Assembly: GCF_002238045.1 (NCBI RefSeq)
Contig: NZ_NBYO01000001.1
Coordinates: forward strand, 620,001-684,000
Direction: 5' to 3'
Origin: Notoacmeibacter marinus
Lineage (GTDB): Bacteria > Pseudomonadota > Alphaproteobacteria > Rhizobiales > Rhizobiaceae
Length of the DNA: 64,000 bases
Position numbers and translations under genes: made by a program
Notes under the pieces: model-generated
Database searches by the model: none
Told to the model about the DNA's origin: nothing
What the model saw: the letters and a program-made list of their open reading frames with translations, nothing else
Shown: piece by piece, positions 1 to 64,000 of the stretch
Numbering within the stretch: the stretch's first letter is position 1
Layout of the letters: each line of letters starts with the position of its first letter

Positions 1-1710
<1,710 letters not shown>

Positions 1711-1864
1711 CTAAATCCTTTTGAATATAGGCTTTCCGGCACCAAAAACCAAACGGCAGGCCGGCTTTGCGCACCCGTGCCGACGACCTTCGGTTGTGCG
1801 GTTTGCGCCTGCCCCTACATGACAGAAAGACACCGGTTTCGCCAAGCGACAGGAAAGACCCGCC

Positions 1865-3247
1865 ATGGACGCCGAGCCTGCCCCCTTCATTCCGCCCGCG
1901 CCGCAGCCGCGCACCTCGCCGCCCAGCTTTCTGGAGATGCTGCGCACTGTCTATCGCAACCCGATCGCGCTGTGGGGCGAGCCCTCCTATAATCAGCCCT
2001 ATGTCCACATCACCAAGGGCATCGGCGCGCCGATGGTGGTCGCCAACGATCCGGCGCTCATCCGCCACATCCTCGTCGACAACGTCAAGAACTACCGCAT
2101 GGCGAAGGTGCGTCAGCTCATTTTGCGCCCGATCCTGCGCGACGGCCTGCTGACGGCGGAAGGCGAAACCTGGAAGCGTGGACGCAAGGCAATGGCGCCG
2201 GTTTTCACACCGCGCCACATTCGCGGCTTCGCTCAGCCGATGAAGACGGTCGCCGAGCGTTTCGTGCAGAAATACGAAGAGCCAGCGGAACGTGGCGATC
2301 CGGTCGAGATTGCGCACGACATGACGCAGATCACCTACGAAATTCTGGCAGAAACGCTGTTCTCCAACGAGATCGCCGGCGTGCCGGACGAGTTCGGCGA
2401 CAAGGTCGACCGGCTTTTGCACACGATGGGCCGGGTCGATCCGCTCGACCTTCTGGCCGCGCCGGAGTTCATTCCAAGACTGACACGCATTCGAGGCCGC
2501 AAGACGCTGCGCTATTTCCGCGGCATCGTTCGCGAGACCATGGATATGCGACGCGAAAGGCTGGAACGGGGTGAGGATGCGCCGGAGGATTTTCTGACGC
2601 TTCTGTTGCGCGCCATGGGGCCGAACGGGCTGTCGGAAGAAGAGGTGGAAGACAACATCATCACTTTCATCGGCGCGGGCCACGAAACTACGGCGCGGGC
2701 GCTCGCCTGGACGCTCTACTGCCTGTCGCAGGCGCCCGCCGAGCGCGCGAAGGTCGAGGAGGAAGTCGACCGGGTGGTGGCCGACATTGCCGACCCCTAC
2801 GATTGGCTCGACGCCATGCCGATCACGCGGGCCGCCTTCGAAGAGACGATGCGCCTCTATCCGCCAGCGCCATCGATCAACCGCGAATCGATCGAGGCCG
2901 ATGAATGGCGCGATCTCAAAATGGCGGCGGGGACGACCATCCTCGTCATGCCGTGGACCCTTCACCGCCACCGCCTCTATTGGGATCAACCCGAAGCTTT
3001 CATGCCCTCCCGCTTTCTGCCGGAGAACCGCGAACGGATCGACCGCTATCAGTATCTACCCTTCGGAGCGGGTCCGCGCGTGTGCATCGGCGCGACCTTC
3101 GCCATGCAGGAAGCGGCCATCGCGCTCGGCGTCATGCTGTCGCGATACCGGTTCGATCTGGCAGAGGGTGCGCCCCACCCCTTTCCCGTGCAGAAGCTGA
3201 CTGTACAGCCGCAGAACGGCATCCGTATGCGTGTCGCCCGGCGCTAG
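1865..3247 (+). CDS. Cytochrome P450
   Basis: A soluble bacterial heme-thiolate monooxygenase of 460 residues, a normal length for the family. The I-helix oxygen-activation motif AGHETT is at residues 271-276, the K-helix ExxR at E327-R330, and the heme-binding loop FGAGPRVCIG at 400-409 with C407 as the axial ligand. No membrane anchor or fused reductase domain is visible, so it must draw electrons from a ferredoxin or flavodoxin system encoded elsewhere. The start at 1865 follows an AGGAAAG ribosome-binding site. It is a single gene between gyrB (divergent) and an exported protein gene, so the context gives no substrate hint. Family is certain; substrate unknown. Confidence 0.95.
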   Translation: MDAEPAPFIPPAPQPRTSPPSFLEMLRTVYRNPIALWGEPSYNQPYVHITKGIGAPMVVANDPALIRHILVDNVKNYRMAKVRQLILRPILRDGLLTAEGETWKRGRKAMAPVFTPRHIRGFAQPMKTVAERFVQKYEEPAERGDPVEIAHDMTQITYEILAETLFSNEIAGVPDEFGDKVDRLLHTMGRVDPLDLLAAPEFIPRLTRIRGRKTLRYFRGIVRETMDMRRERLERGEDAPEDFLTLLLRAMGPNGLSEEEVEDNIITFIGAGHETTARALAWTLYCLSQAPAERAKVEEEVDRVVADIADPYDWLDAMPITRAAFEETMRLYPPAPSINRESIEADEWRDLKMAAGTTILVMPWTLHRHRLYWDQPEAFMPSRFLPENRERIDRYQYLPFGAGPRVCIGATFAMQEAAIALGVMLSRYRFDLAEGAPHPFPVQKLTVQPQNGIRMRVARR

Positions 3248-3369
3248 GCGGCCCTGCCAGAACCGAAACAGCCTGAAATGTGGCAGCGGCATGTTCTTCT
3301 GATGACGGCGGAACCAAGGGTCGTGGGCTTTGTTGTTGAGGCGACGGGACACTTAATAGGAGTTTTAAG

Positions 3370-4038
3370 ATGACCAATTTGAAAGCGATTTTGCTTGGAA
3401 CCGCCGGCGCCATTGCCCTGACCGGCGCCGCCATGGCCCAAACCACTGCCAGTGCCACTACCGAACTGAACGTTCGCTCCGGCCCCGGCCCGAACTTTGA
3501 AGTGATCGGCGCGATTCCGGCCGACGGTCAGGTCACGGTCAATGGCTGCACCGAAACCGGCAATTGGTGCCAGGTGACCATGGATGGCACGACCGGCTGG
3601 TCCTATGCCCAGTATCTGACCAGCGACTATGAAGGCCAGCGCGTCGTCGTCGTCGAGCAGCGTGAGGCGCTCAACGTCCCCGTGACCACCTATGACGGCG
3701 CAGAAGCCACTGGCGTCGTGACGGGTGCAGCTGGCGGCGCAGTCGCCGGCGCGCTTATCGGCGGGCCCGTTGGCGCCGCTATCGGCGGTGTGGCCGGCGC
3801 AGCGATCGGTGGCGGCACGGGCGACGCTCTCAGCCCCGACGACCGCGTGGTCACCTATGTTCGCGACAATCAGGTCGACCCCGTCTATCTGGATGGTGAA
3901 GTCGTCGTCGGCGCAGGCGTACCGGATACAGTTCAGCTTCGCGAGATCCCGGACTACGAATATCAGTACGCCTATGTGAACGGTCAGCCGGTTCTTATCG
4001 AGCCGTCCAGCCGTCAGATCGTCTACGTCGTCCGCTAA
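3370..4038 (+). CDS. Exported SH3b / glycine-zipper / DUF1236-like protein
   Basis: A 222-residue exported protein. It has a signal peptide of about 23 residues ending in AMA, a bacterial SH3 domain at about residues 30-80 (ELNVRSGPGPNFEVIG, then GWSYAQYL), a glycine-zipper segment at about 115-150 built from repeated GGAVAGALIGGPVG-type units, and a C-terminal part resembling the rhizobial DUF1236 family (PVYLDGEVVVG, then ending RQIVYVVR). SH3b domains commonly bind cell-wall peptides, and glycine zippers pack against or within membranes, so an envelope role is likely but unproven. AGGAGTTTTAAG precedes the start and a strong terminator follows at 4071-4099, so it is monocistronic. Confidence 0.8.
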   Translation: MTNLKAILLGTAGAIALTGAAMAQTTASATTELNVRSGPGPNFEVIGAIPADGQVTVNGCTETGNWCQVTMDGTTGWSYAQYLTSDYEGQRVVVVEQREALNVPVTTYDGAEATGVVTGAAGGAVAGALIGGPVGAAIGGVAGAAIGGGTGDALSPDDRVVTYVRDNQVDPVYLDGEVVVGAGVPDTVQLREIPDYEYQYAYVNGQPVLIEPSSRQIVYVVR

Positions 4039-4070
4039 AAAGCGACAAGACGATTCCCGTAAGGGACGGG

Positions 4071-4099
4071 AGGCCTGCCGGAAACGGCAGGCCTTTTTT
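4071..4099 (+). terminator. Rho-independent terminator of the SH3b protein gene
   Basis: Perfect 10-bp stem AGGCCTGCCG / CGGCAGGCCT closed by a GAAA tetraloop and followed by a run of six T. It lies 33 bases after the stop of the SH3b gene. The reverse strand lacks a U-tract after the hairpin, so it terminates only the plus strand. Confidence 0.92.
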
Positions 4100-4155
4100 C
4101 GTCGATCAGCGCAATATAACTATAATAGCCAGGCGATCCGGAGCAGGCGTAAACT

Positions 4156-4569
4156 TTACGCGCGGTTGGCGTCCGGCGACGGCAGGCCCGCCAGTTGCGT
4201 TCCCGTCACGCCGGTATCGGCGCCATCGTCCCGACCATAAGGCCAGGTGCCATCATCGCTCGTACCATAGGGCTTCCCGGTCTGGACCGGCTTTTCGTTT
4301 TCCAGCCGGTTCACCTCCTGCTTACGACGCCTTGCAAGTCGGCGGTAACGGCCCTGCCGCATCCATGACACGAAGCCGCCGATCATCATGCCGAGAATCA
4401 ACGCCGCCAGAAGCCAGATGAACAGCGGCAGCGACACGCTAAGCCCCTCATTGCCCGTCTGTAGAACATCGAGCGTCAGCGGCACGGACTGACGATTCAC
4501 AACCGCCAGCGCTACGAGAATGATGGCGAGCGGGGCCAGGACGACGAAGGTGATAATACGGGAAATCAT
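4156..4569 (-). CDS. LapA-domain (DUF1049-type) membrane protein
   Basis: A 137-residue inner-membrane protein. It begins MISRIITFVVLAPLAIILV, giving one transmembrane helix at about residues 5-24, and a second at about 45-65 (SLPLFIWLLAALILGMMIGG). A basic cytoplasmic coiled stretch (RRLARRRKQEVNRLENE) and a low-complexity acidic tail follow. This two-helix layout matches the lipopolysaccharide assembly protein A domain family, whose E. coli members LapA/LapB tune LPS synthesis. A longer upstream reading frame exists, but ATG 4569 is where family resemblance begins. It is convergent with the SH3b gene and divergent from the HTH-alkyltransferase gene. In related genomes it often sits near ihfB; here it does not. 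Confidence 0.8.
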   Translation of the reverse strand: MISRIITFVVLAPLAIILVALAVVNRQSVPLTLDVLQTGNEGLSVSLPLFIWLLAALILGMMIGGFVSWMRQGRYRRLARRRKQEVNRLENEKPVQTGKPYGTSDDGTWPYGRDDGADTGVTGTQLAGLPSPDANRA

Positions 4570-4731
4570 CAAGAATGTCCGTTTCGAGGAGTTCGGTTCA
4601 TGGCGCGAAGATAGGCACCGATGCCCAAGGGGTCCAGCACGATGTGGCGGCACCACGCGAAAATCGGGTGGCGCGACGATGGACCTATCTGCCATTGTCG
4701 GCGAAACGAAACCCGAATGGTTCCAGCAATC

Positions 4732-5625
4732 ATGACCCTCGCCGCTCTCAACATCGTTTACGGCTCTCCGGCCAGCCACAACGGTTCGGCAGACTTCGCC
4801 ATCATCGAAAAGGTGATCGGCCATATCAGTGAGCGCCATCGCGATCAGCCCGGTCTGAACGAGCTGGCTGCGATGACCGGGCAGAGCCCCGACGGGCTGA
4901 TCCGTCTCTTTCGGCGGTGGGCGGGCTTGACGCCGAAAGCGTTTCTTCAGGCGGTGACGCTGGATCATGCCCGACGTCTGCTGGTGGACGGGGCCGACCT
5001 TCTGGATGCCAGTCTCGAACTGGGCCTATCATCGCCGGGGCGGCTGCACGACCTCTTCGTCACGCATGAGGCCATGAGCCCCGGCGAATGGAAGGCCAAG
5101 GGCGCAGGGCTCCAGATCTTCCATGGCTGGCACGACAGCCCGTTCGGGCCGGCTTTGTTCATGGTGACGGAACGTGGCCTTTGCGGGCTGGCCTTCGCCG
5201 ATGAGCCGGACGATCCCGTGACGTTCGATGACATGGCCCGGCGCTGGCCGGACGCGACCTACAGCCACGCCCCTGGCCGCACCGCGCCCTATGTGGCCCG
5301 CATCTTCGATCCCGCCGAATGGCGCGCCGACCGGCCCCTGCGCATCGTCCTCATCGGATCGGACTTTCGCATCCGGGTCTGGGAGGAGCTTCTTCGCCTG
5401 AAACCGGGCCGCGGCACGACCTATGGTGCGATCGCCCAGTCGCTAGGCGACAAGAAGGCCGCGCGCGCCGTCGGCGCTGCGGTCGGCGCCAATCCCATAT
5501 CCTTCGTCGTTCCGTGCCATCGCGCGCTCGGCGCCGGCGGAAAGCTCACAGGCTATCACTGGGGCTTGACGCGCAAGCGCGCCATTCTTGGATGGGAGGC
5601 CGGCCTGCCGTCACGCGGCGACTGA
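4732..5625 (+). CDS. HTH-AraC / methylated-DNA-[protein]-cysteine S-methyltransferase (Ada-like)
   Basis: A 297-residue fusion protein. Residues about 20-110 form an AraC-type helix-turn-helix region (LNELAAMTGQSPDGLIRLFRR, then ASLELGLSSPGRLHDLF). Residues about 115-295 are an O6-alkylguanine transferase domain with the active-site motif VVPCHRALG; the acceptor cysteine is C262. The N-terminal zinc/methylphosphotriester sensor domain of E. coli Ada (four-cysteine) is absent, so methylation sensing through that cysteine is not possible. Repair of O6-methylguanine should be intact. ATG 4732 is preferred; ATG 4717 and a frame opening at 4621 are alternatives with no family resemblance. The next gene is an endonuclease III-like protein 50 bases downstream, suggesting a small DNA-repair operon. 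Confidence 0.88.
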   Translation: MTLAALNIVYGSPASHNGSADFAIIEKVIGHISERHRDQPGLNELAAMTGQSPDGLIRLFRRWAGLTPKAFLQAVTLDHARRLLVDGADLLDASLELGLSSPGRLHDLFVTHEAMSPGEWKAKGAGLQIFHGWHDSPFGPALFMVTERGLCGLAFADEPDDPVTFDDMARRWPDATYSHAPGRTAPYVARIFDPAEWRADRPLRIVLIGSDFRIRVWEELLRLKPGRGTTYGAIAQSLGDKKAARAVGAAVGANPISFVVPCHRALGAGGKLTGYHWGLTRKRAILGWEAGLPSRGD

Positions 5626-5675
5626 CGCTGACGCGCGCGCCTTTCCTGAGAAACCTCGCGCGCCACATAGACGGC

Positions 5676-6359
5676 ATGACGCAGAAGATCGTAATCCATG
5701 AACGGCATGGGGCGTTGCTGGACGCTGAAGAGGTCGGAACGGTTTTCCGCCTTCTCAGCGAAAATCTGCCAGGACGAACCCACAATGCAAAAGGCCCGAA
5801 GGGTCAGCGCACACCGTTCCGCTCGGCCATCGCCTGCCTGCTTTCAGCGCAGAGCCGGGATGCCAATACGGCCAAAGCCACTGAAGCGCTGTTTGCACTG
5901 GCCGACACGCCCGAAACGATCCTGGAACTCGGTGACGACGAGATCCGCGAGGCCATTCGCCCCGCCGGCCTTTACAACATGAAGACCAAACGCATCCGGG
6001 CTTTATGCGAAACACTGCTGGTGGAGTTCGGCGGCACCGTACCACGCACCCGTGCCGAACTGATGCGCCTGCCTGGCATCGGGCGCAAATGCGCCGATAT
6101 CGTCATGCATTTCGTCTTCGACGAGGCGGTAATCGCCGTCGATACCCATGTCGAGCGCGTCTGCCGGCGAACGGGTCTGGCGCAGGGCGTCAACGCGGGG
6201 AAGATTGCCGAGAATCTGGCTGGCCGCGCGCCGGACTGGGCGCTGGACGAAGGTCATTTCTGGCTGATCCAGCATGGCAAGCGCACCTGCATTGCCCGCG
6301 CGCCGAAATGTCCGTCCTGCCCCGTCGAACGGCATTGTCTGGCGCGCCGAACCGCCTGA
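5676..6359 (+). CDS. Endonuclease III-family DNA glycosylase/lyase (second paralogue)
   Basis: A 227-residue HhH-GPD base-excision repair protein. It carries the helix-hairpin-helix LPGIGRKCADIV, the catalytic aspartate in AVDTHVERV, and a C-terminal iron-sulfur motif C-x6-C-x2-C-x5-C (CIARAPKCPSCPVERHC). In Nth the catalytic lysine sits in the hairpin motif, and a lysine is present here (GRKCAD). It resembles, but clearly differs from, the canonical Nth at 14.5 kb (CADIV against TANVV), and the N-terminal 40 residues are unlike Nth. It is probably a subfamily with a different base preference. It follows the Ada-like gene in the same orientation, consistent with shared alkylation or oxidation repair. 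Confidence 0.85.
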   Translation: MTQKIVIHERHGALLDAEEVGTVFRLLSENLPGRTHNAKGPKGQRTPFRSAIACLLSAQSRDANTAKATEALFALADTPETILELGDDEIREAIRPAGLYNMKTKRIRALCETLLVEFGGTVPRTRAELMRLPGIGRKCADIVMHFVFDEAVIAVDTHVERVCRRTGLAQGVNAGKIAENLAGRAPDWALDEGHFWLIQHGKRTCIARAPKCPSCPVERHCLARRTA

Positions 6360-6399
6360 GCCTCAAGCGCTGCACGGAAAGACGTTGGTCGATCGTCAG

Positions 6400-6428
6400 C
6401 TTGTATCGGTCCGATCACGCCCCCATAT
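6400..6428 (+). promoter_or_regulatory. Candidate sigma-32 (RpoH) promoter of the hsp20 gene
   Basis: CTTG at 6400-6403, then 18 bases, then CCCATAT at 6422-6428. This fits the alphaproteobacterial heat-shock consensus CTTG-N17/18-CYTATNT with one mismatch in the -10. It lies about 70 bases ahead of the small heat-shock protein start, a suitable place for a heat-inducible promoter. Confidence 0.5.
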
Positions 6429-6500
6429 TCCTGATGAAGCAGAGCCACGCCAATCAGGGTGGCCCGCACGACAATGTCGCTCAATCGAGGACAAACGACG

Positions 6501-6926
6501 ATGACACGGATGACCCCGTTTTCCAGCCCGCTCTTTCTGGGCTTCGAACAGATGGAAAAGACCATCGAACGTCTGGCGAAGTCCGCCGATGGTTACCCGC
6601 CCTACAATATCGAGCGTATTCGCGACGATGAGGGGCAGACGGTTCGGCTCAGGATCACGCTGGCGGTCGCCGGCTTTCAGGAAGCCGATCTCGATGTCAC
6701 GACGGAAGAAAACCAGCTGATCGTGCGCGGCCAGCAGGGCGAAGAACCTGAACGGGAATTCATTCATCGTGGCATTGCCGCACGTCAGTTCCAGAAGAAT
6801 TTCCTTCTGGCCGACGGTATGCGGGTTCTGAGCGCCGCACTGCGAAACGGCCTTCTATCGATCGATCTAGACCGTCCGGAGGCGGAGCGCCTCGTTCAGA
6901 AGATCGATATTCGTACTGTCGAATAG
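6501..6926 (+). CDS. Hsp20 / IbpA-type small heat-shock protein
   Basis: A 141-residue ATP-independent holdase of the alpha-crystallin family. The N-terminus MTRMTPFSSPLFLGFEQME is typical of rhizobial IbpA-like proteins. The alpha-crystallin core covers about residues 20-120 (YPPYNIERI, then ITLAVAGF, ITEENQL-type strand TTEENQLIVRG and the L-x-x-G-like LRNGLLSIDL). It should bind unfolding proteins and pass them to the DnaK system encoded at 58.6 kb. ATG 6501 is preceded by GAGGACAAACGACG; a longer frame opening at 6459 lacks family similarity. The DUF1150 gene that follows is its usual neighbour in this order. A sigma-32-type promoter at 6400-6428 suggests heat induction. Confidence 0.9.
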   Translation: MTRMTPFSSPLFLGFEQMEKTIERLAKSADGYPPYNIERIRDDEGQTVRLRITLAVAGFQEADLDVTTEENQLIVRGQQGEEPEREFIHRGIAARQFQKNFLLADGMRVLSAALRNGLLSIDLDRPEAERLVQKIDIRTVE

Positions 6927-7048
6927 CCGGATTTGTACGATCTGCGCCCCGATCTGGGACGCATCGTCAAAATCGTTACCTTTCATTAACGGCTCAAGAG
7001 GACGATTGGACCCGGCAAGGGGAGGTCGTTCTCAGCAGGAGGCTGACC

Positions 7049-7303
7049 ATGACTGACATGCAGAATGCAAATGTTTCACCCGAACAATTCGCTCATCTGG
7101 GCGAAGGCGCGATCGGTTACATCCGCAAGATTTCATCCGACGATTTCATGGCGGCGTGGCCGGGTGTCGCCGAAATGCCCTCCGGTATCGATATCTGGGC
7201 ACTCTTCGCAGCCGACGGCGCGCCAATTCTGCTGACGGATGAGCGCTCCACGGCGATTGCCGCGGCGAGCGAGAAGGAATTGACGGCGGTTTCACTGCAA
7301 TAG
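7049..7303 (+). CDS. DUF1150-family protein
   Basis: A small protein of 84 residues. It matches the DUF1150 family, found almost only in Alphaproteobacteria and usually just downstream of an hsp20 gene. Recognisable parts are the glycine/tyrosine stretch GAIGYIRKI, the aspartate-proline rich centre, and LWALFAADGAPI-like text (IWALFAADGAPILLTD). It has no signal peptide or transmembrane segment. GGAGG precedes the start. Its conserved pairing with Hsp20 suggests a stress-related role, but no function is established. A strong terminator follows at 7323-7373. Confidence 0.85.
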   Translation: MTDMQNANVSPEQFAHLGEGAIGYIRKISSDDFMAAWPGVAEMPSGIDIWALFAADGAPILLTDERSTAIAAASEKELTAVSLQ

Positions 7304-7322
7304 CAGCAGGGGCCGTTTACAG

Positions 7323-7373
7323 AACGAATCGAGCCGCACTGGCGCAAAGGCCGATGCGGCTCGATTCGTTTTT
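7323..7373 (+). terminator. Rho-independent terminator after the hsp20-DUF1150 pair
   Basis: Perfect 16-bp stem (7323-7338 with 7355-7370) around a 16-base loop, followed by TTTTT at 7369-7373. It ends the plus-strand hsp20-DUF1150 unit. The opposite strand has no U-tract, so ptsN transcription is probably not ended by it efficiently. Confidence 0.9.
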
Positions 7374-7389
7374 GGGGAATCGCTTCGGT

Positions 7390-7851
7390 TCAGGCGGCTT
7401 CCTGCGCCGGTGACGTCAGAATCTCGTAAATCGCGGCGGCGTCATACATGCCACGGATCTGCTTCATCGTATCGGACCGGCGGAGAACGCGCGCGATGCG
7501 CGACAGCGCCTTCAAATGGTCGGCTCCTGCATCTTCCGGCGCCAGCAGCATGAAGGCGATATCGACCGGCTGTTCGTCGATCGCATCGAACTCCACAGGC
7601 TGATCGACCGTTGCAAAAACGCCTTGCAGACGGTCCAGGCCGGCCAGCTTGCCATGAGGGATGGCCAAGCCGTTGCCAGCGCCGGTGGAACCGAGCCGCT
7701 CACGCTGCAGCACGGTATCGAAGATGTCCCGCTCCGGCAGCCCGGTCAGTTCCGCGGCGCGGCCTGCCATCAGTTGCAAGAGCTGTTTCTTCGACTTGGC
7801 TCTCAGCGCCGGCAGAATCGCCCGGGCGCTCAGTAGATCGGAAAGTTCCAT
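7390..7851 (-). CDS. ptsN: Nitrogen PTS EIIA protein (EIIA-Ntr)
   Basis: A 153-residue phosphocarrier that ends the PTS-Ntr chain (PtsP, NPr, EIIA-Ntr). It does not move sugar but regulates nitrogen and potassium metabolism by its phosphorylation state. The EIIA type-2 fold is evident, with the phosphorylatable histidine H66 in the motif GLAIPHGK. The start at 7851 (MELSDLLSARAILPAL) is preferred; the frame extends upstream to 7896 without family similarity. It is the last gene of the rpoN-hpf-ptsN series, the standard proteobacterial order, about 70 bases after hpf. Length and motif are complete. Confidence 0.95.
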   Translation of the reverse strand: MELSDLLSARAILPALRAKSKKQLLQLMAGRAAELTGLPERDIFDTVLQRERLGSTGAGNGLAIPHGKLAGLDRLQGVFATVDQPVEFDAIDEQPVDIAFMLLAPEDAGADHLKALSRIARVLRRSDTMKQIRGMYDAAAIYEILTSPAQEAA

Positions 7852-7920
7852 CCCGCCCCTTTCGACTTGCCGTTTCACACCGATGCGGAAAGGCAAATCC
7901 TACTTCTTCTTCGCCGGCGA

Positions 7921-8499
7921 TCAGTTGCCGGGATTGATTCCGGCCGGATCGATCCAGCCGATATTTCCGTCTTCGCGCCGATAGACCACGTTGACATGAT
8001 CGCTGGAGGCATTGCGGAACACGAAGACCGGACTGTCCTTGGTATCCAGTTCCACCACGGCGTCGGCGACGCTCATCACGCGCAGAGACAGCGACGATTC
8101 GGCAACAATAGCGGGTGCGTAATCCTCGGCGACCTCGTCCTGCTCCTCGGGCAACGCGCTCATTATGCGGTATGCCGCATCGAACGCCTGATCCTGCCCA
8201 TTGTCGCGATGGCTCTTGAGCTTGCGCTTGTAGCGGCGAAGCCGCTTTTCCACTTTGTCGGCCGCCGCGTCGAACGAAGCCTGCGCATCGTGCCCCTTGG
8301 CGCCGGCCTGGAACACCATGCTGGTATCCAGGTGAATCCGAATGTCGGTTTCAAATCCGCTGCCGGATTTTTCGACCACCACATTTCCCGAGAAGCCGCC
8401 ATCGAAATATTTCTCGAGGGCTTCGGAGATCCGCTCGTCGATCCGCGTCCGGAAAGCTTCACCGATATCCATATGTTTGCCGGAAATGCGCAGGGTCAT
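7921..8499 (-). CDS. hpf: Ribosome hibernation promoting factor, long form
   Basis: A 192-residue long-type HPF (YfiA/sigma-54 modulation family). The N-terminal domain at about residues 1-105 binds the 30S decoding site (MTLRISGKHMDIGEAFR, then basic VEKRLRRYKRKLKSH). The C-terminal domain at about 130-190 (VAESSLSLRVMSVADAVVELD, VFVFRN, VVYRREDGNIGWIDP) is the dimerisation module that allows 100S ribosome formation. Long HPF replaces the short HPF plus RMF pair of enterobacteria. It lies between rpoN and ptsN in the same orientation but 200 bases from rpoN, leaving room for its own stationary-phase promoter. Confidence 0.95.
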   Translation of the reverse strand: MTLRISGKHMDIGEAFRTRIDERISEALEKYFDGGFSGNVVVEKSGSGFETDIRIHLDTSMVFQAGAKGHDAQASFDAAADKVEKRLRRYKRKLKSHRDNGQDQAFDAAYRIMSALPEEQDEVAEDYAPAIVAESSLSLRVMSVADAVVELDTKDSPVFVFRNASSDHVNVVYRREDGNIGWIDPAGINPGN

Positions 8500-8700
8500 G
8501 TAAAAAGTCCTCGTTGAAAATCATATCGTGCTGGCAAGAGAATCTACTCTTCCGAAGCGACCGCACAAGGCGTTGACATCGACAACCAGATCATGGGTGG
8601 CTGAGTCTGACGGCGGCCTGACAGCATCGTGCCGATGGGCGGGCGGAATATTGGGGTGCGGCCCGGAAGTCAAGCTTTGCAAAGAAATAGCGGCTGCCGC

Positions 8701-10221
8701 TTAAAGGCACGCCGCCTGGGCAAGCGCCTTCTTTTCACGCCGGCGCTGGACGGAGGACGCAATATTCATCGCCTCGCGATATTTTGCGACGGTGCGGCGG
8801 GCGATCTCGATGCCTTCCTGTTGCAGACGTCCGACAATCTGATCGTCGGAAAAAACCGCATCCACCGCCTCGGATTCCACCAGTTGGCGAATGCGATGAC
8901 GCACCGCTTCGGCCGAATGGCTCTGGCCGCCTTCCACCGCAGCGAGAGCCGCGGTGAAGAAATATCGCATTTCGAACGTGCCGCGCGGCGTCAGTAGATA
9001 TTTGTTGCTGGTGACACGGCTGACCGTCGATTCATGCATTCCGATCGCATCGGCCACGGTTTTCAGATTGAGCGGGCGAAGCTCCGAGACGCCATGCACC
9101 AGAAAGGCGTCCTGACGGCGGATGATCTCGCTTGCGACCTTCAGGATCGTCTTGGCGCGCTGATCCAGGCTGCGAGTCAGCCATTGCGCATTGGCCAGGC
9201 ACTCCGAAACGAACGCCTTCTCCTTATTGTCCGACGAAGCGGCGCTGACGCGGGCGACATAGGCCTGGTCGACAAGCACGCGCGGTAGCGCCTCACCGTT
9301 CAACTCAACCTGCCAGGAGCCGTCGGCTGCCGGCGTCACCACAACGTCCGGAACGATCGCATCGGTAAAAGCCCGGTTGAGTTGGACGCCGGGCCGGGGG
9401 TCGAGCCGTCGAATTTCGGAAAGCATGTCGATCAGATCGTCTTCGCCCACGCCACAGATCGTACGAAGCGCGATAAAATCACGACGCGCCAGAAGGTCCA
9501 GATTATCGATCAACGCCGCCATGGCCGGATCGAGCCTGTCTTTTACCGAAAGCTGGGCCGACAGGCATTCGGCGAGTGTGCGGGCGAAAATGCCGGTCGG
9601 TTCGAAACGCTGGCAAACGGCCAGAACGGCTTGGACATCTTCCCGTTCGGCGCCGAGCCGCAACGCCACCTCGTCCAGATCGGCACGAAGATAACCGCAT
9701 TCATCCAGCAGATCGGCCAGTTCGCTGGCAATCAGCCTGTCGCCCGCCGTTCGGAACGAAAGAGCGATCTGCTCGGCAATACGATCGTCCAGCCCGACAG
9801 GCGCGGCGGCAAAAGCATCCAGGTCGTTGAGATCGGCTCCCGATAACGGCACGCCGCTGCCGGCGCTTTTCCACTGACCTGTCAGATCGGGCGATAGAGC
9901 CGGCGCGCGGCCTGGATCGTCGGGGAAGACATTATGAAGAGAGGTGTCCATGGCAGATGCCATAGCCGCGCTATCGGCCTCCACCAGAAGAGCGAGCGGG
10001 CTGTCGACAATCTCGTCCGGCAGCACATCCGGCTCGCTAGCCAGCCTGGCGCCGGTGTCGCTCTCGCCCCTCTCGATCAGCGGATTGCGTTCGACTTCCT
10101 CATCGATGAACCGGTCCAACTCCGCCTGGCCGAACTGCAACAGACGGATCGACTGCATCAATTGCGGCGTCATCACCAGAGACTGGCTCTGTCGCAACTG
10201 TAGACGCGCGGAAAGACTCAT
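8701..10221 (-). CDS. rpoN: RNA polymerase sigma-54 factor
   Basis: A 506-residue sigma factor that recognises -24/-12 promoters and needs an activator ATPase such as NtrC. The glutamine/leucine-rich activator-interacting region is at the N-terminus (ARLQLRQSQSLVMTPQLMQSI). Core-binding and helix-turn-helix regions follow, and the RpoN box ARRTVAKYREAM is at about residues 474-485. ATG 10221 is chosen because the protein begins there with the standard family N-terminus; the frame extends upstream only as non-homologous sequence. A sigma-54-type motif lies 81 bases upstream on the opposite strand, suggesting autoregulation. The lptB-rpoN-hpf-ptsN order is the conserved proteobacterial one. Confidence 0.97.
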   Translation of the reverse strand: MSLSARLQLRQSQSLVMTPQLMQSIRLLQFGQAELDRFIDEEVERNPLIERGESDTGARLASEPDVLPDEIVDSPLALLVEADSAAMASAMDTSLHNVFPDDPGRAPALSPDLTGQWKSAGSGVPLSGADLNDLDAFAAAPVGLDDRIAEQIALSFRTAGDRLIASELADLLDECGYLRADLDEVALRLGAEREDVQAVLAVCQRFEPTGIFARTLAECLSAQLSVKDRLDPAMAALIDNLDLLARRDFIALRTICGVGEDDLIDMLSEIRRLDPRPGVQLNRAFTDAIVPDVVVTPAADGSWQVELNGEALPRVLVDQAYVARVSAASSDNKEKAFVSECLANAQWLTRSLDQRAKTILKVASEIIRRQDAFLVHGVSELRPLNLKTVADAIGMHESTVSRVTSNKYLLTPRGTFEMRYFFTAALAAVEGGQSHSAEAVRHRIRQLVESEAVDAVFSDDQIVGRLQQEGIEIARRTVAKYREAMNIASSVQRRREKKALAQAACL

Positions 10222-10301
10222 GAACGCTACCCCTTGATACCGCCGAAATGGCAGTCCGGCCCTCGCTCTTCTGCCGTAGCGGGTGGCGTGCCAAATTGAA
10301 C

Positions 10302-10317
10302 TGGCATGAGGCTTGCT
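10302..10317 (+). promoter_or_regulatory. Sigma-54 -24/-12 motif in the rpoN upstream region
   Basis: TGGCATGAGGCTTGCT matches the consensus TGGCACR-N4-TTGCW at all but one fixed position, with the invariant GG (10303-10304) and GC (10315-10316) exactly ten bases apart. It sits on the plus strand between rpoN and lptB and so points away from rpoN and into the lptB 3' end. Confidence 0.55.
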
Positions 10318-10345
10318 TGTCAAGCGTCGTGGGTGAACAATACCA

Positions 10346-11146
10346 TCAAAGGGTAAAATTCTCGCCGAGATAGAGACGCCGCACTTCGGGATTGTCGACG
10401 ATCTGCTGCGGCGTGCCGTGTGTGAGGACGCGGCCTTCATGGATGATGTAGGCCCGATCGATCAGGCCGAGCATCTCGCGAACGCTGTGATCGGTGATGA
10501 GCACGCCGATACCTCGCGCCTTGAGATGACGCACGAGTTCCTGAATATCGGCGACGGCAATCGGATCGACGCCCGCGAAGGGCTCATCAAGCAGCATGAA
10601 ACGCGGACGGCTGGCCAGCGCCCGGGCAATTTCCAGTCGGCGGCGTTCGCCGCCCGACAATGCCGTTGCCTGGCTCTTGCGCAGATGCGCGATGCCGAAC
10701 TCCGACAAGAGTTCATCGAGCCTTTCCTGCCGAGCCGAGCGATCCCTTTCGACCAGCTCGAGCACGCCCATAATATTGTCTTCGACCGTGAGGCCGCGAA
10801 AGATCGAGGCTTCCTGCGGCAGATAACCGATGCCGAGCCGGGCCCGCCGATACATTGGAAGGGTGGTGATGTCGTAGCCGTCGAGCTCGACCGAACCTTC
10901 GTCGACCGGCACCAGGCCTGTCACCATGTAGAATGTCGTGGTCTTGCCCGCGCCGTTGGGTCCGAGAAGACCGACAACCTCGCCGGTTCGCAGGCCGAAG
11001 GATGCACCCGAGACGACCTCGCGGCCGCCATAACGCTTATGCACCGCCCTTGCGATCAGCGTATCGGCAAGCCGCTTCTGATCGTCTTCGGACGGAACGT
11101 AAAATGTCTCGGTCGCATCGGTGCGGGGCAATTTTGGAATACGCAT
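10346..11146 (-). CDS. lptB: LPS export ABC transporter ATP-binding protein
   Basis: A 266-residue ATPase that powers LPS extraction from the inner membrane with LptF, LptG and LptC. Walker A GPNGAGKTT is at residues 62-70, the Q-loop lies in YLPQEAS, the signature is LSGGERRRLEIARAL and Walker B is RFMLLDEPFAGVDP with the H-loop in LITDH. The N-terminus is about 25 residues longer than in E. coli LptB. That extension is polar, and the start at 11146 may be slightly too far upstream. It follows lptA closely in an lptC-lptA-lptB operon and precedes rpoN. All ATPase motifs are intact. Confidence 0.95.
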   Translation of the reverse strand: MRIPKLPRTDATETFYVPSEDDQKRLADTLIARAVHKRYGGREVVSGASFGLRTGEVVGLLGPNGAGKTTTFYMVTGLVPVDEGSVELDGYDITTLPMYRRARLGIGYLPQEASIFRGLTVEDNIMGVLELVERDRSARQERLDELLSEFGIAHLRKSQATALSGGERRRLEIARALASRPRFMLLDEPFAGVDPIAVADIQELVRHLKARGIGVLITDHSVREMLGLIDRAYIIHEGRVLTHGTPQQIVDNPEVRRLYLGENFTL

Positions 11147-11162
11147 CGGTGAGGCCCGTTCC

Positions 11163-11747
11163 TCACTGACTGTCGGGAGAGATGACCATGCGAACCCGGC
11201 TGCCGCGACACGGCTCCAGCTTCGCCCGGCCGGTTTCGGTCTGCACGGTGAGCGCGCAGCCGGTCAGAACGTTGTCGCCATCGGACAGGACGACGCGCTT
11301 GCCCGTCAGGCGCAGAACGTTGGTCCGCATATCGAAGCTGCCTTCGTCCCCCGTCGCGGTCTGCGTGCCGGAGTTAACATAGACCTTGCCACCGACTTCG
11401 ATGCGGTCGATGTCGGAAGACGATTGCCCGGTTGTCGAGGCTGGCTCCGCCTCGGCCTTCGCGGAATCGGCCCCGGCTTCCTTCTCATTGCTGTAAAACA
11501 CCTTCATGAAGCTGGAGCGCATCTGCGTCTCCTTCTGCGTCACCACGACATTGCCGGTGAAGATCGCCGTGTTTTCCTTGTCGAACACCTCGAGCTGATC
11601 GCTCTCGATCTGGATAGGCTGGCCGCCTTCCAGCTTGAAATTGGTGTCCTGGCTCTGCTCCTGAGCGATAGCAGGGGCGACCATCATGGCCATAAGGCCG
11701 ATAGCAGAAAGGCCGTTGCGAACACCGGCCCGCACAGATTTATCCAT
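11163..11747 (-). CDS. lptA: LPS transport periplasmic protein LptA
   Basis: A 194-residue periplasmic protein that forms the beta-jellyroll bridge carrying LPS from LptC to LptD. It has a signal peptide of about 28 residues ending AIAQ and an OstA-like domain at about 40-165 (IQIESDQLEVFDKENTAIFTGNVVV, GGKVYVNSGTQTATGDEGSFDM, VLRLTGKRVVLSDGDNVLTGC). The start ATG overlaps the lptC stop by 8 bases, consistent with translational coupling. A small intergenic gap separates it from lptB. Length fits the family, and the C-terminal tail is short and basic. Confidence 0.93.
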   Translation of the reverse strand: MDKSVRAGVRNGLSAIGLMAMMVAPAIAQEQSQDTNFKLEGGQPIQIESDQLEVFDKENTAIFTGNVVVTQKETQMRSSFMKVFYSNEKEAGADSAKAEAEPASTTGQSSSDIDRIEVGGKVYVNSGTQTATGDEGSFDMRTNVLRLTGKRVVLSDGDNVLTGCALTVQTETGRAKLEPCRGSRVRMVISPDSQ

Positions 11748-12444
11748 TGTCTGGTTCCTTCGAAGAGGGATCCGTTGTCACCGTTTCGGTCACCGGCTTC
11801 ACATCGTTCGGCACCAGGCGCATTTGCACCGCACCTTTGAAAAGAGCCGTTCGATTCCGACTGTCGATGCGGACGCTGTTGGCCGTGAGAGTGGTTGTCT
11901 TCGTCGTCAACCTTACCGGCTTGTCGCTGGTGAAGCTACCCGCAAGAAGATCGATCCGCCCTTCCTTCACATGAGCGGTTTCGCCCGCCGTCGTTTCCAG
12001 ATCGAGCGGCGAGAGAAAATCGAGATACTGATTTTCCGCATCGTAGAAGCCGGAATCGGATTCGAAGGCGACGCGGTTGTCCGATCCGAAAGGCAATTCG
12101 CCGGACAGGTTGCGCAATTCCAGGCGGTTCAGGTCGTCAGGCGATTGCAGCGCGCTCTCGGCGGTTATGCTGTAGGGCTGATCGGCGCTGTTTCGCCCTT
12201 CCACCTTCGGGGCGCCCATGACCACGCGGCCATCTTCCAGATCGTTGTTGTCGAGCTCGGGCACCGGAATAGCAAGCGTTGCAAGCACCGTCGCCAGAAT
12301 GCCGAAGGCCAGAACGGCTCCTGCGCCGAACAGAAGCACATCGCGCACCCGGCGCACACGTCGGCTGTGACGGTGGGCCTGGCCGACCCGATCCCTCATC
12401 AGTTCCGTGGTTTTCGCACCGTCTGGCAGTTGCACATCGCTCAT
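11740..12444 (-). CDS. lptC: LPS export ABC transporter periplasmic protein LptC
   Basis: A 234-residue bitopic protein that anchors to LptB2FG and passes LPS to LptA. A basic cytoplasmic segment (RHSRRVRRVRD) is followed by one transmembrane helix at about residues 36-57 (VLLFGAGAVLAFGILATVLATL) and a periplasmic LptC fold (DGRVVMGAPKVEGR, SGFYDAENQYLDFLSPLDLET, KPVRLTTKTTTLTANSVRI). ATG 12444 is selected because the longer upstream frame, reaching 13038, is antisense to sppA. Its stop overlaps the lptA start. It is divergent from sppA, with a 135-base shared intergenic region. Confidence 0.9.
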   Translation of the reverse strand: MSDVQLPDGAKTTELMRDRVGQAHRHSRRVRRVRDVLLFGAGAVLAFGILATVLATLAIPVPELDNNDLEDGRVVMGAPKVEGRNSADQPYSITAESALQSPDDLNRLELRNLSGELPFGSDNRVAFESDSGFYDAENQYLDFLSPLDLETTAGETAHVKEGRIDLLAGSFTSDKPVRLTTKTTTLTANSVRIDSRNRTALFKGAVQMRLVPNDVKPVTETVTTDPSSKEPDNG

Positions 12445-12579
12445 GAATCGTTCTCCTGCCCCGACAAAATGGCAAAGGCAAGCAGAAGGCTGAAATCGAT
12501 GGCTCTTGAATCTCCGGCAAATCGCACAGATTCCAGTCCAGTCCATCGCGACGAAGCAGAGCGGAAGCGGAGAGAAGCC

Positions 12580-13551
12580 ATGAGTGCATCCGATGTGGAG
12601 GAGATAGTCGCGCGCCGCCAGCAAAGGCGAAAACTCGGGCGCTGGCGGATCGCGGCCATAGTCTTCGCCCTCATCGCGATCGGCGCTCTTGTATGGCGGG
12701 TCGCTGGCCCTGGCAGCGAGATGTCGCTGAACGCGCAGATCGCCAAGGTCAAAATCGAAGGCACGATCACCGAAGATACCGATCTGCTCGACCGGCTGGA
12801 CCGCATTGCCTCCACCGACAGCGTCAAAGGCGTCGTTCTCATGATCGATTCGCCCGGCGGAACGTCGGTTGGTGGCGAAGCGATACACGATGCTGTCCGA
12901 AAAATCGCCGACAAGAAACCCGTCGTCGCACAGGTCGGCACGCTGGCTGCCTCCGCCGGATACATGATCGCGGTCGCCGCCGATCACATCGTGGCGCGCC
13001 AGAGTTCTATCGTCGGCTCGATCGGCGTCCTGGTACAATATCCCAATGTCGAACGAGGGCTCGACATGATCGGCATCGAAATGGACGCGGTGAAAAGTTC
13101 TCCTCTGAAGGCCGAACCGTCGCCCTTCAATCCCACCACGCCCGCCGAACGCGAGGTGCTGCGGCGTGTGGTGGACGATATCTACGAATGGTTCGTCGGG
13201 CTCGTTGCCGCGCGGCGTCCGCTGTCTGTCGACGAGACGCGCCGATTGGCCGATGGATCGGTGTATTCGGGCCGTCAGGCCATCGCCAACAAGCTTGTCG
13301 ATGCGCTCGGCGGCGAAGACGCCGCGATCGAATGGCTGGAAAGCAAGGGAGTGGAAAAGGATCTCGCCATTGTCGAATGGAAGCCGAAGGACGAGTACAG
13401 ATTCCTCGGCGTGCCGCTCGGCATGGCAGGCGAAGGCCCGCTCGATGTGCTGGACCGGCTTCCGCTACCCCTTATCGGTCAATGGTTTAAGCGACAGCTG
13501 ATGCTTGACGGTGTCATGGCTGTCTGGCAACCTTCCCGAACCGGGGGGTAA
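12580..13551 (+). CDS. sppA: Signal peptide peptidase SppA, short (36K) type
   Basis: A 323-residue membrane-anchored serine protease that degrades leftover signal peptides. One transmembrane helix spans about residues 23-42. The S49 domain has the nucleophile S125 (TLAASAGYM) and general base K177 (SSPLKAEPSP), the Ser-Lys dyad of the family. The MIDSPGGTSVGGE motif is also present. ATG 12580 with the upstream GAGAAG is preferred; ATG 12499 is possible but adds only a polar stretch. It is the half-length bacterial form, which forms octamers. The gene precedes ihfB by 45 bases, an arrangement found in many Alphaproteobacteria. Confidence 0.93.
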   Translation: MSASDVEEIVARRQQRRKLGRWRIAAIVFALIAIGALVWRVAGPGSEMSLNAQIAKVKIEGTITEDTDLLDRLDRIASTDSVKGVVLMIDSPGGTSVGGEAIHDAVRKIADKKPVVAQVGTLAASAGYMIAVAADHIVARQSSIVGSIGVLVQYPNVERGLDMIGIEMDAVKSSPLKAEPSPFNPTTPAEREVLRRVVDDIYEWFVGLVAARRPLSVDETRRLADGSVYSGRQAIANKLVDALGGEDAAIEWLESKGVEKDLAIVEWKPKDEYRFLGVPLGMAGEGPLDVLDRLPLPLIGQWFKRQLMLDGVMAVWQPSRTGG

Positions 13552-13596
13552 GGGACTTGCGATACGTCCGGAAAACCGGAGGGAGTGTCATCGAAC

Positions 13597-13884
13597 ATGA
13601 TAAAATCTGAGCTCGTGCAGACGATAGCCAATCGCAATCCTCACCTCTTCCAACGGGATGTGGACCGCATCGTCAATGTGGTCCTGGAGGAAATCTCGCA
13701 GGCGCTGATCCAGGGCGACCGTGTGGAACTGCGCGGGTTCGGCGCGTTCTCCGTGAAGAACCGGCCAGCGCGCACCGGGCGGAACCCACGAACGGGCGAG
13801 ACCGTGGAGGTCGAGGAAAAATGGGTGCCGTTCTTCAAGGCGGGCAAGGAATTGCGTGAAAGGCTCAACGCCGAGAAGAATTGA
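13597..13884 (+). CDS. ihfB: Integration host factor subunit beta
   Basis: A 95-residue DNA-bending protein that pairs with IhfA and helps sigma-54 activators touch polymerase. The HU/IHF fold is complete: [16 protein letters not shown] at the start, the flank [26 protein letters not shown] with the minor-groove proline, and [16 protein letters not shown] at the end. ATG 13597 is chosen; a GTG at 13585 would add four residues, but the GGAGGGAG at 13577-13584 is better placed for ATG. It follows sppA closely and is probably cotranscribed with it. Its proximity to rpoN is fitting but may be accidental. Confidence 0.95.
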
Positions 13885-13930
13885 TGGCGGCAGGCGCTTC
13901 AGCCTGCTTCCACCGATCTTCGGAACGAGG

Positions 13931-14431
13931 TTACTTTCCCTTCACCGTAGCCAGCGCGTAGCCGAATTCGCTGGCGAAGCTATCCCGGTCGTCCGGGTTG
14001 AGAAAATGGCCGATCGGCAAATGCCGCGCACGGTCTTTCAATGCCATCTCGGTAATACCGATATCCGGTTTTCTTTGCACGGCGAAACGCGTCCAGAACG
14101 GATTGAACCGGTGCTCCGCCACCCGGCCGGAAGGGGCATATTGGCGCACCGCAATATCATGCCGCCAGACCGTCACCTCTTCGCGCGCCCGCGCCGCCCG
14201 GTAATTCAACCGGAAGGCGATGTAGAGAATGACCAGGTCGAGACCGAAAAAGCCGAAGACCGGCCACGCTCCCAAAGACCAGAAATAAAGGCCGATCCCC
14301 AGCCACAGAAAGGCGACCGTGCCCATCAGGATCGCAAAGCCGGTGCGACCGAGCGAGCGATGGGGCGTCAGAACCGCATCGAAAATCGGCGCGCCGGCAT
14401 CGTCCAGTCCATCATCTCTCTTTTCAGCCAT
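13931..14431 (-). CDS. DUF2244-family membrane protein
   Basis: A 166-residue protein with two predicted transmembrane helices at about residues 30-70 (GFAILMGTVAFLWLGIGLYFW, then WPVFGFFGLDLVILYIAF) and a soluble C-terminal part of about 90 residues (EEVTVWRHDIAVRQYAP, NPFWTRFAV, ending EFGYALATVKG). These are hallmarks of the DUF2244 family, which is common next to nth in rhizobia. No enzymatic motif is visible. ATG 14431 is the likely start; the frame runs upstream to 14530 and would overlap nth. It is divergent from nth with a 64-base gap. Function unknown. Confidence 0.82.
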   Translation of the reverse strand: MAEKRDDGLDDAGAPIFDAVLTPHRSLGRTGFAILMGTVAFLWLGIGLYFWSLGAWPVFGFFGLDLVILYIAFRLNYRAARAREEVTVWRHDIAVRQYAPSGRVAEHRFNPFWTRFAVQRKPDIGITEMALKDRARHLPIGHFLNPDDRDSFASEFGYALATVKGK

Positions 14432-14495
14432 CGGGCGGGGTTCCTTTTCACGGCCATCTTTCGATCCGGCAAGGACGGCATTATAGGCCATCATC

Positions 14496-15248
14496 ATGGC
14501 AACGAAAAAAAGCATAAAAGCGGCGGACAAACCGTCCGGCAGAGCGAAACGGAGGTCCCGACGCTCCGCCTATACCAAAGCGCAGATCGAAGAGATCTTC
14601 CGGCGTTTTTCCCTGCAACGACCTGAGCCGAAGGGCGAGCTGGCCCATACCAACCCGTTCACGCTGGTTGTCGCCGTGGCGCTGTCTGCGCAGGCTACGG
14701 ATGTGGGCGTGAACCGCGCAACGACCGATCTTTTTGCAATCGCCGACACGCCAGAAAAGATGCTGTCCCTCGGCGAAGAAGGCGTCGGCCGCCATATCCG
14801 CACAATCGGCCTTTGGCGCAACAAGGCGAAAAACGTAATCGCGCTATCGCAAAAACTCATCGACGATTTCGGCGGTGTCGTGCCTCAGACCCGGGAGGAG
14901 CTCGTGACGCTGCCCGGCGTCGGGCGCAAGACGGCGAATGTCGTCCTCAGCATGACGTTCGGCCAGAAGACGCTGGCTGTCGATACGCATATTCTGCGGC
15001 TCGCCAACCGCCTCAAGCTGGCCCCGGGCAAGACACCCGATGCGGTGGAGCAGAACCTGCTGGCGATCATTCCCGACCATTATCTCTACCATGCCCATCA
15101 CTGGCTGATTTTGCACGGGCGCTATGTCTGCAAAGCCCGAAAGCCCGATTGCGAAGCCTGCATCATCGCCGATCTCTGCAAGGCCGATGAGAAGACGACC
15201 GACAGTGCCGCGCCGCTCGTCGAAATCGCCGACCAGAAGATCGGCTGA
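14496..15248 (+). CDS. nth: Endonuclease III
   Basis: A 250-residue bifunctional DNA glycosylase/AP lyase that removes oxidised pyrimidines. The N-terminus is a lysine/arginine-rich extension of about 25 residues, common in rhizobial Nth. The helix-hairpin-helix LPGVGRKTANVVLS contains the catalytic lysine and AVDTHILRLANR the catalytic aspartate. The iron-sulfur motif C-x6-C-x2-C-x5-C (CKARKPDCEACIIADLC) is complete. It is the canonical copy, distinct from the paralogue at 5.7 kb. It is convergent with the CysZ-like gene, only 6 bases away. Confidence 0.96.
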   Translation: MATKKSIKAADKPSGRAKRRSRRSAYTKAQIEEIFRRFSLQRPEPKGELAHTNPFTLVVAVALSAQATDVGVNRATTDLFAIADTPEKMLSLGEEGVGRHIRTIGLWRNKAKNVIALSQKLIDDFGGVVPQTREELVTLPGVGRKTANVVLSMTFGQKTLAVDTHILRLANRLKLAPGKTPDAVEQNLLAIIPDHYLYHAHHWLILHGRYVCKARKPDCEACIIADLCKADEKTTDSAAPLVEIADQKIG

Positions 15249-15254
15249 CGACGA

Positions 15255-16001
15255 TCAGGCCGGCAGTGCCTCGCTTTGCACCGCAGGCGGCAGGGCGTAT
15301 TCGGCATCGCGCCGGCTCAGCTTCAGATGCAGATGCACCATCAGCGCCGCCGCGAAGAGCGGCGTCAGAAGGTTGAGCAGAGGCACCGACAGCATCGCGG
15401 CGATGGGCAGGCCGGCCAGAAAGACCGTCATGCCATGGCGCTTTCGAAAGACCTTCGCCTCAGCTTCGGACCGGTAGCGCAGCGCGGCAAATTCGAAGAA
15501 TTCACGGCTGAGCAGGTAGGCATTGACGGCGAAGAAAGCGAAGAGATTGACGAAGGGCACGAACAGGAGCAGCAATGCCAGCAGATTGCCGAGGATGACC
15601 ACGCCAAGGAATTTCACGCTCAGCCAGAAGCCGGCGATCATGGGCACAGGCTTGCCCCGCCGCACAGCCGGATAATCCTCCCGTTCGATCACCTCGGCAG
15701 CATCGTCCAGAAAAAGTGAAGCGATGATGGCGCTGGCCGGCGCGATCAGAAGGCCGAGCACGATGGCGAATACGATGGCGAATAAGATGGATGTCGTCAC
15801 TTGTAGCCAGCCCTCCCACTGTGTCTCACCTTCCCATAAGGCGTCCACCCAGGGCAGCGCGGCCCATTCGAACAGTTCGCGCAGGCCGAACCACGTCGCC
15901 AGCAGGGCCAGCAACGTCAAACCGATGGACTTGAAGAAAACGCCGCGAAACTCCGGCGAGAAAAGGCGAAAAAAGGCGGCAGTCGTTGCGGTCAAAATCA
16001 T
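15255..16001 (-). CDS. CysZ/EI24-family inner-membrane protein
   Basis: A 248-residue polytopic membrane protein of the EI24 domain family that includes the sulfate transporter CysZ. Four to six hydrophobic segments are visible, notably GLTLLALLATWFGL, ILFAIVFAIVLGLLIAPASAI and VVILGNLLALLLLFVPFVNLFAFF. The motif LLIAPASAIIASLFLDDAAE and the repeated phenylalanine-rich stretches match the family. A sulfate-uptake role is inferred only from homology. The order nth, CysZ-like, adenosine kinase is conserved in rhizobia. It is divergent from the adenosine kinase gene. Confidence 0.82.
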   Translation of the reverse strand: MILTATTAAFFRLFSPEFRGVFFKSIGLTLLALLATWFGLRELFEWAALPWVDALWEGETQWEGWLQVTTSILFAIVFAIVLGLLIAPASAIIASLFLDDAAEVIEREDYPAVRRGKPVPMIAGFWLSVKFLGVVILGNLLALLLLFVPFVNLFAFFAVNAYLLSREFFEFAALRYRSEAEAKVFRKRHGMTVFLAGLPIAAMLSVPLLNLLTPLFAAALMVHLHLKLSRRDAEYALPPAVQSEALPA

Positions 16002-16167
16002 GGAGGTGCGGATCGCCTTTTTCTACTGTGAAGTGAACACGGTGAAGTCGAGGTATGGTGCCGCGGGCCAGGCTTCAAGCAAACGCTGCGCCAACATGTC
16101 GGGCTTTGCCGATTGAGGGCTTTGCAATTCGTCGGTTTGCCCGCTATGCGGAAGCAACTTTCCCATC

Positions 16168-17184
16168 ATGACGGATAGACGAATGAGCAACGGACCCACC
16201 CATCACGTGCTATGCATCGGCAATGCGATGGTCGATATGCTGGCGACCTGCGACGACGCCTTTCTGGACGAGCACGAGATTATCAAGGGCGCGATGAACC
16301 TCGTCGACGCCGAACGTTCGGCGCGCCTATACGATGCGATGGGGCCGTCGGAGACGATGAGCGGCGGATCGGCCGGCAACACTGCCGCGGCCATAGCCGC
16401 GCTTGGCGGATCGGTCGCCTATATCGGCAAGGTGGCGGACGATCAGCTTGGCACGATCTTCGAGCATGACATCCGCGCGCTCGGCGCGACTTTCGAAACG
16501 GAGCCCTTGCAGAACGGCGATCCCACCGCGCGTTGTATGATCTTCGTCACACCGGATGGCGAGCGTTCGATGAACACTTATCTCGGCGCCTGTACCGAGC
16601 TGACGGAAGCAGATATCGACGAAGACATCGTCAGCGATTGCGACATCACCTATTTCGAGGGCTACCTCTGGGATCCGCCGCAGGCCAAGGCAGCGATCCG
16701 CAAGGCAGCGGACATCGCCCACAAGCATGGCCGAAAGGTTGCCATCAGCCTTTCCGATCCCTTCTGCGTGGACCGGTATCGCGAGGAGTTTCTCGATCTG
16801 CTGCGCAGCCGCACGGTCGACATCGTGTTCGCCAATGAAACGGAACTTCAGTCCCTCTATCAGGACGATGATTTCGACAGCGCGCTGGAGCAGCTCGGCA
16901 AGGACTGCCTGCTGGCGACCGTCACACGTGGACCAAGCGGCTCGGTCGTCATTCGGGACGGGCAGCGACACGATGTGCCGGCTTTCATGGCAGCGATTCG
17001 ACGCGACACCACCGGGGCCGGCGATCTCTATGCGGCCGGTTTCCTGCACGGATTAACCAATGGCATGGCGCTGGAGGAAAGTGCCGCGCTCGGCAATTTC
17101 TGCGCCGGCGTCATCATCGAGCAGATGGGCCCGCGACCACCCGTGAACCTGGCCGAACTGGCGCACGAGGCCGGCAAACTCTAG
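16168..17184 (+). CDS. PfkB-family adenosine kinase
   Basis: A 338-residue sugar/nucleoside kinase of the ribokinase (PfkB) superfamily. The N-terminal PfkB signature is seen in MSGGSAGNTAAAIAALGG, and the C-terminal signature DTTGAGDLYAAGFLHGL contains the catalytic aspartate and anion hole GAGD. IGNAMVDMLA at residue about 17 is usual for rhizobial members annotated as adenosine kinase, which convert adenosine to AMP for purine salvage. Fructokinase cannot be excluded by sequence alone. ATG 16168 is used; ATG 16183 would shorten it by five residues. A purine salvage role would fit neither neighbour directly. Confidence 0.85.
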   Translation: MTDRRMSNGPTHHVLCIGNAMVDMLATCDDAFLDEHEIIKGAMNLVDAERSARLYDAMGPSETMSGGSAGNTAAAIAALGGSVAYIGKVADDQLGTIFEHDIRALGATFETEPLQNGDPTARCMIFVTPDGERSMNTYLGACTELTEADIDEDIVSDCDITYFEGYLWDPPQAKAAIRKAADIAHKHGRKVAISLSDPFCVDRYREEFLDLLRSRTVDIVFANETELQSLYQDDDFDSALEQLGKDCLLATVTRGPSGSVVIRDGQRHDVPAFMAAIRRDTTGAGDLYAAGFLHGLTNGMALEESAALGNFCAGVIIEQMGPRPPVNLAELAHEAGKL

Positions 17185-17237
17185 AGCGAGCTTCGGCCAT
17201 TCGCTCACGATCGCGCATGGCCATTTGCCGAATCGTC

Positions 17238-17265
17238 AAAAAAGAGCCGGACGTTGCCGCCCGGC
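17238..17265 (-). terminator. Rho-independent terminator of the Omp25-like gene
   Basis: Read on the minus strand, GCCGGGC pairs with GTCCGGC (one G-U wobble) around a 6-base loop and is followed by TCTTTTTT. It lies 44 bases past the porin-like gene's stop. Confidence 0.75.
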
Positions 17266-17308
17266 CCCTTCGCTCCCCAGCAGAACTGCGGATCGGTCTA
17301 TTTTCGGA

Positions 17309-17893
17309 TCAGAACTTGTACGACACGCGCGCACGCACCGTATGGAGATCGACATCGGCGTCGGTGTCGTCGAACTCACCGAAATTGTGGTACATGTAGT
17401 CGGAACCAACGACGATATTGTCAGTGGCAGCAAAGTCCAGCCCGGCTCCGACTTCCAGAGCGCCATCGCTCACATCGCCATCCGTATCGCTGTCACCCCA
17501 GGCATGGGCGTAACCGACCGTACCGCTGATGAGAACGCGGTCGACAGCGACACCGGCCTTCAGCTTGGCGCGAGCGATCACGTCGATGTCGAGATCTTCC
17601 CCGTCAATGCCACTGGCGTCGACATCGAACTCCGGACCGACGACGAAAGAACCGTACTGCATCAGGTAACCAGCGTGGACACCGCCGACAATGCCGCTCG
17701 GATCGTCGCCCGGATCGGCTTCGGCAAAGCCGTAACCGACCTGTGCACCGGCATAGCCACCGTCCCAGCCGAAGCGCTCCGGCGCGACGTCATAGGCCGG
17801 CGCGGGCGTCGGTGCGGAATAATCGATGGCGTCGGCAGCCATAACAGGCGTTGCCATTAAGGCGAACGCCGTGGTTGCGAGAAGAATCTTCAT
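17309..17893 (-). CDS. Omp25-like outer-membrane beta-barrel protein
   Basis: A 194-residue outer-membrane protein of the Omp25/Omp31 and RopB class common in rhizobia and Brucella. It has a signal peptide of 19 residues ending VMA-A, followed by a short proline-rich linker, then alternating amphipathic strands (GWDGGYAGAQVGYGFAE, SFVVGPEFDVDASG, VIARAKLKAGVAV, LEVGAGLDFAATDNIVVGSDYMYH). It ends in YKF, the terminal aromatic signature for BAM-mediated insertion. The barrel has about eight strands and an acidic character from many Asp residues in loops. It is a single gene with its own terminator, and is probably abundant. Related proteins bind LPS or stabilise the envelope. Confidence 0.88.
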   Translation of the reverse strand: MKILLATTAFALMATPVMAADAIDYSAPTPAPAYDVAPERFGWDGGYAGAQVGYGFAEADPGDDPSGIVGGVHAGYLMQYGSFVVGPEFDVDASGIDGEDLDIDVIARAKLKAGVAVDRVLISGTVGYAHAWGDSDTDGDVSDGALEVGAGLDFAATDNIVVGSDYMYHNFGEFDDTDADVDLHTVRARVSYKF

Positions 17894-18134
17894 TTGGGGA
17901 CCTCGTTACTCGTTTACGCTTACTCAAAAAGCGACGACCGATCGTCGCGGCGTGACGGGATAATGGGCCGCAATGGCGAACCGTTCCAGCCCATTGCGCA
18001 AGTAAAAGATCGAAGAGGCGGGATGGGCAGACCGGAACGATCGGCAAATGCTAAAAAACCTAAAGTTTTAAATGGTTTGTAGCATTAAACCTTTGTTCAC
18101 CATCAATAATCTTTGTCGCTGGCGGCATCTTCGC

Positions 18135-18166
18135 TAAAGAAAAAGCGGCCCGCAGAGGCCGCTTTT
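18135..18166 (-). terminator. Rho-independent terminator of the hrcA-grpE unit
   Basis: Stem AAAGCGGCC / GGCCGCTTT around CGCAGA, followed on the minus strand by TTTTTCTTT. It lies just past the grpE stop. The plus strand also has four T after the hairpin, so it may act both ways. Confidence 0.88.
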
Positions 18167-18189
18167 CAAGGTAAATACGGGATTAACGA

Positions 18190-18852
18190 TCAGGCATCGC
18201 GCGTCGCCATCTCGTCAGGCGGGCCTGGCTCGGCACTATCCTCCTGACCGGATCCTGTGTCGCCTGCAGGCGCTGCTTTCGGACCGCCCTTCGAAACGCC
18301 GACCATGGCCGGGCGCAGAACGCGCTCGCCAATGCGGTAACCGGCTTGAACGACCTGCACGACCGTATTGTTGGGCATGTCGGGATTGGGCACTTCGAAC
18401 ATCGCCTGATGGAAGTTCGGGTCGAAACGTTCGCCTTCCGGCTCCAGCTTGACGACACCGTGGCGCTGCAACGCGCCATGCATGGATTTCTGCGTCAGTT
18501 CCACGCCCTCGATCAGCGCGGCAAAACCAGGATCGCCATTTTTGCGGGCGTCCTCAGGAATCGCTTCCAGCGCACGGGTCAGATTGTCCGCGACGCCCAG
18601 CATGTCGCGGGCGAAATTGGCGATGGAGAAGCTCTTGGCATCGGCGACCTCCCGCTGCGAACGGCGGCGAACATTCTCCGCCTCGGCTGCGGTGCGAAGC
18701 AGCTTGTCGCGCAGTTCCTCGACTTCCTTGCCAAGTTCCATCAGCGCGGCGTTGGCCTGTTCGGCCTGATCGGCGGTGTATTCGCCGGAAGCGTCGGGCT
18801 TCGCGCCGTTCGCCTCGTCCATGGCTTCGATGGGATTGTCTTCGGCGTTCAT
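18190..18852 (-). CDS. grpE: Nucleotide exchange factor GrpE
   Basis: A 220-residue co-chaperone that releases ADP from DnaK. The N-terminal acidic region ([19 protein letters not shown]) is followed by a long coiled coil at about 30-95 ([35 protein letters not shown]) and the C-terminal beta domain ([46 protein letters not shown]). ATG 18852 follows GAGGAT; the frame extending to 18975 has no GrpE likeness. It lies 137 bases after hrcA in the same orientation, the conserved hrcA-grpE pair, and ends with a terminator. Its partner dnaK is 40 kb away at 58.6 kb. Confidence 0.96.
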
Positions 18853-18989
18853 CGATCCTCGTTCCATTCTGCGGCGGTCCATGCGACCGCTTTGATGTGT
18901 CGTGCCCGATATCGAGACAGCGGGCCCGCAAATCAACCCCTTACGCAAGGAATAGAGAAATGCCCTTACCGGCAACAGGCTGCGGGCAT

Positions 18990-20081
18990 TCAGCTGCGCG
19001 AAAGCATCTTGCTGATGACTTGGGCCGTATAGTCTACGACCGGTACGACCTGCCGGTAGTTCAGCCGCGTTGGTCCGATCACCCCAAGCGCGCCGACGAC
19101 CCGGTTGGCGCCATCGCGATAGGGCGCGACGACCAGCGACGAACCGGACAGCGAGAACAGGCGGTTCTCGGAGCCGATGAAGATGCGCACACCCGACCCT
19201 TCTTCCGCCAGATCGAGAAGCTGAACCAGATTCTCCTTGCGCTCCAGATCGTCGAACAGATGGCGCATGATCGAAAGGTCGTGCTCGTCCTGCAGGGTGC
19301 CCAGCAGATTGGAGCGGCCACGCACGATCAGGCGGGTGCCGTCGTCCTGGCCCTCGCCCCAGATGGCCAGCCCGCGGCGCACCAGATCGGCCGACAGGCT
19401 GTCGATCTCCTGGCGCATCTCTTCCAGCCGCAACGTCATCTCTTCACGGGCTTCGGCCAGGGTGCGACCACGAACATTGTGATTCAGGAAGTTGGCTGCT
19501 TCTGTCAGTTGGCTCGGCGTCACGCCTGCCGGCAGATCGACGATCCGGTTTTCGACCTCGCCACCTTCGGCAACGAGGATCGCCAGCGCCTTGCCCGGCT
19601 CCAGCATCACGAATTCGACGTGCTTGAGCGCGATTTCCGCCTTGCCGGCGACCACGAGGCCTGCGCCATGAGTCAAACCGGACAGAAGCTGGCTCGCTTC
19701 CGTCAGCATGGAATCCATGGTGGCGTTGCGGCCTGCATCCAGCACCTGCCGGTCGATGGACTGGCGATCCTCCTCGCCAAGACCGCCCAGTTCCATGAAA
19801 GCGTCGACGAAAAAGCGAAGCCCGCCCTCGGTCGGCATCCGCCCGGCGGATGTGTGCGGCGAATAGATAAGGCCGAGATATTCCAGATCGCTCATCACAT
19901 TGCGGACGGTGGCCGCCGACAGCGCATTGGGCAGCATCCGCGCAAGATTGCGGCTGCCGAGCGGCTCGCCGGTATCGAGATAGGACTCCACGATCAGTCG
20001 GAAGATTTCACGCGAGCGCCCGTCCAGACCGCCGCCTGAAGCGTCGTCAGCGATGTTGAGAACGGGTCGTCGAGGCGCCAT
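18990..20081 (-). CDS. hrcA: Heat-inducible transcriptional repressor HrcA
   Basis: A 363-residue repressor that binds CIRCE elements and is folded by GroESL. The N-terminal winged helix ([49 protein letters not shown]) and [17 protein letters not shown] are hallmarks, as is the C-terminal segment [27 protein letters not shown]. No CIRCE element was seen in this window, so its targets (normally groESL) lie elsewhere. ATG 20081 has no clear ribosome-binding site and lies a few bases after a CCTATAT -10-like element, so a leaderless transcript is possible. Confidence 0.96.
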
Positions 20082-20089
20082 GCCATGGA

Positions 20090-20118
20090 ATATAGGCGAG
20101 GGAGCAGCCGGGAAAAAG
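20090..20118 (-). promoter_or_regulatory. Candidate promoter immediately upstream of hrcA
   Basis: On the minus strand, CTTT at 20118-20115, 18 bases, then CCTATAT at 20096-20090. The -10 fits the heat-shock consensus CYTATNT; the -35 has one mismatch to CTTG. The spacing puts the transcription start within a few bases of the hrcA ATG. Confidence 0.35.
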
Positions 20119-20191
20119 CCGTCTTCCGCCCTTTCCCCCCTCGATCCACACCGCTAGAAGGCGCGCAACAACGAACCCAGAGGATCGATAT

Positions 20192-20911
20192 ATGCGCCCT
20201 TCCAGCCGAACGCCCGACCAGATGCGAGCCGTTTCCTTCGAACGCGGCGTCTCCAAACATGCGGAGGGCTCGTGTCTCGTCAAGTTCGGCGATACGCATG
20301 TGCTTTGTACGGCGAGCCTCGAAGAGCGGGTACCGCCATGGATGCGCAATAGCGGCAAAGGCTGGGTTACGGCGGAATACGGCATGCTGCCCCGCGCCAC
20401 GGGCGACCGCATGCGCCGCGAGGCCTCCGCCGGCAAACAGGGCGGCCGAACACTTGAAATCCAGCGCCTGATCGGCCGTTCGCTACGCGCCATCTGCAAT
20501 CTGCAGAAGCTGGGCGAAAACCAGATCACCGTCGATTGCGACGTGATCCAGGCCGATGGCGGCACCCGCACCGCATCGATCACCGGCGGATTCGTGGCCA
20601 TGATGGACTGCCTACTGTGGATGCAGGAGCGCGGCATGGTACGCGCCTCCGACGTCGCGACCGATCATGTTGCGGCGATTTCCTGCGGCCTCTACAATGG
20701 CGCTGCCGTGACCGATCTCGATTACGACGAGGATTCCTCGGCGCAGGCCGATGCCAATTTCGTGATGACCGGTTCCGGCGGGATCGTCGAGATTCAGGGC
20801 ACCGCCGAAGGCGATCCGTTTACCGAAGAACAGTTCGCGCAATTGTTCGGCCTTGCCCGCCAATCCATTGCCGAACTCGTCAAACTGCAGAAGGAGGCGC
20901 TGGCGCGCTGA
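20192..20911 (+). CDS. rph: Ribonuclease PH
   Basis: A 239-residue phosphorolytic 3'-exonuclease that trims tRNA 3' ends, acting as a hexameric ring. The start [19 protein letters not shown] is typical. Key parts are the arginine-rich substrate loop ([24 protein letters not shown]-type, here [15 protein letters not shown]), the phosphate-binding GGFVAMMDC, and the aspartates in [32 protein letters not shown] precedes the ATG. It is divergent from hrcA and only 5 bases before rdgB. The hrcA-rph-rdgB-hemW arrangement is conserved in rhizobia. Confidence 0.96.
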
Positions 20912-20916
20912 AGCCG

Positions 20917-21600
20917 ATGGCCGATCCGATTGCCCTTTCGCGCGGCGACACGCTGGTTCTTGCCACACATAATGCCGGCAAGCTGGCCGAGATCACCGAT
21001 CTGCTTGCGCCCTACGACATTACGGTCAGGGGCGCGGCGGAACTCGGCCTGCCGGAACCGGAGGAAACCGGTGACACGTTCGAAAAGAACAGCGCGCTGA
21101 AGGCCCTCGCCGCGGCGGAAGCGACCGGTCATATCGCGCTTTCGGACGATAGCGGATTGTGCGTGGCCGCTCTGGGCGGCGCGCCGGGGGTCTATACCGC
21201 GGACTGGGCCGAAAAGGAGGACGGGTCGGGCCGCGACTTCGCCATGGCAATGCAGAAGGTGGAAACGGCCCTGAAAGAATCGGAGGCGAGAAGCCCGGAC
21301 GAGCGCCGCGCCCAGTTCGTTTGTATGCTTTGCCTTGCCAGTCCCGACGGGCGGACGGAATTCTTCCCCGGCATGGTCGAAGGCGCGCTGGTCTGGCCGC
21401 CACGCGGCGAAAACGGGTTCGGCTACGATCCGGTCTTTCAGCCGGAAGGCCATGACCGCACCTTCGGCGAAATGGACAAGTCGGAGAAAAAGGGTCAGAC
21501 CCGCCAGGGCGATGCGGGACGGGCCGATCTCGGTCTGTCGCACCGTGCCCGCGCCCTAACAGCCTTCCTCGCCGCCAAGCTGCCGACGCAAGCCGGATGA
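20917..21600 (+). CDS. rdgB: XTP/dITP diphosphatase (non-canonical purine NTP pyrophosphatase)
   Basis: A 227-residue house-cleaning enzyme that hydrolyses dITP, dITP-like and XTP to monophosphates. Family motifs are [12 protein letters not shown] at the N-terminus, [14 protein letters not shown], the catalytic [21 protein letters not shown] and the substrate loop [11 protein letters not shown]. The C-terminal LSHRARAL is usual. Between the usual FGEM and SHRARA lies a lysine/glycine-rich 16-residue stretch; some variation is normal there. ATG 20917 is chosen because the frame continues upstream over rph. Its stop overlaps the hemW start by 4 bases (ATGA), indicating translational coupling. 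Confidence 0.94.
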
Positions 21601-22799
21601 GCGCGTCCGCCGATCTTGCCTTGCGCACACCTTCGCCGATCAATGGCGACGATGGCGCGCCCGGCTTCGGCATCTATCTGCATTGGCCGTTCTGTGCGGC
21701 CAAATGCCCCTATTGCGACTTCAACAGCCATGTCCGCCATGCGCCGCCCGATCAGGCGCGCTTCGCCGCCGCTTTTGCGCGTGAGCTTGCCACCATGCGG
21801 GAGGCAACCGGCCCGCGGGAGGTGACATCGGTTTTCATCGGCGGGGGCACGCCCTCGCTGATGGCGGTGGAAACCGTCGCGGCCGTTCTGGAGGCGGCGG
21901 ACCGCCAATACGGGCTGCCGGACGGCATCGAAATCACCATGGAGGCCAATCCGCAAAGCGCCGAGGCGGACCGCTTCGCCGGCTATCGCGCCACGGGTGT
22001 GAACCGGCTGTCGCTCGGCGTGCAGAGTCTCATCGACACCGATCTGCGGTTTCTCGGCCGTCTGCACGACGTCACCGAAGCGCGAGCGGCCATTGAACTG
22101 GCGCGCACCATTTTTCCGCGCCTTTCCTTCGACCTGATCTATGCTCGCCCCGGCCAGACGCTGGAAGGCTGGACGACGGAGCTGAACGCGGCAATCGATC
22201 TGGCTGCCGATCATTTGTCGCTCTACCAGCTCACCATCGAGGACGGCACCGCCTTCAAGCGTCTTCACGACGCCAGGAAGTTCCGGCTGCCGGAGGACGG
22301 GCTCGCCGCCGATCTCTACGCCCTCACCCAGGAAATCACGACCACGCGCGGGCTGCCGGCCTATGAGGTGTCCAACCACGCCATGCCTGGCGCGGAGAGC
22401 CGGCACAACCTGACCTATTGGCGCTATGGCGAATATGTCGGCGTCGGACCCGGCGCCCATGGCCGGTTCCGTTTCGAGAACGGCCGCCGCGTGACCATGG
22501 CCGAACGCCATCCCGAACGCTGGCTGGAGCAGGTCGAGCGCGTTGGGCACGGCACCGCCGAGATCGAACAGCTGACCGAATACGAACAGGCCGACGAGAT
22601 GCTGCTGATGGGCCTGCGGCTGACCGAGGGGCTGGATCTGGCCTGTTATGAAGCGATCGCCGGGCGGGATCTCGCGCCCGAAAGGCTGACGCTGCTGATC
22701 GACGAAGGCTTCGTCGAGCCGCTCGGCAACAGCCGAATCCGCGCCACCCGCGCCGGCATGGTGGTCCTTGACGCGGTGGTTGCCGATCTGGCGGCGTGA
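21597..22799 (+). CDS. hemW: Heme chaperone HemW (coproporphyrinogen oxidase-like radical SAM protein)
   Basis: A 400-residue radical-SAM protein. The cluster motif C33-x3-C37-x2-C40 ([17 protein letters not shown]) is intact. [37 protein letters not shown] and the C-terminal HemN-type domain follow. It lacks the extra N-terminal cysteine region of true oxygen-independent HemN. With 400 residues it therefore fits HemW, which binds heme and transfers it to respiratory proteins. It overlaps the rdgB stop by 4 bases. The rph-rdgB-hemW linkage favours HemW rather than HemN. Confidence 0.92.
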
Positions 22800-22839
22800 T
22801 GGCGATTGCCTCCATCGCATCGCTTTGCGACAAGCAGTC

Positions 22840-23772
22840 ATGAGCAATGCCCAAATCAGGGCCGATGCCGGTCCTAACCCGAAAGACAGCCGTCGCTACC
22901 TGATCGGCGGGCACAGCTTCTCTGCCCCGCTCCTGCCGGCTGCGCTGCATCTGGTGGCGACGCCCATCGGCAATCTGTCCGACATCACGATCCGGGCGCT
23001 GGAAGTGCTTGCCGCGGCGGACATCATCGCCTGTGAAGACACCCGCACCAGCCGCGTGCTGCTGCAACGCTACGGCATCACCGGAAAGCTTGCCGCCTAT
23101 CACGAACACAATGCGGCAAGCGCCGGGGCGAAGCTGATCGCCGCGATTGCGGACGGGCAAAGCGTCGCGCTGATCTCGGATGCCGGCACGCCGCTTCTGT
23201 CCGATCCCGGCTACCGGCTCGTCGACGAAGCGGTGGAGGCGGGCATTGCCATCGTGCCGATTCCGGGCCCATCCGCTGCTCTGGCGGCGCTGACCGCCTC
23301 GGGCCTGCCAACTGATGCCTTCTTCTTCGCCGGGTTCCTGCCTTCGAAGGCCAAGGCCCGCGCCGACCGGCTGGCGGAGATCGCCGCCATTCCCGGCAGT
23401 CTCGTCGTCTACGAATCGCCGCGTCGCCTATCGGAAAGTCTCGCGACCATGACCGAAGCATTGGGCGGCGACCGGCCAGCCTGTGTCGGCCGCGAATTGA
23501 CCAAGACGTTCGAGGAATTTCGGCGCGGCTCGCTCGCACACCTTGCCGGGCATTACGCCGAAGCCGGTGCACCGAAAGGCGAATGCGTGGTCTGCGTCGG
23601 CCCGCCCCTGCCGGTCGCTGCGCCGGAGGGAGAGGTGCTGGACACCCTGCTGCGCGACCTCTCCGACGAATTGCCGGCGGGTAAGGCGGCCGCCGAAGCG
23701 GCGCGGCAGACCGGCCTTGCCAAAAGCGATCTCTACAAGCGGATCGTCGAACTGAAGGCCGGCAATGGCTAG
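22840..23772 (+). CDS. rsmI: 16S rRNA (cytidine1402-2'-O)-methyltransferase
   Basis: A 310-residue SAM-dependent methyltransferase of the tetrapyrrole-methylase fold. It methylates the ribose of C1402 in the 16S decoding centre, where RsmH methylates the base. Motifs are LVATPIGNLSDITIRALEVL, ACEDTRTSRVLL, ISDAGTPLLSDPGYRLV and PGPSAALAALTASGL. An N-terminal extension of about 35 residues precedes the conserved start, so the true initiator might lie downstream of 22840. Its stop overlaps yraN by 8 bases. The rsmI-yraN pairing is common in proteobacteria. Confidence 0.93.
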   Translation: MSNAQIRADAGPNPKDSRRYLIGGHSFSAPLLPAALHLVATPIGNLSDITIRALEVLAAADIIACEDTRTSRVLLQRYGITGKLAAYHEHNAASAGAKLIAAIADGQSVALISDAGTPLLSDPGYRLVDEAVEAGIAIVPIPGPSAALAALTASGLPTDAFFFAGFLPSKAKARADRLAEIAAIPGSLVVYESPRRLSESLATMTEALGGDRPACVGRELTKTFEEFRRGSLAHLAGHYAEAGAPKGECVVCVGPPLPVAAPEGEVLDTLLRDLSDELPAGKAAAEAARQTGLAKSDLYKRIVELKAGNG

Positions 23773-24148
23773 GGCGCGGCAACGCCATGGGTTGAAGGCG
23801 AAAAGAGGTTTCCTAAAGCGCGGCGCGCGCGGCGAGACGCTGGCGGCCTGGTTCCTACGCCTGAAGGGCTACCGCATTCTCGGCCGCAATGTCCGCACGC
23901 CGCTCGGCGAGATCGACATCGTCGCCAAACGCGGCGACGTGATCGCCATCGTCGAAGTCAAGGCGCGGCCGACACTGTACGAGGCAATGGAGGCCGTGAC
24001 ACCGACCGCTCAGCGCCGGATCGCCAACGCTGCCGACCTTTGGCTTGCCAAACGGCGCGACGCCCGGAAGCTGTCGATCCGCTTCGATATTATCGCGGTG
24101 GTCGGGCGGAGATGGCCCATTCACATCCAGAATGCATGGCATGGTTGA
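23765..24148 (+). CDS. YraN/UPF0102-family endonuclease-like protein
   Basis: A 127-residue protein of the UPF0102 (YraN) family with a restriction-endonuclease-like fold. The motif GARGETLAAWFLRLKGYRILGRNVRTPLGEIDIVAKRGDVIAIVEVKAR contains the PD-(D/E)xK-type residues (E-I-D then E-V-K). The C-terminal part RFDIIAVVG is also usual. It overlaps the rsmI stop by 8 bases, suggesting coupling. In many rhizobia gshB follows yraN; here an AT-rich intergenic region follows instead. The biological substrate is not established. Confidence 0.88.
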   Translation: MARARQRHGLKAKRGFLKRGARGETLAAWFLRLKGYRILGRNVRTPLGEIDIVAKRGDVIAIVEVKARPTLYEAMEAVTPTAQRRIANAADLWLAKRRDARKLSIRFDIIAVVGRRWPIHIQNAWHG

Positions 24149-24443
24149 TTTAGATATTAGTAAAATTGATACCCGATCCGCGAAGAGCGTTGAAAAATAC
24201 GCTAATCGATTATATTTGTTGCCAAAGTGTGGATCGTCTGTGGATAAGCAAAGGCCCATCTGCGGTTGATTCCGGTGGATCGCATCGATTGACCGAACTT
24301 TTCGTTCACCCAATAAGCTCCTCCTGTTCACCCGTGAAACCGCGTTGCGACCCCACTTTGCCTATGGCACAAGCTCGGCCCATGACATCTGTTCCGCCTG
24401 GTAACAAATCGCGGCGCGGCAACAACGTTCGAGGCATGGCATC
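24149..24443. other. AT-rich intergenic region with DnaA-box-like sites
   Basis: A 295-base non-coding stretch, notably AT-rich in its first 80 bases against a GC-rich genome. It holds a perfect DnaA box (TGTGGATAA, 24239-24247), two near-matches (TGTGGATCG at 24228-24236 and GGTGGATCG at 24274-24282) and a direct repeat GTTCACCC at 24304-24311 and 24326-24333. No convincing ORF is present. It could be a DnaA-regulated promoter region or an origin-like element; neither is shown. Confidence 0.5.
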
Positions 24444-25520
24444 ATGAGCGCGCGCGATACCAATCGGCGAAAACGAAACCCGGCGCGCGGGCCAGTTGGT
24501 TCCAAGTCTGATCCGGAGAGGAAGGCGAGCCGCCAACGCAGAAACGACGATTCCTCAGCGGCGAAGAAGCCCGACGCGACCATGCAGCCTCACCTTCCCC
24601 GACCGCCGGGCAATCTGCCTGCCGAGACACTGCCGCTCATTCTCGAAGTGAAAGGCGATACTGACTACGCGCTGCTGGATTCGGGCGACGGGCAGAAGCT
24701 GGAGCGATACGGCCCCTACCGCATCGTCCGCCCGGAGGGACAGGCGCTTTGGAGGCCGGCATTGCGGCAGGCCGAATGGGATGCAGCAAACGCCATCTTC
24801 ACCGGCGACACCGATGAGGAAGGCATGGGGCGCTGGCGCTTTCCGAAGATGCCTCTTGGCGAGACCTGGCCGATGAAACATGACGGGATCGATTTTCTCG
24901 GCCGCTTCACCTCCTTCCGCCATGTCGGCGTCTTTCCCGAACAGGCGACGCATTGGCGACATATGGCCGGGCTCATCGAGAACGCCGGCCGGCCGATCAA
25001 GGTGCTGAACCTCTTCGGCTATACCGGCCTGGCATCGCTCGTCGCCGCACGCGCCGGAGCGGAAGTCACCCATGTCGACGCCAGCAGGAAGGCGGTTGGC
25101 TGGGCGCGCGAGAACCAGCTTCTGGCGGGACTGGACGACAAACCGATCCGCTGGATCGTCGAGGACGCCATGAAATTCGTCGAGCGCGAGGGCCGGCGTG
25201 GCAACAGCTATGACATCGTCCTGCTCGATCCGCCCGCTTTCGGACGCGGGCCAAAGGGCGAAGTCTGGCAATTGTTCGAGAGCCTGCCCGCCATGGTCGC
25301 CGGATGCCGGGCGATCCTCTCGGACAAACCGCTTGCGATGGTCCTGACCGCCTATTCGATCCGCGCCTCCTTCTACGCGATCCATGCCCTGATGCGCGAG
25401 CGGATGGCCGGCATGGGCGGACGCGTCGAATCCGGCGAACTCATCATCCGCGAACACGGTGAGGATGCCGGCGGACGGGCCATCTCGACCTCGCTGTTCT
25501 CCCGATGGGTGCCGGCATGA
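24444..25520 (+). CDS. Class I SAM-dependent (RlmI-like) methyltransferase
   Basis: A 358-residue methyltransferase of the RlmI/RlmK-like SAM family. Motif I is NLFGYTGLASLVAARAGAEVTHVDAS, and the catalytic/substrate loop is LLDPPAFGRGPKGEVW, the NPPF-type motif of base N- or C-methyltransferases. ILFAEQ-like text (VGVFPEQATHWRHM) precedes it. The first 46 residues are basic and low-complexity, and an alternative start ATG 24582 would remove them. The stop overlaps the next gene's start by 4 bases (ATGA). An rRNA substrate is inferred from the family. Confidence 0.85.
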   Translation: MSARDTNRRKRNPARGPVGSKSDPERKASRQRRNDDSSAAKKPDATMQPHLPRPPGNLPAETLPLILEVKGDTDYALLDSGDGQKLERYGPYRIVRPEGQALWRPALRQAEWDAANAIFTGDTDEEGMGRWRFPKMPLGETWPMKHDGIDFLGRFTSFRHVGVFPEQATHWRHMAGLIENAGRPIKVLNLFGYTGLASLVAARAGAEVTHVDASRKAVGWARENQLLAGLDDKPIRWIVEDAMKFVEREGRRGNSYDIVLLDPPAFGRGPKGEVWQLFESLPAMVAGCRAILSDKPLAMVLTAYSIRASFYAIHALMRERMAGMGGRVESGELIIREHGEDAGGRAISTSLFSRWVPA

Positions 25521-26374
25521 ACGAGGCGGCGAAGGGGCCGGGCCGGCCGGGGCGCGTCAAGGAGATCACGGCGCTCACCAATCCGACGATCAAGGCGATC
25601 CGGGGCCTCGACCGCAAGCGCAACCGCGAGGCGGAGAACAGCTTCCTCGCCGAAGGGCAGAAGCTGGTGATCGATGCGCTCGATCTCGGCTGGACGGTCA
25701 AGACCCTGATCTACGCCAAGAATGCGCGCGACCATGCCGGCGTCGCCGATCTGGCCGCCAGGGTCGTGGCGCGGGGCGGCGACGTGCTGGAAGTCTCCGA
25801 AAAGGTGCTTGGCGCGATCACCCGGCGCGACAATCCGCAAATGGTAGTGGGCGTCTTTGCCATCAAATGGGTCAACCCGGATAAGTTGCCGCGCGACGAC
25901 GACACGGTGTGCGTGGTTCTCGACCGGGTGCGCGATCCCGGCAATCTCGGCACGATCATCCGAACCGCCGATGCGGCGGGCGCAGCGGGCGTCATCCTCG
26001 TCGGCGACTGCGTCGATCCGTTTTCCATCGAGACGGTCCGCGCGACCATGGGCTCGCTTTTCGCCGTGCCCGTCGCGCGGATGAGCGAAGAGGCGTTTCT
26101 GTCGTTCCGGAACGACTGGCCCGGCAAGCTGATCGGCACGCATCTGGAGGGATCGGTCGATTACCGCACCATTGGCTGGGCGGAGAGCGAGCCGCTGCTT
26201 CTGCTTATGGGCAATGAAAGCCAAGGGCTTCCCGATACGCTGGCGAAAAGCTGCGACATACTGGCGCGTATCCCGCAGGCCGGGCGGGCCGACAGTCTCA
26301 ATCTCGCCGTCGCGACCGGGCTGATGCTGTTCGAGGCGCGTCGCCACGGCCTTTCCATCGAGGATCACCCATGA
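25517..26374 (+). CDS. TrmH/SpoU-family RNA 2'-O-methyltransferase
   Basis: A 285-residue SPOUT methyltransferase. The N-terminal substrate-binding domain (EITALTNPTIKAIRGLDRKRNREAENSFLAEGQKLVIDAL) is followed by the knotted domain, with motif 1 DRVRDPGNLGTIIRTADAAGA, motif 2 LLMGNESQGLP and motif 3 IPQAGRADSLNLAVATGLMLFEA. The catalytic arginine is in motif 1. It is close to rhizobial RNA methyltransferases of the RlmB/TrmH type; the exact site is not predictable. ATG 25517 overlaps the upstream stop by 4 bases and its own stop overlaps lspA by 4, so the three genes form a tight operon. Confidence 0.92.
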   Translation: MNEAAKGPGRPGRVKEITALTNPTIKAIRGLDRKRNREAENSFLAEGQKLVIDALDLGWTVKTLIYAKNARDHAGVADLAARVVARGGDVLEVSEKVLGAITRRDNPQMVVGVFAIKWVNPDKLPRDDDTVCVVLDRVRDPGNLGTIIRTADAAGAAGVILVGDCVDPFSIETVRATMGSLFAVPVARMSEEAFLSFRNDWPGKLIGTHLEGSVDYRTIGWAESEPLLLLMGNESQGLPDTLAKSCDILARIPQAGRADSLNLAVATGLMLFEARRHGLSIEDHP

Positions 26375-26898
26375 ACGAGCGTCCGCAGTCCGCGCCGCAG
26401 AATACCCGCAGCGACGAGATGAAGGCTTTCGGCTGGGCCGTGTTTCTCATCTTCGCCCTCGTAGTGATCGACCAGACCGTGAAGATCTGGGTCGAAGCCT
26501 ATATGGAATATCATCAGGAGATCGAGCTTTTGCCGGTCTTCTCGCTGTTCCGGACACATAATACGGGCGTCGCCTTTTCCATGCTCTCCGATGTCGGACC
26601 GGGCCTGCTTACCCTTCTCTCACTGGCGATCTCGGCCTTCGTTCTCTGGCTGTTGTGGAAGACGCCGCGCGATCATCGCGTCGCCCGTCTCGGCTATATG
26701 CTCATCATCGCCGGCGCGCTCGGCAATCTCATCGACCGCGTCACTCTCGGCTATGTCGTCGACTATTTTCTTTTTCATACCGAAAGCTGGTCGTTCGCCG
26801 TCTTCAATCTCGCGGACGCCTTCATCACGGTCGGCGCGATGCTGGCCGTTCTTCAGGAAATTCTGATCTGGCGGGCATCGCCACGAAAACCCTCCTAG
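26371..26898 (+). CDS. lspA: Lipoprotein signal peptidase (signal peptidase II)
   Basis: A 175-residue inner-membrane aspartic protease that cleaves prolipoprotein signal peptides before the lipidated cysteine. It has four transmembrane helices, and the catalytic aspartates are D122 in GNLIDRV and D149 in VFNLADAFI. HNTGVAFS at about 63-70 is the conserved luminal loop. It overlaps the stop of the RNA methyltransferase gene by 4 bases. Its presence is consistent with lipoproteins in this window, such as the L,D-transpeptidase. No terminator follows and acuI begins 79 bases later. Confidence 0.96.
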   Translation: MNERPQSAPQNTRSDEMKAFGWAVFLIFALVVIDQTVKIWVEAYMEYHQEIELLPVFSLFRTHNTGVAFSMLSDVGPGLLTLLSLAISAFVLWLLWKTPRDHRVARLGYMLIIAGALGNLIDRVTLGYVVDYFLFHTESWSFAVFNLADAFITVGAMLAVLQEILIWRASPRKPS

Positions 26899-26977
26899 GA
26901 TCAGGTCCGATTTGACTGGCGCGGCGCCGACCGCAAATAGACGTTCATCAACAAGTAGCCGATCCGGGAGGGACCGC

Positions 26978-27970
26978 ATGGCCGACGAATTCAAAGCAAT
27001 CCTCATCACCAGGGGCGACGGCGACGAGCAGACCGTCGAGGTCACGACCATCGGCGAGGACGATCTGATGGAGGGCGACGTCACCGTGCGTGTCGAGGCC
27101 ACCACCGTCAATTACAAGGACGGGCTGGCCATCACCGGGAAGAGCCCGGTCGTTCGCCGCTTCCCGATGGTGCCGGGAATCGATTTTGCCGGCACGGTGG
27201 AGACGAGCGACCATGCCGACTGGAAGCCCGGCGACAAGGTGATCCTGAACGGCTGGGGCACGGGCGAGACCCATCTCGGCGCCTATGCCGAGAAAAGCCG
27301 CGTGAAGGGCGACTGGCTGGTCGCTCTACCCGAAGGTCTGTCGGTCAAGGACGCCATGGCGATCGGCACCGCCGGCTACACCGCCATGCTGTCGGTGCTC
27401 GGGCTGGAAGATGCCGGCTGCAAGCCCGACGATGGCCCGGTCCTTGTGACCGGTGCGACAGGCGGCGTCGGCTCCGTCGCCGTCTCCATTCTTTCGAAGC
27501 TCGGCTGGCACGTCATTGCCGCCACCGGCAGTCCAGAGAAGCGCGCCGACTATCTGAAGGGTCTCGGCGCATCCGAGATCATCGACCGCACGGAACTGAG
27601 CGAGAAGGGCCGCCCGCTTGGCAAGGAGCGCTGGGCTGCCGCCGTCGATGCGGTCGGCAGCCATACGCTCGCCAATGTGCTGGCGCAGACAAAGCATGGT
27701 GGGACCGTCACATGCTGCGGCCTTGCGCAGGGTTTCGACCTGCCGACCACCGTGATGCCCTTCATCCTTCGCGGCATCGCGTTGAAGGGCATCGATTCGG
27801 TGATGGCGCCCAAGGCGCTGCGCGAGCGCGCCTGGCAACGCCTCGCTACCGATCTCGACAGAGAAAAGCTGCAGTCGATCACCACCGAAATCGGCTTCGA
27901 CGACCTCATCCCCTATGCGCGCCAGATCATCGAAAGCGGCATCCAGGGACGCGTCGTCGCGACCTTCTGA
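26978..27970 (+). CDS. acuI: Acrylyl-CoA reductase-type MDR oxidoreductase (YhdH/YhfP family)
   Basis: A 330-residue NADPH-dependent medium-chain reductase without the zinc-binding cysteines. It matches the YhdH/AcuI family: VNYKDGLAITGKSPVVRRFPMVPGIDFAGTV at the N-terminus, the nucleotide-binding VTGATGGVGSVAVSILSKLG, and LKGIDSVMAP at the C-terminus. In Rhodobacter AcuI reduces acryloyl-CoA to propionyl-CoA and helps detoxify acrylate from DMSP. This suits a marine or saline organism but is not proof. GGGAGG precedes ATG 26978. A large inverted repeat follows at 27997-28028. Confidence 0.85.
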   Translation: MADEFKAILITRGDGDEQTVEVTTIGEDDLMEGDVTVRVEATTVNYKDGLAITGKSPVVRRFPMVPGIDFAGTVETSDHADWKPGDKVILNGWGTGETHLGAYAEKSRVKGDWLVALPEGLSVKDAMAIGTAGYTAMLSVLGLEDAGCKPDDGPVLVTGATGGVGSVAVSILSKLGWHVIAATGSPEKRADYLKGLGASEIIDRTELSEKGRPLGKERWAAAVDAVGSHTLANVLAQTKHGGTVTCCGLAQGFDLPTTVMPFILRGIALKGIDSVMAPKALRERAWQRLATDLDREKLQSITTEIGFDDLIPYARQIIESGIQGRVVATF

Positions 27971-27996
27971 CAAATTCGAGGCAAAAGCGACAAAAA

Positions 27997-28028
27997 CGCC
28001 CGATCGTTAAAATGCGAACGATCGGGCG
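27997..28028. repeat. Perfect 12-bp inverted repeat after acuI
   Basis: CGCCCGATCGTT and AACGATCGGGCG around an 8-base loop. On the minus strand it is followed by TTTTTGTCGCTTTT, forming a textbook intrinsic terminator facing leftwards although no minus-strand gene is present. On the plus strand no U-tract follows. Confidence 0.85.
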
Positions 28029-28065
28029 AAGTGTTCGGCAAAACTCCTGCGGTAGCGTCCTCGAC

Positions 28066-30306
28066 ATGACGACCGAAACCGCTCTTTCCCTGCCGCCCGT
28101 CCATGAAGCGTCCGATGCGCCGTCGCACGAAACCGTGACACCGCCGCCATTGCTGGACGACAAGTTCAAACCGGATCTGGAAATCGACGAGCCGACGCTG
28201 AAGGAAAGGCTTTGGCAGGCCGGGTTCCTTGTGCTTGCGCTGGCCGTTTTCGGCGCCGCTGCGATCTTTGCAGTCGGCGACGCCGGGCGCACGGCCGCGG
28301 CCGTCCTGGGTTTTGCCGCCTGCCTCTTCTTCCTTGCCGGAATGACCGATACGGGCCTTTCCAAACGGCTCAAACTGAACCGCGCCTTCCTTCTGGCGCG
28401 AGCCCGCAATGCCGAAGCGCGTCAGCTGTCGTTTCTCCGGCTATCCGAGGCGGCGGGCGATCTGTGCATTCAACGCGACGACAAGGGCACGATCCTTTGG
28501 GCCAACCAGAAATTTGCCGAGCTGTTCGGCCTTTCTCATTGCGATGCGTTGAAGGGCTGTACGCTACGCGAACTCGGCTTTGGCGGTTCACTCGAAACGG
28601 ACGACCGGAGCGAAATCACACTTCTGACCAATGGGGAATATCGCTGGTTCGCCTTCACCGATCAAAAGGATGAAAAAACCGGTATTCACCAGTCGATCGC
28701 GCGGGACATCACGGCGCATCGCAAGGCGGAACAGGCGCTGATCGACGCACGCGAAAAGGCCGACGCGGCCAACCGGGCCAAAGGTCGTTTCCTTGCAACC
28801 GTCAGCCATGAGATCCGCACACCGATGAACGGCATTTCCGGTATGTCGAAGCTGCTCGCCGACACGACGCTGACCGACGAGCAGCGCACCTATGTGAACG
28901 CCATCGATGGATCGGCGGATGCTTTGATGGTGCTGATCGAGGATCTGCTCGATTTCTCCAAGATCGAAGCGGGCAAGCTGACCATCGACGAAGCGCCGAC
29001 CGATCTACGCGAACTGACCGAAAGCGTCGCCGAGCTGCTGGCAAGCCGCCATGCCGATAAAGGCATCGTCATCAATGCCCGCACGGCCCGCAACGTGCCG
29101 AAGACCGTTCCCGCCGACGCGGGCAAGCTGCGCCAGGTTCTGCTCAATCTCGTCGGCAACGCGGTCAAATTCACCGAGAAGGGCGGCGTGACCATCGACG
29201 TCGCCATCGCGCCGACCGATGATGGCAGGGGACGCCTGACCGTCGCCGTGCAGGATACCGGTCCCGGTCTCAAGCCCGCCGATCAGGCCAAAATCTTCGG
29301 TGAGTTCGAACAGGCCGACAATTCGGAGACCCGCCGTCACGGCGGCGCCGGTCTCGGTCTCGCTATCTCAAAACGCATCATCGCCGCTATGGGCGGGACG
29401 ATCACGCTTAAAAGCAAGCTTGGCAAGGGGTCGACCTTTACCATCGAAATCCCGGTCGACAGTGCGCCGGTCGATGCGGCTCCGCAACGGTTCGAGGGCC
29501 ATTGCGTCGTGCTGCTTACCGATCCGGTCGAAGGCGATATTCTGCGCCGCATGCTGGAAGACGAAGGCGCAAGCGTCGTCTGCGTCGGCTCGCGCGACGA
29601 TGCGGCAGCGCAACTCGAAGCGACCGGTGGCCTGCTGCTCATGGCGGCGGCCCGGCAGACCGAAGACGATGCGGGCGACCGGCTTTCGGCCTGGCTGAGC
29701 ACCGACAAGACCGGGGCCATCACGCTGATCGACGCGATCGACCGCGGCCGTTTGTCGACGCTTCGCGAGGCCGGATTCGACCACTATCTTGCACGCCCGG
29801 TGCGCGGCCAGACATTGCTTCGCATCGCACGCACCGCGCTCGATGAGCGATCGGAAGCCAAAGCGCCAGCTCCTGCTCCGGTCGCGGCGAAAAAAGGCGG
29901 AACGCCCAAACTGGTGCCGAACGGTCAGAGCGGCCGGCGCGTTCTGGTGGCCGAGGACAACCCCGTCAACGCCCTTCTGGTCCGTTCCGCACTTGCCAAG
30001 GGTGGTCATCTTGCCGAAATCGTCGGAACCGGCCGTGGCGCTGTTGAGGCAATCCGATCCGGCGAACAGTTCGATCTGGTGCTGCTCGATCTCCACATGC
30101 CGGAAATGGGCGGGATGGAAGCGCTCGATCTCATCCGCCAGTCCGAAGAGGCCAATGGCCAGCCTGCCATGCCGATCCATGTGCTGACTGCGGACACGCA
30201 GGAGGAAACCGTGAGCATCGCGATGCAGCGCGGAGCCAATGGCGTGGTCCACAAGCCGATCAACCCGGTCGACCTCGTTGCGCTGGTGGAGCGCGCCACG
30301 GCATAG
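28066..30306 (+). CDS. PAS-containing hybrid sensor histidine kinase/response regulator
   Basis: A 746-residue hybrid kinase. It has two transmembrane helices at about residues 52-70 and 77-92, a PAS domain at about 125-215 ([29 protein letters not shown]), HisKA with H248 in [14 protein letters not shown], and HATPase_c with N (LVGNAVKF), G1 (DTGPGL) and G2 (GAGLGLAI). A degenerate receiver-like region sits at about 485-600, with a complete receiver at about 625-746 (phosphoacceptor D675 in [11 protein letters not shown]). There is no detectable periplasmic domain, so the PAS domain is the likely sensor. ATG 28066 lacks a clear SD. Target unknown; no regulator gene adjoins it. Confidence 0.88.
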
Positions 30307-30399
30307 GGGTAGCATCTGCTCTTTTCCCCGATCGACCCCTGTCATAGACTTGTCGTGCAAGCGTATTAGTCAGGCCGCGACAGAGCGGTGGAGGATGAC

Positions 30400-31353
30400 A
30401 TGGCTGTTGGCGTTTCCCGGATACGGAAAATCATCGATCCGCGTCAGATCGTCCCATCGCCGTTTCGGGTATTTCCGCTCCGTTGGAAGGAAGCGCGCGG
30501 CGCAACTGTGCCGGCGGCACCGAAGAACCTTTTGCATGAAGCATCGATACCGCCGATCCTCGGACATAGTGGCAGCCTCATGGTGCGCCTGGCAACAAAC
30601 CCGTCCGAGGTCGAGGCGGCCCAGCGCTTGCGGTCGACAGTATTCGATACGGCGGAAAGGCGGACAAGCGCCGCGACCGACCCGATCGATCGGGATATGT
30701 TCGACCACTATTGCGATCATCTTATCGTTCTGGACGAAGCGGCGGGCGGCTCTCTCATGAACCAGATCGTCGGAACCTACCGCCTTCTGTCGCCGGAGGC
30801 TGCGCTCAAGGCTGGCCGCTTCTATTCCAGCGCCGAGTTCGACCTGCCGGCGCTCATGGCGCGCCATCCGAACCGCCGTTTTCTGGAACTCGGCCGCTCC
30901 TGCGTTTTGCCGGCCTATCGCGGCAAGAGGATCATCGACCTGCTTTGGCAAGGCATCTGGACCTACTGCCTGACCCATCGGATCGATACGATGATCGGCT
31001 GTGCTTCCTTTGCCGGCACGGTGCCGGCGGCTCACGCCGAGGCGCTCTCCTTCCTGGCCCATCATGCGCCGGCCGACCGGGCGTTTGCCTGCCCGGCCGT
31101 TGCCGGACGCGGCATCCCGACCGACATGATGCCGGCCGAAGCGCTCGCGACCAAGAGAGCACTGGCGGCCATGCCGCCGCTCGTGAAGGGCTATCTGCGT
31201 GTCGGCGCAACCTTCGGTCACGAAGCCGTCATCGACGAGGATTTCGGCACGGTGGATGTTCTGACGATCCTGCCCGTCGAGCGGATCGCCGGACGCTATC
31301 TCAACCATTTCACGCCGAAGGCGAAACCTGCCGCGCCAGCGCTCGCGGCCTGA
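30400..31353 (+). CDS. olsB: L-ornithine N-alpha-acyltransferase (OlsB-like)
   Basis: A 317-residue GNAT-like (acetyltransf_5, hemolysin-type) enzyme. In rhizobia OlsB transfers 3-hydroxyacyl groups from acyl-ACP to ornithine to make lyso-ornithine lipid, a phosphate-free membrane lipid. Family motifs are RLRSTVFDTAE-like text in the N-terminal half, DHYCDHLIVLDE, TYRLLSPEAALKAG and LELGRSCVLPAYRGKRIIDLLWQGI. ATG 30400 is chosen because GGAGG at 30389-30393 is well placed; a GTG at 30388 lies inside that site. The partner olsA is not adjacent. It is convergent with mutS, 9 bases apart. Confidence 0.83.
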   Translation: MAVGVSRIRKIIDPRQIVPSPFRVFPLRWKEARGATVPAAPKNLLHEASIPPILGHSGSLMVRLATNPSEVEAAQRLRSTVFDTAERRTSAATDPIDRDMFDHYCDHLIVLDEAAGGSLMNQIVGTYRLLSPEAALKAGRFYSSAEFDLPALMARHPNRRFLELGRSCVLPAYRGKRIIDLLWQGIWTYCLTHRIDTMIGCASFAGTVPAAHAEALSFLAHHAPADRAFACPAVAGRGIPTDMMPAEALATKRALAAMPPLVKGYLRVGATFGHEAVIDEDFGTVDVLTILPVERIAGRYLNHFTPKAKPAAPALAA

Positions 31354-31362
31354 AGCCGGCCT

Positions 31363-34098
31363 TTATTTCGCGAGGCTCTTCTTGAGACGGTAAAGCGCGT
31401 CCAGCGCTTCGCGCGGCGTCAGATCGTCGGGCTCGATCCCGTCCAACATTTCGGCAATCGCGTTCTGACCGGGATTGATGGCGGCCTTTGCTCTACCTTC
31501 GGTCTCCACCTGGCGGACGGCAGCAGAAAAGAGCGGCAGATCGTCAACCAGTTTCGCTGCGCCGGAGCCGGACGTGCCTTCCGCCTCGAGCCGGTCGAGC
31601 ACCGTCTTGGCACGCGCCAGAACGCTTTTCGGCAGGCCAGCGAGCCGCGCGACCTGAACGCCGTAGGACCGGTCCGCCGCGCCCTTGCCGACCTGGTGGA
31701 GGAAGATCACCTCGCCTTCCATCTCCTTGACCCGCATCGTGACATTGGCGAGCCGGGAGAGGGTTTCGGCAAGCGCCGTCATTTCGTGGAAATGGGTCGC
31801 GAAAATTGCCCGACAGCGATTGGTCTCGTGCAGGTGCTCGGCCGTCGCCCAGGCGATGGAGAGCCCGTCGAAGGTCGAGGTGCCGCGGCCGATCTCGTCG
31901 AGGATGACGAGCGAACGTTCGCCGGCCTGGTTCAGGATCGCCGCCGTCTCGACCATCTCGACCATGAAGGTCGAGCGCCCGCGCGCCAGATCGTCGGACG
32001 CGCCAACGCGCGAGAACAGCCTGTCGACAATGCCGATATGCGCCGCCGTCGCCGGCACATGGCTGCCCATCTGCGCCAGGATTGCGATGAGGGCGTTCTG
32101 GCGCAGAAAAGTACTCTTGCCGCCCATATTCGGGCCGGTCAGCAGCCAGAGCGCACCGGCATTTGCGCCCTCGGGCGGTGACAACAAGCAATCGTTGGCG
32201 ATGAAGGCGTCGCCCTGCTGGGCGCGAAGCGCGGCCTCGACGACGGGGTGGCGGCCGCATTCCACCTCGAAGGTCAGGCTTTCGTCGATTGTTGGCGCGC
32301 TCCAGTTTTCCGCCTCTGCCAGTTGGGCGAGCCCTACCGAAACATCGATCACGGCAAGGGCGTCGGCGCCGGCCCGCAGCGCATCCGTTTCTTCGAGGAC
32401 GGCGGCGGTAAGCCGTTCGAAGATGGCGGTCTCGATCATGAGCGCCTTGCCGCCCGCATCGGCGATACGGCTTTCCAGTTCGGCCAGTTCGGTCGTGGTA
32501 AAGCGCATGGCGTTGGCCATCGTCTGGCGATGGATGAAGCGCGCCTTTGCGTCGCCTTCCGTCAGTTTCACGCCATGGCTCGACGGCACCTCAATATAAT
32601 AGCCGAGCATATTGTTGTGCCGGATCTTGAGCGCCTTGATCGCCGTTTCGGCGGCGAGGTCTGCCTGCATCGCCGCGATCACACGGCGGCTGTCGGAGGC
32701 AAGAGAGCGCTGGGCGTCCAGTTCCTCGTCGAACCCTTCCGCCACGAAGCCGCCATCGCGGGCCAGAAGCGGCAGATCGTACGCCAGCGCTTTGCCAAGA
32801 AGGCGTGCGAGGTTCGGTGGTAGCGCGCGCAGCGCCTTCTCGGCCGTTTCGAGCTCTTCGGGCAGCGCCGCCTCGCCGAGCCGTTCGACCAGCGCGGCGG
32901 TCGCCTCCAGCGCGGTGCGGATTGCGCCGATATCGCGCGGACCGCCGCGTCCGAGCGACAGGCGCGACAGGGCGCGCATCATGTCCGGCAGACCGCGCAG
33001 AACAGTGCGCAGCTCATCGCACAAGGCGCTTTCCTGGCGCAGAAACGTCACCGAGCGCTGTCGCCTGACGATCCGGTCGGGATCGGTCAGCGGCGCGGCC
33101 AAGCGCTCGGCCAGAAGGCGCGCGCCAGGGCCGGTCACCGTCCGGTCGATCACCTTCAGGAGGCTACCGTCGCGGCTGCCGGCAGAAGTCCGCGTCAGTT
33201 CGAGGCTTGCCCGCGTCGCCGCATCGATGAAGAGCGTGGAGGCGCCCTCCTCACGCTGCGGCGGCGACAGCGGCACGCGCGCGCCAAGTTGGGTCTTCTC
33301 CACCCAGGCGACCACACCGCCCATGGCACTCAGTTCGGCGCGGGAAAACTGGCCGAACCCGTCAAGCGTCGAGACGGAGAGAGCGCGGCAAATGCGCTCG
33401 CCGGCGGACGCGCTGTCGAAGAGAGCTGCGGGCTGTGGATTGGCGGTTCGGCCAAGCGCATCCCAGACCGGTCGGAATGCGGCGTCTTCGAACAGGCTCT
33501 GCGGAACCAGAATCTCGCGTGGATCGATTCGTAAAATGTCCGACAGAAGCCGGTCCGACCCGCTCATCGCGGTGCGGAACGCGCCGGTGGAGATGTCGAT
33601 CCAGGCGAGAGCCGGATCGGCCTCACCCTTCACCCGCCCAACGGCAAGAAGCCAGTTCGGCTCGCCGGGCTCCAGAATATTCTCTTCGGTGATCGTGCCC
33701 GGCGTGACGAGCCGCGTCACATCGCGCCGCACCAGTGTCTTGCCGCCGCGCTTCTTCGCTTCGGCCGGATCCTCGACCTGCTCACACACCGCGACGCGGT
33801 GGCCGGCGGCGATCAGTTTCTGCAGATAGTCGTTGGCGGCATGAACCGGTACGCCGGCCATCGGAATGTCGCGGCCCAGATGCTGGCCCCGCTTGGTCAG
33901 GGTGATGCCGAGCGTCCGCGCGGCGATTTCGGCATCGCCGAAGAACAATTCGTAGAAATCACCCATGCGGTAGAAGAGCAGGCTGTCGGCATTGGCGGCC
34001 TTGATCTCGATGAACTGCTCGATCATCGGCGTCGCCGAGGCACGGCTGTCCGGCGAGACAAGCTCATTAAGGTTCATGCTCGCTTGCGGTTCTGCCAT
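31363..34098 (-). CDS. mutS: DNA mismatch repair protein MutS
   Basis: A 911-residue mismatch-recognition ATPase. Domain I has the mismatch-wedge phenylalanine in [13 protein letters not shown]. The C-terminal ATPase has Walker [10 protein letters not shown] and [18 protein letters not shown], and the C-terminal helix-turn-helix is present. ATG 34098 begins [14 protein letters not shown]; an alternative ATG at 34077 would lose seven residues. It is divergent from maeB, an arrangement conserved in rhizobia, and convergent with olsB. It works with MutL elsewhere in the genome. All motifs are intact, and no sign of mutator truncation is visible. Confidence 0.97.
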
Positions 34099-34232
34099 AA
34101 GGGGTTAACACTCTTTTGAGACCGACGGCCAAAGGGGGAGGCGCCGTCGGCGCGTAACACCTATGCCGATCATGGATTTGCATGTCCAGAGATCGGACTT
34201 GGCCAGTACGTCAACAATGACAGGGAGGACAC

Positions 34233-36512
<2,280 letters not shown>

Positions 36513-36601
36513 GGGTGTTGGAAGTGAAGGGCGAAACCGGTTAGGACATATTCGAACCGTCCCGCCCTTCACCGTCCACCACGATGCCTGCCGGAGTTTC
36601 C

Positions 36602-39388
36602 ATGCGTCATCCCGCCCTGAAGCTTGCCGAGGTGATCGACGCCGATACTCTCCGGGACAAACTAACGGCGCTGACCCATGAGCGCGACGGCGACGGCTCC
36701 GATCCGGCGATCCGCATGCAGGTTCTGGCGATCCTGAAAGCGGAGCTTACCGCGGGGCGCAAACGCATCGAAACCATGCTGCTGGAGGATCGCAGCGGCA
36801 CGGCCTGCACGCGCCGGCTGTCGCACCAGATGGACGAGATCATCCGGCTCATCCACGATTTCGCCATCGCTCATGTCTACCGCGGCGCCAATCTCAGCCG
36901 TGGCGAGAAGATGGCGATCGTCGCTACCGGCGGTTATGGCCGCGACGCGCTGGCGCCGGGTTCCGATGTCGATCTTCTGTTCCTGCTGCCGCACAAGCAG
37001 ACGGCGCGGATCGAACAGATCGTCGAATACATCCTCTACATTCTCTGGGATCTGGGCCTGAAAGTCGGGCACGCGACGCGCAATATCAATGAATGCATCC
37101 GCCTTGCCAAAAGCGACGTGACCATCGCCACCGCCATGCTGGAAGCGCGTTTCATATGGGGCGAGCGGCCGCTCTTCGACACGCTTGAACAGCGCTTCGT
37201 CGACGATGTCGAGAAGGCCGGCGGACGTGATTTCACCACCGCCAAGATGGCCGAGCGGGACAGCCGGCACGAGCGGCACGACAATTCCCGCTACAAGGTC
37301 GAGCCGAACATCAAGGACGGCAAAGGCGGGCTGCGCGATCTCCAGACCCTCTACTGGATCGGCAAATTCGTCTATCGGGTGGACCATTCGCGCCAGCTCG
37401 TCGGCAAGGGCGTCTTCACCCAGCGCGAATACAACCAGTTCCAGCGCTGCGACGACTTCCTGTGGGCCGTCCGCTGCCATCTGCATTTCGTGGCCGGCAA
37501 GGCGGAAGACCGCCTCGGATTCGATTTCCAGCCGGAGATCGCCGAGCGCCTCGACTATCAGAGCAAGCCCGGCCTGTCTGGCGTCGAGCGCTTCATGAAG
37601 CACTATTTCCTTGTCGCCAAACAGGTCGGCGATCTGACGCGCATCTTCTGCGCCGCGCTCGAACTGGAGCAGGCCAAAACCGCGCCGGGCCTCGCCGCGG
37701 GGCTGGTTCGCCCGTTCACCCGTCGGCGCAAGGCCGTGAAAGGCTATCCCGATTTCGTGATCGAGAATGGCCGCCTGAACGTCGCCGATGCCGATGTGTT
37801 CGAACGCGACAATCTGAACCTCATTCGCCTGTTCTGGCTCGGCGACCGTGAAGAGCTGGAATATCATCCCGATGCGCTTAGCCTCGTGACGCGCTCGCTC
37901 AAGCTGGTCGACCGCGATCTCCGGCGCAACCCGGACGGCAACGAGATGTTCATGGCCATCCTGACCAGCCGGCGCGATCCCGAAATCCAGCTTCGGCGGA
38001 TGAACGAGACAGGCCTGCTCGGCCGCCTCATCCAGGACTTCCGCAAGGTCGTCGCGATGATGCAGTTCAACATGTACCACCACTTCACGGTGGATGAGCA
38101 TCTGCTGCGCTGTATCGCCAATCTGGCGGAGATCGAAAAGGGCCACCTGGCCGACGAGCACCCTTACGCCACCGATTTCTGCAAGGATCTTTCCGATACG
38201 CAGCGGCGCATTCTCTATGTCGCCCTTCTGCTGCACGATATCGCCAAGGGGCGTCCCGAAGACCACTCCATTGCCGGCGCGCGTGTCGCCAAGCGCCTTT
38301 GTCCGCATATGGGTCTGACCAAATCGGAAACCGCGACGGTCGCCTGGCTGGTGCGCGAGCATCTGACCATGAGCATGGTGGCGCAAAGTCGCGATCTCAA
38401 TGACCGCAAGACCATCGAGGATTTCGCCGATACGGTTCAGTCGGTCGACCGGCTCAAACTGCTGCTGATCCTGACCGTCTGCGACATTCGCGGCGTCGGG
38501 CCGGGCGTCTGGAACGCCTGGAAGGGCCAGTTGATCCGTCAGCTTCACACCGAAACCGAACTGCTGCTGACCGGCGGCTTTTCCGGAGCCAGCCGGGCCA
38601 CGCGGATCGAGGCGGCGCGCCAGGGCCTGAAGGAAAGCCTCGCCGAATGGCCGCAGGACGACCGCGAAGCCTATGTGGAACTGCACTATCCCGCTTATCT
38701 TCTGGCCGTCGACCACGAAGCGCAACTGCGCCATGCGGACTTTATCCGCAACGCCACCCGCTCGGGCGAGCAACTGGCGCTCGATTACCGCACGCTTGCT
38801 TTTGAAGGCATGACCGAAATCACCGTTCTGGCTTTCGACCATCCCCGCCTGCTGTCGATCATCGCCGCGGCGTGTGCCGCCTCCGGCGCCAATATCGTCG
38901 ACGCCCAGATCTTTACCACCACGGACGGACGGGCGCTCGATACGATCCGCATCGCCCGCGAATTCGACGCCGATGAGGACGAATTGCGCCGGGCACGGGC
39001 GATCGGACGCACCATCGCGGCGGTGCTGAAGGGCGAAGCGCATATTCCGCAATTGAAGAAGCGCAGCAAAGGCCGCCGCAAGGTGCGCGCCTTCTCGATC
39101 CAGCCGGAAGTGTCGGTGGACAATTCGCTGTCCAACGAGTTTTCGGTCATCGCCGTGGAAGGGCTGGACCGTACGGGGCTTCTGTCCGACCTCACCCACG
39201 CGCTGTCGGACCTCAATCTCGACATCGCTTCGGCGCACATCACCACATTCGGCGAAAGGGTGGTCGATACGTTTTACGTGACGGATTTGACCGGCGCGCA
39301 GATCGAATCGCCAGCAAGGCAAAAGCGCATTGTCGAACGGCTCTGCGGCATTCTCGATCCCGATGCCGACGAACGGGCGGCAGCGTGA
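36602..39388 (+). CDS. glnD: Bifunctional PII uridylyltransferase/uridylyl-removing enzyme
   Basis: A 928-residue nitrogen sensor that uridylylates PII at low glutamine and removes UMP at high glutamine. The N-terminal nucleotidyltransferase shows GGYGRDALAPGSDVDLLFL (residues about 110-128) with the metal-binding aspartates. The HD domain is seen in LLLHDIAKGRPEDHS, and two C-terminal ACT domains (EITVLAFDHPRLLSIIAAACA and VIAVEGLDRTGLLSDLTHAL) bind glutamine. ATG 36602 with CGGAG is preferred over ATG 36584. It lies downstream of maeB and upstream of murJ, a rhizobial order. With rpoN and ptsN nearby it links to nitrogen control. Confidence 0.97.
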   Translation: MRHPALKLAEVIDADTLRDKLTALTHERDGDGSDPAIRMQVLAILKAELTAGRKRIETMLLEDRSGTACTRRLSHQMDEIIRLIHDFAIAHVYRGANLSRGEKMAIVATGGYGRDALAPGSDVDLLFLLPHKQTARIEQIVEYILYILWDLGLKVGHATRNINECIRLAKSDVTIATAMLEARFIWGERPLFDTLEQRFVDDVEKAGGRDFTTAKMAERDSRHERHDNSRYKVEPNIKDGKGGLRDLQTLYWIGKFVYRVDHSRQLVGKGVFTQREYNQFQRCDDFLWAVRCHLHFVAGKAEDRLGFDFQPEIAERLDYQSKPGLSGVERFMKHYFLVAKQVGDLTRIFCAALELEQAKTAPGLAAGLVRPFTRRRKAVKGYPDFVIENGRLNVADADVFERDNLNLIRLFWLGDREELEYHPDALSLVTRSLKLVDRDLRRNPDGNEMFMAILTSRRDPEIQLRRMNETGLLGRLIQDFRKVVAMMQFNMYHHFTVDEHLLRCIANLAEIEKGHLADEHPYATDFCKDLSDTQRRILYVALLLHDIAKGRPEDHSIAGARVAKRLCPHMGLTKSETATVAWLVREHLTMSMVAQSRDLNDRKTIEDFADTVQSVDRLKLLLILTVCDIRGVGPGVWNAWKGQLIRQLHTETELLLTGGFSGASRATRIEAARQGLKESLAEWPQDDREAYVELHYPAYLLAVDHEAQLRHADFIRNATRSGEQLALDYRTLAFEGMTEITVLAFDHPRLLSIIAAACAASGANIVDAQIFTTTDGRALDTIRIAREFDADEDELRRARAIGRTIAAVLKGEAHIPQLKKRSKGRRKVRAFSIQPEVSVDNSLSNEFSVIAVEGLDRTGLLSDLTHALSDLNLDIASAHITTFGERVVDTFYVTDLTGAQIESPARQKRIVERLCGILDPDADERAAA

Positions 39389-39426
39389 ACCGATGATCGA
39401 GGCAGAGCAGTGAGAGACGGCCGCCC

Positions 39427-41028
39427 ATGAGCCTCATCCGCAAATTCGCTTCGGTCGGCGGCGCGACCATGCTGAGCCGGGTGCTCGGCTTCGCCCGCGA
39501 GGCGCTGATGGCAGCGACGCTCGGCGCCGGCAATTATGCCGACGTCTTCTTTGCCGCCTTCCGTTTCCCGAACCTGTTCCGTCGCCTCTTCGCCGAGGGC
39601 GCGTTCAATGCGGCCTTCGTGCCCCTCTTCGCCCGCCATTACGAGGGCGAAGGCCGAAAGGATGCCGAGCGCTTCTCGACCGAAGTGTTCAACGTGCTCT
39701 TCTCGGTCCTGCTGGTGCTGACCATCGCAATGGAACTGGCGATGCCGGTTCTGGTGGCGACAATCATCGCGCCGGGCTTCGCCGACACGCCGGACAAGTT
39801 CGACGCGACCGTCACGCTGTCGATGATCATGTTCCCCTATCTGATGTGCATGAGCCTGGCGGCGATGATGGCCGGCATTCTCAATTCGCTGCAGCGCTAT
39901 TTCGTCGCGGCGATTGCGCCGGTCTTTCTGAACGTCATCCTCATCGGCGTTCTCGGCTGGGCGCTTTATCGCGACACCCCGCCCGCCGATGTCGCGTTCT
40001 GGCTGAGCTGGGGCGTTCTGGCGGCGGGGCTCCTGCAACTGGCCATCGTTACCGTCGGCGCGCGAAGGTCCGGGATCCGCGTGACCTTTCGGGTGCCGAA
40101 GCTGACGCCGAACGTCAAACGCCTGCTGATCCTGGCCGGGCCGGCGGCGATCACCGGCGGCGTCACGCAGATCAATCTGGTGATCGGCCAGATCATCGCT
40201 TCGCAGAAGGATGGCGCGATCTCCGTGCTACAATACGCCGACCGTGTCTATCAATTGCCACTCGGCATTGTCGGTATCGCAGTCGGCGTCGTTCTGTTGC
40301 CGGAACTGGCGCGTGCGCTGCGCGGCGAACGGGCCGAGGAAGCGACCCATCTGCAAAGCCGATCGGTCGAGTTCACGCTGGCGCTGACCCTGCCGGCGGC
40401 GGCCGCCATTCTCGTCATCAGCCCGGAGATCGTCCGGCTTCTGTACGAACGCGGCGCCTTCACCGCGGACACCACCGGGACCGTCTCGGGCGTTCTGGCG
40501 ATCTTCGGCATCGGTCTGCCGGCTTTCGTCCTCATCAAGTGTTTCCAGCCGGCCTTTTTTGCGCGGGAAGACACGCGCACGCCGATGTTGTTCTCGATGA
40601 TTTCGGTCGCCATCAATGTCGCGCTTGCGCTGACACTCTTTCCGCTTTTCGAAGAGCGCGGCATCGCGACCGCAGAGATCGTCGCCGGCTGGACCAATGC
40701 GCTCGGCCTTCTGACTGTTCTTCTCTGGCGCGGACACTGGCAGCCGGACCGCCTCCTACTGAGCCGCCTGCCGCGCCTGCTCTTCGCCGCAGCGATCATG
40801 GGCGGCGCGCTGTGGTACATCTCCGGCTGGACGGATCAGTGGTTCGGCGCCGAGGCCTTCACCGCCAAGCTCGTGACGATGCTGCTGCTGGCGGCTGTCG
40901 CCTTCGTTCTTTATTTCGGCCTCGCCTACGCCATTGGCGGGCTCGACCGTAATGAACTGCGTCAGGCGCTGCGCCGGAAGAAGGGCGAAAAGCCGGGCGA
41001 CGAAACCCCGCCGGACATGCTGGCTTGA
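39427..41028 (+). CDS. murJ: Lipid II flippase MurJ (MviN)
   Basis: A 533-residue polytopic MOP-family flippase that moves lipid II across the inner membrane for peptidoglycan synthesis. About 14 hydrophobic segments are visible. The N-terminus [56 protein letters not shown] and [11 protein letters not shown] are hallmark motifs with the conserved arginines. The C-terminus is cytoplasmic and basic. It begins 38 bases after glnD and ends 67 bases before trpS, in a likely operon. Essential in most bacteria. Confidence 0.96.
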
Positions 41029-41095
41029 TCGGCGCGGCCCGCTCTGCCACAAGGCCCGCCGACCCGATCTCCTTCCTATTGCGGACGCACCGTTC

Positions 41096-42160
41096 ATGAC
41101 CGACAGTTTCAAACCCCTCGTCTTTTCCGGCGTGCAGCCGACCGGCAGCCTGACGCTCGGCAATTATCTCGGCGCGATCCGCAAATTCGTGGCGCTTCAG
41201 GACAATCACGACTGCATGTATTGCGTGGTCGATCTACACTCGCTTACCGCGCGGCTCGTCCATGACGATCTGGCCGACCAGACCCGCGCCATCGCCGCGG
41301 CGTTCATCGCCGCCGGGATCGATCCGCACAGGCACATCGTCTTCAACCAGAGCCGCGTGCCGGGCCATGCGGAACTGGCCTGGATCTTCAACTGCGTGGC
41401 GCGGATCGGCTGGATGAACCGGATGACCCAGTTCAAGGACAAGGCCGGCAAGGACCGTGAGAATGCTTCACTCGGCCTGCTTGCCTATCCGTCGCTGATG
41501 GCCGCCGACATCATGCTCTACCGGGCCACCCATGTGCCGGTGGGCGACGATCAGAAACAGCATCTGGAACTGGCGCGCGACATCGCGATCAAGTTCAACA
41601 ACGACTTTTCGGAGCGTATCGAGCAGGCCGGCCTTTCCGTGCCTGTCACGATGGGCGAGGAGAAGGTCAATGCCTATTTCCCCATTGTCGAGCCGCTGAT
41701 CGAAGGTCCGGCCCCGCGCGTGATGAGCCTGCGCGACGGGACCAAGAAAATGAGCAAGTCCGATCCGTCGGATAATTCCCGCATCAACATGACCGACGAT
41801 GCGGAGACGATCGCCAAAAAAATTCGCAAGGCGAAAACCGATCCCGACGGGCTACCCACCGAGGTGGACGGCCTCAAGGGGCGGGCTGAAGCGGACAATC
41901 TGGTCGGCATCTTCGCCGCGCTTTCCGACCGCTCCAAAGCCGATGTACTGGGCGAATTCGGCGGCCGGCAATTCTCCGAGTTCAAGCCGGCGCTTTCCGA
42001 ACTGGCGGTGAGCGTGCTGTCGCCTATTGGCGAAGAGATGCGTCGGCTGATGGCCGATCCCGGTCACCTGGACGCCATTTTGTGGAACGGCGCCGAACAG
42101 GCCAATGGAATGGCCGAAAAGACGCTGGACGATGTGCGGCAGATCGTCGGCTTCGTATGA
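41096..42160 (+). CDS. trpS: Tryptophanyl-tRNA synthetase
   Basis: A 354-residue class I aminoacyl-tRNA synthetase. The HIGH-like motif is seen in [16 protein letters not shown], the KMSKS motif in [14 protein letters not shown], and substrate residues in [22 protein letters not shown] 41096 begins [18 protein letters not shown], the natural start; the frame extends upstream over the murJ tail without meaning. It is followed by a universal stress protein and a NifU-type scaffold gene, the usual rhizobial order. No T-box or attenuator was seen upstream. Confidence 0.96.
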
Positions 42161-42249
42161 TCGTATGAAGCGCTTGCCACGGTCGCGGCCGGCATGGTTA
42201 GGATAATGGTTGCCGGCCCGCTCCTGCCGGTCTCGCGAGAGGGACATGC

Positions 42250-42753
42250 ATGGAAGAAATACCGGAACGGTTGAGCCGCAAGGCCGGTCGTAAACGCAAA
42301 TTCCTTGCGATTATCGACGACACACCCGAATGCGAGCGCGCCGTGACCTATGCCGCCTATCGCGCGCAGGCGACCTCCGGCACGCTGAAGCTTCTTTACG
42401 TCATCCAGCCGGAACCCGGCGAATTCGCCCATTGGCTTGGCGTCGAGGAAAAGATGCGCGAAGAGGCGATGGATGAGGCGGAGCGGCGCCTCTCCCGTTT
42501 TCGCGATGCGATCGCCCGCCGGCTCGGCGTGGCTCCCGAAATCGAGATTCGGGAAGGCAAATATGCCGAGCAGATCCACGAACTGATCCGCGAAGACCCG
42601 GAGATCGTCATTCTCGTTCTGGCGACGTCGGCCTCTTCGGAAGGCCCGGGGCCTCTGGTGTCGTCTATCGCCGGACGCAGCGCCGCCTTTCCGATCCCCG
42701 TCACCGTCGTGCCAGGCAATCTTTCGGACGAAGATATCGAGACCCTTGCTTGA
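42250..42753 (+). CDS. Universal stress protein (UspA family)
   Basis: A 167-residue UspA-fold protein. It begins with a basic segment (LSRKAGRKRKF), followed by FLAIIDDTPECERAVTYAAY and, near the C-terminus, the partial ATP-binding-like text VTVVPGNL. The G-2x-G-9x-G(S/T) ATP motif is not clearly present, so it may not bind ATP. The trpS-usp-nifU order is conserved in rhizobia. Length is slightly above the usual 145, mainly because of the N-terminal basic extension. Function unassigned beyond stress association. Confidence 0.85.
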   Translation: MEEIPERLSRKAGRKRKFLAIIDDTPECERAVTYAAYRAQATSGTLKLLYVIQPEPGEFAHWLGVEEKMREEAMDEAERRLSRFRDAIARRLGVAPEIEIREGKYAEQIHELIREDPEIVILVLATSASSEGPGPLVSSIAGRSAAFPIPVTVVPGNLSDEDIETLA

Positions 42754-42861
42754 CCGGAACGGGCCGCGCCCAAGCGAAAGAACTTGAAGGCACGCGGGCG
42801 CGACGCTACATTTAGAACAATTCTAAAGACACATTCGGCTTGCCGAAGAAAGCGTGAAATC

Positions 42862-43437
42862 ATGTTCATTCAAACCGAAACCACACCGAACCCCGCCACG
42901 CTGAAATTTCTGCCCGGAGAGATCGTGATCGGCGAAGGCACGGCCGAGTTCAAGGATGTGGAAGACGCCGCGTCCCATTCGCCCCTCGCCGCGCGCCTTT
43001 TCGATGTGCCAGGCGTGACCGGCGTGTTCTTCGGCTATGATTTCGTGACCGTGACCAAGGATGACGATACCGCCTGGCAGCACATCAAGCCGGCCATTCT
43101 CGGCGCGATCATGGAGCATTTCATGTCCGGCGATCCGGTCATGGCGGCGGCGTCGAAGGCGATGGGCCAGCGTGCCGATGGCGAAGAATTCTTCGACAAG
43201 GCCGATGCGCCGCTTGTCGAGCAGATCAAGGAACTGCTCGACACCCGCGTACGGCCCGCGGTGGCGCAGGATGGCGGCGATATCACCTTTCGCGGCTTCC
43301 GGGACGGCGTCGTCTATCTGAACATGAAGGGCGCTTGTGCCGGCTGCCCGTCCTCGACGGCCACGCTGAAGCACGGCATCCAAAACCTGCTCCGGCATTT
43401 CGTTCCGGAAGTGCAGGAAGTCGAACAGGTCATCTAA
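42862..43437 (+). CDS. NifU-family iron-sulfur cluster scaffold (NfuA type)
   Basis: A 191-residue protein with an N-terminal Nfu domain (MFIQTETTPNPATLKFLPGE, a family hallmark) and a C-terminal NifU domain carrying the cluster-binding motif CAGC at residues 159-162 (GACAGCPSSTATLKHGI). It should carry a [4Fe-4S] cluster to targets such as lipoate synthase or aconitase. ATG 42862 starts at the conserved N-terminus. It ends the glnD-murJ-trpS-usp block, closed by the terminator at 43466-43497. Complete and ordinary in length. Confidence 0.93.
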   Translation: MFIQTETTPNPATLKFLPGEIVIGEGTAEFKDVEDAASHSPLAARLFDVPGVTGVFFGYDFVTVTKDDDTAWQHIKPAILGAIMEHFMSGDPVMAAASKAMGQRADGEEFFDKADAPLVEQIKELLDTRVRPAVAQDGGDITFRGFRDGVVYLNMKGACAGCPSSTATLKHGIQNLLRHFVPEVQEVEQVI

Positions 43438-43465
43438 CCGCCGACTTTTATCGGGTCTGCATCCG

Positions 43466-43497
43466 ACCGGCGTCCGTTGTGGACGCCGGTTTTTTTT
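43466..43497 (+). terminator. Rho-independent terminator after the NifU-type gene
   Basis: Perfect 10-bp stem ACCGGCGTCC / GGACGCCGGT around GTTGT, with eight consecutive T at 43490-43497. One of the strongest in the window. Confidence 0.95.
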
Positions 43498-43523
43498 GGC
43501 GGCGATACAAAGGCGCCTGCCAG

Positions 43524-43562
43524 AAAAACGGAAGGCCGGGTGTCCCCCGACCCCGGCCTTCC
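43524..43562 (-). terminator. Rho-independent terminator of the L,D-transpeptidase gene
   Basis: On the minus strand, GGAAGGCCGGG pairs perfectly with CCCGGCCTTCC around an 11-base loop and is followed by GTTTTT. It sits 44 bases beyond the transpeptidase stop, back-to-back with the terminator of the convergent NifU-type gene. Confidence 0.88.
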
Positions 43563-43606
43563 GGGCGCGGCCCCTCGGCGCGCCACCCCTCTGGAGGGGA
43601 TCTGGA

Positions 43607-44179
43607 TTAGAGGACGATGACCTTGGCCCCCACTTCGGCACGTTCGTAGAGATCGATCACGTCCTGATTGATCATGCGAATGCAGCCCGATGAGACGTTG
43701 CCGCCAATGGACCAGTATTCCGGCGAGCCGTGCAGGCGATAACCCGTGTCGCCGCGCTTGTTGTGAAGGTAGAGCGCGCGAGCGCCGAGCGGGTTGGAGA
43801 GGCCTGGCGGTTGGCCATTGCGCCATTTGGCGGTGCGCGGATCGCGCTTGATCATCTCGGGCGGCGGCGTCCAGGTAAAGCCTTCGCGTCCGACGCCGAT
43901 GCCGTAGCGCATCGCCTTGCCGCCATCCATCACGAAATAGAGATATTTCGCCTTGGTATCGACGACGATGGTGCCTGGCTTTTCCGCCGTGTCGTAGCGC
44001 ACCAGCGCGCGGTGATATTTCTTCGCCACCTTGCCGGGCGGGATCCGGGGCACGGTGTAGGATGCGTCCTTTACCGGCAGATAAGACATGCTGTAGGTGC
44101 GCAGCGTACTGCCGCTGGTACATCCTGCCAGCATCGCGAGCGCCAGACCGGCACCCAGAAGAACGCGCATTCTCGGCAT
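43607..44179 (-). CDS. L,D-transpeptidase (YkuD) lipoprotein
   Basis: A 190-residue periplasmic enzyme that forms 3-3 cross-links or attaches proteins to peptidoglycan. The signal peptide ends in a lipobox LAGC, so it is probably a lipoprotein processed by LspA. The YkuD domain shows the catalytic HGSPEYWSIGGNVSSGCIRM with H150 and C166, and GVGREGFTWTPPPEMI upstream. ATG 44179 is chosen because the upstream frame to 44221 lacks signal character. Rhizobial genomes hold many paralogues of this family. A terminator follows at 43524-43562. Confidence 0.93.
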   Translation of the reverse strand: MPRMRVLLGAGLALAMLAGCTSGSTLRTYSMSYLPVKDASYTVPRIPPGKVAKKYHRALVRYDTAEKPGTIVVDTKAKYLYFVMDGGKAMRYGIGVGREGFTWTPPPEMIKRDPRTAKWRNGQPPGLSNPLGARALYLHNKRGDTGYRLHGSPEYWSIGGNVSSGCIRMINQDVIDLYERAEVGAKVIVL

Positions 44180-44310
44180 GGTCGTCCTCAGTTTGTCGGG
44201 CCGTCGGAAACCGGCCGCCACATTTCCGTCACAAGCTATCTCTCATGCCTTCTTGGTTAGCAACAGGTTAACGAAACGGCATTTGTTCGTCTTGCCGCCT
44301 CGATGAGGTG

Positions 44311-44340
44311 CCGTTGCAGCGATGCAACGGCTGCGTTGCA
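44311..44340. repeat. Three-arm alternating inverted repeat upstream of mmcB
   Basis: Arms CCGTTGCA (44311-44318), TGCAACGG (44323-44330) and CGTTGCA (44334-44340). The first pairs with the second, and the second with the third, so two mutually exclusive hairpins can form. It lies between the L,D-transpeptidase and mmcB starts. Confidence 0.85.
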
Positions 44341-44370
44341 CGGTCCACATCGGCCTTTTCTGTCAACATC

Positions 44371-44385
44371 GTTCATGGCATGTTC
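44371..44385 (+). promoter_or_regulatory. LexA-type SOS box of mmcB
   Basis: GTTC-N7-GTTC, the alphaproteobacterial LexA operator, ends 5 bases before the mmcB ATG (44391). Caulobacter mmcB is known to be SOS-regulated. Confidence 0.7.
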
Positions 44386-44390
44386 CATTC

Positions 44391-44894
44391 ATGAGTGTCG
44401 GGTCACCCCTCCGATTCGCCCATCCCCTGGCGGATGGTCGGCAATCTGATCGTGCCATGCTCGTGCGGCGGGGCGTCCAGCGCCTGTGCGTCGATCTTGG
44501 CGCCGTGGCGCTTCCCGAAGTCATGCTGAAGGGCGGCCGCCGCGCCGATCTTCTGGTGATGACCGCCCGGAACGAATTCTGGATCGTCGAGATCAAGACG
44601 AGCTTGGAGGATCTGCGCGCCGACACCAAATGGCCGGACTACCGCGCCCATTGCGACCGGCTCTTCTTTGCCACCCACCCGGCGGTGCCGGCGGACATCT
44701 TTCCGGACGATGCCGGCTTCATTCTTTCGGACGGATACGGCGCCGAAATCCTCGGCGAAGCGCCGGCCCATCCGCTGGCCGGGGCGACGCGCAAGGCGCT
44801 GCTGCAGCGTTTCGCGCGGCTCGCCACCCGGCGACTCATGCTGGCCGAGATGGCCGGGCTCGACGTGCCCGGACTGGACGAGGATGCGGGCTAG
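44391..44894 (+). CDS. mmcB: MmcB-family DNA repair protein
   Basis: A 167-residue protein of the MmcB family, named for mitomycin C resistance in Caulobacter. Core text is LGAVALPEVMLKGGRRADLLVMTARNEFWIVEIKTSLEDLRADTKWPDY, which shows a PD-(D/E)xK-like arrangement (D-L-L, E-I-K), suggesting a nuclease-like fold. ATG 44391 follows an SOS box that overlaps the -10 to SD zone, so LexA should block transcription or the leader. ATG 44322 is a poor alternative. Convergent with the VOC gene, 20 bases apart. Confidence 0.88.
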   Translation: MSVGSPLRFAHPLADGRQSDRAMLVRRGVQRLCVDLGAVALPEVMLKGGRRADLLVMTARNEFWIVEIKTSLEDLRADTKWPDYRAHCDRLFFATHPAVPADIFPDDAGFILSDGYGAEILGEAPAHPLAGATRKALLQRFARLATRRLMLAEMAGLDVPGLDEDAG

Positions 44895-44914
44895 CGGCGA
44901 TATCAAGCAAAAGC

Positions 44915-45259
44915 TCAGGCGCGTCCGGGTTGGGCGAGGACCACCAGGTTCCGGTCGGGATCGTGCAGTCGGACGAGGCTCGTCGTGTCCGCCGGTTCGA
45001 TGGCGGATGGTTCCAGACCTGCGTTAGCAAGCCGTGAGTGCTCCGTTCTCAAATCGCTGACGATGAGTGTCAGCGTCCCCTTGCCGGCATTGGGCGCGTT
45101 CCGGAACAATTGAAAACCGGCAGTGTCTGCATGATGCCATTCGGCGAGCCCATCCATTGGCCTTGCATCGGGCGTCCGCTCGAACAGATGCTCGAACCAA
45201 ACGATGCTTCGCTCAAGATCGCTGCACGACAATTGAGCGTAGACTTTCTCAATCGGCAT
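44915..45259 (-). CDS. VOC-family (glyoxalase/bleomycin-resistance fold) protein
   Basis: A 114-residue single-domain VOC protein. It begins MPIEKVYAQLSCSDLERSIVWFEHLF, the usual first beta-alpha-beta module, and ends with RLHDPDRNLVVLAQ, a typical last strand with a glutamate-less end. Metal-ligand positions are uncertain. GGAGGAAAGAAG precedes ATG 45259, fixing the start against a longer frame to 45496. It lies downstream of hrpB in the same orientation. Substrate unknown; members range from glyoxalases to binding proteins. Confidence 0.8.
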   Translation of the reverse strand: MPIEKVYAQLSCSDLERSIVWFEHLFERTPDARPMDGLAEWHHADTAGFQLFRNAPNAGKGTLTLIVSDLRTEHSRLANAGLEPSAIEPADTTSLVRLHDPDRNLVVLAQPGRA

Positions 45260-45387
45260 CTTCTTTCCTCCGGGTGTTCCAGGCCAACGCCAGCCTTGAA
45301 GGGCAGTTCCCATTCGTCGACATCGATCAACGATTGGTGCAATCGGCGTTGATGCTACCAAAAGTTGCGCATTGCATCCGATTCGGA

Positions 45388-47877
45388 TCACCCCTTCCGA
45401 CGCTTTGCCCGTGCCGTCGGTGCGGCATTGGCCGGGTCGTCGGGCCATTCGTGCTTGGGGTAGCGACCGCGCATATCGGCGCGGACATCGGCCCACGACC
45501 CGGCCCAGAAGCCCGGCAGTTCGGTGGTCGTCTGGATGGGCCGGTGGGCCGGCGACAGAAGCTCAAGCAAAAGCGGTGTGCCGCCGCCAATCGTCGGATG
45601 GTCGGTCAGCCCGAACAGTTCCTGCACGCGGATGGCCAAAACCGGCCCCCGTTCCGGCTCATAGCGGATCGGCAGGCGGTTGCCGGTCGGCGCCTCGAAA
45701 TGGGTCGGGGCGTCTTCGTCGATCTTCCGATGCAGATCGAACGGCACGCGGCTGCGCAAGGCGTCTGAGAGCTTACCGGATAGCGGGTCGAGCCGGCCGG
45801 CCCCATCGAGAAACGGGCCGAGCCAGTCGTCCAACTCAGCCAGAAGCGTGGGTTCGTCCATGGCCGGCCAGGGCGCGCCGACGGTGTCGTGCAGCCAGCG
45901 CAGACGGGCCAGCAGGCTTTCGGTCCTGTCGGTGAAGGGCAGGATGGAGAGCCCCGCTTGACGAACGGCCGACAGAAGCGCGGCGTCCGCTTCCGGCCCT
46001 TTCTCGATGGTGAGGGGCTGCTCGCTTAGCGCAATCGCGCCGATGGCGGTAATGCGCCGGCCCTTCAAACGGCGCGTCTCTGGATCAAAGGACGCTTCCA
46101 CCCGGTGTTCGATCCGGTCCGTCATGGCATCGCGCACCGTTGCCTCGTCGAGCGCGGCCGCGGCAACGATGCGGCCCTGCCGCGCCTGCCCGGTCATATC
46201 GGCGACGACCAGCCATTCCTCGCCGGCCAGTGGGTCGGTCTCGTCGAGCGCCGCACCGCGCCCATTGGCCAGGATGTAGCGGCCGTGGCCGCCCCGCCGG
46301 CGGGCCAGACGATCCGGATAGGCCAGAAGCAGAAGCTCGCCGACCGACATGCCCGATGCCTCGCGACGCCCTGCGCCGGCGCTCTTCGCCAGACGGTCGG
46401 CAAGAGCGCGAGCGGATTTGGCGCGCGACGAATTATCGCGTTCGAAGCCGGAGAGGCGACGTTCCAGATCGGCCGCCATGCCGCCGAGCCCGCGTTCGGT
46501 CAGCAGAATCGCCAGTTTGGCGGCGCGTTTCACTTCGCTATGTTGTGCGGCCTCTGCGATCATGAAGGCGAGGCGCACTGGCAGCGCCAGTTTGCGCATC
46601 GCATGGCCGCTCGCCGTGATGGCGCCGGCCTCGTCCAGCGCGCCCAACAGGGCGAGCAACTTATGCGCTTCGTTCAGCGCCGGTTCGGGCGGCGGGTCGA
46701 GAAAGGGCAGCTTGCGCGGATCGATGACGCCGAAGGCGGCGCTGTCGAGCAGGAGGCGGGAGAGGTCGGCCTCCATGATCTCCGGCGTTCCATGGGCGAT
46801 GAGCGCGGCGGTCTGCGGCTCGGCCCAAAGGCGGATCGCGACGCCCGGCCGGGTGCGGCCCGCGCGGCCGGCCCGCTGGTCGATGCTCGCGCGCGAGGCG
46901 CGAACCGTTTCAAGGCGCGTCACACCGCTGCCGGGCTCGTATTTCGGCACACGCGCCAGCCCTGAATCGATCACCACGCGTACGCCATCGATGGTGACCG
47001 AAGTCTCGGCGATGGGTGTTGCCAGCACGATCTTGCGGCGTCCATCCGGCGCGGGGCGAATGGCGGCGTCCTGGTCCTTACCCTGAAGGCCGCCATGCAG
47101 CGCCATGATGTCGACGCGCTCGGCCATCGCGGATGGGATCGCCTCGTGGAGGCGCTCCTCGACCCGGCGAATCTCGGCTTGGCCCGGCAGGAAGGCAAGG
47201 ATCGAGCCCTCCTCCTCCGCCAGCGCCGCGCGGATCGCGGAGGTCATCACGTCCTCGATCCGCTGATCCGCCTTGCGCGGGCGATAGCGAATATCGACCG
47301 GAAAGGCGCGGCCAAGACTTTCGATCACGGGCGCATTGCCGAGCAGTTCGGCGACGCCCGCCGTATCCAGTGTCGCGCTCATCACCAGCAGCCGCAGATC
47401 GGGCCGCAGCGCGCCGGCAACATCCAATGCGAGGGCCAGGCCGAAATCGGCATCGAGACTACGCTCATGATATTCGTCGAACAGGACAGCGGCGATGCCT
47501 TTCAGTTCGGGATCGTCCAGGATCATCGCGGCGAAAACACCCTCTGTGACGACGAGAATGCGCGTCGCCGGTCCGGTGCGATTGTCCATCCGCATGGCGT
47601 AGCCGACCGTCTCACCGACCTCTTCGCCCAGGATCGCCGCCATGCGCCGCGCTGCCGCGCGGGCCGCCAGGCGCCTCGGCTCCAGCAGAACGATGGTGCC
47701 GTCGCCGCGCCAGCCGGCAGCCAGAAGCGCGAGCGGCACCAGGGTCGTCTTGCCGGCCCCGGGCGGGGCGACCAGGACGGCGCTGCTCCTCTCGTCCAGC
47801 GCCTGCAGAAGCTTCGGCACGGCTTCCCGAACCGGCAAGTCCGGCAGATCATCAAGCGCAGGCGCATGCGTTGTCAT
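45388..47877 (-). CDS. hrpB: ATP-dependent helicase HrpB
   Basis: An 829-residue DEAH-type helicase. Motif I is APPGAGKTT at about residues 37-45, motif II DEYH at 134-137, motif III SAT, and motif VI QRAGRAGR. The C-terminal HrpB-specific region is present, ending in a lysine/arginine-rich tail. The start at 47877 is chosen because it begins MTTHAPALDDLPDLPV next to the helicase core; the frame continues upstream only in antisense of the ABC gene. Its ATG overlaps the ABC ATPase stop by 4 bases. Cellular role of HrpB remains poorly defined. Confidence 0.93.
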   Translation of the reverse strand: MTTHAPALDDLPDLPVREAVPKLLQALDERSSAVLVAPPGAGKTTLVPLALLAAGWRGDGTIVLLEPRRLAARAAARRMAAILGEEVGETVGYAMRMDNRTGPATRILVVTEGVFAAMILDDPELKGIAAVLFDEYHERSLDADFGLALALDVAGALRPDLRLLVMSATLDTAGVAELLGNAPVIESLGRAFPVDIRYRPRKADQRIEDVMTSAIRAALAEEEGSILAFLPGQAEIRRVEERLHEAIPSAMAERVDIMALHGGLQGKDQDAAIRPAPDGRRKIVLATPIAETSVTIDGVRVVIDSGLARVPKYEPGSGVTRLETVRASRASIDQRAGRAGRTRPGVAIRLWAEPQTAALIAHGTPEIMEADLSRLLLDSAAFGVIDPRKLPFLDPPPEPALNEAHKLLALLGALDEAGAITASGHAMRKLALPVRLAFMIAEAAQHSEVKRAAKLAILLTERGLGGMAADLERRLSGFERDNSSRAKSARALADRLAKSAGAGRREASGMSVGELLLLAYPDRLARRRGGHGRYILANGRGAALDETDPLAGEEWLVVADMTGQARQGRIVAAAALDEATVRDAMTDRIEHRVEASFDPETRRLKGRRITAIGAIALSEQPLTIEKGPEADAALLSAVRQAGLSILPFTDRTESLLARLRWLHDTVGAPWPAMDEPTLLAELDDWLGPFLDGAGRLDPLSGKLSDALRSRVPFDLHRKIDEDAPTHFEAPTGNRLPIRYEPERGPVLAIRVQELFGLTDHPTIGGGTPLLLELLSPAHRPIQTTTELPGFWAGSWADVRADMRGRYPKHEWPDDPANAAPTARAKRRKG

Positions 47878-48554
47878 GCGATCCCCGGCTCGCCGATCGT
47901 GACGACCGGTCCGCGCGCTGCTTCCGCGTCGACCTTGTCGTGTGTAACCAGAATGGCGGGAATGCCCGCCTGGCGGATCGCACCGAAGGTCAAATCGCGC
48001 ATCGCGGTTCGCAGATCGGCATCGAGGCTGGAGAAGGGCTCGTCCAGTAGCATGGCGTCGGGTCGTGACAGAAGTGTCCGCGCCAGCGCCACCCGCGCCT
48101 TCTGGCCGCCGGACAGCGTCGCGGGGTCGCGTTTCTCGATGTCCGGCAAACCGATCTGTCGCAGCACCCGGCGAACTTCCTCCTGCCGCGTCTGCCGACC
48201 ACGGACCGCACTCGGCAAAGCGAAGGCAAGGTTCTGCCCGACATTCATATGTGGAAAAAGAAGCGCGTCCTGAAACAGAAGCCCGCAATGGCGGTCCGAG
48301 GCCGGTCTGCCGTCAATCTTCCGTCCCCCGAGCCAGACTTCGCCGCGGGCGGTGAACGCCGGATCGAGGAAACCGCCAATATAGGCCAGCAGGCTGGACT
48401 TGCCGGAACCGGACGGCCCCATAACGGTCAGGATCTCGCCCGGCGCGACGGTGTGCTCCAGCTGCAGCAGAGCCTGGCCGTTCAGTGCAATCCGTACGGC
48501 GCGCAGATCGAGGCTCGCATCCGCTTTTGCGCCTTGCCGCGCCCCATTGTCCAA
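47874..48554 (-). CDS. ABC transporter ATP-binding protein (YnjD-like)
   Basis: A 226-residue ATPase with Walker A GPSGSGKSS (46-54), signature LSGGQKARVALARTL, Walker B AMLLDEPFSSLD and the H-loop LVTHD. It is the nucleotide-binding part of a YnjBCD-type transporter. The start is a TTG at 48554 preceded by AGGAGA, a well-placed ribosome-binding site, and no in-frame ATG fits better. It begins 12 bases after the permease stop and overlaps hrpB by 4 bases. The substrate is unknown; YnjBCD has been suggested to be thiamine-related in E. coli, but no THI-box is visible here. Confidence 0.9.
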   Translation of the reverse strand: MDNGARQGAKADASLDLRAVRIALNGQALLQLEHTVAPGEILTVMGPSGSGKSSLLAYIGGFLDPAFTARGEVWLGGRKIDGRPASDRHCGLLFQDALLFPHMNVGQNLAFALPSAVRGRQTRQEEVRRVLRQIGLPDIEKRDPATLSGGQKARVALARTLLSRPDAMLLDEPFSSLDADLRTAMRDLTFGAIRQAGIPAILVTHDKVDAEAARGPVVTIGEPGIA

Positions 48555-48566
48555 GATCGCTCTCTC

Positions 48567-50318
48567 CTATGCCGCCATGGCCCTGCGGTTTCGCCATAGC
48601 AAGGCGGGCAGGATGGCGGCAATGGCGAAGAGGATCAGCGGCGGCAGCGTCTGCAGCAGCGCATAGACGGCGATGGTCCGACGATTGTCGCCGGCGGCCA
48701 ACGCCACGGCTTCGGTGGTGAGCGTCGGCAGACGGCCCGCGCCGATCAGAACGGTCGAGAGGTACTGGCCGACCGAGACCGCGAAACCGATGGCGAACGC
48801 GGCAAGCAGCGCGTTCATCATCATGGGCAGCCGCACTCGGAAAAACGCGCGCAATCGGGAAGCGCCGAGCGCGGTGGCGACACGCTCATAGCGCGGATCG
48901 AAGGCCGCCCAGGCATCCTGCATCGTGATCATGAGATAGGGCAGCACGAAAATCAGATGCGACAGAATCAGCGCCGCATAGGAGCCGTCCGTTCCGGTGC
49001 GGATCGCCAGAAACTGCAGCCCGAAGAGAAAGCCAACCTGCGGCAGCAGCAAGGGCAGCCACATCACGCCTTGGGACAGGACGCTCGCCGGCCGTCCCAC
49101 AGGGCGCGTCGCAAGGCGAAGCACCACCAACACCATTCCGATGAAAGCCGAGGCGAAGGCGGCGATCAGCGTGGTGGCGAGCGGTCCGCCAAGGCGTGGC
49201 CATGCCGTTCGCCAGCTACGCAGCGTCCAGTCCTGTGGCAGCGTATCTGGAAACGGCCAGAAGCCGGCACAGCACCATAAAAACAGTGCCAGGAACCCCG
49301 CGATCAGGAAAGACGCCGTTGCGACGGGCAGGCCGATAGCGACTGCGCGGGGGATGCGATCTCTAGCCAGCCGCAAACCTCTTTCCCGCATCACGCCAAG
49401 AATGGTCGCGCCGACCCGCTCCAGGCCGACCCAAAGCAGAATGGCAGCGAGTGTTACGGCGAGTTGCAGGATCGCGCCCGCGCTTGCGGTGAAGCGTAGA
49501 GAAAGGTCCGGATCGACCATCCACTGCGCCAGCCGGACCGAAAGCGGTGCCGGCAGGTTCGGTCCGAGAATCAGGGCGACGTCGATGACGGAGGAGGAAA
49601 AGGCGATCACCGCGAGAACGCCGAGTCGTATCTGCCGGTAGAGCGGTTGCCATTGCAGGAAAACAAAACCGGTCATACGACCGTAGCCCAGCGAAGCGGC
49701 AAGCTGGCGGCTGCGCGCCACCGGCATCTGCGGCAGTGCGGCGAGGATCAGCAGGATCAAGAACGGCGTTTCCTTCAGCACCAGCCCCGCGATCAGAGAC
49801 AGTCCCGCCGGATCGCCGACGATCAAGACGTCCGGGGGGCGCTGCAGGCCGGTCGCCCATGGTGAAAGGAAGCGCAGGATCAGGCCCGATGGAACGATGA
49901 GGAAAGCGAAGGCGAAGGCCGCCGCGGCATGGGGAATTGCGAGAAGCGGCGCGAGCAGACGGCGCATCCGCTCGAAGACCGGCGTACCGGCCGCGGCGGC
50001 GGTAAAGGCGCCGGCCAGTCCGAGCGAGATCAGCGCGGCGGCCAGTCCCGTCACCAGCGACAGGCGGATGCTGTCATTCAGGCCCGGTGTCGCCAGCAGA
50101 TCGTGGAAGGGTTCGAGCGACAGGGTCCGACCGCCGAGCGCGGGTAGATAGCCGAAGGCCGGCAGAACCGTACCCGCCAGCCCTGCCAGAACCGGCAGTG
50201 CGATTACGGCCAGGGCCAGTCCCGACGAAATGAGCAGAAGCGGCGCCCTCTGTCGCAAGGCGCTCAGCCGCCGACCACGTAGCGCTTTTCCCACTCCGCT
50301 TCGAGCCGATCCTGCCAA
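48567..50318 (-). CDS. ABC transporter permease, fused two-half type (YnjC-like)
   Basis: A 583-residue membrane protein containing two permease half-domains in tandem, about 12 hydrophobic segments, as in FbpB/ThiP/YnjC. EAA-loop-like text is seen at GYGRMTGFVFLQWQPL and LGASRLRAFFRVRLPMM. The first reading-frame start is a TTG at 50318, overlapping the upstream gene by 55 bases without a clear SD; a GTG at 50294 reduces the overlap to 31 bases. The true start is uncertain. It is the membrane partner of the ATPase and binding protein around it. Confidence 0.88.
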   Translation of the reverse strand: MAGSARSGVGKALRGRRLSALRQRAPLLLISSGLALAVIALPVLAGLAGTVLPAFGYLPALGGRTLSLEPFHDLLATPGLNDSIRLSLVTGLAAALISLGLAGAFTAAAAGTPVFERMRRLLAPLLAIPHAAAAFAFAFLIVPSGLILRFLSPWATGLQRPPDVLIVGDPAGLSLIAGLVLKETPFLILLILAALPQMPVARSRQLAASLGYGRMTGFVFLQWQPLYRQIRLGVLAVIAFSSSVIDVALILGPNLPAPLSVRLAQWMVDPDLSLRFTASAGAILQLAVTLAAILLWVGLERVGATILGVMRERGLRLARDRIPRAVAIGLPVATASFLIAGFLALFLWCCAGFWPFPDTLPQDWTLRSWRTAWPRLGGPLATTLIAAFASAFIGMVLVVLRLATRPVGRPASVLSQGVMWLPLLLPQVGFLFGLQFLAIRTGTDGSYAALILSHLIFVLPYLMITMQDAWAAFDPRYERVATALGASRLRAFFRVRLPMMMNALLAAFAIGFAVSVGQYLSTVLIGAGRLPTLTTEAVALAAGDNRRTIAVYALLQTLPPLILFAIAAILPALLWRNRRAMAA

Positions 50319-51511
50319 CTGCCATGCGGTTCGACCAGAACCGGTCCGGTCTCAGCCGGCGACGGAGTCGCCACCCCCAGCGGCAGGGCCCCGAACGCCT
50401 TGCGATCGTCTTCTGGCAGGCTGGCAACGTCGAGCACGGTCGGGTCGCCCCATATTTCGGGGTTCTCCTTTCTGATCTGCGCTTCGGGCGAGATCAGGAA
50501 ATTGGCAAGCAGGAGCGCGCCTTCGCGATTGGCCGCATTGAAGGGCACCGCCACGAAATGGCTGTTGCCGAGGGTGCCGCCGGGAAAGGGAAGCGGGCGC
50601 ACCGTTTCGGGCAACTCACCGGCGGCGATCCCCGATGAAGCCTCGCCCGGATTGAATGCGAAGAGGATATCGATCTCGCCATCGGCAAGGAGCGCCTTCA
50701 TCGCCGGATAGTTCTCCGGGTGGCGCTGGCCGCTGCGCCAGAGATTTGGCCGCATCTCGTCCAGCATGGCGAACATCGCTTTCGTGGCGGCGGGAAATGT
50801 CTCGTCGGTCGCCGGCTGGGACAAGTCGATATCCTTCGGCGCGGTTTCCGCCAGAAGCTGTTTCAGAAAAGTCGAGCCGACGAAATCGGGCGGTGCGGGA
50901 TAGGTGAAACGTCCCGGATTGTCCTTAAGCCAGGCGGCAATTTCTTTCGCCGAAGCAGGAAGGTCCGCCGCTGCCGTCCGTGCCGTGTCGTGCCAGAAGG
51001 TCAGCTTGGCCATGCCCCAGGGCGATTCCAGCCCGTCGGTCGCTACCGTAAAATCCGTCACGACGGTCGGCTTGCCTTCCACGTCGACATATTCCCAGTT
51101 GGGCAGCGCCGTCGCCCAGCCGGGCGTCTCCAGAAGGCCGCGCTCCTTCATGGCGACGAAGTTCTCGCCATTGATCCAGATGAGGTCGACCGATCCGTCA
51201 TCGATCCTGCCCGCCGCCTTTTCGGCGATGACGCGCGAGACGGCCTCGGCGGTGTCGGACAGACGCACATGGTTCACGGAAACGCCGTAAAGCGCCTCCA
51301 TTCGGTCGCCGACCCAGTCGATATAGGCGTTGATGTTTTCCGCCCCGCCCCACGCATTCCATTGCACGGTCTGGCCTTTGGCCGCCTCTTCGATCGCCGG
51401 CCAGTCGGTGACGGAAGGTGCCTTATTTTCCGCCAAAGCGGGGTTCAGGTTCGCTACCAAGCCAACAAGAAAAAGGGCGGTGGAGAGCCAGGCTTTTCCA
51501 ACTGTCATCAC
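50264..51511 (-). CDS. ABC transporter substrate-binding protein (YnjB-like)
   Basis: A 415-residue periplasmic binding protein. A signal peptide of 27 residues ends ALA-E. The body matches the extracellular solute-binding family 1, YnjB type (GQTVQWNAWGGAENINAYIDWVGDRM, IWINGENF, FNPGEASSGIAAG, GGTLGNSHFVAVP). It is the first gene of the ynjBCD-like operon, followed by permease, ATPase and then hrpB. AGGAAAG precedes the ATG. No riboswitch was recognised in the leader. Substrate is unknown. Confidence 0.9.
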   Translation of the reverse strand: MMTVGKAWLSTALFLVGLVANLNPALAENKAPSVTDWPAIEEAAKGQTVQWNAWGGAENINAYIDWVGDRMEALYGVSVNHVRLSDTAEAVSRVIAEKAAGRIDDGSVDLIWINGENFVAMKERGLLETPGWATALPNWEYVDVEGKPTVVTDFTVATDGLESPWGMAKLTFWHDTARTAAADLPASAKEIAAWLKDNPGRFTYPAPPDFVGSTFLKQLLAETAPKDIDLSQPATDETFPAATKAMFAMLDEMRPNLWRSGQRHPENYPAMKALLADGEIDILFAFNPGEASSGIAAGELPETVRPLPFPGGTLGNSHFVAVPFNAANREGALLLANFLISPEAQIRKENPEIWGDPTVLDVASLPEDDRKAFGALPLGVATPSPAETGPVLVEPHGSWQDRLEAEWEKRYVVGG

Positions 51512-52017
51512 AGTGTTTCGTCTTTCCTGTTGTCATTGCGAAGGGTTTCGGGGCTGCCCTTCATGCCATGATACGTATTCATCGGATCGTCCCCATGCAT
51601 CTAAACATTCCCCTTATTGCCGGAACCCTCAAGATCAAAACCATTCAATATATGCGCCGCTGCGAACTGGAGCGTCAGGTGCCGACACGCCAGATCGGCT
51701 CGCTCTACTTCATCTGGTGGCGCAAGGGCCTCAGTCCCCGTGCTTTTCACGACCATTGATCCGCCACGCATTGACACGGGCCGCGCTTGGCGCGATCGGC
51801 CTCTCTTCCATCTCCAGTAACGGGCGGAGGCCGCTTCTTATTACAACGACCTTGCAAAATGCCGCCGGACGATACGTTGCCAGTCGCGGAACGGCAGACA
51901 AGTGAGCGGAGCGGGTTTTCCCGCGCCGCCAAACAGCGTATGCAGCCGACCGACTGAATATTGGCAGTCCGGGCCGAAGAGCGCGGACCGCAGCTTTGTC
52001 TGGAGCGATTGCACGCG
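51512..52017. other. 506-base interval between the YnjBCD-like operon and pheT
   Basis: Divergent intergenic region. The left 57 bases carry the ribosome-binding site of the binding-protein gene. A small ORF lies at 51568-51759, and 258 bases follow before pheT. I saw no tRNA, no terminator and no pheS fragment in any frame. Confidence 0.6.
51568..51759 (+). CDS. Possible small hypothetical protein (63 aa)
   Basis: An ORF of 63 codons beginning ATG ATA CGT. The second half (ERQVPTRQIGSLYFIWWRKG, then LSPRAFHDH) shows the GC-rich third positions of real genes here, while the first half is AT-richer. No signal peptide, transmembrane helix or known domain is visible, and no good ribosome-binding site precedes it. 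Alternative starts are ATG 51595 and ATG 51652. It may be a real small gene or chance. I do not recognise it. Confidence 0.28.
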   Translation: MIRIHRIVPMHLNIPLIAGTLKIKTIQYMRRCELERQVPTRQIGSLYFIWWRKGLSPRAFHDH

Positions 52018-54426
52018 ATGAAACTGACCCTGTCCTGGCTGAAGGATCATCTGGAAACGGACGCCGATCTTTCCACCATCTGCGAGCGGCTGACCATGAT
52101 CGGTCTGGAGGTCGAGGATGTCGACGACCGGGCGAGCCTGAAACCCTTCACCATCGCCCGTGTGATCGAGGCGGGACGCCACCCCGATGCCGACAAGCTT
52201 CAGGTACTGAAAGTCGATACCGGCCAGGGAGAGCCGCTGCAGGTGGTTTGCGGCGCACCCAATGCACGCGCCGGCCTAGTAGGCGTTCTGGCACGACCGG
52301 GCAGCTATATTCCGGGCCTCGACACCACCATTGGCAAGGGCAATATTCGCGGCGTAGAGAGCTTCGGCATGATGTGCTCGGAGCGCGAGCTGGAACTGTC
52401 GGACGAGCATGAGGGCATCATCGACCTGCCGGAAGATGCGCCGGTCGGCCAGAGTTACGCCGAATGGGCGGGTCTCGCCGACCCCGTCATCGAAATTAAT
52501 CTGACGCCGAACCGGCCAGACTGCACCGGCGTCTCCGGCATCGCGCGCGATCTGGCGGCCTCCGGTCTCGGAACGCTGAAGACGCCGCCCGTCCCCTCCA
52601 TCGTCGGCGAAGGCGCATGCCCGACAGGCCTTACCATCGAAGCATCAGACCTTTGCCCCGGCTTCGCTTTGCGTCTGGTGCGCGGCGTCAGGAACGGCGC
52701 ATCGCCCGACTGGATGCAGCGCCGGCTGAACGCGATCGGCCTTCGCCCGATCAACGCGCTCGTCGACATCACCAATTACGTCACCTTCGACCGAGGCCGC
52801 CCGCTACATGTGTTCGATGCGGCCAAGGTGAAGGGCGACCTTACCGTCCGCCGCGCAAAGGATGGCGAGGCGGTCGAAGCACTCGACGAGCGGACCTATG
52901 AGTTGAATGACGGCATCTGTGTCATTGCCGACGAAAACGGCGTGGAAAGCATTGCCGGAGTGATGGGCGGCGAGGCCTCCGGTTGCGATGAAACCACCAC
53001 GGACGTCCTGATCGAATCGGCGCTCTGGGACCCAGCGAACATCGCACGCACGGGACGCGATCTCGGCATCATTACCGATGCGCGCTACCGCTTTGAGCGT
53101 GGCGTCGACCCTACCTTCATGGAGCCCGGTCTCGATCTGGCGACGCAATTCGTCACGGATATTTGTGGCGGCACACCGAGCGAGAAGATCATTGCCGGCT
53201 ATGAGGAGCCTGAACGCCGGCAGATCGCCTTTCCGCCAAGCGAGGTGAAGCGGCTCACCGGCATTGACATATCGAAGGACGAAAGTCTTTCCATCCTTTC
53301 GCGCCTCGGTTTCGATAGGATGGATGACGGGGACGGGACCGCACGGATCAGCGTGCCGAACTGGCGGCCCGATATCGACGGCAAGGCCGATCTCGTCGAA
53401 GAGGTCATTCGCATTCATGGCGTCGACGAGATCGAGCCGGCGCCGCTTCCGGCCCATGGCGCGGTTGGCGGCCCCATTCTGACGCCGCTACAGAACCGCA
53501 CCCGCGCCGCCAAACGCGCGCTTGCAGCGCGCGGCATGATGGAAGCGGTCACATGGTCGTTCATTCCGGCCGATCACGCCAAGCTGTTCGGCGGAGGCGA
53601 TCAACGCCTGAAGCTCGCCAATCCGATCGCCGCCGATATGAGCGACATGCGGCCGTCGCTACTTCCGGGCCTGCTTGCCGCAGCCGGGCGAAACGCCAAG
53701 CGCGGCTATGGCGACGTCGCTCTCTTCGAGGTCTCGGGCACCTATGAAGACGACACGCCGAAAGGCCAGCGCCGCGTTGCCGGCGGCGTGCGCACCGGCA
53801 GCGCCCATATGGATGGATTTGGGCGGCACTGGTCCGGCGCCTTGGCGCCGGTCGGCGTGTTCGACGCAAAATCCGATGCGCTTGCCGTTCTCGAAGCCAT
53901 CGGCGCGCCGGTCGACAAGCTGATGATCATGCAGGGCGCGCCCGACTGGTATCATCCCGGTCGGTCCGGCACCCTGCGACTCGGGCCGAAGACCGTTCTG
54001 GCCAGTTTCGGCGAATTTCATCCACGCGTGCTGGACGCGCTGGATGTCTCCGGCCCGGTCTGCGGCTTCGAAGTCTTCGTCGATGCCCTGCCCGCGCCGA
54101 AGAAGAAGGCGACCCGCACCAAGCCGAAGCTGGAACTGTCGCCGTTCCAAGCCGTCTCGCGGGACTTCGCCTTCATCGTCGACAAGACCGTGCCGGCCGG
54201 CGAGATCGTCAAGGCAACGGCTGCCGCCGATCGCGGGCTCATCTCCGATGTGAGGGTGTTCGACGTGTTCGAAGGCGCTTCGCTCGGCGAGGACAAGAAA
54301 TCGATTGCGGTGGCGGTGACGATCCAGCCTCTGCAGCGAACGCTGACCGACGAGGATTTCGAAACGCTGTCCTCGACGATTATCGCCAATGTCGCCAAAC
54401 AGACCGGCGGTATTCTTCGCGGTTAA
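52018..54426 (+). CDS. pheT: Phenylalanyl-tRNA synthetase beta subunit
   Basis: An 802-residue subunit of the alpha2-beta2 synthetase. It has the N-terminal tRNA-binding (OB) domain ([40 protein letters not shown]), the B3/B4 editing domain ([25 protein letters not shown]), the B5 domain and the C-terminal FDX-ACB anticodon-binding domain ([24 protein letters not shown]). It begins at ATG 52018; upstream in-frame sequence is not homologous. The alpha subunit gene pheS, its usual neighbour, is absent upstream and elsewhere in the window. A perfect hairpin spans its stop codon. Confidence 0.96.
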
Positions 54427-54438
54427 GAACCGCGAAGA
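54414..54438. repeat. Perfect 11-bp inverted repeat spanning the pheT stop codon
   Basis: TCTTCGCGGTT and AACCGCGAAGA separated by AAG; the pheT stop TAA (54424-54426) lies in the centre. No U-tract follows, so it is not a standard intrinsic terminator. Confidence 0.85.
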
Positions 54439-54617
54439 GCCGGGGGCAACGCATCATTAAGCACAATGGCCTAGTTTCGTCATCATAGCGTCGTTTTCGT
54501 TGCGAATATGCCGCACGACGCTGCCGATGATTTGCAAATTGGTCTCATCCGGTCGACTTGACGATCATCTAATGTTTTATCTGTGCAGTCGATGGGGCGT
54601 TCGTCGGTGGAGAAATC

Positions 54618-55283
54618 ATGCGACATTTTATATTCGGCATAGGCCTTTCGATCCTTATGATGGCAACGGCCCCTTTGCGCGCCGCCGACATATTGGAGCC
54701 GAGCCTCGATACGGGCGCGATGCCGAAGGCCATTTCGGACACATCGCTTCTCGTCTTCGCCGGCCGCTCGATCGAGGGTCATGTCTGGCAACGGGATTCC
54801 TTGCCATTCGTCGCGGATTTCGGCGGACAGGTGCAGATCGGGGCGGCCGTGGCCCATACCCCCTACGACCTGCCCCTTGGCCTGGTGGTCGGCGGCGAGA
54901 TCGGTGCTTCGGTTCGTATCGACAATGACGATTTCGGGCCGTCGGGCACGTCCGGCGAACTCTGGGCCGGCCCGACCATCCGCCATAAGGGCCTTCCCAT
55001 CGGTCCCATCCTCATCAAACCGGCCTTTACCTTCGGCCTGACGGCGGTGACGGGCTCCTACGGTCTGGAGCGGCGGCGCGAAATCGAGGAAGACGGCGAT
55101 GCGACGCTCCTCTACTTCATGGCGCCGGAAATCGCCGTTTCGCTGAAATCGATGCCGAACATCGATTTCGTCTACAGGGCGCAGCACCGCTCGGGCGGCA
55201 AGAACATCTTCTTCCTGCCGGCCATCGGCAATATGGGCGACACGACCAACGCCAACACATTCGGCGTGCGGGTCCATTTCTGA
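54618..55283 (+). CDS. PagL-like (acyloxyacyl hydrolase-related) outer-membrane protein
   Basis: A 221-residue exported protein with a signal peptide of about 22 residues (ending LRAAD) and an outer-membrane beta-barrel ending in VHF. The centre has barrel strands (GGQVQIGAAVAHTPYDL, LGLVVGGEIGASVRID). Near the C-terminus VYRAQHRSGGK resembles the H-x-S catalytic pair of PagL-type lipid A 3-O-deacylases (H190, S192). The glutamate expected about 12 residues after the serine is not found. It may therefore be inactive, or a divergent member. An alternative is an unrelated beta-barrel. Convergent with the GGDEF/EAL gene. Confidence 0.6.
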   Translation: MRHFIFGIGLSILMMATAPLRAADILEPSLDTGAMPKAISDTSLLVFAGRSIEGHVWQRDSLPFVADFGGQVQIGAAVAHTPYDLPLGLVVGGEIGASVRIDNDDFGPSGTSGELWAGPTIRHKGLPIGPILIKPAFTFGLTAVTGSYGLERRREIEEDGDATLLYFMAPEIAVSLKSMPNIDFVYRAQHRSGGKNIFFLPAIGNMGDTTNANTFGVRVHF

Positions 55284-55325
55284 CCGATACGCGCTCATTG
55301 GCGCTGTCACGTCTGGCGACTGATC

Positions 55326-57191
55326 CTACGCTGCCCGTTCATCGCTGGCCGCCTTGCCCGGCCTTTGTGCCCTATGGCGAAAAGGGCCATCGTAAACTTC
55401 GGTTGCAAGGCCGTCATGTGCGCGCTTTGCGTCCCGTTTCAGACGAGTGATGGCAGTCATCAGAGGATCGACATTGTCGACGCTCCGCCCGGCGGGCACC
55501 GTCAGCATGGCGATCGAACACTGCAAAAGCGGGAACTGGCGGCGATTGCCATATCGGTCCATACCCACAATATGGCCTCGGTCGCGATCTTCGGATCGGT
55601 AGAGGCTCGCCGCGTTGGTGGCGAATCTTTGCCTCAGAAGCTGCAGTTCGGCAGCCAGTTCTTCCGGTAGGATATCTTCGGCGCCAAGAAAGAAATCGTC
55701 ACCGCCGACATGGCCGATCATGTAGCGTGGATCGAGGAATTGCTTCTTGAGCAAGTCGGCGAAAAGCGAAATCGCCCGATCGCCCTCTCGAAACGAGTAA
55801 TTGTCGTTGAACGGCTTGAAATTGTCGAAGTCGAGATAGCAAAAGTGACGGGATCGGTCTGCAGAGTCGGCCTGCTTCTCGCAATATTTGCTGATCGTCG
55901 CATTGCCGGGCAGATTCGATAGTGGATTCTGGTCCCTGGCAGTTTCCAGGCGTCGGTCGTTTATGATCTCCAGAAGCGATCGGGCCGACAGGAAGCCTGC
56001 ATAGGCCATATTGTCGGTCAGAATAATGCCATCTGCGCCATCCCAATAGGCAAACACGTCCAAAATCGCATCGGCCGACGAGCCGATTTCCGCGATTGGG
56101 CAAGGCCTTATGAAATGCGTGAGGCTTCGGCTGCATGAACTGTTGAGCAGCAGGTCGCGTCCATAGGGCGAATAGGTGAATTCCTTCAGGTCGATCTCGC
56201 GCACGAGGCCCTTGGCTTCGCCGGCGGCATCGAGAACGGGAAAGACCGACTGCTTCTCGGAATAGCGGAACGCTTCGAACACTTCGCTCATGCGGTCCGT
56301 CTGGTTGACCGTGCTGAGCTGCTCGATACGGTCGTGAACAATATTGGCGGACCGCGCGGGACCCGCCATCTCCTTTTGAAGCGTCAGCCGAAGATGCGGA
56401 TAGCTCACATGACCGTCGTCAAAATCGAGGCGCGGCGGGCAGACAAAATAGCCCTGAACGAGATCGCAGCCCAGCCGCCAGCATCGCCGGTATTCCTCCT
56501 CGGTCTCCACCCCTTCGGCGACAATGCGACTGCCCAGAACATGGGCCAGGCTGACCAGCGTCGATACGAACAGTTCCTTTCGATTGTCGGCCATCATACC
56601 GGTCACGAAAAACCGGTCGATCTTGATGAATTCGGGATGGTATTCGTACAGAACCTTGAGCTCGGACATGCCCCGGCCGAAATCGTCGATGGCAAACCGA
56701 ATGCCGTGTTCGCGGTGATCGGCGATCGTCTGCCGAATATTGGCATCGTTGGTGTAGTCATAGGTTTCGGAGAATTCCAGACAGAGCGCCGAGGGCTCGA
56801 ACCTGTATTTGTGCAGCAGCCTTGCCGTGCAATCCGCCAGGCTGGTCGTGCCCTCAAGGGCGCGACCATCGAGATTGAAGAAAAGCTTGACCTCCTCATA
56901 ACCGGCCGTGGCGGTTAGTTTCTTCAGTGCTTTTTCCAGGAGGATCAGGTGAAGGGCATCGGCCTGCCCCAAGCGATATGCCATGTCGAGGACGCTTTCG
57001 ATCGATGCGAACCCCATCTTATCGTATCCGCGCATCAGCGCTTCGTAGCTGTATAGCGAGCCGCTTCTCATCGAAACGATGGGCTGTAGCGCCATGTCGA
57101 GACCATGCCATGCACGCGCAAGAAACCCGTCGATGGTCCAACGCGGTTGGTCGGCGGTTGGTTGTGACGGTATGTCTGGCGCGGTCTGCAT
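55326..57191 (-). CDS. EAL-CBS-GGDEF cyclic-di-GMP protein
   Basis: A 621-residue cytosolic protein. The EAL domain is N-terminal at about residues 20-270, with the motif EALMRG at 50-55, the metal/catalytic residues in FSETYDY, IDDFGRG and EGVETEEE. A pair of CBS-like segments spans about 285-405, and a C-terminal GGDEF domain contains GGDDF at 496-500 and YLDFDNFKPFND. The signatures suggest both phosphodiesterase and cyclase activity are possible, but the RxxD inhibitory site is not evident. The order is the reverse of the common GGDEF-EAL. No membrane segment is present. It is a single gene. Confidence 0.9.
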   Translation of the reverse strand: MQTAPDIPSQPTADQPRWTIDGFLARAWHGLDMALQPIVSMRSGSLYSYEALMRGYDKMGFASIESVLDMAYRLGQADALHLILLEKALKKLTATAGYEEVKLFFNLDGRALEGTTSLADCTARLLHKYRFEPSALCLEFSETYDYTNDANIRQTIADHREHGIRFAIDDFGRGMSELKVLYEYHPEFIKIDRFFVTGMMADNRKELFVSTLVSLAHVLGSRIVAEGVETEEEYRRCWRLGCDLVQGYFVCPPRLDFDDGHVSYPHLRLTLQKEMAGPARSANIVHDRIEQLSTVNQTDRMSEVFEAFRYSEKQSVFPVLDAAGEAKGLVREIDLKEFTYSPYGRDLLLNSSCSRSLTHFIRPCPIAEIGSSADAILDVFAYWDGADGIILTDNMAYAGFLSARSLLEIINDRRLETARDQNPLSNLPGNATISKYCEKQADSADRSRHFCYLDFDNFKPFNDNYSFREGDRAISLFADLLKKQFLDPRYMIGHVGGDDFFLGAEDILPEELAAELQLLRQRFATNAASLYRSEDRDRGHIVGMDRYGNRRQFPLLQCSIAMLTVPAGRSVDNVDPLMTAITRLKRDAKRAHDGLATEVYDGPFRHRAQRPGKAASDERAA

Positions 57192-57428
57192 TGGAACCTC
57201 TATATTCTGGGCGGTCGCGCCAATTTAAGACGGCAAAACTAAACTCGCATAAAGATCAATGCCGTAAAAAGCAGAATATTCAATAACTTAGAATTTTGGT
57301 GAAGAGGTAATAAATCACAGAATTGTGACAGCTCGCCAAAGGAGCGCCGACCTGTTTCACTGATCGGTTCACGGCGCGTCTAAGCTAAGGGTCCTCGCCT
57401 TAACGACACCTGCCGAAAGGAGACGGTC

Positions 57429-58418
57429 ATGTTCCGCTGGGGCATTCTATCGACAGCCAAGATCGGGCGCGAGCACGTCATTCCGGCGATCTGCGCTGCG
57501 GACAATTGCGTGTTGAGCACCATCGCCAGCCGCGACGAAGGCGCAGCGTGGGCTCTCGCCGACCGGTTCGGCGCGCCGCACGCCTTCGGCTCCTATGACG
57601 CGCTTTTGGACAGCGATAAGATCGACGGGGTTTATATTCCGCTGCCGACCTCCATGCATGTGGAATGGGCCGAAAAGGCTGCCCGCGCCGGCAAGCATGT
57701 GCTGTGCGAAAAGCCCATCGCACTGAAGGCTTGCGAGATCGACCGGTTGATTTCCGCACGCGATGAGACCGGCGTTCTGATCTCCGAAGCCTTCATGGTC
57801 ACCTACCATCCGCAATGGCACAAGGTGCGCGATCTCATCGCCGACGACGCCATCGGCAAGTTGCGGCAGGTCGATGCGGCCTTCACCTATTTCAACAAGG
57901 ATGCGGACAATATGCGCAACCGGCCGGAGCTCGGCGGCGGCGTCATTCCCGACATCGCGGTCTATCCCACGGTCACGACCCGCTTCGCCACAGGGGCGGA
58001 ACCGCAGCGAATCAGCGCAAGCGTCGACTTCGATCCGGAGTTCGGCACGGATCGCTATGCGTCCGTCCGGGCCGATTATGGCGCATTCGAGCAGAGCTTC
58101 TATGTTTCGACGCAGATGGCGCATCGCCAGACAATCGCCTTTCATGGGGACGACGGCTTCATCGAAGTGACCGCGCCATGGAACTCCAATCTCTATGAGG
58201 GCGACGAGGTGCGCCTGCACGACCGCTCGCATTCCCGCATGGAAGTGTTCCGCTATAGCGGCGTCGACCAGTACCGGCTGGAAGTCGAGACCTTTGCAAC
58301 GGCCATCGAGACGGGCGACCGCTCGCCCATTTTCAGTCTGGAGGATTCGGTCAGGAACCAGAAGGCGATCGACGCCATCTATCGCGCAGGCGAGGATGGC
58401 GGTTGGGTGGATGTGTGA
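57429..58418 (+). CDS. Gfo/Idh/MocA-family NAD(P)-dependent oxidoreductase
   Basis: A 329-residue dehydrogenase. The N-terminal Rossmann fold ([20 protein letters not shown]) is followed by [32 protein letters not shown] with the conserved EKP lysine, and the C-terminal substrate domain ([32 protein letters not shown]). AAAGGAGACGGTC precedes ATG 57429. Its neighbours, a GGDEF/EAL gene and dnaK, give no pathway context. A sugar or inositol-like substrate is likely but unproven. Complete and of normal length. Confidence 0.9.
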
Positions 58419-58481
58419 AAAGCCGGCGCGTCCGCTGCGGACCGCCCGTTCACATTTCCGTGATCTTCCCGCCGGCCATCG

Positions 58482-58510
58482 CTTGCGACCACCGGCCTTG
58501 CTCCTTATAT
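58482..58510 (+). promoter_or_regulatory. Candidate sigma-32 (RpoH) promoter of dnaK
   Basis: CTTG at 58482-58485, 18 bases, CTTATAT at 58504-58510, then GCG. This agrees fully with the alphaproteobacterial heat-shock promoter consensus CTTG-N17/18-CYTATNT-N2-G. It lies about 120 bases upstream of the dnaK ATG (58631), leaving a long leader. Confidence 0.7.
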
Positions 58511-58630
58511 GCGCTGCGAACGGCGCAAATCGCTTCCGCTGAACGGTTTTCGCTTCGCACTTTCAATCGGAACGGGGACTGCCACGGAACGCCATAACGG
58601 GTCCCGGCAGTCTGCTAAACGGAGATAAGA

Positions 58631-60565
58631 ATGGCTAAAGTTATTGGTATCGACCTCGGCACCACCAATTCCTGCGTCGCCGTCATGGACGGCAAGGAAG
58701 CCAAGGTCATCGAGAATTCCGAAGGCGCGCGCACCACGCCTTCCATGGTTGCCTTCACCGAGGATGGCGAACGCCTTGTCGGCCAGCCGGCCAAGCGCCA
58801 GGCGGTCACGAACCCGGAAGGCACGCTCTTTGCGGTCAAGCGCCTGATCGGCCGCCCCTATTCCGACCCGACGGTCGAAAAAGACAAGAAGCTGGTCCCC
58901 TACGCCATCGTCGAAGGCAGCAATGGCGACGCCTGGGTGAAAGCCGGCGGCAAGGACCACTCCCCCTCGCAGATTTCCGCGATGATCCTTCAGAAGATGA
59001 AGGAAACCGCTGAGGCCTATCTCGGCGAGAAGGTCGAGCAGGCGGTTATCACCGTTCCGGCTTACTTCAACGACGCCCAGCGCCAGGCCACCAAGGATGC
59101 CGGCAAGATCGCCGGTCTCGAAGTGCTGCGCATCATCAACGAGCCGACGGCTGCCGCCCTCGCCTACGGTCTCGACAAGAAGGACGGCAAGACCATCGCC
59201 GTTTACGATCTTGGCGGCGGCACGTTCGACGTCTCCATCCTGGAGATCGGCGACGGCGTGTTCGAGGTGAAGTCGACCAATGGCGACACTTTCCTCGGCG
59301 GCGAAGACTTCGACATGAGGCTCGTCGAATATCTTGCCGACGAGTTCAAGAAGGATCAGGGCATCGATCTGCGCAACGACAAGCTGGCCTTGCAGCGCCT
59401 GAAAGAGGCCGCGGAGAAGGCCAAGATCGAACTGTCATCGTCTTCGCAGACCGAGATCAACCTGCCCTTCATCACCGCCGACCAGTCCGGCCCGAAGCAC
59501 CTGACCATGAAGCTGACACGGGCGAAGTTCGAAAGCCTCGTCGAGAGCCTCGTCAAGCGTACCGTGGAGCCGATGAAGGCCGCGCTGAAGGATGCCGGCC
59601 TCACCGCCAACGAGCTGGACGAAGTCGTTCTCGTCGGCGGCATGACCCGTATGCCGAAGGTTCAGGAAACGGTGAAGCAGTTCTTCGGCAAGGAGCCGCA
59701 TAAGGGTGTGAACCCCGATGAGGTGGTCGCCATGGGCGCCGCCATCCAAGCCGGCGTGCTGCAGGGCGATGTCAAGGATGTGCTGCTGCTCGACGTCACG
59801 CCCCTGTCGCTCGGCATCGAGACACTGGGCGGTGTGTTCACCCGCCTGATCGAACGCAACACCACGATCCCGACCAAGAAGAGCCAGACCTTCTCCACCG
59901 CTGAAGACAATCAGAATGCGGTGACGATCCGGGTCTTCCAGGGCGAGCGCGAGATGGCGGCCGACAACAAGATCCTCGGCCAGTTCGATCTCGTGGGTCT
60001 TCCGCCCGCACCGCGCGGCGTGCCGCAGATCGAGGTGACCTTCGACATCGACGCGAACGGCATCGTGCAGGTTTCCGCGAAGGACAAGGGCACCGGCAAG
60101 GAACAGCAGATCCGCATCCAGGCCTCCGGCGGCCTTTCGGACGACGATATCGAGAAGATGGTCGCCGATGCCGAATCGAACGCCGAAGCCGACAAGAAGC
60201 GGCGTGCGGCGGTCGAGGCCCGCAACCAGGCCGAGGCGCTGATCCATTCCACGGAGCAGAGCCTGAAGGACTACGGCGACAAGGTCTCCGAAGAGGACAA
60301 GACGGCCATCGAGACGGCCAAGTCCGATCTGCAGGCCGAACTCGACAATGAGGACGCCGATCCGGACGCCATCACGGCGAAGACGCAGACATTGGCCGAA
60401 GCTTCGATGAAGCTTGGACAGGCGATGTACGAAGCCAGCCAGACCGAAGCCGCCGCAGCAGATGCGCAGGCGGATGGCGCATCCGAAGGCAGCGAGAGCG
60501 ATGATGTCGTCGATGCCGAATATGAGGAGATCGACGAGGATGGCGACGAGAAGAAGAGCGCCTGA
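58631..60565 (+). CDS. dnaK: Molecular chaperone DnaK (Hsp70)
   Basis: A 644-residue Hsp70. The ATPase domain begins [20 protein letters not shown] and includes [29 protein letters not shown] and [14 protein letters not shown]. The linker and substrate-binding domain show [19 protein letters not shown], and the tail is glutamate/aspartate-rich ending in [26 protein letters not shown] precedes the ATG. The heat-shock promoter at 58482-58510 suggests RpoH control. dnaJ, usually next, is not present; instead a terminator and an unknown gene follow. GrpE is at 18.2 kb. Confidence 0.98.
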
Positions 60566-60571
60566 TCGTCC

Positions 60572-60587
60572 TTACAATGCATTGTAA
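60572..60587. repeat. Perfect 16-bp palindrome after dnaK
   Basis: TTACAATGCATTGTAA, six bases beyond the dnaK stop and just before the dnaK terminator. AT-rich and perfectly symmetric, like an operator. Confidence 0.85.
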
Positions 60588-60590
60588 ACG

Positions 60591-60624
60591 AAAGCCCCGG
60601 CTGGAGACAGCCGGGGCTTTTTGT
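60591..60624 (+). terminator. Rho-independent terminator of dnaK
   Basis: Perfect 13-bp stem AAAGCCCCGGCTG / CAGCCGGGGCTTT closed by GAGA and followed by TTTTTG. It separates dnaK from the next gene, 14 bases downstream. Confidence 0.93.
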
Positions 60625-60637
60625 TGTAGGGGTTGTC

Positions 60638-61099
60638 ATGGCATATGAACCAAATCCCGACGAAATGGACGATCCGGCCAAGCTCCGGACCCTTATCCAG
60701 AACGCATCGCGGCTCGGCCGCGACGATCTCGTCTTTCGCTGTCAGATGCAGCTAGCCCGCCTTGCCTCGCCTGAAAGTGACGATGCGCTGGAATGTGAGT
60801 TCTGGCAGGCCGTGCACATGGCCGAGGAGTTGCGGACGACAAAACCCGGGCGCACGAGTCGCCTGTCTCGAGCCAAGCAGAAGCACAAGCGCGACGGCGC
60901 CAGGAAATGCATTGCCGATGTCGCCACGAGCCCCGATTTGAGCGACGACTTTCGCGTTCTCAGCGATGGCGGTCATCCCGAACTGACCTTCGAATCGATC
61001 CTGCTACGCCACTCCGATCAATTCACGGCGGAAGAGGCAGAGCAGGTTCGCGAGAAGCTGGGCCGCGAGGGCATAAAACTGGACGATCCGGTGGGATAA
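60638..61099 (+). CDS. Hypothetical protein (153 aa)
   Basis: A protein I do not recognise. It begins MAYEPNPDEMDDPAKLRTL, carries a helical N-terminal half (LGRDDLVFRCQMQLARLA, then FWQAVHMAEELR), a basic centre rich in Arg/Lys (GRTSRLSRAKQKHKRDGARK), and a helical C-terminus (FTAEEAEQVREKLGREGI). There is no signal peptide or transmembrane segment. A GGGG-containing sequence precedes the ATG. It starts right after the dnaK terminator, so it may be expressed independently or by read-through. The basic centre might bind nucleic acid; that is only a guess. Confidence 0.75.
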   Translation: MAYEPNPDEMDDPAKLRTLIQNASRLGRDDLVFRCQMQLARLASPESDDALECEFWQAVHMAEELRTTKPGRTSRLSRAKQKHKRDGARKCIADVATSPDLSDDFRVLSDGGHPELTFESILLRHSDQFTAEEAEQVREKLGREGIKLDDPVG

Positions 61100-61134
61100 G
61101 ACCGGCATAAACGCTGCAAGCAATATGCCGGTCT
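61099..61134. repeat. Perfect 10-bp inverted repeat between convergent genes
   Basis: AGACCGGCAT and ATGCCGGTCT around a 16-base loop, starting on the last base of the hypothetical gene's stop codon. Neither strand has a U-tract, so termination efficiency would be low. Confidence 0.75.
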
Positions 61135-61170
61135 CGTCGTTCTTCTGAACGTGCCGCAGAATTGGCGACA

Positions 61171-61770
61171 CTAACCGTTGGCCAGCCGCCGCAACTTCTC
61201 CACCGCCGTATCGGACGATTCGCCATAGGCGATCGTGCCCTTGAAGCGGCCCTGCGAGTCGATCAGCAGGACCGAAGCGGTGTGGTCCATCGTGTAATCG
61301 CCATCCTCGAGCGGCACTTTTCTGGCGTAAATCCGCCAGGCCTTCTTCAGCTCGGCGACCTTTTCGGGATCGCCGGTGATGCCGGTGATGCGGTCTGTGA
61401 AGTTCTCGACATAGGACTTCATCATCTCCGGCGTATCGCGTTCCGGGTCGACCGTGACGAAGAAGGCGCGAATGCTCTCGCCGTCTTCACCCAGCCTGTC
61501 GAGCCAGTTCGCCATTTCATAGAGCGTGGTCGGGCAAACCTCCGGGCAATGGGTAAAGCCGAAGAAAATAGCGGCGGGCTGCCCTTCCAGCGACTTTTCG
61601 GTGATCGGATCGCCATTGTGATCGATCAGTTCGAAAGGTGCGCCCATTTTCGTATCGGCAATCATGGAACGCTCCGAACCGCCGAAAACCGATTGATAGA
61701 CGAGCGCGCCGGCAATGGCCACGATCAGCAGACCGACTATCGTCCAGCTGACGATACGGAGCGTTCTCAT
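61171..61770 (-). CDS. SCO1/SenC-family copper chaperone
   Basis: A 199-residue thioredoxin-like membrane-anchored protein. The N-terminal helix (IVSWTIVGLLIVAIAGALVY) anchors it, with the thioredoxin fold facing the periplasm. The copper/redox motif C-x3-C is in FTHCPEVCPTTL and a distal histidine in DHTASVLLID. SCO proteins deliver copper to or reduce the CuA site of cytochrome oxidase. It is 2 bases downstream of the PCuAC gene, which supplies copper to the same site in known systems. The pair forms an operon. Confidence 0.92.
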   Translation of the reverse strand: MRTLRIVSWTIVGLLIVAIAGALVYQSVFGGSERSMIADTKMGAPFELIDHNGDPITEKSLEGQPAAIFFGFTHCPEVCPTTLYEMANWLDRLGEDGESIRAFFVTVDPERDTPEMMKSYVENFTDRITGITGDPEKVAELKKAWRIYARKVPLEDGDYTMDHTASVLLIDSQGRFKGTIAYGESSDTAVEKLRRLANG

Positions 61771-61772
61771 TG

Positions 61773-62300
61773 TCAGTGCTCCTTATGTTCGGCGGCGTGA
61801 CCGGAATCGCCGCTCATGGCAAACGGAACCACCGGCACGTCCATGGTGAGGGCGCCGGCCTTCTCGAACTCCACCGTCAGCGTCCGCGTCTCGCCTTCCT
61901 TCAGCGTGTCCCGCATGCCCATCAGCATCAGATGGTAGCTGCCCGGTTTCAATTCGACCTCCTCACCGGGCGCGATCTCCAACCCGTCCGCCAGCGGGCG
62001 CATCTTCATCACGCCGTCTTCCACGGCCATTTCATGGATTTCGACCCGGTCGGAAAAGTCGACCGAACCGCCGATCAGCCGGTCGGCTTCCCCACCCTTA
62101 TTCTCCACCGTCAGATAGCCGGCGGCGACCTTGGCGTTGGGCGGCGTGGCGCGAAGCCGCGCATGCTCCACTTCCAGATTGCCAATGGTGTGCTTTTTCA
62201 TTTCCACCATCCCGTCCGACATCTTGTCGGCTTCGGCCATGGCAGAAACGGGCATGATTGCGAGCGCCGCAACAGCGGCCAGAATCGTTCTTTTCATCAT
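61773..62300 (-). CDS. Periplasmic copper chaperone PCuAC
   Basis: A 175-residue periplasmic protein with a signal peptide of about 22 residues (ending AMA). The copper-binding motif H-x-M-x10-M-x21-H-x-M is recognisable in HEMAVEDGVMKM through SYHLMLM. It accepts Cu(I) and passes it to CuA, together with SCO. ATG 62300 with AGGATAGA is chosen; ATG 62297 is adjacent, and a frame to 62348 lacks support. It lies directly upstream of SCO, and the DUF2946-like gene is upstream in the same direction. Confidence 0.92.
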   Translation of the reverse strand: MMKRTILAAVAALAIMPVSAMAEADKMSDGMVEMKKHTIGNLEVEHARLRATPPNAKVAAGYLTVENKGGEADRLIGGSVDFSDRVEIHEMAVEDGVMKMRPLADGLEIAPGEEVELKPGSYHLMLMGMRDTLKEGETRTLTVEFEKAGALTMDVPVVPFAMSGDSGHAAEHKEH

Positions 62301-62369
62301 TCTATCCTTTTGACGCCTGTCGAGAGGCGTGTCCTTGCATTTCGTCAAACAGGACCGGCTTTGCCGGCT

Positions 62370-62777
62370 CTAGATGCGAATGGGCGGACCGCGGGCGAAA
62401 AAGGCTTTGGATGGAGAGAATGCCGGCGCGGCCTTCTGGTGGACCAGACGCGGTTTCGTCAGAGGCGCGGCGATGACCGGCGCTTTGCCGGACATCGGCG
62501 GCAGACCGGCGATCTTTGCGAAGGCGCAGACGAAACAGTGAAGCTGCGACGCATGGCCGGGCGCATCATCATCGCCGGCCAAACCACCGCGACAGATGAC
62601 CGGCAGGGTTCCATCCGGCAGGGCGTAGTTCGCCAGTTCCACAGCCTGGGCGCGACCGTCCGCAGTGGCGGATGCGCGAACGGCCGAACCGAAGCCGAGA
62701 CCGACCACCAGAATGGCGGCCAGTAGCAGGGCCAGGCCCTGGCGTATCGTCGGCGAGCGTCGCAATCGGCCGGTCAT
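62370..62777 (-). CDS. DUF2946-like copper-associated membrane protein
   Basis: A 135-residue protein with one N-terminal hydrophobic helix (LALLLAAILVVGLGFG) and a periplasmic tail. The H-C-x2-C sequence in LHCFVCAFAKIAG and the end ARGPP are typical of the DUF2946 group, whose genes are often near copper proteins. It is probably an accessory to copper handling. ATG 62777 is used; ATG 62813 would add twelve residues. It precedes PCuAC by 69 bases in the same orientation, so the three genes may form one transcript. Confidence 0.7.
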   Translation of the reverse strand: MTGRLRRSPTIRQGLALLLAAILVVGLGFGSAVRASATADGRAQAVELANYALPDGTLPVICRGGLAGDDDAPGHASQLHCFVCAFAKIAGLPPMSGKAPVIAAPLTKPRLVHQKAAPAFSPSKAFFARGPPIRI

Positions 62778-62950
62778 GCCGCGCTTATATTGTGAGACGA
62801 TCCGGAAATCCATCCCGATCCGCCCATGGCAACAACAACGCTGTTTCAGCCAGACGAATTTGTCCTGTTTACCACCATGCGAAGTTTCCGTTTCGCGGAT
62901 AACTCCGACGCGCTAAATGGGCCACTCCGTTTCCGTCGCCGGATCGTTCT

Positions 62951-64000
62951 ATGACCATTGCCGCATCAGCGCCGAAGCCGACCATATACCACGCTTTTGC
63001 AGTCTGGCGGTTTGTCGCGGCGCTGATCGTCATGATGTACCATTTCGTTCATCTATCCGATGACTGGCGCATCTGGGTGCCATGGCTGGAAAACATGATG
63101 CCGCTGCTTGACCTGTTCTTCATGGTCTCCGGCTTTCTGATCTATGAGCGCTATCGGCACCAGCTCGGCAATCTGAAGTCGTTCGGCACCTTTCTTTATA
63201 AACGGCTGGCGCGGCTCTATCCGCTTCATCTGATCACCACGACGTTCTTTGTTCTGCTCGGTCTCGGCTGGGAGGCCGGCCTGATCCGCGCCGAGAATGG
63301 GCCCTACCTGTTCGACTGGAGCGCGCTGCCGGCCAATCTGCTGCTATTGCAGGCGTGGGGCACTACCGAATGGCTCAGCTTCAATTTTCCATCCTGGTCG
63401 CTCTCGGCAGAGTGGCTCTGCTATCTTCTGATGCCGCTCGTCGTTTTCATCGCCGCGCGGAACGGCATTCCAGGGCTGATCTTCGGCGCCGTGATCGCCT
63501 ATCTGCTGGCACTGTTCGTCATCGCACAGGGCTGGTCCGCGGCCCAGTCCATTGCGGAAATGAAAAGCTGGGGCGCGTTGCGGGGCCTCGGCAGCTTTTT
63601 CATCGGCGCCGCACTCGTTCGTTTCGTTGAAATCTCCACCTTTCGCATGCGATCCCATCTGGTCGGCCAGTTCGCCATGGGCATCACGGTCTGGCTTATG
63701 TTCCAACCAGTTGCCTATGGCTATATTCTGGCCGCGCTCGGCGGAACGCTCTGGCTTGCCGCGCTTGCCGAACGCGATAATCCGGACGGCATGGCCTGGC
63801 TGCGTCCAGGTCTGCCCCTCTTCGCCGTCAGTTTCGGCATCTATCTGTGGCACCCCATTCTGGAAGCCTTCTTTCTCAAGGGCGTCTGGCGGATCATCGA
63901 ACCGATCGTGGATTTCCGGATCGACTGGCTCTTCATCCCTGCCGCTCTCGGAACCATCATCGTTGCGCTGGTCAGCCACGCCCTTCTCGAAAAGCCGACC
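62951..64000 (+). CDS. Acyltransferase-3 family membrane protein (partial, C-terminus outside window)
   Basis: The first 350 codons of a polytopic acyltransferase of the OafA/ExoZ type, open at the window edge. The start region YHAFAVWRFVAALIVMMYHF has the catalytic R-x10-H element of the family. FFMVSGFLIYERY, KRLARLYPLHL and WSLSAEWLCYLLMP are also hallmarks. About ten transmembrane segments are visible. Such enzymes add acetyl or succinyl groups to LPS, exopolysaccharide or peptidoglycan. It starts divergently from the copper gene cluster. Substrate cannot be predicted. Confidence 0.9.
   Translation, partial: MTIAASAPKPTIYHAFAVWRFVAALIVMMYHFVHLSDDWRIWVPWLENMMPLLDLFFMVSGFLIYERYRHQLGNLKSFGTFLYKRLARLYPLHLITTTFFVLLGLGWEAGLIRAENGPYLFDWSALPANLLLLQAWGTTEWLSFNFPSWSLSAEWLCYLLMPLVVFIAARNGIPGLIFGAVIAYLLALFVIAQGWSAAQSIAEMKSWGALRGLGSFFIGAALVRFVEISTFRMRSHLVGQFAMGITVWLMFQPVAYGYILAALGGTLWLAALAERDNPDGMAWLRPGLPLFAVSFGIYLWHPILEAFFLKGVWRIIEPIVDFRIDWLFIPAALGTIIVALVSHALLEKPT

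Follow-up and report, generated by a model that had tools for sequence, protein, structure and literature searches.

In the bacteria considered here, sigma-54 governs how nitrogen is used and fixed, along with many other functions. Its promoters consist of TGGCAC-N5-TTGC-like boxes, with a GG and a GC that lie ten bases apart. 

RNA polymerase carrying sigma-54 binds DNA in a form that is unable to start transcription alone, and at some E. coli sites its binding may have no effect (PMC4591121). Among the closest described systems is the repression by E. coli sigma-54 (classes I and II) of sigma-70 promoters that it overlaps: at the four tested in vitro (argT, chaC, mdfA and patA), the sigma-54 holoenzyme cut transcription by sigma-70 by 10-60%, and all of the repression-linked motifs carry a C at -12 (PMC4551910). 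For rpoN, the gene of sigma-54, negative autoregulation is on record in R. leguminosarum VF39SM (Clark et al., 2001, cited in PMC3538637), which concerns the same gene in the same family as the locus described below. More broadly, rpoN has been inferred to be autoregulated from sigma-54 promoters in several classes (PMC12316311).

Here we describe a predicted sigma-54 site in front of rpoN in Notoacmeibacter marinus, within a stretch of 64,000 nucleotides (contig NZ_NBYO01000001.1, positions 620,001 to 684,000) that we call the window. Like the E. coli cases, it is of the -24/-12 type, retains the C at -12 and sits inside a likely sigma-70 polymerase footprint; unlike them, where the promoters belong to other genes, the target here would be the sigma-54 gene, and the arrangement is conserved across a family. 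It also resembles the cases in PMC12316311, alpha-proteobacteria included, in placing rpoN in its own regulon, but there rpoN is transcribed from sigma-54 promoters, whereas the site in the window points away from rpoN. Full-text literature searches returned no description of an antisense site of this kind that we recognised, and one may already exist in print.

The lptB-rpoN gap and its predicted sigma-54 site

The rpoN gene is the single copy found in the genome (one PF04552 match genome-wide), which also holds seven PF00158 (activator) matches, four of them strong. The RpoN translation contains ARRTVAKYRE, which we take to be the RpoN box. With the start codon of rpoN at 10221-10219 (minus strand) and the stop codon of lptB at 10346-10348, the interval 10222-10345, to which the preliminary description had assigned its motif, is the entire 124-nt gap between the two genes and not the motif alone. 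The features of the region are the following:

8701..10221, minus strand: rpoN (sigma-54, 506 amino acids); NF004596 at 716.1 bits, TIGR02395 at 389.8 bits
10346..11146, minus strand: lptB, the gene upstream of rpoN on the same strand; TIGR04406 at 372.7 bits
10302..10317, plus strand: predicted sigma-54 (-24/-12) site TGGCATGAGGCTTGCT, pointing away from rpoN; from sequence match and family conservation
10318..10323, minus strand: TTGACA, predicted -35 box of an rpoN sigma-70 promoter, adjoining the -12 end of the sigma-54 site; from the family register
10295..10300, minus strand: TTCAAT, predicted rpoN -10 box, separated by 17 nt from the -35 box and weak by E. coli rules
10328, plus strand: predicted transcription start if the sigma-54 site fires, 12 nt past the C at -12; from site geometry
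10278..10293, minus strand: partial sigma-54-like match TGGCACGCCACCCGCT toward rpoN, scoring 10/12; probably chance

The preliminary description had placed a motif on the strand opposite to rpoN with GG and GC ten bases apart, and the letters bear this out: the GG stands at 10303-10304 and the GC at 10315-10316 (plus strand), which keeps the C at -12. The 16-mer TGGCATGAGGCTTGCT occurs once in the window and agrees with TGGCACGNNNNTTGCW at 11 of the 12 specified positions. A transcript from the predicted start would be antisense to the end of lptB.

We weighed the partial match at 10278-10293 as another possible promoter of rpoN but set it aside, its score falling below 9/12 in two congeners (L083, L084); the block around it is partly conserved within the genus. 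Separately, a promoter scan listed a sigma-70-like match on the plus strand (TTGTCA, 18 nt, TACCAT; 10317-10346) that overlaps the end of the site, where 0.1 such matches were expected in the region.

Counts within this one genome are of little help. In the window, the consensus with at most two mismatches gave 5 matches against 11.3 expected, hence no enrichment, and genome-wide the relaxed consensus TGGCNYGNNNNTTGCW gave 7 against 10 for the reversed control, hence no excess. Such single-genome counts leave the site within chance and are useless alone, and we therefore compared the rpoN upstream regions of relatives.

Conservation and TTGAC register in the Rhizobiaceae

GG-N10-GC sites were sought within 350 nt upstream of rpoN and scored out of 12, in regions drawn from the best 80 of 585 named relatives and from family, order and class relatives. 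The window's family (GTDB Rhizobiaceae) contributed 118 rpoN upstream regions, the window included and at least two genomes entering twice (L058/L096, L059/L097). The preliminary description had looked to relatives for a conserved GG-N10-GC on the opposite strand, and this expectation held: at a score of at least 10/12 the antisense site is present in 107 of the 118 regions, against none for the reversed consensus and 1.4 in dinucleotide shuffles, counts that overstate independent evidence owing to kinship among the loci. A sense site at the same threshold occurs in a single region, as the window's own partial match. Lowering the threshold to 9/12 raises the antisense count to 111 of 118 (shuffles, 9.65), with the reversed control at 4 on the antisense strand and 11 on the other.

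The site was likewise found in most of a set of 35 rpoN-bearing family genomes, made up of one per genus plus two congeners (29/35 at a score of at least 9, 28/35 at 10 or more). Among the named loci (the best 80 of 585), which include Mesorhizobium, Aminobacter, Rhizobium (e.g., L074, L079), Sinorhizobium, Agrobacterium, Shinella, Phyllobacterium and others, all 80 have it at 9/12 or better and 77 at 10/12 or better. Base frequencies were taken over the 101 distinct sequences of the 111 family loci with a site, which were picked by score and had GG and GC imposed by the scan, so that C at -12 in the relatives is not independent evidence. The TT preceding GC is present in 100% and the first T in 99%, C fills the three positions following GG in 93, 87 and 87% respectively, and in 95% an A occupies position -2, three bases ahead of the site's first T. 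Conservation lifts the predicted site above chance.

Seven of the 118 family loci have no site at 9/12 or better (L165, L167, L170, L171, L173, L174 and L175), the last being a second rpoN copy of genome G031. Two of them, L170 and L174 (G022 and G029), keep a TTGACA element upstream of rpoN and lack a sigma-54 site of at least 9/12; the site is therefore dispensable. In two family genomes without an rpoN match, no site of at least 9/12 was found in the 420 nt after lptB, one of the two having three matches at 8/12 there. In L325 (G007), an rpoN-less family genome, lptB and a gap are followed by a reading frame resembling ptsN, as if rpoN had been excised from the cluster.

A TTGAC element accompanies the site in one of two fixed registers in 108 of the 111 family loci, and in neither in the other 3. 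TTGACA directly abuts the site in 62 loci (e.g., Mesorhizobium, Aminobacter, Phyllobacterium, Brucella/Ochrobactrum and the window's genus), and TTGAC begins 20-21 nt before the site in 46 (e.g., Rhizobium, Agrobacterium and Sinorhizobium). In the abutting register the predicted site is the spacer of a sigma-70-like promoter: in the window it occupies 16 of the 17 nt of the spacer (10301-10317) between TTGACA and TTCAAT. At position 18 after the site start a T stands in 60 of the 62 loci of this register, at position 19 in all 62 and at position 20 in 50. In the 20-21 nt register the site would cover the -10 region, the -10 box being a guess there. On comparison of the family's sequences, we thus demonstrate a predicted site, its orientation, its conservation and the fixed TTGAC register.

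A sigma-70 scanner failed to list TTGACA-N17-TTCAAT because its -10 box has no A at position 2; we retain the predicted rpoN promoter because it is conserved, not because of the scan. In S. meliloti, -10 boxes are described as poorly conserved and an rpoN start is reported (PMC3616915). The rpoN1 gene of M. loti R7A, supplied with no more than 118 bp of upstream DNA, rescues growth of an rpoN1 mutant (PMC3538637), suggesting that a promoter lies within this 118-bp stretch in a relative; transcription from the vector could also account for the rescue. In other families of the order we had the impression, uncounted, that a TAA-rich stretch, possibly a -10 box, often precedes the site.

Probable promoter occlusion and the competing readings

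We consider it probable that sigma-54 holoenzyme represses rpoN by occluding its sigma-70 promoter. Sigma-54 RNA polymerase would bind a site that spans the predicted housekeeping (sigma-70) promoter of rpoN, facing a direction that could not yield rpoN mRNA even if the complex were activated. When sigma-54 is plentiful, holoenzyme would be parked there as a closed complex, silent without an activator, and would exclude sigma-70 polymerase from the -35 and -10 boxes, causing rpoN transcription to drop. More sigma-54 would mean a stronger block, that is, negative feedback by promoter occlusion. Assigning the TTGAC element to the rpoN promoter is our inference, as are the binding of sigma-54 to the site and a resulting drop in rpoN expression. 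The conserved arrangement in front of rpoN suggests that sigma-54 turns down its own gene, and on this evidence the site would exemplify, in conserved form, a type of repression already described, here acting on sigma-54's own gene.

The site stands out from its surroundings. Twenty-seven Mesorhizobium regions, aligned irrespective of the site, match L004 with an identity of 0.99 over the site and 1.00 over TTGACA; the value is lower in the flanking 40 nt on the lptB side (0.77), in the 40 nt on the rpoN side (0.62) and in the first 30 coding nucleotides of rpoN (0.88). Among three congeners, 14 of the 16 site columns and all 6 of TTGACA are invariant, against 52 of 102 in the rest of the gap. 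In site-anchored alignments of the family, mean information in the site is 1.52 bits per column for the loci with abutting TTGACA (the TTGACA group) and 1.82 for the other group. Over the 20 nt that follow the predicted start of the antisense transcript it is 0.32 and 1.04 (the latter stretch contains the TTGAC box), over the following 20 nt 0.34 and 0.39, and further on 0.19 and 0.12. On the rpoN side, columns beside the site hold 0.33-0.35 bits and those beyond 0.10-0.26; in the TTGACA group the values are 0.33 in the nearest 20 nt and 0.10 further away, and here conservation is slightly higher toward lptB than toward rpoN.

A C-terminal pattern of lptB located the end of that gene in 107 of the 111 family loci, and the site lies downstream of it in all 107. 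Measured over 107 loci, the distance from site to rpoN has a median of 89 nt (quartiles 80-95), and that from site to lptB is more variable (median 104, quartiles 66-134).

The preliminary description had left two options, a block of the rpoN promoter or a transcript antisense to the end of lptB. The former is well supported by the sequence comparison, through the TTGAC register in 108 of 111 loci and conservation above the surroundings; the latter is not clearly supported, with weak conservation on the lptB side, a variable distance to lptB and no clear signal from the single activator motif scanned. Under this second option, an activator, for example NtrC, would fire the site as a functioning sigma-54 promoter, and the transcript, leading away from rpoN and antisense to lptB, would interfere with rpoN or lptB or make an RNA. 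Its -24/-12 elements are intact, and the family keeps the outward orientation (107 antisense against 1 sense among the 118 regions at 10/12 or better), which blocking does not need, as simple occlusion by itself does not demand one orientation. The lptB-side lean of the TTGACA group over the 40 nt past the start (0.32-0.34 bits, against 0.33 falling to 0.10 toward rpoN), shared by Mesorhizobium (0.77 against 0.62), also fits a working promoter, and occlusion would not predict it unless the region helps the promoter. This conservation is weak, however, and fades to 0.12-0.19 bits past +40, and the spacing to lptB is variable. In 27 of 107 loci the best NtrC-like palindrome on the rpoN side has three mismatches, and in none has it fewer; this is at most slightly above the 19 of 107 found at three or fewer mismatches in mononucleotide shuffles. 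A tiling-array study of R. etli describes its candidate non-coding RNAs as lacking significant upstream RpoN sites (PMC2881028). Weighing these points, we regard a working antisense promoter as unlikely.

Still less probable, and in our estimate very unlikely, is that a different regulator binds the block, whose likeness to -24/-12 would then be coincidental. Conservation does extend a few bases beyond the sigma-54 consensus, as in the A at -2 (95%), but these extra bases adjoin the sigma-70-like boxes on both sides, the conserved letters are asymmetric and fit the sigma-54 elements, and the two rpoN-less family genomes have no site of at least 9/12 after lptB. As for a chance match without meaning, the genome-wide counts (7 against 10 in the reversed control) are just what it would produce, yet family-wide conservation, orientation and register argue otherwise, and the comparison makes it extremely improbable.

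Site orientation beyond the family

Outside the family, the scan of the order covered 111 of 116 matched genomes, the N-terminal part being missing or fragmentary in the other 5. Among 112 loci from the rest of the order, sites of at least 10/12 are antisense in 26 and sense in 12, with shuffles at about 1.5 each and the reversed control at 0 and 1. At 9/12 or better the antisense count is 43 of 112 (shuffles, 7.6; control, 6), and sense matches, at 14 of 112 against 8.0 in shuffles and 15 in the control, show no excess of weak sites; the argument for sense sites therefore draws on the stronger matches and on their agreement within families.

The scan of the class covered 53 of 87 matched genomes and that of the other classes 26 of 42. 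In the 53 loci from the rest of the class, 2 antisense sites and 1 sense site reach 10/12, with shuffles at 0.75 and 0.95. In 26 loci from other classes of the phylum, whose starts are rough, antisense sites number 4 at 9/12 or better and none at 10/12 or better, and sense sites 7 and 2. Nothing in these 53 and 26 loci suggests that the antisense element is general outside the order. Two strong sense sites lie further afield: L278 (G221), outside the order, has a 12/12 sense site 73 nt before its rpoN match, and L354 (G303), outside the class, an 11/12 sense site upstream of rpoN.

Orientation is consistent within several families. Of 49 families of the order, 17 have an antisense and 6 a sense site at 9/12 or better within 150 nt of rpoN, and none has both; at 10/12 or better the numbers are 14 and 6. 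The antisense site is present in three of three genomes in ten families (f11, f13, f16, f27, f34, f41, f42, f43, f44 and f45). Sense sites of at least 9/12 occur in 3/3 genomes of f20, f22 and f33 and in 2/2 of f50, of which 3, 3, 1 and 2 reach 10/12. These eleven sense loci (L110, L127, L130, L184, L203 and L205, with L125, L206, L215, L225 and L233) all place the site 46-99 nt before rpoN. In two of the three f22 genomes (L184, L203), the sense 16-mer is identical to the antisense 16-mer of the window. Isolated matches in f6, f8, f23 and f51 may be chance.

We then placed these states on an RpoN tree, counting antisense sites of at least 9/12 or sense sites of at least 10/12 within 20-330 nt. 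The tree is quick (106 rows, of which four are long, with 42 of 103 branches open) and supports broad placement only. A clade of 74 rows holds 58 antisense loci, 8 sense loci and 8 without a site; outside it there are 1 antisense, 2 sense and 29 without a site. The minimum number of antisense/sense changes is four. Families f20, f22 and f50 fall inside the 74-row, generally antisense clade and f33 outside it. As far as this quick tree goes, the pattern suggests one main origin of the site followed by a few reversals. One locus labelled as the window's family, L106 (G036), has an RpoN that groups with other families on the same tree, which may reflect transfer, misplacement or tree error.

A reversal of the site may have flipped the sign of sigma-54 self-control in evolution, from repression in one orientation to self-activation of rpoN in the other, an idea that we offer tentatively and ourselves hold to be doubtful. 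The lptB-side conservation and the control for weak sense matches led us to weigh both occlusion and this flipped loop slightly lower and the antisense transcript slightly higher. If the idea is true, families with sense sites make rpoN its own activated target, and changes of orientation by family would provide natural negative and possibly positive loops built from the same site. Within the Rhizobiaceae, L170 and L174 would serve as natural controls for the feedback, and the gap would offer a simple system for testing a closed polymerase complex as a repressor. If it lets sigma-54 limit itself, this compact conserved element would also supply the means by which rpoN is negatively autoregulated, as cited for R. 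leguminosarum.
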